From positions 1 to 39,850 of the forward strand of contig JASUTE010000017.1 of assembly GCA_030445745.1 (NCBI GenBank): a stretch of DNA of 39,850 bases, in the 5' to 3' direction. Made by a program: the position numbers and the translations under genes. This document shows, piece after piece, positions 1-39,850 of this stretch (positions are counted from its first letter, which is position 1; each line of letters starts with the position of its first letter). Source of the stretch: Candidatus Cloacimonadota bacterium (GTDB lineage: Bacteria; Cloacimonadota; Cloacimonadia; Cloacimonadales; TCS61). Below the pieces are notes generated by a model. It searched no databases. It saw only the letters and a list, made by a program, of their open reading frames with translations, and was not told the DNA's origin.

Positions 1-707
1 TATAACATCCCGCATTATTCTGCGACATTTATCGATCACAGTCCTCTCATAGCAAAAAATAGTTATTGTAAAAGTTGTGTCAAATAATTTCTTAAAAATT
101 AGTTGCAGATTAATAATTGCTAAGTTGTTAATAACATTTCTAAAAATTATGAATGTAATAAATACAAACTATCCGGCTGGTTAGATAAAGCGCGAAATCT
201 ATTCCAATACTTACCCCCTGAAAGCTCCTAGCTTATGTAGATTGTGTTACCGCTGATATAGAATAATTGCCTGGCAAAAATCAGCAATCTCCAGCAGCTC
301 CTCTAGCAATTTTGTTCGAACTGAAGAGGCTTGGGGGTACCAAATTTTGTCTGGACAATGGAGGTCAAACAACAAAGTAAAAGGGAATAGAAAACATTTT
401 TTTTACACATTAGAGTTGGATCAGTTTTTGGGGGACAACGTCATCACCTACTACAATACTTAATTGGCTGTTTAAAATATCAAGTAGGATGAAAGTATAC
501 GATATTTGTGAAAGCAGAGGTAGCGGAGTGATTCAGCTAGATGGGAAAGAGATTAAATTAGGTGGCAAGAAGAAATCTAGCTTTCTATCCATTGATTTAA
601 TACTAAACAACCTCTGACCTATCAGATCTGTAATGAAGAGAACTAAACTGCAAAATTTGTAGTATCTTGAAATGTTAGACTACCTGAGATTTTTCATATT
701 TTAGTAG
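1..707. other. Long region with no convincing gene
   Basis: I see no gene here that I can support. One frame on the plus strand is stop-free from about 257 to 460 but has no start codon or ribosome site. A 42-codon ATG frame at 489-617 lacks a Shine-Dalgarno sequence and resembles nothing I recognise. The sequence is AT-rich and irregular, and may be decayed coding DNA. It ends where the duplicated promoter element begins. Confidence 0.5.
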
Positions 708-755
708 TTTTAAGAATGACTTATAATCTGTAACTTTGATTTTTTCTTGACATCT
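708..755 (+). repeat. 48-nt promoter-associated direct repeat, copy 1
   Basis: This stretch matches 3231-3278 at 47 of 48 positions; the only difference is C at 720 against T at 3243. It includes the -35 hexamer TTGACA (747-752) and about 39 nt upstream, but not the -10 region, which differs between copies. This copy lies upstream of the 63-residue peptide gene. Conservation upstream of and through the -35 box suggests an activator or UP-type element rather than chance. No coding role is visible. Confidence 0.85.
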
Positions 756-774
756 CTTCTTTTTTATTTATCTT
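747..774 (+). promoter_or_regulatory. Promoter of the 63-residue peptide gene
   Basis: TTGACA at 747-752 and TATCTT at 769-774 are separated by 16 nt, a sigma-70-type arrangement. The expected start of transcription is near 781, so the RNA would begin almost exactly at the GGGCT/AGCCC hairpin at 785-798. The -35 lies inside the duplicated 48-nt element. The -10 match is imperfect. Confidence 0.5.
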
Positions 775-784
775 CCATTCAAAA

Positions 785-798
785 GGGCTAGTAAGCCC
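785..798 (+). promoter_or_regulatory. 5'-terminal hairpin in the peptide-gene leader
   Basis: GGGCT (785-789) and AGCCC (794-798) pair perfectly around a 4-nt loop. If transcription starts near 781, this hairpin sits at the very 5' end of the message, where such stems are known to protect mRNA from 5'-dependent decay. It has no U-tract, so it is not a terminator. The strong ribosome site of the peptide gene follows at 815-824. Confidence 0.4.
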
Positions 799-830
799 GG
801 AAAATAAAATATGAGGGGAGGTGAATAAAC

Positions 831-1022
831 ATGACTAAAGAAGAACAACAAAAAGAAATAGGGCAAATAATCTTGTCCGCAGCTGAAAAGGTGTATAAAA
901 AAGGAATGACCAAAGAACAACTTGCAGAAGAACTGTTTCCTGGCATGGTATATGAAAAACTTCCAGATTGGGCTAGAAGACTTATTATAGCACTACTAAA
1001 GTGGCTTATAGGTGAATTGTAG
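831..1022 (+). CDS. Small protein of 63 residues with a hydrophobic, amphipathic C-terminus
   Basis: I do not recognise this protein. The ATG has a strong ribosome site, GGGGAGGTGA at 815-824, which with the promoter upstream makes it a credible gene despite its size. Residues 1-40 are charged and helical, rich in Lys, Glu and Gln, and include KGMTKEQLAEELFPGM, which looks like a small helix-turn-helix segment or simple helical hairpin. The last 20 residues, PDWARRLIIALLKWLIGEL, form a Trp- and Leu-rich helix with basic residues, likely to bind a membrane surface or pack in a bundle. There is no signal peptide. It lies alone, 150 nt ahead of a lipoprotein gene that seems to have its own promoter. 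A membrane-active peptide, a toxin-like peptide and a small regulator are all possible; I cannot choose between them. Confidence 0.6.
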   Translation: MTKEEQQKEIGQIILSAAEKVYKKGMTKEQLAEELFPGMVYEKLPDWARRLIIALLKWLIGEL

Positions 1023-1084
1023 TAGAAAATCAGTAAGTAGTAAAAAAATTGCTTAAAAAGATACAAAACTAAGTTAATTCCGGG

Positions 1085-1111
1085 TTGGCGGTTAATTTTG
1101 CTCTCTATAAT
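1085..1111 (+). promoter_or_regulatory. Possible promoter of the aspartyl-protease lipoprotein gene
   Basis: A perfect -10 hexamer TATAAT (1106-1111) is preceded by TTGGCG (1085-1090) with a 15-nt spacer, slightly short. The start would be near 1118, giving a leader of about 55 nt before the ATG at 1173. It would let this gene be transcribed independently of the peptide gene. Confidence 0.35.
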
Positions 1112-1172
1112 GTTTAATTTATGCATATATTTTTTGAATAAATAATAAGTATAGATAACCCTGGAGGACAAT

Positions 1173-3077
1173 ATGAAGTTAACAAGATGGTATTTATCGG
1201 TAGTCTTAGTAATCTTTGCTTTCTTTTTTACACAATGTTCTCTTGTAAAACCAACACCGGAAAGCATGAATTATGAGCAAACAGACGAAGATTATACAGA
1301 AATTCTTGAGAAACATATTGAAGCGGTTGGTGGTAAAGAGAATATCGCCAAAATAGAGAATATTTATTATCGTTATGATTTCAAAGGTATGGGAATGGAA
1401 GGAACTACTGAAAACTGGTATCAAGGAGATTCTTTATATAGATATGAAGACCGTTTTGGCAAGGAAATAGATATAGATATTGTTAACAACAATAAAAGTT
1501 GGGAAATTAAACCTAATGGCATAATTTATGAGGATACAGTAAAAAGTATATCAGGCGACAGGCTTTTTTTCTCATTTCAATATATATATCCTGAAACAAA
1601 TAACGCGAAATATGTAAGAGGTAAACAAGTAAATGAGGATGGCAGAGACTTAGTTCCAATTATAATCACTCCTGAAAATGATTCATCTATTGTCTTACTT
1701 ATTGACCCAAAAACTTATCTTGTTTATAAGATAAAACGATTAGATGAAGGAATAGTACTGTCAACCACTTTGAGTGATTATCGTGAAGTAGAGGGAGTAA
1801 AGATTCCTTATAAGTTAAAAAGCATATACGGCGTGAGCCTTTTTAAGTTCACAGAAATTCTAAAAAATGTAAAAATAAATCAGACTTATCCTGACAGTCT
1901 TTTTCTGCCGCCTGAAAATATTGCGAAGAAATATGAATTCAAGAATAATGTTGGTTACGCAGAAATTCCTTTTGAGTTTATACAGGATAAAATCCTATTA
2001 CTTAAAGCCTCTATTAATAACAATCCTTCTGAATACTTCCTCCTTGATACAGGAGCCAGTTCTACATTTATTGACCTGGGTTACATAAAAAGTTTAGGAC
2101 TTTCTACCAAAGGTAAAATTCCCATCCTTGGTGCTTCTATAGAAACTGAGATGGTAGATTTGGATTTATTTTCGTTACCCGGTTTAAACATAAAAAATAT
2201 AACTTTAAATGCTATGGAATTTCCAAAAGAGATCCAGCTTTCTGATAAAAGGATAGTTGGTATCCTTGGTGGTGACATATTGTCAATGTTTGTATTTAAT
2301 ATTAATTTTGATAAAAAACTTATTACTCTTTATGACAAAGAAAAATTTGAGTACAAAGGTAATGGAGAAATATTAGATATTTCAATAGCTTCCAATACAC
2401 CCATTATTAAAGCTTGTCTTAATGATACTATCTGCGGTAATTTTGCCATTGATATGGGTTATGCAGGAAGACTGCTCCTTATTGGAGAAATTCTTCATAA
2501 ATGTAACCTTATAGAACATAAGGATAACTTTGTCAAAACTGAAGCATTAGGGGCTGGTGGTAAAGTTGATCTATATAATACTCGAATAGGTAAAATGAAG
2601 ATTGGATCATTCCTAATTGAAGATATACCCATCGGATTCGTAACTGAAACACCTACTGGCTTTATATCCATTGTAGATGCTGCAGAAGAGAAAAGCCCTA
2701 AAACTGATGGTAATATAGGGTCTCAATTGTTATCGCGCTTTAATATATATTTAGATTATCAAGGAAAGAAAATCATTCTTGAAAAAAACAGCAATTTTGG
2801 GAAACCCTTCGTAATAGATAAATCTGGAATGATAGTTATCAAGAAAGAAAATAAGTTTATAATAAAGCAAGTTATTGAAAATACCCCCGCATCTGAGGTG
2901 GGATTGAAAGAAAAAGACGAACTTATCAAGATAAATGGTAAGCCTGCTTCTAACTATACCTTATCAGAGATTACAAAACTTCTAAAAGGAAATGCAGGAG
3001 AGAGAATTGACTTGGTAATTAAAAGAGGCAGAAAAAAGATGGAATTCAGCTTAATTTTACGAGAATATATCAAATAA
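1173..3077 (+). CDS. Putative lipoprotein with retropepsin-like aspartyl protease and PDZ domains
   Basis: The 634-residue product begins with a hydrophobic signal ending in a cysteine (FFFTQC, Cys22), an imperfect lipobox, so it is probably a lipid-anchored envelope protein. Residues ~35-235 resemble the LolA/outer-membrane-lipoprotein-sorting fold often found ahead of such proteases. Residues ~265-535 are a retropepsin-like double domain: the first half carries the catalytic DTGAS at Asp292, whereas the equivalent site in the second half reads DMGYA at Asp427, so the second Thr/Ser of the usual D-T/S-G is replaced by Met. A C-terminal PDZ domain (~540-634; motifs NTPASEVGLKEKDELIKING) probably binds substrate tails. 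Ribosome site CTGGAGGA lies just before the ATG. The fold is clear; the substrate is unknown, and activity depends on whether DMG can replace DTG or the enzyme pairs DTG sites as a dimer. Confidence 0.8.
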   Translation: MKLTRWYLSVVLVIFAFFFTQCSLVKPTPESMNYEQTDEDYTEILEKHIEAVGGKENIAKIENIYYRYDFKGMGMEGTTENWYQGDSLYRYEDRFGKEIDIDIVNNNKSWEIKPNGIIYEDTVKSISGDRLFFSFQYIYPETNNAKYVRGKQVNEDGRDLVPIIITPENDSSIVLLIDPKTYLVYKIKRLDEGIVLSTTLSDYREVEGVKIPYKLKSIYGVSLFKFTEILKNVKINQTYPDSLFLPPENIAKKYEFKNNVGYAEIPFEFIQDKILLLKASINNNPSEYFLLDTGASSTFIDLGYIKSLGLSTKGKIPILGASIETEMVDLDLFSLPGLNIKNITLNAMEFPKEIQLSDKRIVGILGGDILSMFVFNINFDKKLITLYDKEKFEYKGNGEILDISIASNTPIIKACLNDTICGNFAIDMGYAGRLLLIGEILHKCNLIEHKDNFVKTEALGAGGKVDLYNTRIGKMKIGSFLIEDIPIGFVTETPTGFISIVDAAEEKSPKTDGNIGSQLLSRFNIYLDYQGKKIILEKNSNFGKPFVIDKSGMIVIKKENKFIIKQVIENTPASEVGLKEKDELIKINGKPASNYTLSEITKLLKGNAGERIDLVIKRGRKKMEFSLILREYIK

Positions 3078-3096
3078 AAAAGGATTCCGGCCTTTT
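3078..3096 (+). terminator. Weak hairpin after the aspartyl-protease gene
   Basis: AAAAGG (3078-3083) pairs with CCTTTT (3091-3096) around a 7-nt loop directly after the stop codon. The stem is short and AT-rich, and the run of T is part of the stem. A T-rich stretch follows only at ~3160-3178. It may be a weak intrinsic terminator; low confidence. Confidence 0.3.
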
Positions 3097-3230
3097 AAAG
3101 AGATAGGATCAAAACCATAAAGGAAAATGATATTACAAAAGAGATAAAAGTCTAATCCCTTTCTTTTATTTTTTTGCTCAATGTTCAATTGAAATATTTT
3201 CAACTTTTTTCTAGAGTGTTCAGGAAGGAT

Positions 3231-3278
3231 TTTTAAGAATGATTTATAATCTGTAACTTTGATTTTTTCTTGACATCT
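3231..3278 (+). repeat. 48-nt promoter-associated direct repeat, copy 2
   Basis: This is the second copy of the element at 708-755, with one substitution. It carries the -35 hexamer TTGACA of the following lipoprotein gene. In this copy GATT-TAT-AATC (3241-3251) is a perfect small palindrome; in copy 1 the substitution breaks one base of it. This could be a binding site for a shared regulator. Confidence 0.85.
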
Positions 3279-3299
3279 ATTTTTTATATCTCTTATTTA
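3270..3299 (+). promoter_or_regulatory. Promoter of the metallopeptidase-like lipoprotein gene
   Basis: TTGACA (3270-3275) and TATTTA (3294-3299) are separated by 18 nt. The same -35, spacer length and -10 are found ahead of the sigma-54 activator gene at 32423-32452, which supports reading it as a real promoter. The start is expected near 3306, about 38 nt before the ATG at 3344. Confidence 0.55.
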
Positions 3300-3343
3300 T
3301 AATGACAAAAAAGGGTTTCTAAAAAAATTATTAGGATGATAAA

Positions 3344-4684
3344 ATGGTTAAAGCACCATTAACACAAAAAACAAGCAGAGATTATCTCGTAAGATGCAAA
3401 CAAGAGCCTCAGCTTAAAGTGAAACCTAAGATTGTACATAGAAAAGCAAAGATATTCTCTACACTCATCTTGATTGGCTTACTATTGGGCTGTTCAGTAA
3501 TTAGACCTCAATCTAAGCCAGTTGCCACGAAAACAGAAAACAAAAAAGATACTGCAAACCTTAGAGAGTTCTGTGAATATCTTGCTAAAGCTGGTCTAGT
3601 AAAAAGCTGGAAGGAATTTACAGAGGTACCATTCGTTTTTGAAATTACCGACGAACAGGATACCCCTGCTTCCTATAGTTGGCTGGTTATAAAACTTGAT
3701 GGAAATTCATTTATGGTGCAAACAGACTCCTTGGGAATGGCTAGTTTACGGTTTGATGAAAAAATGCTCCGGCAAAATCCCAATGTTATGACATTAGATC
3801 CCTCAAAATTACTGAAATTTAACTTTGCTATATTATTCCCATTAGGAGGAGCCACAGAACTAAATGTCGTAGAGTTACATGAACTTACACGAGTATGGGC
3901 AGGTAATGACCTTTTATATTATCCGCAGGAAAATGATATTTTAGTGTCAGAACTGCAGAATAATCTTCCTTTAATGCGAAATGCAATCGAATCTGTACTG
4001 GGTATTTCAGCTATACCTTATGGAATTGTATTATGTAATACACACAAACCTATTATTCTTTCACGGAATCAGGCTAATATTAATGGTCAACGTTATTCCC
4101 TATGGCCAATTTCTCTTCTTGATGACGGCCCAGAAGATTATTACTTGGCTGTAATTCATGAATGGACCGAATCTACTCTCAATAAAGCAATTTCTTTCTC
4201 AGATGACCGTATGCGTTGGGTAACTGATGGCATATCTGAGTATATTTCTCTGGAATTTGCCCGAAGTTTAAGTCAAGCAAAACGGGATTCCATTAACCTT
4301 ACATCAGTCCTAAGTAAGAGATTTTCTAGCTACAATGGCTTTGTTAATCAGCTTCTGAAAGAAGGTGAGACCGAATTAGAGTTTGATTTAGTGGGTTGGA
4401 CATCGGTTAGTGCCGAGCATCCAATAGCAGAACCTGATGTGGTAGGCTATGGACTTGGGCTTTATTTTTGGACAAGCCTAGCTGAAGAACTTGGAGTAGA
4501 AATTATTCACAATTTTCTGGAAGGAGCTAAGAATTTGGAGAACCCAACTGGCGATGATCTTGTAGGTTTGCTTGCTAGTTTAACAGGGAAAGACATCAGA
4601 AAAATGCTAACCAATTTTGATTTACTTGATATAAAAAGAAAGATTGAGCTAATTTCAGATGAACTGAAGCTGGAATTGGAATAA
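3344..4684 (+). CDS. Lipoprotein with a degenerate gluzincin metallopeptidase-like motif
   Basis: The 446-residue product has a good lipobox (GLLLGC, Cys50), but 36 mostly basic residues lie before the hydrophobic stretch. The GTG at 3419 would give a normal 25-residue signal, but lacks a clear ribosome site; AGGA precedes the ATG at 3344, so I keep that start with doubt. Residues 272-299 read HEWTE followed by WVTDGISEY. This is the layout of gluzincin peptidases (HExxH, then W-x2-G-x2-EY with the third zinc ligand Glu299), but the second His is Glu276. An HELTR sequence occurs earlier, in another context. The protein may therefore be a non-catalytic or altered member of a peptidase-MA-like family. 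Its promoter contains the duplicated 48-nt element. Function unknown. Confidence 0.7.
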   Translation: MVKAPLTQKTSRDYLVRCKQEPQLKVKPKIVHRKAKIFSTLILIGLLLGCSVIRPQSKPVATKTENKKDTANLREFCEYLAKAGLVKSWKEFTEVPFVFEITDEQDTPASYSWLVIKLDGNSFMVQTDSLGMASLRFDEKMLRQNPNVMTLDPSKLLKFNFAILFPLGGATELNVVELHELTRVWAGNDLLYYPQENDILVSELQNNLPLMRNAIESVLGISAIPYGIVLCNTHKPIILSRNQANINGQRYSLWPISLLDDGPEDYYLAVIHEWTESTLNKAISFSDDRMRWVTDGISEYISLEFARSLSQAKRDSINLTSVLSKRFSSYNGFVNQLLKEGETELEFDLVGWTSVSAEHPIAEPDVVGYGLGLYFWTSLAEELGVEIIHNFLEGAKNLENPTGDDLVGLLASLTGKDIRKMLTNFDLLDIKRKIELISDELKLELE

Positions 4685-4884
4685 ATATGATAAGTAACCA
4701 CAATTTTACAAATTAACACTCTCTAGGCAAAATGAGTGTGTAATAAAATGCTTGTGTGATATACAAAAAATCCCCATCAGTGGTATAAGTCATTGATAAA
4801 AACTTTTTGGTGTAAATCAATTTCTCTGTGTAAGATTGCACCATTCAATATAAATTCATCTTCCTTTATGGCAGTCAAAAAAAA

Positions 4885-6009
4885 TTATAAGCTATAATTA
4901 ACTAAAGCGGGTTTCTGGGAACTAACAGCAGCTTTGAATTCCTGAACCAGAGAATCGAGTAATTCTTTTACAGAAATTATTTTATCTACTCTCCAGGCAT
5001 TGGCACCAGCAAAACTAAAACCATTGGCTAATTCACCAATTTTTGCTTTTAGAAGCGCATTTGCTATGCAATAAAGAGATGTTTTGAAATCGCAGGTTTT
5101 TAAACATTTCCAAGGACAGCTAAAAGGTTTCTTAATCCCTGCTTTTACATCTTTCAAAAAGTCGTTTATTATAGCTCGTCCCGGCATTCCGACTGGACTT
5201 TGTATAATGACGATATCTTCTTTTTTACAATTAATATATTGTTTTTTGAATTTGATATCGGCGTCACATTCCTTGGTAGCTACAAAACGCGTACCCATTT
5301 GCACACCACTTGCTCCCAGATTCAAAAATTTGTTAATGTCTGCACCAGTGTAAACGCCACCGGCTGCTATAACCGGAATTTTTTTCTTGTATTTTTCCTC
5401 ATATTTTTCCAAGGCAGAGCAGACAGTTGGAATTATATTTTCCAAACTATATTCTGGGTTATTAATCTGTTCCGGTTTGAAACCTAAATGGCCACCTGCT
5501 AGGGGTCCTTCTACTACGACTGCATCTGGGATATAGGAAAAATGTTTGTCCCAGGTTTTGAAAATAAGGTTAGCAGCCCGCTCAGAAGAAATTATGGGCA
5601 CTATTTTGGTGTTGGCTTTCATTATATCGACTGCAGTAATTCCGGCTGGCAGTTTCAAAGGCAACCCAGCTCCTAGAAAAAGAATATCTATCTTTTCTTC
5701 CAAAGCTATTCTTACCATATCACTAAAGTCGGAAGTTGCCACCATTATGTTAAGGCCGATTATGCCATCAGTTAATTTTCGTGCTTTGCGTATCTCCCGG
5801 CGTAGCGCTAATTTATTGTCCTCTTTATAAGTTTGCTGCGAGCGGTTATTTAGCATTCCTAACCCTACTGAAGATATGACGCCAATGCCACCAGCATTGG
5901 CTACAGCCGAGGCTAAGCCAGACAGAGATATTCCTACCCCCATCCCTCCTTGTATTATTGGCAGTCTTGCTACCAAGTCTCCTATTCTTAATTCGGGTAT
6001 TTTACTCAT
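4885..6009 (-). CDS. Nitronate monooxygenase / FabK-like flavoprotein
   Basis: The 374-residue protein matches the nitronate monooxygenase (2-nitropropane dioxygenase) family, FMN-dependent TIM barrels that oxidise alkyl nitronates; relatives include the enoyl-ACP reductase FabK. The N-terminus LPIIQGGMGVGIS is the family's FMN-binding start, and EGPLAGGHLGF contains the conserved catalytic-position His. AAGGVYTGADI and GASGVQMGTRFVATKEC are the phosphate-binding loops. Near the C-terminus lies CPWKCLKTCDFKTSLYC, a four-Cys cluster (C-x3-C-x3-C-x7-C) that could bind metal; then comes FSFAGANAWRV, typical of the anaerobe branch of the family. Ribosome site GGAGGAGCA precedes the ATG. It lies 56 nt downstream of the TetR gene, and an inverted-repeat operator fills the gap. 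True substrate uncertain. Confidence 0.82.
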   Translation of the reverse strand: MSKIPELRIGDLVARLPIIQGGMGVGISLSGLASAVANAGGIGVISSVGLGMLNNRSQQTYKEDNKLALRREIRKARKLTDGIIGLNIMVATSDFSDMVRIALEEKIDILFLGAGLPLKLPAGITAVDIMKANTKIVPIISSERAANLIFKTWDKHFSYIPDAVVVEGPLAGGHLGFKPEQINNPEYSLENIIPTVCSALEKYEEKYKKKIPVIAAGGVYTGADINKFLNLGASGVQMGTRFVATKECDADIKFKKQYINCKKEDIVIIQSPVGMPGRAIINDFLKDVKAGIKKPFSCPWKCLKTCDFKTSLYCIANALLKAKIGELANGFSFAGANAWRVDKIISVKELLDSLVQEFKAAVSSQKPALVNYSL

Positions 6010-6022
6010 TGCTCCTCCGTAT

Positions 6023-6052
6023 TTTCGACCATTTTGGTTTTTCCGGTCGAAA
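6023..6052. promoter_or_regulatory. Inverted-repeat operator between the TetR and flavoprotein genes
   Basis: TTTCGACC (6023-6030) and GGTCGAAA (6045-6052) form a perfect 8-bp inverted repeat with a 14-nt centre. The half-site, extended as TTTCGACCATT, occurs again on the other strand ahead of the TetR gene (6682 down to 6672). That placement is what an autoregulating TetR repressor would use. No U-tract follows, so it is not a terminator. Confidence 0.65.
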
Positions 6053-6065
6053 TAAATGTAAAAAA

Positions 6066-6638
6066 TTAATCTCTCACTTCGATTCCTTTAAAAATAATCT
6101 CCATCATTCGCTGACTGTCTCTTTCCAAGTCTATCTCTTTTTGTAAAAACAGAGGATACTCTAAACCCTTAATTGCAATAGCTATCATCCGTACTACTAC
6201 ATCAACATCACAAGGAGTGAAGATATTTTTTTGGATTCCTTCATTAATTATGTTGTTAAGTATTTGATTTTCGAAATTATAGAAATCTTCCTTTACCTGT
6301 TCGATGAAAAGATAGTGGTCCAGATATTCATTGCTAAGTGATTCATAATAGTTGCTAAGCTGCTTCAGATGTAACATTCTAGTTCTTACGTACTGCATTA
6401 TCTTATCTTGAGGGCTGTATGCGTTTTCTATGCTTCGGTTCAATTTCTGGCGAAACTCGGCAAAATGTAAACCTACCATTTCAGCAAAGATATCTTCCTT
6501 GTTCTTGAAATAATAATACATAGTAGATTTGCTCATATAAGAGCGCTTGGCGATATCGTTCATGGTGGTTTTTTTGAAACCGTATTGAGCAATAAGTTCT
6601 TTGGTCGAGTCCAGAATTATCATTTTTTTCTTATCCAC
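6066..6638 (-). CDS. TetR-family transcriptional regulator
   Basis: This is a repressor of about 190 residues. I start it at the GTG at 6638 because a strong AGGAGGGG site lies 2 nt before it (6641-6648 on the plus strand); an in-frame ATG at 6689 would add 17 basic residues, have no ribosome site, and cover the upstream half-operator. The N-terminal helix-turn-helix is typical: TTMNDIAKRSYMSKSTMYYYFKNKED. The remaining ~140 residues form the ligand-binding helices with no recognisable specificity. It is first in a two-gene minus-strand unit with the flavoprotein. Half-sites GGTCGAAA upstream and the full inverted repeat downstream suggest it represses itself and the flavoprotein gene. The inducer is unknown, possibly a nitro or enoyl compound given the partner. 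Confidence 0.85.
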   Translation of the reverse strand: MDKKKMIILDSTKELIAQYGFKKTTMNDIAKRSYMSKSTMYYYFKNKEDIFAEMVGLHFAEFRQKLNRSIENAYSPQDKIMQYVRTRMLHLKQLSNYYESLSNEYLDHYLFIEQVKEDFYNFENQILNNIINEGIQKNIFTPCDVDVVVRMIAIAIKGLEYPLFLQKEIDLERDSQRMMEIIFKGIEVRD

Positions 6639-6653
6639 GTCCCCTCCTGTTTG

Positions 6654-6682
6654 TTTAGTCCGCTTCCGTCTAATGGTCGAAA
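6654..6682. promoter_or_regulatory. Second, imperfect operator ahead of the TetR gene
   Basis: GGTCGAAA at 6675-6682 is identical to the half-site of the operator at 6023-6052. Its partner here is degenerate, TTTAGTCC at 6654-6661 (6 of 8), with a 13-nt centre. It lies just upstream of the TetR ribosome site, where a bound repressor would block expression. Confidence 0.45.
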
Positions 6683-6755
6683 ACGTCAAGCTTTATTTCA
6701 ATTTTTCTTTACGAATAAGAATAAAATTGTTTCAAAAAAAAATAATTGGAAATAG

Positions 6756-7247
6756 AAAATACTGTTAACTCCCACTAAAAGCCTTTCTATAGAGGGCAGA
6801 GAAAAATATGAATTAGGTTTAACTACTGTTTTGGAATTTCAGAAAAAGATCTGGCCACAGAGTTTTAGCCTAAATTATTCTACATTGTTTGCAGTAAAAA
6901 TTGGATCCTTATGGCATTTCAATACTCATAATTCAGCTTCAGTATAACTATCTCTACCCTTATTTATTTTAGGGGAAGAGCTTTGGAAAGAGCTTATGTC
7001 TGAAATAAAAGGTTATCCTGAAAAAAATATATCGAAAACTTGATAGATGCTCTCATCATCTCTACCTCCCCGCCATCAAAGATGCATTTCTGGTGCAATT
7101 GAACAGCGAAGAATGGTACTTACATCAGGTCAGGATTTCTCTTTTGGATATCAAAGCCATACCGATAAAAAAGTGAAACTATTCTTAACTGAAACCTTTA
7201 CATTCTCGGTATGCGAACCAACAGCAGTTTTGCATCTGAAAATCTAA
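6756..7247 (+). pseudogene. Possible decayed gene, perhaps an outer-membrane protein
   Basis: One plus-strand frame reads through this stretch with only three in-frame stops (TAA 6945, TGA 7041, TAG 7044), far fewer than expected for AT-rich noncoding DNA, and ends just before an intrinsic terminator. The translated pieces alternate polar and aromatic residues, for example LGLTTVLEFQKKIWPQSFSL and FGYQSHTDKKVKLFLTET, as beta-barrel strands do. No start codon with a ribosome site is visible at the 5' end. The last intact piece, from an ATG at 7047, follows two stops and has no ribosome site, so I do not call it a separate gene. The reading as a remnant is inference. Confidence 0.3.
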
Positions 7248-7251
7248 TGTT

Positions 7252-7281
7252 AAAAGCCCCGCTCAACACTGAGGGTTTTTT
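7252..7281 (+). terminator. Intrinsic terminator after the decayed gene
   Basis: CTCA (7262-7265) and TGAG (7270-7273) close a 4-nt loop, flanked by CCC/GG pairing with a bulge and an A-run opposite a run of six T (7276-7281). It comes 5 nt after the end of the decayed reading frame. It isolates polA from upstream transcription. Confidence 0.6.
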
Positions 7282-7558
7282 ATTTCCAATGGGAAAATAA
7301 AATTGTGGCAAGCAATAATTTTAATAAATAAACCTGGTAAAAATGGTCAAAAACCAAGTTTGAAAGCTGTTTGTAAACTGAAAACCTGACCAACCCAGCT
7401 ACCACCTTATCTATCTTGCTCAAACATACTCGCTACTTGTTATTTAAAATAAATCACCGAAAACAATTCCATCTCTGTAATCACCCCTCGCCATATTTTA
7501 ATAAACTAGTAAAATTAATATTTTTTTGCCTACCTCAAAAATCTAAGACATTAACTAC

Positions 7559-7586
7559 TTGACCCATAAGTGCAATTTTGTATAAA
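7559..7586 (+). promoter_or_regulatory. polA promoter
   Basis: TTGACC (7559-7564) and TATAAA (7581-7586) are 16 nt apart. The same -10 and spacing occur ahead of kamD (19005-19032). The promoter overlaps an upstream in-frame start at 7570, which argues that translation begins at 7621 instead. Confidence 0.6.
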
Positions 7587-7620
7587 TGTTAAATTAATTT
7601 TAGAAAAATTAGGAGAAGCT

Positions 7621-10320
7621 ATGGCAAAGAAATTATTCCTTATAGACGGTACCGCTCTAATCTACCGTTCCTATTATGCTTTCTTAAAACGCCCGCTTAT
7701 AAATAGTAAAGGCGAGAACACAAGCGCAATATTTGGCACAATAAATTCGTTTTTAAAACTCTTAGACAATTTTAAAGCAGAATATGTGGCGATTTCGTTT
7801 GATTTAAAAGAGGAAACTTTTCGGCATAAAATAACTGCAGACTACAAGGCCAACCGACCGCCAGCACCGGAAGACCTTATTGCCCAGGTAGAACCAATCA
7901 AAGAATTTTTCCAGAATATTGAAGTTCCCGAGTTTTCTGTAGCTGGCTACGAAGCAGACGATGTTCTGGCTACACTAGCAGAAAAGTTTAAAGATGATTT
8001 CGAGATAGTGCTGGTGACAGGGGATAAAGATTTTTGCCAACTGGTAGATGATAGAGTTACCATTTTCGATCCCAAAAAAGAAGAAAGTTTAGATAAAGAA
8101 AAAGTAAAAGAAAAATATGGCATTACCACTGAACAATTTATCGATTATTTGGCACTGGTAGGCGACTCTGCTGATAATATTCCTGGAGTGAAAGGTATTG
8201 GGCCTAAAACGGCCAAAAAATTATTGCAAGAATATGAAACCTTGGAAAATATCTATAAAAATATAGAGAATATCTCTGCCAAAGGTACTCGCAACAAACT
8301 GAAGGAACATAAAGAGGATGCTTTTCTTTCTCGTAAGTTAGCCAAAATTATTACCGATGTGCCGCTACAAGACCTGAATAAAGACGACCTGAATTGGAAA
8401 GATGAAAACCTGGCCAAAGCGACCAAATTTTTGGAAAGATACGAGCTTAATTCTATTCAGAAACGGTTAGACAAGGAGTTTAAAGACGAATTCGACTTTA
8501 TGAATTCGGAAGAATCGCACTCTAAATTTGAAGTTGCACTTGTAAATAGCCAAACAGCTTTTCAAAAAATGCTGGAAAAAATGAAAGCTAAACAGATAGT
8601 GGCAATCGACACAGAAACCACCTCGCCGAATCCCCTAAAGGCTAATTTAGTAGGCATTTCGCTATGTTGGAATACAAAGCAAGCCTACTACATTTCGCTA
8701 GCCCACAATATGGCCGAAAATCTGGAAGTGAAAACAGTGGTAGAAGCTTTGCAAGAAAATTTAGCAAATAAAACCCTACTCGCTCATCACCTGAAATACG
8801 ATTATATAGTTCTAAAACAGCACGGTTGGCAAATAGAACAGAATTGCTTCGATACCATGATCGCAGACTATTTGCTGCATCCAACTGAAAAACATTCTCT
8901 GGAAGCTTGCGCCGAGCGCGAATTTTCCTACCAGATGATACCTATAAAAGAACTAATTGGAAGCGGTAAAAAGCAAATCACTTTCGATAATGTTGACCCT
9001 CAAAAAGCTGCTGATTATTCTGGTGAAGATGTAATTTTCACCTTCAAACTTTTTGAAAAATATTCGGGTCAACTACAAGCTAATGAATTGCAGCATCTCT
9101 TCCAAAATATAGAGATGCCACTTTCGTTCGTATTGGCAAAAATGGAACAAACAGGTGTATATTTGGATGAAGGTATTTTGCAGGAAATTTCCCAAAAAAA
9201 TAAGAAAAAAATAGCCGAAATAACCAAAGAGATATACGAAATTGCTGGCAAACAGTTTAATTTGAACTCCACCCAGCAACTGGCACAGGTTCTATTCGAA
9301 GAGATGGAAATTCCACCTATAAAAAAAACCAAAACCGGCTATTCTACCGATATTAACGTGCTCGAAAAACTGGCTCCCGACCACAAAATTGCTCGTCTGC
9401 TTATCGAGTACCGTCAACTGAGCAAACTGCAAAGCACCTATGTAACCGCTCTACCCCAGCTAATAAATTCCCAAACAGGGCGTATTCATTCATCTTTTAA
9501 TCAAACAGTGGCAACCACGGGACGACTTTCCAGTTCCAATCCCAACCTGCAAAACATTCCTGTACGTAGCGAAATAGGCAAAGAGATACGTAAAGCTTTT
9601 ACGACTGATAAAAATAACTGGATTATCCTCTCCGCCGATTATTCCCAAATAGAGCTGCGCCTGCTGGCGATATTATCGAAAGATGAAAAGATGATAAATG
9701 CTTTCCAAAATAAGCGTGACATCCACCGTGAAACAGCTGCCATTATCTTTGATGTTCCCCAAAAAGAAATTACCCCCACCCAGCGGCGATATGCTAAGAT
9801 CATAAATTTTGGACTTCTCTATGGCATGGGAGCTAATAGAATTTCCAAAGAGTTGCACATAGATAGAAAAGAAGCTCAGAACTTCATCGATAACTATTTT
9901 AGCAAGTTTCCCACAATCAAAGATTTTTTAGCAAATTCTGTTCAGAAAGCCAAAGAAAATGGTTACGCTTCTACTATTTTGGGTAGGAAACTACCGCTAC
10001 CAGGCTTGCACAGTAAAAATAAGCGTCTCGTTGCGGAGGCAGAACGTTTAGCAACCAATATGCCTATTCAAGGCAGTGCTGCCGATATTATTAAAATTGC
10101 TATGATAAACCTGTATGAAAAACTGAAAGAGCGAGATGATATAAACATGCTTATTCAGGTACACGATGAACTGGTTTTCGAGATCGACAAAAGCAAATTG
10201 AAGGAATTAGAAAAAGTTATTTCCACTGAAATGGAAGCAGCGTTGCCAGAGGAGTATGCTAAGATAGTACCACTTTCGGTAGATATTGGTACTGGCAAAA
10301 ATTGGTTTGAAGCTCATTAG
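7621..10320 (+). CDS. polA: DNA polymerase I with both exonuclease domains
   Basis: This 899-residue enzyme fills gaps and removes RNA primers during replication and repair. I start it at the ATG at 7621 (AGGAGAAGCT before it) rather than at 7570, which lies inside the promoter. Residues ~1-290 are the 5'-3' exonuclease (FLIDGTALIYRSYYAF; GYEADDVLATLA; GDSADNIPGVKGIGPKTA). Residues ~315-500 are the proofreading domain with all motifs intact: DTETTS at Asp330, HHLKYD and YSGED. Many bacterial Pol I proteins have lost these, so proofreading is probably active here. The polymerase domain carries motif A DYSQIELR (Asp673), motif B RRYAKIINFGLLYGMG and motif C QVHDELVF (Asp849). The gene stands alone, with a promoter upstream and 187 nt before kdd. 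Confidence 0.97.
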   Translation: MAKKLFLIDGTALIYRSYYAFLKRPLINSKGENTSAIFGTINSFLKLLDNFKAEYVAISFDLKEETFRHKITADYKANRPPAPEDLIAQVEPIKEFFQNIEVPEFSVAGYEADDVLATLAEKFKDDFEIVLVTGDKDFCQLVDDRVTIFDPKKEESLDKEKVKEKYGITTEQFIDYLALVGDSADNIPGVKGIGPKTAKKLLQEYETLENIYKNIENISAKGTRNKLKEHKEDAFLSRKLAKIITDVPLQDLNKDDLNWKDENLAKATKFLERYELNSIQKRLDKEFKDEFDFMNSEESHSKFEVALVNSQTAFQKMLEKMKAKQIVAIDTETTSPNPLKANLVGISLCWNTKQAYYISLAHNMAENLEVKTVVEALQENLANKTLLAHHLKYDYIVLKQHGWQIEQNCFDTMIADYLLHPTEKHSLEACAEREFSYQMIPIKELIGSGKKQITFDNVDPQKAADYSGEDVIFTFKLFEKYSGQLQANELQHLFQNIEMPLSFVLAKMEQTGVYLDEGILQEISQKNKKKIAEITKEIYEIAGKQFNLNSTQQLAQVLFEEMEIPPIKKTKTGYSTDINVLEKLAPDHKIARLLIEYRQLSKLQSTYVTALPQLINSQTGRIHSSFNQTVATTGRLSSSNPNLQNIPVRSEIGKEIRKAFTTDKNNWIILSADYSQIELRLLAILSKDEKMINAFQNKRDIHRETAAIIFDVPQKEITPTQRRYAKIINFGLLYGMGANRISKELHIDRKEAQNFIDNYFSKFPTIKDFLANSVQKAKENGYASTILGRKLPLPGLHSKNKRLVAEAERLATNMPIQGSAADIIKIAMINLYEKLKERDDINMLIQVHDELVFEIDKSKLKELEKVISTEMEAALPEEYAKIVPLSVDIGTGKNWFEAH

Positions 10321-10507
10321 ATGAATCTGAGTAATATTTTATGAGCATCATCCAGGAAATGGGAATAATGCCTAAATTTGGTAAAAAAATTATCCATAAA
10401 ATAGATAAACACAGATAGAATGATAGGGTAACCAATTAAAGTTGACATAATTCATTTGCTCAAAAAAATGCCGTAAAAACTAATATATAAAAGTAAATGG
10501 AGGAGAT

Positions 10508-11566
10508 ATGAAAACTGGAGGTGACAGATACGGCACTCATCGTGTGGTAGAACCCAAAGGAGTTTTACCGCAACCTGCTAGAATTTTAAACAACGATATG
10601 AGTGAAATTTGGGATAATGAAATGCTTATCGATGTTATTCGTTTGAACATAGACTCGGCCTCTTTCCACCAAATTAAGACCAAATTGGAAAAACAGGGAC
10701 ATCCCGATTTGGAGAAAGCTTTTGCTGACCATATTATTGACCTTACAGAAAGAACAGGTAAGCATAAGAATGAAGACACAGGCTCCGGCGGCATGCTAAT
10801 AGGTCGCGTAGCCCAAATCGGTCCTAATTTCGAAATGAAAGATGAAGTTAAAGTTGGCGATAAAATTGCCTCTTTAGTTTCACTTTCGCTAACACCACTA
10901 AAAGTAAAAAAAGTACATAGAGTGCTTTTAGATAAAGATCAGGCAAAAATAGAAGGCCAAGCCATCTTGTTCAGCAGTGGCGTTTATGCCAAGCTGCCCG
11001 ATGATATGGATGAAAACCTGGCCTTATCTGCTTTAGATGTTGCTGGTGCTCCAGCGCAAGTAGAAAGATTGGTAAAGCCAGGTGATAAGGTAGCGATCAT
11101 AGGAGCTAATGGAAAATCTGGTATACTCTGTAATGCTGTAGCTAAAGAACGAGCCGGTGTTTCTGGCAAAGTTATTGGTGTAGTGCGTAAAGAAAGCTAC
11201 ATCGAAACCTGTAAGGCAACTGGTTGTGACGAAGTTGTATTAGCAGATGCCACTGATGCACTGGGCGTGCAAAAGGCAGTTTCCCAGGCCACTAACGGCC
11301 AATTGGCAGATGTGGTTATAAATGTTGTGAATGTGGAAAACACCGAGATGAGTAGCATTTTGGCCTGCAAAGATCGCGGAATAGTCTACTTCTTTTCGAT
11401 GGCAACCAATTTCACCAAAGCAGCCCTCGGTGCCGAAGGTGTTGGTGCAGACGTAGATATGATTCTTGGAAATGGATATGCCCACAATCATGCCCTTATT
11501 TCATTAGACCTATTACGCAGAAATCCTATCTTAATGAAAATTTTCAAAGAAAGATATACAGATTAA
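10508..11566 (+). CDS. kdd: L-erythro-3,5-diaminohexanoate dehydrogenase
   Basis: Kdd oxidatively deaminates 3,5-diaminohexanoate to 3-keto-5-aminohexanoate with NAD(P)+, the third step of lysine fermentation (EC 1.4.1.11). The 352-residue protein starts MKTGGDRYGTHRVVEPKGVLP, characteristic of the family. It has a zinc-alcohol-dehydrogenase-like fold in which the nucleotide-binding segment reads VKPGDKVAIIGANGKSGILC (~residues 190-210). Identity is strongly supported by kamA, kamD and kamE nearby. AGGAG lies 5 nt before the ATG. A terminator-like hairpin (11579-11611) separates it from kamA, so it can be expressed apart from the genes below. TTGACA at 10442 could be part of its promoter, but I see no matching -10. 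Confidence 0.92.
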   Translation: MKTGGDRYGTHRVVEPKGVLPQPARILNNDMSEIWDNEMLIDVIRLNIDSASFHQIKTKLEKQGHPDLEKAFADHIIDLTERTGKHKNEDTGSGGMLIGRVAQIGPNFEMKDEVKVGDKIASLVSLSLTPLKVKKVHRVLLDKDQAKIEGQAILFSSGVYAKLPDDMDENLALSALDVAGAPAQVERLVKPGDKVAIIGANGKSGILCNAVAKERAGVSGKVIGVVRKESYIETCKATGCDEVVLADATDALGVQKAVSQATNGQLADVVINVVNVENTEMSSILACKDRGIVYFFSMATNFTKAALGAEGVGADVDMILGNGYAHNHALISLDLLRRNPILMKIFKERYTD

Positions 11567-11578
11567 TAAGTTAGCAAT

Positions 11579-11611
11579 GGAACGAAGTGAGCTCCGTTCC
11601 TAATTTTTTTT
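11579..11611 (+). terminator. Intrinsic terminator/attenuator between kdd and kamA
   Basis: GGAACG (11579-11584) pairs with CGTTCC (11595-11600) around a 10-nt loop, and eight T follow at 11604-11611. The T-run directly abuts the kamA ribosome site (GGAGGAG from 11612). It would reduce read-through from kdd into kamA, or serve as a regulated attenuator. Confidence 0.65.
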
Positions 11612-11620
11612 GGAGGAGAA

Positions 11621-12865
11621 ATGTCACTACACACAATCATGAAGAATACTTCTTCCGAGCAGTGGAATGATTGGCACTGGCAAATAAGAAACCGAATCAC
11701 TTCATTGCAGGAACTTAAAAGATATATAAAATTAAGCCCAGATGAAGAAAAAATATTAACTTTGGAAAAATTCCCTTTCCGTATGGCTATTACCCCCTAC
11801 TATCTGTCGCTTATCGATGAAAAAAACCCGCAAGATCCCATAAGGCTGCAGGCTATTCCTAGAATTTTCGAGAGCAACGTAAGCCGTTCTGATATGAACG
11901 ACCCACTGCATGAAGATACCGATTCACCAGTTCCGGGTCTCACCCATCGCTATCCTGATCGCGTACTTCTGCTGGTTACCGATCAATGCTCCATGTATTG
12001 CCGTCATTGCACCAGACGCCGTTTAGCTGGAGAAACCGATACAATGTTACCGATGGATAAAATAGAAAATGCTATCGATTACATACGTAAAACTCCTGAA
12101 GTACGTGATGTGATTATAAGTGGAGGAGATCCGTTAACTCTGAGTGATGATCGTTTGGACAAAATTTTAAGTGAAATCTCAGCTATAGAGCATGTGGAAA
12201 TAATTCGCATAGGAACCCGCACTCCAGTAGTTCTACCACAGCGTATCACCGATGACCTAATAAAAGTATTGAAAAAGTATCCACCCATCTGGCTGAATAC
12301 ACATTTCAATCATCCGCAAGAGATAACTTCAACTGCTATAAAAGCTTTGGACAAATTAGTAGAAAATGGCATCGTGGTTGGAAATCAGTCTGTTTTACTG
12401 CGCGGAATAAACGACCAGGTTGATGTGATGAAAGCGCTGGTGCATAAATTAGTGCAAAATCGGGTACGCCCCTACTATATCTATCAATGCGATCTTTCCA
12501 TGGGTATTTCGCATTTCCGCACTCCTATCTCCCGTGGTATCGAGATTATGGAATCTTTGCGCGGACACACTTCCGGACTGTGCGTACCTACTTACGTTGT
12601 AGATGCACCCGAAGGTGGAGGCAAAATTCCAATACAGCCAAATTATATTATTTCTCAATCGCCCGGCCGTGTAGTACTACGTAACTATGAAGGAGTAATT
12701 TGCAGCTACACCGAGCCGGAATATCGCGATCAGGAAATAGAACAATATCGTTCACCTGTAAAGAAAATTGCTAGGTCGGAAGAGGGAGTGATGTCTCTTT
12801 TAAGAGGACGTAAAATTGCGATTGGACCAGACACAACCAGAAATCATCGCAAAACTAAAAAATAG
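11621..12865 (+). CDS. kamA: Lysine 2,3-aminomutase (radical SAM)
   Basis: KamA moves the alpha-amino group of L-lysine to C3, giving L-beta-lysine, the first step of lysine fermentation. It uses S-adenosylmethionine, a [4Fe-4S] cluster and PLP. In the 414-residue protein the radical-SAM motif CSMYCRHC supplies Cys123, Cys127 and Cys130. The PLP lysine is Lys335 in [10 protein letters not shown], and the two aspartates that grip the substrate amino group appear in YYIYQCDLS and at Asp328, seven residues before the PLP lysine as in the clostridial enzyme. This separates it from EF-P beta-lysylation enzymes (EpmB), which are shorter and sit beside efp. The ribosome site GGAGGAG follows the attenuator immediately. 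The next gene, kamB, overlaps its 3' end by 50 nt. Confidence 0.96.
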
Positions 12866-13832
12866 AATTACCTCATCGCTCTACACAGTTTTAGTCGGAT
12901 TAAGCAAAAATGCTGGTAAAACTTCTTTGCTTAACTGGCTGCTAAAACACAGCAAATTTGACCAACCGGCAGTTATTACAACTGGCAGAGATGGAGAAGA
13001 ATTAGATTTGGTAGGTGGGCACAGTAAACCCAAAGTTGAACTACCTGCCAATACCTTTTTCACCTGCTTCAGCTCTACTTTGTCGGCAAATGCACCATAT
13101 ATTAAAATAATTGGCCGTACACCTTTTTCTGCCTTAAATCGCCAGCTTTGGCTAGCCCAAAGCTTGTTCCCGTTAAAAACCGAAATTGTGGGGCCCGCTA
13201 CAGTTTCCAAACAAATTGCTCTTGCCGACTATATTTTAGAAAAAGGCGCTAATCATATCTTCATCGATGGTTCGTTAGACAGACGCTCGATTGCTACCCA
13301 TCCAAAAATTAAAGAGTTATTTTTGGTTGCTGGAGCTGAATATGGTGATTTACAGGAAATAAGCAGTGAATTACACAAGCTACACAGTCTTATAGATATT
13401 CCGCCTATCCCAAATCCAAATTTTAGCAATGAAATAAGCTACCAATTGAAGGGGAAACAAATCCAAGCTAGATTCAGGAGAATTTACGGACATGAACATG
13501 AAATAACAAATTGGGAAAATGCTGAATTTATCTACTTCCCAGGTGCCCTTACCGATATCTCTTTTAACAAAATGAAGCAATTTTTTTGTAATTATTCCGG
13601 CAAACTCATCTTTCAACACCCTTTCTTTTTACAGCTTAACGAACATAATTTAAACTTGCTAAAAAAACATACTTGCTTGTATTGTGTGAATAGTATAAAA
13701 ATAGCTGCTATCGCTGTGAACAGTTTTGCTTCCAATGGTAAACATCTGGATTGCCAACATCTGCGAGCTACACTGCAATCGAAATTTCCGGAGCTATTGA
13801 TATTCGATATCAAGGAAGTAATTTATGAATAA
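12816..13832 (+). CDS. kamB: KamB, P-loop protein of the lysine fermentation cluster
   Basis: The 338-residue product carries a clear Walker A motif, GLSKNAGKT (residues 28-36), near its N-terminus, and GGHSKP and [18 protein letters not shown] further on, like a small SIMIBI-type NTPase. It corresponds by position and motif to kamB of Fusobacterium and Clostridium lysine clusters. Its biochemical role is not established; assisting or reactivating the B12-dependent 5,6-aminomutase together with KamC has been suggested. Start: TTG at 12816, 7 nt after AGAGGA, inside the kamA 3' end; another TTG at 12822 is possible, and no ATG lies near. It overlaps kamA by 50 nt and kamC by 8 nt, so translation is probably coupled. 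Confidence 0.75.
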
Positions 13833-15408
13833 AAATACCTTTGAAGCCTTAAATTTGGCAGATATCTTAACAGAGATAAAACCACTTTCTTTGGGTAAAC
13901 AATGGCAACATCGGCCTTATTCACCACAACATAAACAGAAATTACAAAACTATTTTGAAAAACTAAAACTATTACTAAATTCTTTAGAAAAAAATCCACA
14001 ACTAAGCACTCAATTAAGCGGACAACTTGTCCATCTGAATAACATTAAAAACACATTAAATAAATTGGAAAAAATTCAGATCTTACAGGTTTTCGAGGTG
14101 CAGGAAATAAAAAACTTACTCTATTTCTACCTTAAAATAAAAAAAATACTACAGAAGAATAAGCTGTCTATTATTCAGCTTCCCAAGGTGGAAAAATTAT
14201 TTTCATTTTTGGATAAGGAAGATCAGAACAGTCCTGTTTTCCACCTTAGCAACTGTTATTCTGCCAAATATGCCAAACTGCTCCAGGAATATGAACAAAC
14301 TACAAAAAAGTTGGCACAATTACGCAAAGAAAATCTGCAAAAGGCAGCTTCCCAACTGAATATGACCAAAGCTGAGCCTCAGATAGTAGTCTCTCGTTTA
14401 GACAAAAAACAGATAGAAAAACTCACTAATTCTGAATCCTATTACTTAGAAGCGGAAAATTTTGCCAACTATACCTTCCAAATAAGAAAAACAGAAGCAA
14501 TTTTGGAATTGGAAAATATACAAAACACCCTGCAAACGGCAATAGAAAAGGAATCCAGTAAAATTTTGGAAAAAATTAGCAAAGTGATATCGGTTTATGA
14601 AGAAGAATTGAGCACAATTTTTTCCGAGTTAACTAAGCTTGATATGCTACTAGCTAAAGCTGAATTTTGCAGAAAACATAACTGCTGTGTTCCTAATATA
14701 ACCCGGAAATTATCTTTAAAACAAGCTCGGAATTTACCTTTGGAATGGGAGTTGAGTAAAAACAACATAGCTTTGCAACCGGTCGATATTAATCTGCAAA
14801 ACAAAGTAAACATAATTACTGGAACCAACATGGCCGGTAAAACTACCGTTCTAAAAACGATAGGGCAAATTGTATATTTGGCAAACTGCGGTATACCAGT
14901 ACCCTGTCAAAAAGCTGATCTGCCCTTGGTAGAATTCATATTTTTCAGTGGCTACCAGCAGAGTAGAATGGATCTTAGCAGTTTTGCCAGCGAAGTAGTG
15001 GAAATAAACGAAGTCCTTTCTGAACCAGGGTCTGGTTTAGTTTTAATAGATGAATTTGCCCGCGGCACCAACCCGGAAGAAGGTGAGGCGTTTTCTAAAA
15101 CAGTGTTAGAAGTTTTTCTGGAGAAAGAAAGCCTCGTGGTTGCTGCAACTCATTTTTCAGCGCCCGCACAGATAAAAAAAGCAGCACATTTTCGCATTAA
15201 AGGCATAAAAGCAGACAACTATGCCAAGTTGCAGCAGCTTCCCAACCTACAAAACCGGTTAGCTGAATTACATAAATTTATGGATTACTCGCTCAAACAA
15301 GTTGCAGTCGATTCCCCACCTCCCAAAGCTGCTTTGATAATTGCTGAGATCTTGGGAATAGATAGAAAAATAATAAAAAAAGCAAAAGATTTTTTGAATG
15401 ATAAATAG
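13825..15408 (+). CDS. kamC: KamC, MutS-like ATPase of the lysine fermentation cluster
   Basis: The 527-residue protein has a MutS-family ATPase domain at ~300-500: Walker A GTNMAGKTT (residues 333-341) and Walker B LVLIDEFARGTN (Asp409, Glu410), followed by a conserved His (AATHFS). The N-terminal half is a helical lever/clamp-like region rich in Lys, Leu and Gln. The MutS mismatch-recognition domain and the MutS2 Smr nuclease domain are both absent, so DNA repair is unlikely. The gene matches kamC, which accompanies kamB in lysine clusters. A likely but unproven role is ATP-driven remodelling or reactivation of the adenosylcobalamin enzyme. It overlaps kamB by 8 nt and the following permease gene by 11 nt. 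Confidence 0.8.
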   Translation: MNKNTFEALNLADILTEIKPLSLGKQWQHRPYSPQHKQKLQNYFEKLKLLLNSLEKNPQLSTQLSGQLVHLNNIKNTLNKLEKIQILQVFEVQEIKNLLYFYLKIKKILQKNKLSIIQLPKVEKLFSFLDKEDQNSPVFHLSNCYSAKYAKLLQEYEQTTKKLAQLRKENLQKAASQLNMTKAEPQIVVSRLDKKQIEKLTNSESYYLEAENFANYTFQIRKTEAILELENIQNTLQTAIEKESSKILEKISKVISVYEEELSTIFSELTKLDMLLAKAEFCRKHNCCVPNITRKLSLKQARNLPLEWELSKNNIALQPVDINLQNKVNIITGTNMAGKTTVLKTIGQIVYLANCGIPVPCQKADLPLVEFIFFSGYQQSRMDLSSFASEVVEINEVLSEPGSGLVLIDEFARGTNPEEGEAFSKTVLEVFLEKESLVVAATHFSAPAQIKKAAHFRIKGIKADNYAKLQQLPNLQNRLAELHKFMDYSLKQVAVDSPPPKAALIIAEILGIDRKIIKKAKDFLNDK

Positions 15409-16315
15409 AACAGAGAAATTGGTTGCTGCCAGTGCCATTATATTCTCGGCAATACTGTGGGGATTCGATGGCGTTTATCTAACCCCAAATTTGTTCCAAC
15501 TAGATGTTGGCTTTGTTGTATTTATGCTACATCTTATCCCCTTTGTGCTAATGAACACATTTTTATATAAAGAATATCGTCATCTTACCGAAATGAATTT
15601 AAGCGATCTAGTCACATTCTTTTTGATAGCGCTTTTTGGAGGAGCTCTGGGTACTTTGGCAATTGTAAGAGCGCTATTTCTGGTTCAATTCAATCACCTT
15701 TCCATAGTAGTGTTGTTGCAAAAATTGCAGCCGATTTTTGCTATCGCTTTGGCTGCTGTAATTTTAAAAGAGAAACTGACAAAACATTTTGGGCTGTGGG
15801 CTGCGATAGCTATATTAGCAAGTTATTTTTTAACCTTTGGACTGAACTTACCTGAAGTAAACGCCAAAAGTAATCTTTTGGCAGCAGCATTATGGGCACT
15901 ATTGGCAGCGTTTTCTTTTGGTGCTTCCACTGTATTCAGCAAGAAAGCTTTGCAAAAATATTCCTACTACACAGCAAATTTCTACAGATTCGGTTTTACC
16001 ACTATTATAATGCTAATATTTGTTCTAATTACCGGTAAATTATCGGAATTTGCAAGTGTAAATGATCGCCAATGGATGTTTTTTATCATAATTTCTCTTA
16101 CCACTGGTTCAGCTACTATTTTTCTATATTACTATGGCTTAAAAAAAGTAAGCGCTATGGTTTCCACTATCTGTGAATTATTTTTTCCTATCTCCGCTGT
16201 ATTTTTCGATTATATTATAAATAAACAAAGCTTGACAGCTGCCCAGTGGGTAAGCGCAATTATCATGATGATAGCTATATTGAAGATAAGTTATCAAAGA
16301 AAGAGGGTGAGATGA
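15398..16315 (+). CDS. EamA/DMT-superfamily permease
   Basis: The 305-residue integral membrane protein has about ten hydrophobic helices arranged as two EamA repeats (e.g. VVLLQKLQPIFAIALAAVIL in repeat 1; a matching ISAVFFDYIINKQSL segment near the end of repeat 2), the architecture of drug/metabolite transporters. Its ATG lies within the kamC 3' end and its TGA overlaps the next start (ATGA), so it is translated as part of the kam operon. By context it may import lysine or export a product such as beta-lysine or acetoacetate; the sequence does not show which. No dedicated lysine permease of another family is visible nearby. Confidence 0.8.
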   Translation: MINRTEKLVAASAIIFSAILWGFDGVYLTPNLFQLDVGFVVFMLHLIPFVLMNTFLYKEYRHLTEMNLSDLVTFFLIALFGGALGTLAIVRALFLVQFNHLSIVVLLQKLQPIFAIALAAVILKEKLTKHFGLWAAIAILASYFLTFGLNLPEVNAKSNLLAAALWALLAAFSFGASTVFSKKALQKYSYYTANFYRFGFTTIIMLIFVLITGKLSEFASVNDRQWMFFIIISLTTGSATIFLYYYGLKKVSAMVSTICELFFPISAVFFDYIINKQSLTAAQWVSAIIMMIAILKISYQRKRVR

Positions 16316-16896
16316 GGATTTTAACAATGTTTTTTTTAATCTGTTTATTGTTGCCATTGACTGCTGAGCTAGATGAACAGATTTCTGATAAAAATGACAG
16401 GGTTTTCGAAAATATCGAAAAAGATTTTAAACTAGCCAAATATTTTTTTTCATCGCCACTTAAGCACTATACAAAAGACTTGGAAGATGAAGATAAACGT
16501 ATCTTTTTGAAACGTTTCTGGGAAAATAGAGATCCTAACCCGGTTACTTCCCAAAATGAATTCGTGGAAGAAGTAAAAGTACGTGTTAACTACGCCAACA
16601 CTCATTTTTCGCACTATCAGGATGGCTGGGAAAGTGCTCGGGGGCGTATTTATATAAAATATGGTCCACCTTTTGAAATTATTAACGATGTTACAGGCAT
16701 AAACACTAAATACACTCAGAAAGAATATCAAGTTTGGAAATATAGACTTAATCAAAATACAACTTATATCTTTTTAGATTTAGGTGGTTATGGAGATTAC
16801 AGACTTATTTACAGTGAAAATGATGATGATGAAATAACTTTGCCAGATTGGCGCAGTTATTTGGGTAATTCTTTTAAAGAAAGCTACTTATATTAA
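16312..16896 (+). CDS. Secreted GWxTD-domain protein
   Basis: The 194-residue protein begins with a signal peptide (MRILTMFFLICLLLPLTA) and contains the GWxTD-domain signature region: residues ~55-110 include KRFWENRDPNP and DGWESARGRIYIKYGPP, followed by YQVWKYRL. Such domains occur in proteins of unknown function in Bacteroidota, Acidobacteriota and related anaerobes, probably in the periplasm. I start at the ATG at 16312, which overlaps the permease stop (ATGA) after GAGGGTGAG; an in-frame ATG at 16246 would bury the signal peptide. It is the first of four envelope genes that continue the kam operon. Confidence 0.75.
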   Translation: MRILTMFFLICLLLPLTAELDEQISDKNDRVFENIEKDFKLAKYFFSSPLKHYTKDLEDEDKRIFLKRFWENRDPNPVTSQNEFVEEVKVRVNYANTHFSHYQDGWESARGRIYIKYGPPFEIINDVTGINTKYTQKEYQVWKYRLNQNTTYIFLDLGGYGDYRLIYSENDDDEITLPDWRSYLGNSFKESYLY

Positions 16897-16912
16897 GAAA
16901 GTGGAGGAAAAG

Positions 16913-17512
16913 ATGAAAAAGGGTTGTTTAATAGCTATTATTGCTGTTGTTGTAATTGGAATTATTTTATATTCCTTCTTTGCAGGCTCCTACAATAAAA
17001 TGGTTCAAATGGACGAAAATGTTAAGGAAAAATGGAGTCAGGTGGAAAATGTATATCAACGTCGTTATGATTTAATTCCCAACCTGGTAGAAACAGTTAG
17101 AGGCTATGCGGCACACGAGCAGGAGACCTTTAAAATGGTTACGGAAGCCAGAGCCAAAGCTGGTGGCACTTTGCAAGTTTCCGATGATGTCCTGAACGAT
17201 CCCCAGAAGTTCCAGCAATTCCAGCAAGCACAAGCCAACCTGGGAAATGCCCTGCAACGACTGATGGTTGTGGTAGAGCGCTATCCCGAACTGAAAGCCA
17301 ACCAAAACTTTTTGGCACTGCAAGATCAATTGGAAGGAACTGAAAACAGAATAGCTGTGGAACGTAAGCGCTTTAATCAGGCAGCCCGCCAATACAATAC
17401 CTACATAAAGCAATTCCCGCAGGTAATTTTAGCTAACTTATACGGCTTTCAGACAAAACAATACTTTGAATCGGTAACTGGTGCTGAAACAGCCCCAGAA
17501 GTCAACTTTTAG
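16913..17512 (+). CDS. lemA: LemA-family membrane protein
   Basis: The 199-residue protein has one N-terminal membrane helix (LIAIIAVVVIGIILYSFFAG) and a helical LemA domain, with the family hallmarks WSQVENVYQRRYDLIPNLVE, LQRLMVVVERYPELKANQNF and ENRIAVERKRFNQAARQYN. LemA proteins are coiled-helix proteins of unclear function, often next to TPM-domain genes, as here. The ATG at 16913 has GTGGAGG before it; the in-frame ATG at 16901 overlaps that ribosome site and is rejected. It is 16 nt after the GWxTD gene and 9 nt before the first TPM gene. Confidence 0.9.
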   Translation: MKKGCLIAIIAVVVIGIILYSFFAGSYNKMVQMDENVKEKWSQVENVYQRRYDLIPNLVETVRGYAAHEQETFKMVTEARAKAGGTLQVSDDVLNDPQKFQQFQQAQANLGNALQRLMVVVERYPELKANQNFLALQDQLEGTENRIAVERKRFNQAARQYNTYIKQFPQVILANLYGFQTKQYFESVTGAETAPEVNF

Positions 17513-17521
17513 GAGATTAAT

Positions 17522-18187
17522 ATGTTCAAATTCAGCGAAAAGGAAAAGAATCAGATTAGCTCCGCAGTTAAAAAAGCTGAAGCCAATACTTCGGGCGAAA
17601 TAGCTACAGCCTTTATTAAAGAAAGCTACGATTATGCTATCTACGAACTACTCTTTGCAGTTATCATAGGATTTATCTATTTTACGGTTATGATGTTTTT
17701 CAGTGGTTACATAGATACTACCTTGCAAAATATGTTTTGGGATTACAACATAAATTATCTACTCATTTTTTATGGATTTTCTACCTTTTTAGTTATAGCT
17801 TTAGCCTATTTTATAGCTAACATTTCCCTTATCGATCGCTTAATAGTTCCCGCTAAAATAAAACAACAAAAGGTAGAAGAACGAGCAATGCAGCATTTTA
17901 TGCAATCGGGTGTTTCCTACACTCGCGATAGAACAGGCATTCTTATCTTCATTTCCTATTTGGAAAAAAGGGTCATTCTTTTAGCAGATTCTGCTATAAA
18001 CGAAAAAATAGAGCAACACGAGTGGCAAAAGATAGTGGATCATATAGTTGCTGGAATAAAAGAGGATAAGCTAACCCAAAATTTGGTGGATGCCATTAAC
18101 GATTGCGGCAACTTACTTCAGAAGTATTTTCCTATAAAAAAAGATGATACTAATGAACTTGATAATAATATAGAGATCTTGGAGTAG
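17522..18187 (+). CDS. TPM-domain membrane protein
   Basis: The 221-residue protein begins FSEKEKNQISSAVKKAEANTSGEIATAFI, the start of a TPM (TLP18.3/Psb32/MOLO-1) domain. The domain is interrupted by two membrane helices (~43-63 and ~78-100) and resumes with RTGILIFISYLEKRVILLAD and HEWQKIVDHIVAGIKE. This split layout is common in the partner of LemA/YgcG loci. Psb32-type relatives have acid phosphatase activity in plants, but bacterial function is unsettled. AGGAG precedes the ATG, and the next gene follows after 2 nt. Confidence 0.8.
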   Translation: MFKFSEKEKNQISSAVKKAEANTSGEIATAFIKESYDYAIYELLFAVIIGFIYFTVMMFFSGYIDTTLQNMFWDYNINYLLIFYGFSTFLVIALAYFIANISLIDRLIVPAKIKQQKVEERAMQHFMQSGVSYTRDRTGILIFISYLEKRVILLADSAINEKIEQHEWQKIVDHIVAGIKEDKLTQNLVDAINDCGNLLQKYFPIKKDDTNELDNNIEILE

Positions 18188-18189
18188 TC

Positions 18190-18936
18190 ATGAGAAAATT
18201 AGTTTTGATATTCATATTATTGGCTGTATCTTTCGGTTTATTTGCCTTGGAAGTTCCCCAATTAAAAGGCACAGTAAACGATTATGCAGGAGTTTTATCG
18301 AAAGATCAAGAACATCGGCTGGAATCTTTACTACGCGAAACAGAAAAACAAACCGCTTCGCAAGTAGTTTTACTCACTATCCCTTCACTCCAGGGTGAAA
18401 ATTTAGAAGATTATTCTTTTCGCGTAGCTGAAAAATGGCAGCTGGGGCAAAAGGAACTGGATAATGGCGTTTTGCTTCTGGTTTCTATGCAAGAAAAGAA
18501 AATCAGAATAGAAGTAGGTTATGGTTTGGAATCAACTATAACAGATTTGAAAAGTGGTTACATAATTCGCAAATTCATTGTGCCCGAGTTCAAACAGGGT
18601 AATTTCTATCAAGGTATTTCAAAAGGACTGGTAGCAATCACTGGGCTTATATCCAACGATTTTGAAATTAGCCAGGAAGAATTGGCAAAATATCAGCAAG
18701 AGCTCGAAAATAGTGGAGGCCATCTCCCGATTGGCGGCATTGTTTTCCTAATTATGATAGTGCTGGGCTCTCTAGGTCGTCGTGGCCGCAGAGGAGGGAT
18801 CTTACCATGGCTTATTGTAGGTAGCATGTTAGGCGGTGGCCGAGATCACGGCGGCGGTTTTGGCGGCGGTGGTTTTGGCGGTTTTTCCGGCGGAGGTGGC
18901 AGCTTCGGCGGAGGCGGTGCTTCCGGAGGTTGGTAA
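18190..18936 (+). CDS. YgcG-type TPM-domain protein with a glycine-rich tail
   Basis: The 248-residue protein has a signal peptide (MRKLVLIFILLAVSFGLFA), a TPM domain at ~25-150 (GTVNDYAGVLSKDQEHRLES; NGVLLLVSMQEKKIRIEVGY; FKQGNFYQGISKGL), a membrane segment at ~178-215 and a tail of repeated GGGFGG and SGGGGSFGG units ending GASGGW. This is the classic YgcG architecture: an extracytoplasmic TPM domain anchored by its C-terminus. It forms a set with LemA and the preceding TPM protein and closes the upstream operon before a strong terminator. The low-complexity tail is typical of the family, not an assembly artefact. Confidence 0.88.
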   Translation: MRKLVLIFILLAVSFGLFALEVPQLKGTVNDYAGVLSKDQEHRLESLLRETEKQTASQVVLLTIPSLQGENLEDYSFRVAEKWQLGQKELDNGVLLLVSMQEKKIRIEVGYGLESTITDLKSGYIIRKFIVPEFKQGNFYQGISKGLVAITGLISNDFEISQEELAKYQQELENSGGHLPIGGIVFLIMIVLGSLGRRGRRGGILPWLIVGSMLGGGRDHGGGFGGGGFGGFSGGGGSFGGGGASGGW

Positions 18937-18969
18937 CAGCTAAAGATTAAATTTTAAATATCCTTTTTC

Positions 18970-18992
18970 GCCGGCTGAGAAGCCGGCTTTTT
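18970..18992 (+). terminator. Strong intrinsic terminator closing the kamA-TPM operon
   Basis: GCCGGCT (18970-18976) and AGCCGGC (18981-18987) form a perfect 7-bp GC-rich stem with a GAGA tetraloop, followed by five T (18988-18992). It lies 34 nt after the last TPM gene and just ahead of the kamD promoter. Confidence 0.92.
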
Positions 18993-19004
18993 GCTAATTT
19001 ACCC

Positions 19005-19032
19005 TTGACTACAAACAGCATTACGCTATAAA
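19005..19032 (+). promoter_or_regulatory. kamDE promoter
   Basis: TTGACT (19005-19010) and TATAAA (19027-19032) are 16 nt apart, immediately after the terminator. The predicted start near 19039 gives a leader of only ~23 nt before the kamD GTG. The two aminomutases of the pathway can thus be expressed independently. Confidence 0.7.
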
Positions 19033-19061
19033 AGGATAAAATTATTATTTTTGGAGGAGAA

Positions 19062-20621
19062 GTGATACAGCTAACAATTGATACTAATAAAATTAAAGAA
19101 GCCAGAAATTACGCTGCCAAAATTGTAAATTCACTTACCTGGCTCCTGCAAGACTATACTTCCACCACCATTGAAAGGACTGTTCTGCGATTAATGGGAA
19201 TAGACGGCATCGCTGGCGATAACACTCCCATTCCCAATCTGGTAGTAGAACATTTACAGCAAAAAAAAGTGCTGAACAGAGGTGCAGCTTACTGGCTGGC
19301 AAATGCTATAGTTGCCAAAAATCTTTCTGCTCAAGAAGTTGCCGAACTGGTTGCTACTAATCAGCTGGATCTAACTGAAATTTCCGCTCAACCCAATCAG
19401 AAAGTATTGGAAATTTTAGATAAAATATCTAGTGAAAATTTAGCTAAGATTGCCGAACAACGCCAGATACGTCAGCAGGCTTTTGAAAAATATGGGAGGC
19501 GCAATAAACCCGCCATTTATGTGATAGTTGCTACCGGAAATATTTACGATGATGTGGTTCAGGCAAAAGCTGCTGCCCGCGAAGGTGCCGATATTATCGC
19601 CGTTATTCGCTCTACCGCGCAATCGCTGTTAGATTACGTGCCTTATGGTGCAACCACCGAAGGTTTTGGTGGCACATTTGCTACCCAGGAAAACTTTCGT
19701 ATTATGCGCAAAGGTTTAGATGAAGTAGGCCAAGAACTGGGAAAATATATCTCGCTCACTAATTATGCTTCCGGACTTTGTATGCCTGAGATCTCTGCTA
19801 TGGGTGCTTTGGAAAGACTGGATTGCATGCTGAACGATGCAATGTATGGCATTTTGTTTCGAGATATTAATATGAAAAGAACGCTTTTAGATCAATATTT
19901 CAGTCGCATGATAAACGCTTACGCCGGTATTCAGATCCAAACAGGGGAAGATAACTACCTTACCACTTCCGATGCTATAGAAAAAGCTTATACAGTTACA
20001 GCTTCCCAACTAATAAACGAACAATTTGCTCTGATTAGTGGCATAGAACATAAAAATATGGGACTGGGCCACGCCTTCGAAATAAACCCGGCAATAGAGA
20101 ATAGTTTTTTATACGAGCTTTCACACGCTCTGCTAACCCACACTCTGTTCCCAGATTGCCCTACCAAATATATGCCACCTACAAAATTTGCTACTGGCAA
20201 TATATTCCGCACTTATCTGCTTAATGGTATGTTCAATTTTGTTGGCCAAATTACCGATCAGGGTACACAACTTCTGGGAATGATGACCGAAGCAGTACAC
20301 ACTCCGCATCTGGTAGATCGAGCGCTTGCTATAGAAAATGCTCAATACGTTTTCAATGCAACCAAGGATTTTAAAAATGAATTCACCCTGAAACCAGATG
20401 GAATAATTAACAAACGAGCAAAACAGGTTTTAGAAGAAGCAACCGATTTCTTACGTAAAGTTTCTGAAAAGGGTCTTTTCCAAGCTATGAGCGCAGGTGA
20501 ATTCGCCGATATCGTACGTACAGAAACTGGTGGTAAAGGTTTAGACGGAGTCCTTCCCAAAAGCGAAGATTACCTGAACCCATTTATGGACAAAATGAAA
20601 ACTGAGCTTAAACTGCAATAA
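19062..20621 (+). CDS. kamD: Beta-lysine/D-lysine 5,6-aminomutase, alpha subunit
   Basis: KamD is the large subunit of the adenosylcobalamin- and PLP-dependent 5,6-aminomutase, which shifts the terminal amino group of beta-lysine to give 3,5-diaminohexanoate. The 519-residue length is usual. Family regions include IYVIVATGNIYDDVVQAKAA, REGADIIAVIRSTAQSLLDY, PYGATTEGFGGTFATQENFR and TNYASGLCMPEISAMGALER. It starts at GTG 19062 with GGAGGAGAA just before it, and kamE follows after 13 nt. It has its own promoter. No truncation or missing segment is apparent. Confidence 0.95.
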   Translation: MIQLTIDTNKIKEARNYAAKIVNSLTWLLQDYTSTTIERTVLRLMGIDGIAGDNTPIPNLVVEHLQQKKVLNRGAAYWLANAIVAKNLSAQEVAELVATNQLDLTEISAQPNQKVLEILDKISSENLAKIAEQRQIRQQAFEKYGRRNKPAIYVIVATGNIYDDVVQAKAAAREGADIIAVIRSTAQSLLDYVPYGATTEGFGGTFATQENFRIMRKGLDEVGQELGKYISLTNYASGLCMPEISAMGALERLDCMLNDAMYGILFRDINMKRTLLDQYFSRMINAYAGIQIQTGEDNYLTTSDAIEKAYTVTASQLINEQFALISGIEHKNMGLGHAFEINPAIENSFLYELSHALLTHTLFPDCPTKYMPPTKFATGNIFRTYLLNGMFNFVGQITDQGTQLLGMMTEAVHTPHLVDRALAIENAQYVFNATKDFKNEFTLKPDGIINKRAKQVLEEATDFLRKVSEKGLFQAMSAGEFADIVRTETGGKGLDGVLPKSEDYLNPFMDKMKTELKLQ

Positions 20622-20634
20622 GAGAGGCAAGATT

Positions 20635-21375
20635 ATGTCGATAAAAATAGATCCAACCAAAATAAAACCCTATGGTGACAGTTTAGACGACGGCAGAATG
20701 CAAATTTCTTTTGCTCTACCAGCACCGGCAGACGAAAAAGGTAAAGAAGCTGCAAGACTGCTTTTAAAAAAGATGGGATTGGAAAATATCGAGGTCTGCT
20801 ATTATTCCGATTTGGGTGAAGGCTTTACTCATTTTGTAGCTTATGTTTCCACAAATGCTACAATCGATCTCACCAAAATAGAAGTGAAAACAGTTGATAC
20901 CCCCGTGATGGATTTAGAAGAAACTGATAAATTCATGGCTGAAAATGTGAAAAGAAAGATAACCGTGGTGGGCGCTTGCATAGAAAGTGATGCACATACT
21001 GTGGGCATTGATGCTATTATGAACATGAAAGGCTACAATCATCGCTTTGGTTTAGAGCGTTATCAATATTTTAGAACAATAAACATGGGAGCACAGGTTC
21101 CTTCGGAAGAGCTTTTGGCTAAAGCTGTAGAAGAAAACGCCGATGTTGTCTTGGTTTCACAAGTTGTAACTCAGAAAAATATCCATATCCGTAACCTTAC
21201 TAAGCTTATCGAACTGGCAGAAGCGGAAGGACTGCGCGATAAAATGTTGTTTATCTGCGGGGGACCGCGCATTTCACACGAACTGGCAATAGAACTGGGT
21301 TACGATGCTGGCTTTGGCAGTGGCTCTTATGCCACCGATGTGGCTTCCTATATTGCTTTTCATTTTGCCAAATAA
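20635..21375 (+). CDS. kamE: Beta-lysine/D-lysine 5,6-aminomutase, beta subunit
   Basis: KamE carries the cobalamin-binding Rossmann domain of the 5,6-aminomutase. The 246-residue protein has the base-off motif DxHxxG (DAHTVG, His121 as lower cobalt ligand). Lys132, 11 residues later in NMKGYN, occupies the place of the lysine that forms the internal PLP aldimine in the clostridial enzyme, where the spacing is the same (His133/Lys144). The later FICGGPRISHELA segment lines the cobalamin tail pocket. Residues 1-100 form the dimerisation domain. It is co-transcribed with kamD; an 81-nt gap with a possible promoter separates it from atoD. Confidence 0.95.
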   Translation: MSIKIDPTKIKPYGDSLDDGRMQISFALPAPADEKGKEAARLLLKKMGLENIEVCYYSDLGEGFTHFVAYVSTNATIDLTKIEVKTVDTPVMDLEETDKFMAENVKRKITVVGACIESDAHTVGIDAIMNMKGYNHRFGLERYQYFRTINMGAQVPSEELLAKAVEENADVVLVSQVVTQKNIHIRNLTKLIELAEAEGLRDKMLFICGGPRISHELAIELGYDAGFGSGSYATDVASYIAFHFAK

Positions 21376-21394
21376 TTTTTATTACAAAAAATCC

Positions 21395-21422
21395 TTGAAC
21401 ATTTTTAAACAAAACGTAATTT
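21395..21422 (+). promoter_or_regulatory. Possible atoDA promoter
   Basis: TTGAAC (21395-21400) and TAATTT (21417-21422) are 16 nt apart, the same spacing as the polA and kamD promoters. Both hexamers are imperfect. It could give the CoA-transferase genes independent expression, but read-through from kamE is equally possible since no terminator is seen between them. Confidence 0.4.
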
Positions 21423-21456
21423 ATCGCTTAATCAAAAAATAAAGAAGGAGTAACAA

Positions 21457-22110
21457 ATGCCACAAATTATTTCTGCACCTCAAGCTGCTGCCCTGATAAA
21501 ACCTCACGATCGTATCATGTTTGGTTCATTTTTAGCAGCGGGGGCTGCTTGCAGTCTTATCGATGCATTGATGGAAGCGGGAACGCAAAACTTGCATATG
21601 ATCACCATAGCCACCGATTATGATGACCGCGGGGTAGGTAAACTGATTTCCAATAAACAGATTAAATCGTTACAATGTTCGCATATTGGAACCAATAAAT
21701 CCACACAGGCTCAGATGAATGCAGGCGAGATAGAAATAGAACTGATTCCCCAAGGTACATTAGCAGAGCGCATCCGTGCTGCTGGAGCTGGTTTAGGTGG
21801 AATTTTAACACCTACCGGAGTGGATACTGTTGTGGAAGATGGTAAACAAAAATTTGAATTTGATGGAAAAGCTTATATTTTGGAACGTCCTATAAAAGCT
21901 GATTTTGCTTTTATCCGTGCCAAAAAAGCAGACAAACTAGGAAATTTAGTCTATTACAAAACAGCGCGTAATTCCAATCCGGCAATGGCAATGGCCGCTA
22001 AAACAACTATTGTAGAGGTAGATGAAATTGTAGAAATTGGCCAAATCGACCCTGAAAATGTTATTACTCCCGGAATTTTCGTAGATTACTTAGTGAAAAG
22101 GGAGGTGTAA
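21457..22110 (+). CDS. atoD: Acetoacetate/butyrate-type CoA-transferase, alpha subunit
   Basis: This 217-residue subunit belongs to the class I (SCOT-like) CoA-transferases. HDRIMFGSFLAAGAACSLIDAL near the N-terminus and QGTLAERIRAAGAGLGGILTPTG are the typical CoA-site segments, and RPIKADFAFIRAKKADKLGN follows. With AtoA it swaps CoA between acyl-CoA and acetoacetate; in lysine fermentation acetoacetate is made by Kce and butyryl-CoA from crotonyl-CoA, so the pair would release butyrate and form acetoacetyl-CoA. Specificity rests on context: other short acids are possible. AAGGAG precedes the ATG, and atoA starts 1 nt after the stop. Confidence 0.88.
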   Translation: MPQIISAPQAAALIKPHDRIMFGSFLAAGAACSLIDALMEAGTQNLHMITIATDYDDRGVGKLISNKQIKSLQCSHIGTNKSTQAQMNAGEIEIELIPQGTLAERIRAAGAGLGGILTPTGVDTVVEDGKQKFEFDGKAYILERPIKADFAFIRAKKADKLGNLVYYKTARNSNPAMAMAAKTTIVEVDEIVEIGQIDPENVITPGIFVDYLVKREV

Positions 22111-22111
22111 G

Positions 22112-22774
22112 ATGATGGATCGCAAAGAAAAACGCAAAATGATAGTAAGACGCATCGCCCAGGAAATTAAAGATGGCGATTTTGTAAATTTGGGAATTGG
22201 CATGCCTACCGAAGTTGCCAATTATATCCCCGAAGACATAACTGTATATTTCCAAAGTGAAAATGGCATTTTAGGTGTTGGCCCTGCTCCTGAACCAGGG
22301 AAAGAAGATCCTGACCTGATAAATGCAGGTGGTGGTTATATAACCGAGAAAAAAGGAGCTGCTTATTTTGATTCCTGTACCAGCTTCGCTATTATTCGGG
22401 GCGGCCACCTAGACATGACAGTTCTTGGTGCTTTGCAAGTTGACCAAGAGGGTAATTTGGCCAACTGGATGATTCCTGGTAAATTAGTACCTGGTATGGG
22501 CGGTGCAATGGATCTAGTAGCCGGTACCAAAAAAGTAGTAATCGCTATGGAACACCGTGATAAACATGGTAATTCCAAGATATTGAAAAAATGTAATTTG
22601 CCACTCACTGCAGCTGGTAAAGTTAACTTGATAGTTACCGATATGGCAGTGATAGAAGTTACCGAAAAAGGCTTGCTACTAAAGGAAGTTGCTGCCTGGA
22701 CAAACTTGGAAGAAGTTAAACAAGCTACAGAAGCCGATTTGATAGTAGCTGATAATGTAGGGACTTTCGAATAA
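22112..22774 (+). CDS. atoA: Acetoacetate/butyrate-type CoA-transferase, beta subunit
   Basis: This 220-residue catalytic subunit has the conserved glutamate that forms the glutamyl-CoA thioester: Glu50 in FQSENGILGVGP. GDFVNLGIGMPTEVANYIPE before it and VDQEGNLANWMIPGKLVPGMGGAMDLV after it are signatures of the family. The ribosome site GGGAGGTG lies inside the atoD 3' end; two adjacent ATGs (22112, 22115) could serve as start. It closes the lysine region, being followed 8 nt later by a terminator. Confidence 0.9.
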   Translation: MMDRKEKRKMIVRRIAQEIKDGDFVNLGIGMPTEVANYIPEDITVYFQSENGILGVGPAPEPGKEDPDLINAGGGYITEKKGAAYFDSCTSFAIIRGGHLDMTVLGALQVDQEGNLANWMIPGKLVPGMGGAMDLVAGTKKVVIAMEHRDKHGNSKILKKCNLPLTAAGKVNLIVTDMAVIEVTEKGLLLKEVAAWTNLEEVKQATEADLIVADNVGTFE

Positions 22775-22781
22775 ATTTAAT

Positions 22782-22808
22782 AGCCCTGCGTTTCTGCGGG
22801 GCTTTTTT
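22782..22808 (+). terminator. Intrinsic terminator after atoA
   Basis: AGCCCTGC (22782-22789) pairs with GCGGGGCT (22796-22803) with one T-G wobble and a 6-nt loop, and the last T of the stem runs into six T (22803-22808). It marks the end of the kamDE-atoDA unit. Confidence 0.9.
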
Positions 22809-22829
22809 ATTTTATATATCAGACACATC

Positions 22830-23064
22830 CTAATGATAAGCAGGCAGAGGCCAGGTGCTATAATCTACCGTTTGCGCTGCACTATCAACCTGTGCTGTTA
22901 ATTCTTTTTTTATCTGCTGTGCTTGCCCTCTTTTTTGCTTCGATCAACACTTCCGACCTTTGATTTTAAATTTGCCCTTTTAACTTGCTGTTCAGTTCAG
23001 AAATTTTAATGTAACTCTCTTACAATTTACTTATTTTCTTTTCCAGTTCAGGTAATTTGATACC
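22830..23064 (-). pseudogene. Decayed gene for a coiled-coil protein (3' remnant)
   Basis: Read on the minus strand, this stretch translates as heptad-like sequence: LPELEKKISKL, a stop, ESYIKISELNSKLKGQI, a second stop, NQRSEVLIEAKK, then a one-base frame change to RGQAQQIKKELTAQVDSAAQ and TVDYSTWPLPAYH before a TAG at 22830-22832. Two stops and a frameshift within 75 codons that otherwise read as a coherent Lys/Glu/Leu coiled coil indicate a broken gene. No 5' end is visible, since the sequence becomes A/T-rich beyond 23064 toward glyQ. I cannot name the parent protein. The rest of the interval between atoA and glyQ holds no other gene. Confidence 0.5.
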
Positions 23065-23173
23065 TAATTTTTTTTAATTTCTGAGCAGAATATAATAAAT
23101 ATTTTTTTGGGAAATTCAACTTGACTTTATAGAGATAAAAAATGAGATGAACCAAATTTTTTAAAGGCAAAGC

Positions 23174-24028
23174 ATGAATTTTCAGGATATAATTATCAAA
23201 CTACAAGAATATTGGTCTGAACAAGGTTGTAATATCATTCAACCCTACGATGAAAATATGGGTGCTGGCACTTTTCATCCATCCACCTTTTTTGGTGCTT
23301 TGGGAAAACGCAGCACTTCGGTAGCCTATTTACAGCCCTGCAGAAGACCAAAAGATGGTCGTTTTGGCGAAAATCCCAATCGGCTACAACATTACTATCA
23401 GTTCCAGGTTATCATCAAGCCTTCTCCCAAGGGTATACAAACTTTGTACTTAAAAAGTTTGCAGGCAATAGGTATTCAACCAGAAAAACACGATATCCGC
23501 TTTGTGGAAGATGATTGGGAATCTCCTACCCTGGGAGCCTGGGGTTTAGGATGGGAAGTATGGTTAGATGGTATGGAAATTTCACAATTCACCTACTTTC
23601 AGCAAGTAGGAGGATTGGAAGTTTTCCCAATAAGCGTGGAATTGACTTATGGTTTGGAACGATTGGCTATGTATATACAAGATGTAGATGATTTCAAAGA
23701 TCTACAATGGAACGAAACTACCAAATATGGTGAACTTTTCTTTCATCGTGAAGTTGAATACTCAGAATATAATTTCAAAATTGCCGATATAAAACTTTTG
23801 TTCGAGGAATTTTCCGATTACGAAAAACAGGTAGATAAATTATTACAGCACAAACTGGTTTATCCTGCCTACGATTTTCTATTAAAATGTTCACACGTTT
23901 TTAATTTGTTAGAAGCTCGCGGCGTAATTAGCGTTACCGAAAGAGCTTCCTATATAAGCAGAATAAGAGCAATGGCTCGTAAATGTGCTATAATTTACTC
24001 CGAAAAATATTGTAAACAAGAGAAATGA
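23174..24028 (+). CDS. glyQ: Glycyl-tRNA synthetase, alpha subunit
   Basis: GlyQ is the catalytic subunit of the bacterial alpha2-beta2 glycyl-tRNA synthetase. The 284-residue protein has the hallmark stretches [60 protein letters not shown] and [11 protein letters not shown]. The segment after [27 protein letters not shown], departs from the usual wording but keeps the motif-2 arginines. The beta subunit gene glyS, normally next, is not here: the ABC exporter gene begins 4 nt inside this gene's end. Start ATG 23174 has only a weak AAGG ribosome site. GlyS must lie elsewhere. Confidence 0.96.
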
Positions 24029-25773
24029 AAGAAACTTTTAAGCGCCTGATACCGTTTTTAAAGAAAAATCTGCATAAGATACTTTTTGGCATCTTTCTTA
24101 TCATTCTGGTAGACGTTGCTCAGCTTACAATTCCTAAAGTGATGCAGATAACAATAGATAAAATTGGTGCTAGAGCTATAGACAAAACTGGCATTTTGCA
24201 TATTTCACTTTTTCTTGTAGGTTTATCTCTGGTTATCGCTGGCATCAGGTATTTATGGCGCATATTGCTAATTGGCACCTCTTGGGAAATAGACAGAGAT
24301 ATACGTCAGATGTATTATGAACATCTAATGAGACTTTCTCGTAATTTCTATAACAAATCTCATACTGGCGATTTAATGGCCTATGCTACCAACGATTTAA
24401 GGGCTGTACGCATGCTAATTGGCTTTGGATTTGTTGTGGCTGTAGACATTATTTTTCTCAGTATCAGTACCATATTTTTTATGGTAAGCTACAATTTAAA
24501 ACTCACCTTAATGGCAGTTGCCCCCTTACCTTTATTAAGTATCATTATTATGGTATTTGGGAAAAAAATCCATTTCTATTTTTCAAAAGTGCAAAAACAT
24601 TTTGCCACTCTTTCGGGAAAGGTTCAAGAGAGTATCTCGGGTATCAGAGTAGTAAAATCTTTTGTTCAGGAAGAAGCTGAACTCGAAAAGATGTCCAAAT
24701 CTGCTTACGATTACCTGATTGAAAACATTAATTTGGTAAAGATTTCACAAGGTATATTTCATCCCTTCATGTTTCTTGTAATTAACCTTAGTATGATGAT
24801 CGTATTGGTATTTGGTGGCGAATATGCCATAGTGGGTGAGATTTCTATGGGCGCTTTTATTGCCTTTTTCCAATATTTAGGAATGTTAGTTTGGCCAATG
24901 ATAGCCGTAGGTCAGATAGTGAATATGTACCAGCGTGGTACTGCTTCCTTGAAAAGAATAAATTCTATCTTTGATGTAGAGCCAGAAATAGTTGATGAAA
25001 GCCCAGATGAAAATATTAAAGAACTAAAGGGCGATATTAGTGTAAGAAATTTATCTTTCCGCTATAAAGAAGGTGCACCTCTTATTTTCGATAATATTTC
25101 TTTTGATTTGGAAGCTGGTAAAACTTTAGCTCTGGTTGGTAGAACCGGTAGCGGGAAATCTACTCTTATAGATTTATTAACCAGGGTGTACAATCCACCC
25201 AGAAACACTATTTATATTGATGGCCACGAGATTTATAATATATCGCTAGAGAATCTGCGCCATAACATAGTAATGGTACCACAAGATATTTTCCTCTTTT
25301 CCGATTCTATAGCTGGAAATGTAAGCTTAGGTAGACCAGATGCAACTAGAAAAGAGATCGAAAGTATTGCCCAAAAAGCACAAGTATATTGCGACATCAT
25401 TCAATTTGAAAATGGTTTCGATACGATTATCGGCGAGCGCGGAGTAACTCTTTCGGGAGGGCAAAAACAGAGATTAGCTATTTCCCGAGCATTACTTTCA
25501 GACCCTAATATCCTTATTTTAGATGATGCACTTTCGGCTGTTGATACCAAAACTGAAAAAGATATTTTAGATACATTAATAGAAACTAGAAAAAATAAAA
25601 CCACTATTATCATTGCTCACCGTATCTCATCGCTGCAGCATGCCGATAAGATAATTGTTTTGGATAATGCTAAAATAGCAGAAATGGGAACTCATGAAGA
25701 ATTATTGGCTATAAATGGCATCTATCGCGATATTTACGAGAAACAACAATTGGAAGAGAAATTGGAGAAGTAG
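24025..25773 (+). CDS. ABC exporter half-transporter with a degenerate catalytic site
   Basis: The 582-residue protein fuses a six-helix type-1 exporter membrane domain (~1-320) to an ATP-binding domain. Walker A is GRTGSGKST, the signature LSGGQ is canonical, and the H-loop is IIIAHR. The residue after the Walker B aspartate is Asp501 ([11 protein letters not shown]) where the catalytic Glu normally sits. Its partner, encoded next, has an intact Walker B but an altered signature. The two together are the pattern of heterodimeric exporters such as TM287/288, LmrCD and BmrCD, with one active and one degenerate ATP site. The ATG overlaps glyQ (ATGA), so they are coupled. Substrate unknown: drugs, lipids or peptides. 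Confidence 0.88.
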
Positions 25774-25777
25774 CAGC

Positions 25778-27901
25778 ATGGCACAAATTCAATCAGAAGT
25801 TAGCGACGATAACTTACAAGGCAAGATTTACGATAGCACTCTATTCAAAAGGTTAATAAAATATCTGAAACCATATCGTCTCTATGTGATAATTTCATTT
25901 ATTTTACTACTTTTGGTAGCAGCTTGCCAGCTTATATTACCTCTCATCCAAATGCGGGCCGTAGATGACATAATTGCTTCTAATAAAAATATGATATCCT
26001 TTAGCAGCGAGGAAAAGCTACAAAATTTCAAGAAAAAATACGATAATATAAAATTTGATGAATACAATTACAGAGAAAACCACATGCTTATTTTTCCTAA
26101 CAAAAACCTGGATTTTATTTCAAATGAAGATCAAGAAAAATTGAAGAATAACAACCAACTTTCTCATAAAATAATTGTATTGGAAGATTCTGAAAAATTA
26201 CAATCACTCCAGGATAAGATAAAATCTACCTATTTATCTCCTAACAAAGTAGTAGTATTTTCGGATCAGTTAAAAAAACTGCAAGACTCTGGCGAACTGA
26301 ACAAACAAGATTTGTATAAATTGCGTCAAAATGATCTGCATACACTGAAAATTTTTGGTTTAGTATTTCTGGGAGTGGTAATATTGCAGTTGGTACTTAG
26401 TTTTTTACAAATTTACTTTATGAATTATGCTTCGCAACACGCTATGTACGATTTACGTTGTAAGCTGTTTGCCACTTTGGAAAGAATGCCACTTTCCTTT
26501 TTCGATAAAAATCCGGTAGGCCGCTTAGTAACCAGGGTGACAAACGATGTACGCACTCTAGATGAAATGCTTTCCAATGGTCTTTTAACCCTACTGCAAG
26601 AATTCTTGATATTATTTAGTATCCTGATAATGATGCTGGTTTTGAATTGGAAACTTGCGCTGGTTACTTTTACAGTAATCCCTTTTATCATTGCTTTGAT
26701 GATCTATTTCAATCGCAAAGCCAGAATTCTATATCGCGAAGTGAGAAAAGCACTTGCAAGAATAAATTCACGGCTTTCAGAAGATATTTCCGGTGTTAAA
26801 ATAATCCAACTTTTTAATCAATTCAAACATAAAACAAAAGCCTTTGCGGCTGTTAATAATGAATACTACCATGCTTCCATGAAACAGCTGCATTTATTTG
26901 CCTTTTTCCGCCCACTGATTAACTCGGGAAGACGAATAGCTATGGCTGTGCTTTTGTGGTATGGTGGTGGACGTATCTTAGATAACACCATATCTTTTGG
27001 TTTGTTTATTGCTTTTATTAATTACATTGATCGCTTTTTCGAGCCTATAAACCAGCTCAGCGAAAAATTCAATATTCTGCAGGCAGCGATGAGTGGGTCT
27101 GAAAGAATTTTCAATTTGATGGATAAACCAGTGCAAAACTACCGTGAAGAAAAAACCTGCAATTGCATTTTTAAAGGTAAAATAGAATTTGAAAATGTTT
27201 GGCTTAGTTACAATCAAAACAACGATTATCAGCTTCAAGATATTTCGTTTACAGTAGAGCCAGGTGAAAAAATAGCTTTGGTAGGGCATACAGGTTCTGG
27301 CAAAACTTCCATAATAAATCTAATTGGTGCTATGTATCCATATCAAAAGGGACAAATAAAAATAGATGGTAAAAAATTGGAAGATTACTCGCTGACCGAT
27401 CTTAGACGCAACATTGGCGTAGTTCAGCAAGATGTTTTCCTGTTTTCTGGTACCATAAAAGACAATATAGTATTGAATAACAAAAACATGACCACGGAAC
27501 AGATGAAACAGGTAGCCCATTATGTTAATGTAGATAAATTTATCGAGAGTCTACCCCAGAAATACGAAGAACCGGTTATGGAACGCGGCTCTACCCTATC
27601 GGTAGGACAAAGGCAGCTTATCGCTTTTGCTCGGGTGCTGGCCTACGACCCGGCAATATTTGTTCTGGATGAAGCTACTTCTAATATAGACACAGAAACC
27701 GAATTGCTAATACAAGACGCTCTGGAAAAAGTGATGGAAAATCGCACTTCAATTATCGTCGCTCACCGCCTATCTACCATTCAACACGTGGATAGAATTT
27801 TGGTGGTCCACAAAGGCAGGATAGTAGAAGAAGGCAATCACCAGGAACTTCTGGCTAAAGAGGGTTTGTACTACGATTTATATCGATTGCAGTATACCTA
27901 A
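25778..27901 (+). CDS. ABC exporter half-transporter with a large insert between TM1 and TM2
   Basis: The 707-residue partner of the preceding exporter subunit. I start at the ATG at 25778 (GGAGAAG ribosome site); an in-frame ATG at 25715 lies inside the previous gene. TM1 is at ~35-58, but TM2 begins only at ~190: the intervening ~125 residues are charged, Lys/Asn/Asp-rich and lack membrane segments, so they probably form an extracytoplasmic domain like that of BmrD. The ATPase has Walker A GHTGSGKT (Gly503), Walker B VLDEATSNID with the catalytic Glu632, and H-loop IIVAHR. The signature is LSVGQ (607-611) instead of LSGGQ, matching the degenerate half of a heterodimer. It is the last gene of the glyQ unit. 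Confidence 0.88.
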   Translation: MAQIQSEVSDDNLQGKIYDSTLFKRLIKYLKPYRLYVIISFILLLLVAACQLILPLIQMRAVDDIIASNKNMISFSSEEKLQNFKKKYDNIKFDEYNYRENHMLIFPNKNLDFISNEDQEKLKNNNQLSHKIIVLEDSEKLQSLQDKIKSTYLSPNKVVVFSDQLKKLQDSGELNKQDLYKLRQNDLHTLKIFGLVFLGVVILQLVLSFLQIYFMNYASQHAMYDLRCKLFATLERMPLSFFDKNPVGRLVTRVTNDVRTLDEMLSNGLLTLLQEFLILFSILIMMLVLNWKLALVTFTVIPFIIALMIYFNRKARILYREVRKALARINSRLSEDISGVKIIQLFNQFKHKTKAFAAVNNEYYHASMKQLHLFAFFRPLINSGRRIAMAVLLWYGGGRILDNTISFGLFIAFINYIDRFFEPINQLSEKFNILQAAMSGSERIFNLMDKPVQNYREEKTCNCIFKGKIEFENVWLSYNQNNDYQLQDISFTVEPGEKIALVGHTGSGKTSIINLIGAMYPYQKGQIKIDGKKLEDYSLTDLRRNIGVVQQDVFLFSGTIKDNIVLNNKNMTTEQMKQVAHYVNVDKFIESLPQKYEEPVMERGSTLSVGQRQLIAFARVLAYDPAIFVLDEATSNIDTETELLIQDALEKVMENRTSIIVAHRLSTIQHVDRILVVHKGRIVEEGNHQELLAKEGLYYDLYRLQYT

Positions 27902-28034
27902 CAGTTTATTCTTTAGAAAACTTACGCCTTTGAACCACAATTTCACTTTACAAATTTATTAAAATATTGTTTTTTTACGTAACTTATATTGGAAAATTTC
28001 GCATTTGATAAAATATGATTTTACAGGAGAAACG

Positions 28035-30668
28035 ATGTTAACAGAAAATATAAAAATGAGTAGTAAAGTAATTAGAGAGCAGTTTATAGATTTTTTTAAA
28101 CAGAAAGAACATAAAGTTGTAAAGTCGGCACCGGTTATTCCTATCGATGATCCTACCCTGCTTTTTACCAATGCTGGCATGAATCAGTTCAAGGATATTT
28201 TTCTGGGAAAGAAACAGATAGAATATAAAAGAGCCGTAGATAGTCAGAAATGTATTCGCGCTGGCGGCAAGCACAACGATTTGGAAGAAGTAGGCCGTGA
28301 TGGTTACCATCATACCTTTTTCGAGATGCTGGGCAACTGGAGTTTTGCTGATTATTATAAGAAGGAAACAATTATTTGGGCTTGGGAACTGTTAACTGAA
28401 GTTTGGCAGCTACCCAAAAAAAAGCTATATGCCACAGTACATAATTCCGATAAAGAAGCTTATAAAATTTGGAAAACTGAAACAGATATCGATCCTTCCC
28501 ATATAGAATATCACGGTGATAAAGATAATTTCTGGGAAATGGGCGATACTGGCCCCTGCGGTCCCTGCTCAGAAATCCACATTGATAGAGGAATTTCAGC
28601 TTGTAACCGGCAAGATGACCCTGAACACAAATGTAAGGTGAATGGCAACTGCCACCGTTACATAGAGTTGTGGAATTTGGTTTTTATTCAGTATTACAGA
28701 GATGCAAAAGGAGAATTACATCCTTTGGAAAACAAGTATGTAGATACTGGTGCTGGATTTGAAAGATTATGTCAGGTGTTGCAACACAAGACTTCCAACT
28801 ACGATACCGATCTGTTTACTCCCATTCTGGAAAAGATTTCCCAGCTTTCCGGTGTAGAATATATTCCTTCCAGTCAAGATGCAACAGCAGGAGTATCCCA
28901 TCGTGTTATCGCCGATCATATTCGCGCCCTTAGTTTTGCGCTAGCAGATGGTGGTATGCCTTCCAATGAAGGCCGGGGTTATGTTTTAAGAAGAATACTG
29001 CGCCGGGCTGCTCGCCATGGCAGGTTATTGAATTTCCGCAAACCTTTCCTATACAAATTGGTGAAAACTGTTGTGGAGATAATGGGAGAGCATTTTAACG
29101 AATTAAAAGAAAAACAAGCCCACATAGAATTGATTATCAAAGCCGAAGAAGAACGTTTTAATCTTACTTTGGATAAAGGACTTAACAAATTCAATGAAAT
29201 AATTGAAAAAACTGATAAACAAATTGAAGGCAAAGATGCTTTTATGCTGTACGACACCTACGGTTTTCCTCTCGATCTAACTAGAATTTTGGCAGAAGAA
29301 AAAGGTTTGGGAATCGATGAAAAAGGCTTCCAAACAGAAATGGAGAAACAAAGAGCGCGCGCTCGCAAAGCTGCTAAGTTTTCTCATATGGATGAAACTA
29401 CCCAGTGGATAGAAGAAGCTGAAATTGTACCCACTAAATTTGTAGGTTACGAAAAAAACAAAGTTAAGGTTAATTTGCTAAAATATAGCATTGATGATGA
29501 CAACAATGTGCAAATGGTCTTCGATAAAACTCCATTTTACGCTGAAGCTGGCGGCCAAGTTGCCGATGTTGGTCATATCTACAATCAGGAAGCTGACATT
29601 AAAATAAGCGATGTGCAAAAACGTGGCGATCTTTTTATTCATTTTGGTAAATTAGAAAAAGGCGAGATAAACTCCCAGCCTTACACTGCTGTGATTGAAA
29701 CAGATTATCGCGAAAATGTAGCTCGTAACCACACTACCACTCACTTGCTGCACAAGGCGCTAAAAGAAGTTTTAGGTAAGCATGTTAACCAAAAAGGATC
29801 ACTAGTACACCCCGAATACCTGCGATTCGACTTTACCCATTTCCAACCGGTAACACAGCGAGAACTGGAAATGGTGGAAGAGATCGTAAATCGCAAAATA
29901 AGAGAAAATTTACCCTTATCGACCCAGATTAAAGATTTAGAACAAGCAAAAGCAGAAGGTGCCACTGCACTTTTCGGCGAAAAATATGGTGAAACTGTGC
30001 GCGTTGTAAGCATAGATGATTACAGCCAAGAACTTTGCGGCGGTACTCATTTGGATTTCACCGGCAAAATTGGGTTGTTCAAAATTCGTGCTGAAACTTC
30101 CATAGCTGCCGGAGTACGTCGCATAGAAGCGATTACCGGTTATGAAGCAGAAAAATTTGTACGTAAACTGCAAGATCAGTTACAACAAATACAAAAAACA
30201 CTACATGCTCAACCCCATGATATCTTGGCAAGAGCGGAAAAATTAGTAGAACAGAACAAGCAACTACAACAAAGGCTAGAAAAATTAGAGCTAAAATCTG
30301 CTGGTAATCAATTAGATGAATTAATTAAAGCAGCTCACACAATTGGTGACATAAAATTGGTAGTGGGAGAAATAAAAGTACCTCATCAAGGTGAGATGCG
30401 GCAATTAGGAGACCAGTTGCAAAACAAACTCGGTAGCGGTGTAGGCATTTTGGTTTCCCCAATAAAAAATAAAGTGGCTTTATTGGCAATAGTAACCCAA
30501 GATCTTACCCCCAAAGTTCATGCTGGCAAAATAATTGGAGAAATTGCCAAAATAGTTGGTGGCAAGGGTGGCGGTCGGCCAGATATGGCAATGGCTGGCG
30601 GTAAAGATGTGCATAGAATAGATGAATTAATAGCCCAAACACCCAACATAGTAAAGAAAATGCTATGA
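28035..30668 (+). CDS. alaS: Alanyl-tRNA synthetase
   Basis: The 877-residue enzyme charges tRNA-Ala and edits mischarged Ser/Gly. I start at the ATG at 28035, after ACAGGAGAAACG; an in-frame ATG at 28005 lacks a ribosome site, and 28056 is a less likely alternative. Domains in order: class II catalytic core (LLFTNAGMNQFKDIFLG; CIRAGGKHNDLEEVG; GAGFERL), tRNA-recognition helices, the editing domain with zinc ligands HTTTH (His566, His570) and CGGTH (Cys668, His672), a coiled coil rich in Gln/Leu (~710-760) and the C-Ala domain ending KGGGRPDMAMAGG. Everything catalytic is intact. It overlaps the next gene by 4 nt (ATGA). Confidence 0.97.
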   Translation: MLTENIKMSSKVIREQFIDFFKQKEHKVVKSAPVIPIDDPTLLFTNAGMNQFKDIFLGKKQIEYKRAVDSQKCIRAGGKHNDLEEVGRDGYHHTFFEMLGNWSFADYYKKETIIWAWELLTEVWQLPKKKLYATVHNSDKEAYKIWKTETDIDPSHIEYHGDKDNFWEMGDTGPCGPCSEIHIDRGISACNRQDDPEHKCKVNGNCHRYIELWNLVFIQYYRDAKGELHPLENKYVDTGAGFERLCQVLQHKTSNYDTDLFTPILEKISQLSGVEYIPSSQDATAGVSHRVIADHIRALSFALADGGMPSNEGRGYVLRRILRRAARHGRLLNFRKPFLYKLVKTVVEIMGEHFNELKEKQAHIELIIKAEEERFNLTLDKGLNKFNEIIEKTDKQIEGKDAFMLYDTYGFPLDLTRILAEEKGLGIDEKGFQTEMEKQRARARKAAKFSHMDETTQWIEEAEIVPTKFVGYEKNKVKVNLLKYSIDDDNNVQMVFDKTPFYAEAGGQVADVGHIYNQEADIKISDVQKRGDLFIHFGKLEKGEINSQPYTAVIETDYRENVARNHTTTHLLHKALKEVLGKHVNQKGSLVHPEYLRFDFTHFQPVTQRELEMVEEIVNRKIRENLPLSTQIKDLEQAKAEGATALFGEKYGETVRVVSIDDYSQELCGGTHLDFTGKIGLFKIRAETSIAAGVRRIEAITGYEAEKFVRKLQDQLQQIQKTLHAQPHDILARAEKLVEQNKQLQQRLEKLELKSAGNQLDELIKAAHTIGDIKLVVGEIKVPHQGEMRQLGDQLQNKLGSGVGILVSPIKNKVALLAIVTQDLTPKVHAGKIIGEIAKIVGGKGGGRPDMAMAGGKDVHRIDELIAQTPNIVKKML

Positions 30669-31399
30669 AAAAAATTAAATTTATTTATTTAGCTGTTTGT
30701 TTTCTCGTATTATTTGGTTGTTTTAGTTCACCCAAATTTTATAAAATAACTTCACAAAAAGAATATGATTCACATTGGCTACAGGGTAAGGAATACGTTG
30801 AAATTAAACAGGACAGTTTAGAGATAGTCTCTGTTTTCCAAGAAGTAGACGAGGGAAAACTAGTTTTTTCTTTTAAAATTACCAATTTAAAACAACCTAC
30901 TTTTGATGTGAAACCGGAAACATTCTACTGCACTTTCGACGTTCCTATACAAGATACCACAAGAACCGTAACATCCTTAGACCCAGAAATTGTAATAAGA
31001 AGATTAGAAACCAATATCAAACATAGAAAATCGAAGTTAGAGCGACAACAGGATATCGATGCTTTTACTAATTTGCTAGATACTGCTTTGGATGCTAATA
31101 GTAAAGAAACAGCTAAACAGAAAACAGTTGATGAAGTTTCTGATAATACCAGAGAAATAGAACAGAAGTTGAATTATACTGAAGCCGAAAGAAAGATACA
31201 AAATCTAAATAAAATACATAATTCCTGGGCTACAGACACATTGCGCCGCACAACCATTTCCCAGAATAGTTCTATCTCTGGTCTGGTATATTTCCCCTTT
31301 AATACAAAAGCAAAAAACTTCACGCTTTATTTACCTTTGGGAACAAATGTTATTGACATAGTTTACCGGCAAAAGATGATAGGAAAAAAAGAATTATGA
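30665..31399 (+). CDS. Lipoprotein of unknown function
   Basis: I do not recognise this 244-residue protein. It has a good lipoprotein signal (lipobox LFGC, Cys19), so it is an envelope protein. Residues ~25-110 look beta-rich (VEIKQDSLEIVSVFQEVDEG, LVFSFKITNL), residues ~120-190 are charged and helical, with possible coiled coil, and the C-terminus returns to beta strands (ISGLVYFPFNTKAKNFTLYL), so the helical part appears inserted into a beta-sandwich. It overlaps alaS and the following glycosyltransferase gene by 4 nt each, giving tight translational coupling. A role in the cell surface is suggested by the neighbour but not shown. Confidence 0.65.
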   Translation: MKKIKFIYLAVCFLVLFGCFSSPKFYKITSQKEYDSHWLQGKEYVEIKQDSLEIVSVFQEVDEGKLVFSFKITNLKQPTFDVKPETFYCTFDVPIQDTTRTVTSLDPEIVIRRLETNIKHRKSKLERQQDIDAFTNLLDTALDANSKETAKQKTVDEVSDNTREIEQKLNYTEAERKIQNLNKIHNSWATDTLRRTTISQNSSISGLVYFPFNTKAKNFTLYLPLGTNVIDIVYRQKMIGKKEL

Positions 31400-32382
31400 A
31401 AATATTAATAATAAGATTCAGCTCGATGGGGGACATAGTTCTAACCCAGCCTGTAGCAGCCGTTCTGCGAGAAAAATACCCGCAGGCTAGGTTGGATTTT
31501 CTAACTAAACCAGAGTTTTCACTACTGGTTGAAGCTTTTGGAAATATTGATAATATCTATACCAGCGAGAACAATCTGAAATTAATTCCCAAATTAAGAA
31601 AAAATGAGTATGACCTTATAATCGATTTACAGGCAAAACCTAATTCCTTCTTACTGAAAACCATTGCCGCCGGTCAGCAAACTGTAACCTACAATAAGAA
31701 ACATTTTTTACGCCAGAGAATTGTTAAACATAAAACTAATGAAACTATCTCTTCCACGGTAGAATTGTATTTTAGTGCTTTAAAAAAAATCGGAATAGAT
31801 GAAGAGGTACGACCACCTATTTTAATACCCACTTCGATTGAAAAATATAGTTTTTTGAAATTCTTACCCGATCTAAAACATGATGGAACCAAATTAGTGG
31901 GAATTTTCCCCGGCGCTAAACACTTTACTAAACAATACCCATTTTGGAACTATGCAAAAGCTATTCAACTATCACCTTCAAACTATAAATATATTATTTT
32001 AGGTTCGGGCAAAGATATAGAATTGGCAGATAAGATAAATAAACAATGCAGCCGAGAAATTTTGGATTTAACAGGTAAATTAAATATTAGGGAACTTATA
32101 AGTGTGATAAACACATTAGATGCTGTGGTTTCTAACGACAGCGGACCTATGCACATCGCTGCTGCTTTGCAAAAACCTCAGGTAGCAATTTTTGGAGCAA
32201 CTCATCCCGCCCTGGGTTTTGCTCCCATGAATAAAAAAGCGATCTCCCTCTCGTTGAATTTAGAATGCCAACCTTGTTCACTTCATGGCGATTCTTTCTG
32301 TCCTAAAGCACATTTTCGCTGTTTAAACTCGCTTTTACCTGAAACGGTAAGTGAAGCTTTGCAACAAGTTATCCAAAATTAA
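31396..32382 (+). CDS. Glycosyltransferase family 9 (heptosyltransferase-like)
   Basis: The 328-residue protein has the ADP-heptose:LPS heptosyltransferase fold. Its N-terminus ILIIRFSSMGDIVLTQPVAA and the conserved C-terminal segment VSNDSGPMHIAAALQKPQVA, followed by FGATHPALGFAP, are family hallmarks; the GDIVLT Asp is the probable catalytic base. It would add a heptose or similar sugar to lipopolysaccharide core at the cytoplasmic face of the inner membrane. A CQPCSLHGDSFCP cysteine-rich stretch near the end, also found in other GT9 proteins, may bind metal. It could be any of the WaaC/F/Q types. It is translated from an ATGA overlap, at the end of the alaS unit. Confidence 0.85.
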   Translation: MKILIIRFSSMGDIVLTQPVAAVLREKYPQARLDFLTKPEFSLLVEAFGNIDNIYTSENNLKLIPKLRKNEYDLIIDLQAKPNSFLLKTIAAGQQTVTYNKKHFLRQRIVKHKTNETISSTVELYFSALKKIGIDEEVRPPILIPTSIEKYSFLKFLPDLKHDGTKLVGIFPGAKHFTKQYPFWNYAKAIQLSPSNYKYIILGSGKDIELADKINKQCSREILDLTGKLNIRELISVINTLDAVVSNDSGPMHIAAALQKPQVAIFGATHPALGFAPMNKKAISLSLNLECQPCSLHGDSFCPKAHFRCLNSLLPETVSEALQQVIQN

Positions 32383-32422
32383 AATCATTTTTGTAACTTT
32401 TCTTTACACCAAAAAAACTTAG

Positions 32423-32452
32423 TTGACAAATCGACCCTGCTCAAATTATTTA
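32423..32452 (+). promoter_or_regulatory. Promoter of the sigma-54 activator gene
   Basis: TTGACA (32423-32428) and TATTTA (32447-32452) are 18 nt apart, identical in both boxes and in spacer length to the promoter at 3270-3299. The predicted start, near 32459, gives a 37-nt leader. The arrangement is sigma-70-type; no -24/-12 site is seen here. Confidence 0.65.
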
Positions 32453-32495
32453 GTAATGAAAAGTCAGGGATAATTTTTGTTAATATGAGGAAAAA

Positions 32496-35400
32496 ATGAA
32501 ACCAGATTTACAAAAAATACTTATAAAAAATATTACAGAAGACCATAACCTTACGGCTAATTTAATTGAAAAAATTGAAACAAATCCAGATAAGATTATA
32601 GAGATCTGCGGTTTTTCTGGGGCAGGAAAGTTTTTTGTTTTAAAAGACCTTTATAACGAATTAGAAAAAAAGAGAATTCCATTCAAACTTTATCAACCCT
32701 ATATCTTTAGGATAAATCAATTCAAAGAGATAGTCCAGCTTATTTCCGAAATAAGTGATAAGGAGTTTGAAGAACTTTTAAAAAATTCACACAAATACGA
32801 TTTTTCTTCCAAATATGATTTTTTCTATTTTATTACCAGCCAGTTAAGCAAAAAAAAGCTATTTAAACCTGTTAACATAATAATATATGAAATCCACTAT
32901 TTAGATGAATACACCACAGATTTTCTGCAATATCTGGCACAATACCTAGAAAAGGAGCATATCTCGCTTATCGCCTTCACGCGTGAAGAGACCTTTGCTT
33001 TTTCCGATAAAATAGAAATTCCTAAAATAAATCGCCAAGCCATAAAGAATATTTTAACAGAATATTATTCTGAAGATAGGAATAATAACTTCTCTACTGA
33101 GAGTGAGATATTGAACAACATAGCTGATGGTAATGTATATATAGTTGAATATTTGTTAAAAAATTCGGCTAAAAAGAATGAAAAAATTGATTTTAGTTCC
33201 TATATAAACGAAAAATTAGACTTTGATTCTATCTATTTGCAAAAAATTGAAGAACTCAATCAAAGAGAGCTTGATCTTCTCCAAACTATCTTCCTCATGG
33301 ATACACATGCCAATAAAACTGTTCTAAAAGAAATATACCCTGATGCAATTCAAATACTTAAAAAATTGGAAAAAAATGGCTTAATAACTTATTTCAATAA
33401 TATTATTACACCCATAAGGGTTTCACCTGTAAAAAAGAAATACCTGGAACTTGAGGAAAAGAAAAGAGAAGAGCTGTTAGCACAAGTAAAAGCATTCATT
33501 CCAGAGGATTTATTCATCGATTCTTGTTTCGAAATAGCAGAGTGTGATCAAGAAAAGAAGGAAAAAAGAATTGAAGTTCTTAAAAAATTGCATGACTATA
33601 AATCGCTTCAGAAAATTTACAAATCGGAAATAGAGAAATCTAAAGATAAAAATTCTGAACTGGAGTTTAAAAAAGAAATCGGTATTGTATGTATGAACTT
33701 GAATGATTATCAGCAAGCTTCCAATTATTTCCGACAAGCACTAAAACTAGCTATAAATTTAGAAAAACCCCTTGCTGAACTGGTTTATCTACTTTCCTCT
33801 GCCCTCTACTCGATGAATTCTTTTTCCTTAGCTTTGGAAATTATAAAAAAATTCTCACCCCAAAAAATAGATCCTTATTATAATTGGAAATTAATGTTAC
33901 AAAAAGCAGAAATCTACACCCAAATGGAAGATTTCCAGTTAGCTTTGCAATTCACAGATGAAGCAAATCGCCTGGCAGCCAAAACTAAAGACACAAAACA
34001 GCGCTCTATTCGCCAAGCAGACTGCAAAAAGCAAGATGGTTTAATTTATTACTATACCAATGAATGGAACAAGGCAGAAATCTCTTTTGAAGAAGCAGAA
34101 AAGTTATACCTTACAGTAAACTATATTCCTGGCTTGGCAGCTATTTACAACAATTTAGGCAGTATTGCTATGTTGCAAGGAAATTGGAAAGAAGCAGAAC
34201 GACTTTTTCTAAAAAGTTTGAAATTTGAACAACAGCGATATAATTTGAATGGGATATCGGTATGCTACAGTAATTTGGGAAGTTTATGCGAAGACCAAAG
34301 CAATTATACCAAAGCTTTGGATTATTTAAACAAAGCTTTGGAAATCCAAATACTTTTGAACGATATATACAAAATTACCACTTTCTATTACAATATCGGT
34401 ATAACCTATATGGATAACAATCAATACGATAAAGCGGTAGAAGCGCTGCAGCACTCCTTACAGATAGCTTTACGCTTTAATCTGTACAAAAGTGTGGATG
34501 CGGCCTTGAACTGTTTAGGAGCACTTTATTTCAAATCTGGTGATTGGACTAAAGCTATCGACTACTACGAACGGGCTATCGAAAAATCGAAAACTAATAA
34601 TTTCAAAGAAGGTTTGTGTCAAAGCTATAACAATTTGGGCGAACTCTACGAAAAAAGAGGAGAATATGCTTTAGCTCAGGATTTTTACAGTAAAAGCCTC
34701 GATCTACTTTCCAGCATTACCGATGATTTTATGAAAGCAGAAATTTATGGAAATATGGGCAGTGTGTTAACACATCTGCACAAATTTGGTGAAGCTTATG
34801 GCTATTTAGTAGAAAGCTATGATTTTTTTAAAAGTTTAAATGCTAAAGATGAGATATTAGAAGGAGCACAAAAGCAGGCCTTCTATTTTATCCAAACTCG
34901 CAATTATGAAAGTGCAAAATACTACCTTGATACTGCCCTGAAACTAGCTGAAGAACTTAAAGATGAAAATAAACTGGGAAGCTGTTATTATTTAAAAGCA
35001 CTGTTGGCTAAAAATTCCGATAAAGAACAGGCACTTGAGGATCTGAAAAATGCTATAGAATTCTTCATTTTGGCCGATAATAATTTTGATTGGGCTAGAG
35101 CTAACTACCAATACGCTCTGCTGCTTTACGAAATAGGTGATTGGGAACAAGCTCTGCAAATTCTAAAAGAAAACACTAAAATTATAAAAAAATATGGCGC
35201 TATTAAATTTTTGGAAAAAAACGACAACCTCATTCAAAATATAACCCAAAAATACAAAGTCGAACTGAAAGAATCGAAACAACAAGAAACTCAGCTAAAT
35301 AAATTTTATGAAATTACTAAAGAACTCAATAATATTACCGATATAGAAGTACTTCATGAAACAGCTTTAGACAAAATAATTCAGTTTGCCGATGCCGATA

Positions 35401-36752
35401 GCGGAATTTTTTGCCTGTACCACAACAAAATGGTAAAAGATAATTGGGAATATCTAACCTACAGTAATTTGAATGAGCAAGATAAGAAATTTTCTAAACT
35501 AATGGAGATTGTGGAAACCACATATCAGAAAAATAAGAGCCAAAATGTGAAACAACCACACTTTGCTCCGGAATATAACAACATTATCTCCTTTCCACTT
35601 TCGGTACGCGATGACAAAAAAGGTGTGATATTGCTCATCAGCAAATTTGGCTCCCATTACTTTACCGAAAAAATGTACAACCTTATCAATGCTCTCTGCA
35701 ATCAAATAGTGGTAATAGTGGAAAATATAACTTACAAAACTTTCCAAAAATCACATGCCAATATCCGCCAGGAATTAGCATCTGCCAGTAATTTTCCCAA
35801 TATAATTGGCAAAAGCAAAAGTATCCAGAAGATTTTCCGTCTTATAGAAAAAATCAGTAACACACCTACTACAGTGCTTTTGGAAGGTGCAAGCGGTACT
35901 GGTAAAGAACTTATAGCAAGAGCTATTCACTATAACAGCGACAGAAAAAATAAAAAATTCGTGGCGCAGTATTGTGGAGCTCTGCCCGAAACCCTATTAG
36001 AAAGTGAACTTTTCGGTCATGTGAAAGGCTCTTTCACCGGTGCTACTCACGAAAAAAAGGGTCTTTTCGAGATAGCTGACGGCGGTACTTTTTTCTTAGA
36101 TGAAATAGCAGATATCAGTATGTCCACTCAAGCAAAACTGCTGCGATTCCTACAGGAAGGAGAAATAAAAAAAGTTGGTTCCACCCAAACTCAAAAGGTT
36201 GATGTACGGGTTATCTGCGCCTCCAATGTATCTCTGAAAGAAAAGGTAAAAGCAGGTGATTTCAGAGAAGACCTTTATTATCGTTTGAATGTAATAAAAA
36301 TCGATGTGCCTCCCTTAAAAGATAGACGATCGGATATTCCCTTGCTAGTGGTACACTTCCTAGATAAATACAGCAAAAAAATTGGTAAAAAAATAAATGG
36401 TGTCACCGATGAAACTATGCGTTATCTGATAAACTATGACTGGCCTGGCAATATTAGGCAATTGGAAAACGAAATAGAGCGTGCCGTTACCTTAGCCGAT
36501 GATAATTCAGTAATAAAAACTTCTGATCTTTCCGAGGAAATTTTCCATTTTCAAGAAAACACCGAAACCATAAATATGTTAGAAAACCAATCTCTGAAAG
36601 AAGCTGTAGAAAAGTTGGAAAAGCAAATGATCCTAAAAACTCTGGAAGAAACTGGCTGGAATCAGACTCAAACAGCTAAAAAACTGAAACTGAGCCGCCA
36701 AGGTCTGATAAAAAAGATGCACCGCTATGAAATAAAAAAGGACGAGGAATAG
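32496..36752 (+). CDS. Giant sigma-54-dependent activator: P-loop-like, TPR, GAF, AAA+ and Fis-HTH domains
   Basis: The 1418-residue cytoplasmic protein is far longer than usual for its class (~450-650). Residues ~20-350 resemble a STAND/AAA-type ATPase, but Walker A reads GFSGAGKFF (from Gly39), with Phe instead of Ser/Thr after the Lys, and the Walker B-like strand is VNIIIYEIHYLDE, so ATP hydrolysis there is doubtful. Residues ~385-930 are about a dozen TPR repeats (e.g. AAIYNNLGSIAMLQGNWKEA). A GAF domain follows (~935-1095). The AAA+ domain has Walker A GASGTGKE (from Gly1131), GSFTGA (from Gly1178) as a variant of the sigma-54-contacting GAFTGA loop, and FFLDEI as Walker B. A Fis-type HTH ends the protein (TGWNQTQTAKKLKLSRQGL). 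It probably senses a protein or ligand through TPR/GAF and opens sigma-54 promoters. Targets unknown. Confidence 0.9.
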   Translation: MKPDLQKILIKNITEDHNLTANLIEKIETNPDKIIEICGFSGAGKFFVLKDLYNELEKKRIPFKLYQPYIFRINQFKEIVQLISEISDKEFEELLKNSHKYDFSSKYDFFYFITSQLSKKKLFKPVNIIIYEIHYLDEYTTDFLQYLAQYLEKEHISLIAFTREETFAFSDKIEIPKINRQAIKNILTEYYSEDRNNNFSTESEILNNIADGNVYIVEYLLKNSAKKNEKIDFSSYINEKLDFDSIYLQKIEELNQRELDLLQTIFLMDTHANKTVLKEIYPDAIQILKKLEKNGLITYFNNIITPIRVSPVKKKYLELEEKKREELLAQVKAFIPEDLFIDSCFEIAECDQEKKEKRIEVLKKLHDYKSLQKIYKSEIEKSKDKNSELEFKKEIGIVCMNLNDYQQASNYFRQALKLAINLEKPLAELVYLLSSALYSMNSFSLALEIIKKFSPQKIDPYYNWKLMLQKAEIYTQMEDFQLALQFTDEANRLAAKTKDTKQRSIRQADCKKQDGLIYYYTNEWNKAEISFEEAEKLYLTVNYIPGLAAIYNNLGSIAMLQGNWKEAERLFLKSLKFEQQRYNLNGISVCYSNLGSLCEDQSNYTKALDYLNKALEIQILLNDIYKITTFYYNIGITYMDNNQYDKAVEALQHSLQIALRFNLYKSVDAALNCLGALYFKSGDWTKAIDYYERAIEKSKTNNFKEGLCQSYNNLGELYEKRGEYALAQDFYSKSLDLLSSITDDFMKAEIYGNMGSVLTHLHKFGEAYGYLVESYDFFKSLNAKDEILEGAQKQAFYFIQTRNYESAKYYLDTALKLAEELKDENKLGSCYYLKALLAKNSDKEQALEDLKNAIEFFILADNNFDWARANYQYALLLYEIGDWEQALQILKENTKIIKKYGAIKFLEKNDNLIQNITQKYKVELKESKQQETQLNKFYEITKELNNITDIEVLHETALDKIIQFADADSGIFCLYHNKMVKDNWEYLTYSNLNEQDKKFSKLMEIVETTYQKNKSQNVKQPHFAPEYNNIISFPLSVRDDKKGVILLISKFGSHYFTEKMYNLINALCNQIVVIVENITYKTFQKSHANIRQELASASNFPNIIGKSKSIQKIFRLIEKISNTPTTVLLEGASGTGKELIARAIHYNSDRKNKKFVAQYCGALPETLLESELFGHVKGSFTGATHEKKGLFEIADGGTFFLDEIADISMSTQAKLLRFLQEGEIKKVGSTQTQKVDVRVICASNVSLKEKVKAGDFREDLYYRLNVIKIDVPPLKDRRSDIPLLVVHFLDKYSKKIGKKINGVTDETMRYLINYDWPGNIRQLENEIERAVTLADDNSVIKTSDLSEEIFHFQENTETINMLENQSLKEAVEKLEKQMILKTLEETGWNQTQTAKKLKLSRQGLIKKMHRYEIKKDEE

Positions 36753-36753
36753 G

Positions 36754-39564
36754 TTGTATAAAAATTTTGTAGTTTTCGATCTGGAAACCACTGGGTTCAA
36801 TTTTGAACAGGAAGATATTATCGAGATTGGCGCCGTAAAATATGCTAACAACAAAAAGATAGAAAGTTTCAGCGAATTCATTAAACCGACAAAACCAGTT
36901 CCGGAATTCATTAAGCAACTTACGCATATTACTGATGAACAACTAAACCAGGCAAGCCCTTTGCCTGTGGTTCTAGAAAAATTCCTACATTTCATCGATA
37001 ACAATCTGCTGGTATGCCATAATACCGATTTTGATATTGGTTTTCTAAAAGCTAAAATGGAAAAAACCTCTTTTCCTCCTTTTACCAACCGTTTTTTAGA
37101 TACTTTGGAGTTGAGTAGAATTTACCTACCATTTGCTGCCAATCATAAATTAACTACTTTGTGCAAATATTTTAAAATTGAATTAAAAAATGCTCATAGA
37201 GCTATCTACGATGCCCAGGCAACTGCCGATTTGTTTATGAAGCTACAAACCACTATTCGCGAGGATATCCCACTGAACTTGAATAACCAAGTTTTACAAA
37301 TAGCTCGCGTTGCCGCTCCTTCCACAGATTTATTAGCTTTTTTGGAAGATATAACCAGACAGCAACAAAAAACAGCACTTCTGAAAAAAAATAAACCAAA
37401 AAAATTCTTGAGCGGACGTAATTATATAAAAAATGAGCCAGAGCAGTTTACAGAATATACTATTTCAGAAGTTTTTGGGAAAAATGGCGTTTTTTATGAA
37501 AATTTTGAAAATTATGAGTTGCGTTCTGGTCAATTAAAGATGGCAGATGCTGTACTAAGCAGTTTTCTTAACGATGAATTTTTACTAGTTGAAGCAGGTA
37601 CAGGAGTAGGAAAATCTTTAGCATATTTGGTACCTGCTCTGATTCACACTAACCAAAACCAGTGCAAAGTAATAATTTCCACAAACACCAAAAATTTGCA
37701 AGAACAGCTATTTTACAAAGACCTACCTTTAGTAAAAAAATTATTGAATCTGCCTTTTGAAGCAGTGCTACTGAAAGGAAGACGAAACTATTTATGCATC
37801 AAAAAGTGGAATGAGATAGTATTAGATCCAGAACGTAAGTTGACTTCCTATGAAGCAGAGATAATGTTGAATTTATTAGTGTGGCAATACTATACTCTGA
37901 CTGGTGATATTTCCGAAAACTCCTCTTTCAGCTTAAAACGCAATAATGCACTTTGGAAAAGGTTATCAGCAGACCAACATTTTTGCAATAAGCGTAAATG
38001 CCAGTTTTATAACAAATGCTATCTTATGAATATTCGCCAAAAAGCTGAAAAAGCACATCTGGTCATTATTAATCATCATTTACTGCTGGCAGATTTGCAA
38101 TCCGAAAATGCTGCTTTAGGTGAATATGATTATCTAATAGTAGATGAAGCTCACAATATGCCCCATATGGCTCCCATTGAGTTAGGAATTGCACTTGGTT
38201 ACGCCGATATTATCAATTTTCTCAATCAAATCTATACTATTAGGAATAAATTCCAATCCGGGGCTTTGGTAACCCTGAAAGCAGCTGCTAACAAAAGCCG
38301 TTTCAACAACGAAAAAAAAAGCAAACTTCTGGCATCCATTTCTCAATTCATCGATGAAATCAATGATATAAAATCTTATTTCAGTAGCTATTTCCTAAAA
38401 ATTGACAAATTAGTTCAGCAAAAAGGTAGTCATGGCAAACTGCGGGTAAATTCTGATGAGGAATTTCCAGAACTAAACAAAGAACTGGAAAAGATAATTA
38501 CAATTTGGGAAGATTTTTCCCGAAAATTCAATGCTATGTTGGAGTTATTCGGCAATATCGAGGAAAAATTGTTTGTCGATTACCAACAAAATGCCGATAA
38601 TCTGAGAGCTATAAATCAACGCATTGCTGAATTCTATAATACCCTAGCTTATTTTTTCAATCCAGATTGGGAAAATAACGCTATCTGGCTTTCAAATTTT
38701 CAAACTAACGATGCCAAATACCCGGCTGGAATAATTAATTCAGCACCTCTTAACATAGATGATATTCTCTACACCAAGTTGTATAAAAAATTAAAAGCAG
38801 CAATTTTCACCTCTGCTACTATGGCTATTCGGGGAAAGTTCAAATACTACGCTTCTCGGATGGGACTAGATAAACTGGAATATCGTAATGATTTGGTGGT
38901 GGAATCTCCCTTCGATTATAAAAAGCAAGCTATGGTACTAGTAGCAGGATTTTTACCAGATCCCAAAGATAAATATTTTAGTGACCAAAGCCTGGAAATT
39001 ATTAAAAATTCTGTTAATATAACCCAGAAAGGAGTAATGACTCTTTTTACTTCCTACCGTGATTTAAACAATGCACATGAGCATTTAAGTAAGGAATTCT
39101 ACAGTAAGGATATTCTGCTTCTAACTCAGGGCAAAGGGATGGGACGTTCAGCTATGCTACAGGAATTTCGGGAAAACAAAAAAGCTGTATTGTTTGGTAC
39201 TAACTCCTTTTGGGAAGGTGTAGATATCCCCGGCGAAGCCCTTTCATTGCTTATTTTATATAAACTACCATTTCAAGTACCTTCGGAGCCCGTAATAGAA
39301 GCTTATTTGCAAAAATTGGAAGCAGAAGGAAAAAATTCCTTCATGCACTTTATGATGCCAAATGCCCTCCTAAAATATCGCCAGGGTTTTGGTCGTTTGA
39401 TTCGAAATAAAACAGATAGCGGCATTGTTTTAGTCTTAGATAGCCGCATTCGTAGCAAAAGTTATGGCCAATATTTTAAAAAAATTATTCCAGCACGCAC
39501 CAAAATTTACGAAACGAATATTGAGATATATGATTTTTTAGCAAACTGGTTCAAAAAATTATAA
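36754..39564 (+). CDS. dinG: DnaQ-type exonuclease fused to a DinG-family helicase
   Basis: The 936-residue protein joins a DEDDh 3'-5' exonuclease (residues ~1-170: FDLETTGF, HNTDFDIGFL, HRAIYDAQAT) to an XPD/DinG-like helicase. The helicase has Walker A AGTGVGKS (from Ala281), the DEAH box (Asp464) and, in the second motor domain, GTNSFWEGVDIPGE and YRQGFGRLIRN. Four cysteines (348, 411, 416, 422) between motifs Ia and II match the 4Fe-4S pattern of DinG/XPD. The exonuclease-fused DinG of Staphylococcus, by contrast, lacks the cluster. It likely unwinds and trims DNA or R-loops during repair. The start is TTG at 36754, with GAGGAA before it, 1 nt after the activator gene, so the two are co-transcribed. 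Confidence 0.9.
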   Translation: MYKNFVVFDLETTGFNFEQEDIIEIGAVKYANNKKIESFSEFIKPTKPVPEFIKQLTHITDEQLNQASPLPVVLEKFLHFIDNNLLVCHNTDFDIGFLKAKMEKTSFPPFTNRFLDTLELSRIYLPFAANHKLTTLCKYFKIELKNAHRAIYDAQATADLFMKLQTTIREDIPLNLNNQVLQIARVAAPSTDLLAFLEDITRQQQKTALLKKNKPKKFLSGRNYIKNEPEQFTEYTISEVFGKNGVFYENFENYELRSGQLKMADAVLSSFLNDEFLLVEAGTGVGKSLAYLVPALIHTNQNQCKVIISTNTKNLQEQLFYKDLPLVKKLLNLPFEAVLLKGRRNYLCIKKWNEIVLDPERKLTSYEAEIMLNLLVWQYYTLTGDISENSSFSLKRNNALWKRLSADQHFCNKRKCQFYNKCYLMNIRQKAEKAHLVIINHHLLLADLQSENAALGEYDYLIVDEAHNMPHMAPIELGIALGYADIINFLNQIYTIRNKFQSGALVTLKAAANKSRFNNEKKSKLLASISQFIDEINDIKSYFSSYFLKIDKLVQQKGSHGKLRVNSDEEFPELNKELEKIITIWEDFSRKFNAMLELFGNIEEKLFVDYQQNADNLRAINQRIAEFYNTLAYFFNPDWENNAIWLSNFQTNDAKYPAGIINSAPLNIDDILYTKLYKKLKAAIFTSATMAIRGKFKYYASRMGLDKLEYRNDLVVESPFDYKKQAMVLVAGFLPDPKDKYFSDQSLEIIKNSVNITQKGVMTLFTSYRDLNNAHEHLSKEFYSKDILLLTQGKGMGRSAMLQEFRENKKAVLFGTNSFWEGVDIPGEALSLLILYKLPFQVPSEPVIEAYLQKLEAEGKNSFMHFMMPNALLKYRQGFGRLIRNKTDSGIVLVLDSRIRSKSYGQYFKKIIPARTKIYETNIEIYDFLANWFKKL

Positions 39565-39638
39565 CTGCAAATCTTAGTCAACTTCACTCAAGGCTAACTG
39601 CTTAAAATAAAAAAAATTATCAATTTTCTAAAAAATGT

Positions 39639-39738
39639 TTGACATAAAAACTATCTGTTTGATTTTCAGCACTCACTTTAGCAAATAAGGGCAACAAATT
39701 ATGTAAGTTGCTGTAATGTTAACCTGTTATAGCAGGTT
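39639..39738 (+). promoter_or_regulatory. Leader of the EF-Tu gene with two hairpins
   Basis: TTGACA at 39639-39644 is a probable -35; the matching -10 is unclear. Two stem-loops follow: GCAAC (39691-39695) with GTTGC (39707-39711), and AACCTG (39721-39726) with CAGGTT (39733-39738). Neither has a proper T-run, so they are leader structures rather than terminators. The second ends 13 nt before the AGGAGG ribosome site and could influence initiation. Confidence 0.4.
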
Positions 39739-39761
39739 TCGATCTTTTATTAGGAGGAAAA

Positions 39762-39850
39762 ATGGCTAAGGAAAAATATGTAAGAAGTAAGCCGCACGTA
39801 AATATTGGTACGATTGGTCACGTGGACCATGGTAAGACCACCTTAACAGC
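39762..39850 (+). CDS. tuf: Elongation factor Tu, 5' end only
   Basis: The first 29 codons run off the window edge. The start [20 protein letters not shown] followed by VDHGKTTLT is EF-Tu: the G1 P-loop GHVDHGKT is the GTP-binding motif that delivers aminoacyl-tRNA to the ribosome. A perfect AGGAGG (39752-39757) lies 4 nt before the ATG. Whatever follows, commonly secE-nusG-rplK or ribosomal proteins, is outside the window. Confidence 0.97.

Follow-up and report, generated by a model that had tools for sequence, protein, structure and literature searches.

Paired candidate operators around a TetR-family gene suggest an autoregulated tetR-fabX operon in a Cloacimonadota bacterium

Which protein recognizes the repeated sequence found on both sides of a TetR-family gene in Candidatus Cloacimonadota bacterium, and which genes are placed under its control? 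The window, by which is meant the whole stretch of 39,850 nucleotides analysed here (GCA_030445745.1, contig JASUTE010000017.1), carries a tetR gene and a fabX-like gene that share the minus strand as their coding strand. The order of elements on this strand is TTGACG, site O1, GGAGGGG, the GTG start (6638), the tetR stop (6066), site O2, a ribosome site and the fabX ATG (6009) (Table 1). Taken as a whole, the locus is best explained as a tetR-fabX operon under autoregulation, each of whose operators would take a dimer of dimers of the regulator, which probably senses an acyl chain; we consider this combined explanation likely.

The inverted repeat that an earlier note had reported between the regulator and flavoprotein genes is confirmed: TTTCGACC-N14-GGTCGAAA forms a perfect palindrome, site O2, at 6023-6052. 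Within the window it is the sole match with three or fewer mismatches, for which 0.16 matches are expected, and the exact arms TTTCGACC-N10-18-GGTCGAAA occur once in the genome (2.04 Mb, 38 contigs, 99.3% complete), this occurrence being O2. The genome search that the note had proposed thus returned a unique exact palindrome rather than the many copies in unrelated coding DNA that would have spoken against an operator. A run of six T residues stands between the tetR stop and O2 (6053-6066), and by eye this run often has seven or eight T residues in the orthologs at many fabX-linked loci.

The half-site repeated upstream of the regulator gene does recur, ending at 6682 as had been described, but it is not a lone half. 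More specifically, the minus strand reads TTTCGACC-ATTAGACGGAAGC-GGACTAAA, a complete 29-bp site with an N13 spacer and two mismatches, both in the second arm GGACTAAA. When 230-nt pieces cut from the fetched loci were shuffled by mononucleotide, none of 4000 such pieces contained an N13/N14 site with two or fewer mismatches and five contained one with three. The ATT extension that the two sites had been said to share is coincidental, because the plus strand of O2 had been compared with the minus strand of O1; read in the direction of the genes, O2 gives TTTCGACCGGAAAAACC... instead.

The longest possible tetR frame opens with a TTG at 6689 that is the TTG of the TTGACG hexamer, and this start is spurious. 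The GTG start, which the ribosome site GGAGGGG precedes, is supported by the N-termini of the orthologs, which begin at or beside the residue of the window's GTG (MDEKK-like versus V/MDKKK). The argument that O1 lies inside the longest frame and outside the GTG-started gene, and that operator and start choice support each other, holds as well. A promoter scan marked none at O1, where no good -10 element was found, and its three matches compare with 3.1 in shuffled sequence. The adjoining region of about 0.9 kb between tetR and a DNA polymerase I frame (6690-7569) has no listed open reading frame of at least 90 aa. Elsewhere in the window, positions 10508-22774 hold an apparent lysine fermentation cluster, with an L-erythro-3,5-diaminohexanoate dehydrogenase (NCBIfam match) followed, as judged by eye from the translated frames, by a protein like lysine 2,3-aminomutase, two subunits resembling those of aminomutases and two resembling those of CoA-transferases.

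Table 1. Elements of the tetR-fabX locus, in window coordinates.
Feature	Position	Strand	Basis
Candidate operator O1, TTTCGACCATTAGACGGAAGCGGACTAAA (N13), 5' of tetR	6654..6682	-	Sequence and ortholog comparison
TTGACG, -35-like hexamer	6684..6689	-	One base 5' of O1
GGAGGGG, tetR ribosome-binding site	6641..6647	-	Sequence
tetR, GTG start, 190 aa, TetR/AcrR family	6066..6638	-	Reading frame, domain and fold matches
Candidate operator O2, TTTCGACCGGAAAAACCAAAATGGTCGAAA (N14)	6023..6052	-	56-bp gap, tetR stop to fabX start
Inner half of O2, AACC-N5-GGTC, proposed gene-proximal dimer site	6027..6039	-	Sequence comparison, inference
fabX-like gene, 374 aa, nitronate-monooxygenase/FabX family	4885..6009	-	PF03060, structure-chain alignment

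Orthologs of the regulator were collected at E<=1e-40 across the phylum, and the 124 genomes searched yielded 23 such loci. O1 is kept within four mismatches in 21 of the 22 loci with upstream sequence, six of them having no mismatch at all, and by eye the remaining locus (L004) has five. A TTGAC hexamer stands one or two bases 5' of O1 in 19 of these 22, again by eye. As in autoregulatory TetR operators, the site is near-palindromic, lies 5' of its own tetR gene and is retained in the orthologs. The fabX-like flavoprotein gene is the next gene at 20 of the 23 loci, and no fabX was seen adjoining the other three tetR orthologs (L141-L143). O2 is kept within four mismatches in 13 of the 20 tetR-fabX loci; it is degenerate, with five mismatches, in L004, L008 and L135, and missing from L137, L139 and L140. 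In L007 the position of O2 is taken by a shorter palindrome of 23 bp, TTTCGACT-N7-AGTCGAAA, perhaps a single-dimer version. The O2 spacer is N14 in the window and in the weak O2 of L133, and N13 in the other eleven of the 13. By eye, the two-site plan, with one site before and one after tetR, is kept in a paralogous set of TetR genes in this and related genomes (L024, L009, L010, L025; L011). The arms of these paralogous sites have diverged while the inner AGAAC or AAAAACC is kept, and the gene that follows is GNAT-like in L024, has a similar start in L009, L010 and L025, and differs in L011.

A search that made no use of any protein bears on the link between site and regulator. The exact pattern TTCGACC-N12-15-GGTCGAA was sought in the 124 genomes, with the reversed pattern as control, and found at 16 sites in 16 genomes, compared with 15 sites in 14 genomes for the control. 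Raw enrichment of the pattern across the phylum was accordingly of no useful degree (16 versus 14 genomes), and because the count alone is hardly enriched, adjacency had to be tested. All 16 sites lie beside an open reading frame recognized by the TetR profile, whereas none of the 15 control sites does within the flanking sequence fetched (1.5 kb at most); the pattern is separated from its control by position beside tetR rather than by count. The 16 sites have spacers of N13 (nine) or N14 (seven), though N12 and N15 were also permitted, and eight belong to orthologs of the window tetR and eight to other tetR genes, six of the 16 coming from one genus. The reading of the repeats as TetR operators is thus supported by their conservation in orthologs, by this adjacency and by their near-uniqueness in the genome, and O1 and O2 are very probably the operators of the TetR protein encoded between them, as judged from sequence comparison.

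How far this control extends was approached with a sequence-only profile of 29 positions built from 26 sites, O1 being in the training set and O2 absent from it. With 150 of 870 candidates scored in the own genome, the profile returned O2 (E 0.011), O1 (E 0.016) and, next in rank, a partial match of 19 nt (E 0.27), and no convincing third site was found among the candidates scored. In seven of eight relatives the top match, by its coordinates, is O1 or O2 of the tetR-fabX locus, which is so partly by construction, since the training set included sites from these genomes; in the eighth (G101) a contig end removes O1 and the sole match (E 0.27) lies elsewhere. A wider regulon, sought in the own and related genomes with 150 candidates scored per genome, was rejected: five of the nine hits beyond the tetR locus (L145, L158, L159, L163, L165) look by eye like coding sequence matched by chance. 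Control is thus probably local, with one regulator and two sites. Related TetR genes beside other genes show the same operator plan, their neighbours including MMPL transporters (L035, L037), a FabH-like gene (L052), a GNAT-like gene (L024), radical SAM genes (L038, L042) and a TolC-type efflux gene (L076). The counts give no support to the operator as a hallmark of the entire TetR group: of 131 distinct TetR proteins, 48 have a site with three or fewer mismatches upstream and 13 downstream, contig ends truncating some of the loci.

Could these sequences have another meaning? In the transcript of tetR and fabX, O2 might fold into an RNA hairpin that serves as an attenuator, a processing site or a stability element, with O1 a mere resemblance. 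O2 can form an 8-bp hairpin of -9.8 kcal/mol (z -2.25; for the O2 of L005, z -6.5), and the central AC, where present, points the same way with respect to the gene at almost every site. This reading is nevertheless very unlikely, given that the conserved bases reach beyond the pairing and include the unpaired central AC, that O1 of the window carries the same motif, folds poorly (z -0.02) and abuts a -35-like hexamer, and that the exact sites are tied to tetR genes without exception (16 of 16). No T run follows O2 and a terminator scan leaves it unmarked; on the strength of scan, folding and base conservation, a hairpin or terminator is rejected as its main reading. We give next to no credence to ownership of the sites by another regulator, with the adjacent TetR incidental. 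Two further relatives of the TetR protein are indeed encoded in the genome (C15 and C21, at E<=1e-10), but every exact site in the 124 genomes adjoins tetR, the profile matches of the relatives centre on the tetR-fabX locus in seven cases of eight (partly by construction), and the C15 paralog has diverged sites of its own (L024).

A further alternative grants O1 its function and treats O2 as a remnant in decay, or as a titration site that leaves fabX unaffected. O2 is indeed weak or absent in seven of the 20 tetR-fabX loci. It is, however, the better copy of the two in the window and in several orthologs, with no or one mismatch in L002, L003, L128, L129 and L130, and three fabX genes beside which no tetR was seen (L192, L195, L197) are preceded by a site with four mismatches, although these are close relatives and the point is weak. 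This alternative is improbable, and an autoregulated tetR-fabX operon, in which the regulator would control both genes, is in our judgement very likely.

The architecture of the sites bears on how they may be occupied. The repeated unit is GACC-N4/5-(A)AC(C)-N5-GGTC; the centres of its arms, GACC and GGTC, are separated by 17 bp, and a third half-site, AC(C), lies inside. The length of 29/30 bp is QacR-like and the inner AC stands 6 bp before the GGTC arm. In O2, which exceeds most of the orthologous sites by one base, the AACC-N5-GGTC spacing is intact; compared with the orthologs, the additional base can be placed to the left of AACC, which retains AACC-N5-GGTC. Single TetR dimers are described as covering 15-17 bp and dimers of dimers 22-32 bp, several of the latter on non-palindromic DNA (PMC4150764, excerpt). 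Because a site of 29/30 bp exceeds the known single-dimer sites, two dimers are the most likely occupants, and the 17-bp arm distance with the inner half-site makes two overlapping dimers the natural reading. Two dimers per site are therefore predicted, a prediction that we consider probable.

The inner half-site may also give the operator a direction. In the FabX-linked clade, O1 and O2 alike have a strong inner half-site (AAC) on the side nearer the gene, and many related TetR genes share this arrangement. Among the 61 upstream and downstream N13/N14 sites with three or fewer mismatches found at the 131 TetR proteins, the inner AC is in gene sense in 41, reversed in two and absent from 18; the 51 distinct sites of N13 type alone give 38 sense, none reversed and 13 unmarked. 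When the proteins are clustered at 60% identity, the upstream sites fall into nine sense-only, two mixed (sense or none), two reversed and 11 unmarked clusters, and the downstream sites into five sense clusters and one unmarked. A universal polarity was rejected, as L119 and L121 have the inner half on the opposite side and 18 of the 61 sites lack it. Relatedness accounts for part of the polarity, which may reflect descent or function. A bolder proposal, that the locus represents an undescribed lipid sensor for oxygen-independent, FabX-like unsaturated synthesis with a directional operator whose orientation relative to transcription may matter, is tentative and rather doubtful. If true, the orientation might serve to block polymerase from one side.

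The flavoprotein gene that the earlier note had named beside O2 is there; the description was incomplete, as the protein is closest to FabX. Its best solved relatives are the chains 9lt5 and 7e1q (E 1e-73 over 353 residues), with FabK far behind at about 1e-29 to 1e-16. The Protein Data Bank labels both chains 2-nitropropane dioxygenase, and we take them to be Helicobacter pylori FabX. All residue numbers in the excerpted PMC8626469 fit this chain, bearing out that identity. PF03060 places the protein in the NMO-type family, its H174 aligns with the catalytic His182, and C298, C302, C306 and C314 align with the [4Fe-4S] cysteines C300, C304, C308 and C320. T130 and R164, acyl carrier protein (ACP) contacts called conserved in FabX homologs (PMC8626469, excerpt), are not kept, being L and H in the pairwise alignment with the FabX chain; the FabX reaction is thus not assured and the name FabX-like is used. 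The protein scores 142.9 bits against FabK (TIGR03151), below the curated cut-off of 453.1. Judged from its sequence, a putative FabX-like activity would make cis-3-enoyl-ACP.

The genome has one fabX copy at E<=1e-5, a single match to PF07977 (FabA/FabZ family), which by eye is an LpxC-FabZ-like fusion beside lpxA-like genes, and no PF00487 desaturase. The fabX-like gene is therefore a likely source of unsaturated lipids, the search having covered fabX, PF07977 and PF00487. At E<=1e-60, fabX has 61 matches in 60 of the 124 genomes; in the best 30 of these 61 loci a tetR gene is directly upstream in 19 and none in 11, one of which (L192) has merely 127 nt of upstream sequence. In L012 and L014 a more distant tetR precedes fabX, and no site with four or fewer mismatches was found in the 130 nt 5' of fabX. 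Related fabX genes with no tetR seen adjoining (L192, with only these 127 nt, L195 and L197) carry TTTAGAACAAATGAYCAAATTGTTCGAAG before their start. FabX-type enzymes have been proposed as a route to unsaturated lipids for anaerobes without FabA (excerpts of PMC8626469 and PMC11300592). According to the excerpted PMC11300592, unsaturated acyl chains cannot be made anaerobically in the gonococcus without the relative NGO1024, whose electron acceptor is unknown, and a FabX from gut Bacteroidales aided B. theta tolerance of ceftriaxone. With a FabX-like target, the circuit gains a likely purpose.

The regulator itself has a TetR_N helix-turn-helix (PF00440, 61.2 bits, cut-off 24) and a full-length, all-helical TetR fold in its predicted model (pLDDT 80.9, nine helices). 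The folds near this model include 3f0c (Z 19.5, 184 residues, rmsd 2.6) and B. subtilis FadR with stearoyl-CoA (Z 18.6); EthR, MtrR and QacR are within about one Z unit of FadR and so tied, and the folds settle no ligand. By sequence and predicted fold together, the regulator lies near 3f0c, Bacillus FadR, EthR, MtrR and QacR, again mostly tied. FadR is also its best NCBIfam name (NF053878), at 56.1 bits, far below the curated cut-off of 200. These neighbours are compatible with an acyl ligand, which they fit but do not prove. Confidence in such a ligand is reduced because the target lacks two FabX ACP-contact residues, and for acyl sensing in the control of unsaturated lipids we see an even chance.

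The circuit might then work as follows. TetR would cover O1, directly 3' of the -35-like TTGAC, and so repress its own promoter; at O2 it would fill most of the 56-bp gap and control the downstream fabX-like gene, either by stopping read-through into fabX or by closing an internal promoter. The regulator may be a membrane-lipid homeostat that senses acyl-CoA or acyl-ACP, the most likely role because FabX, with no need of FabA, introduces the cis double bond into unsaturated fatty acids. Unsaturated acyl thioesters are known to strengthen the binding of FabR. The same sign would be preferred here since fabX would make the product; alternatively, acyl-CoA could release the regulator, as in FadR.

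A regulator of this kind is not described in the available excerpts of PMC8626469 and PMC11300592, and among the papers listed by literature searches none dealt with TetR control of fabX. A regulator-operator pair that is recognizable from DNA alone would allow the controlled genes to be predicted in uncultured bacteria. Among known regulators, FabR and DesT act on FabA/FabB and a desaturase. The window protein resembles them as a TetR-family protein linked to a gene for the ratio of unsaturated to saturated lipids (excerpts of PMC6449355 and PMC4150764), and differs in its FabX-type target and in a site of 29/30 bp versus 17 bp in DesT (PMC4150764, excerpt). The FadR proteins of B. subtilis and B. 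halodurans (3whb, 3whc, 5gp9), of which 3whc holds stearoyl-CoA, are among its best sequence and fold matches, whereas FadR governs fatty acid degradation. Two dimers occupy the long sites of QacR (28 bp) and CprB (22 bp), as is predicted here, and CprB is likewise an autoregulator (PMC4150764, excerpt); sequence, spacing and regulated genes differ. The target gene belongs to the family of H. pylori FabX and NGO1024, with the equivalents of His182 and Cys300/304/308/320 kept, and differs from H. pylori FabX at T130 and R164. NGO1024 is also named UfaA. Set beside these systems, the proposed circuit is well supported and of an ordinary type, with a target that is both new and sensible.
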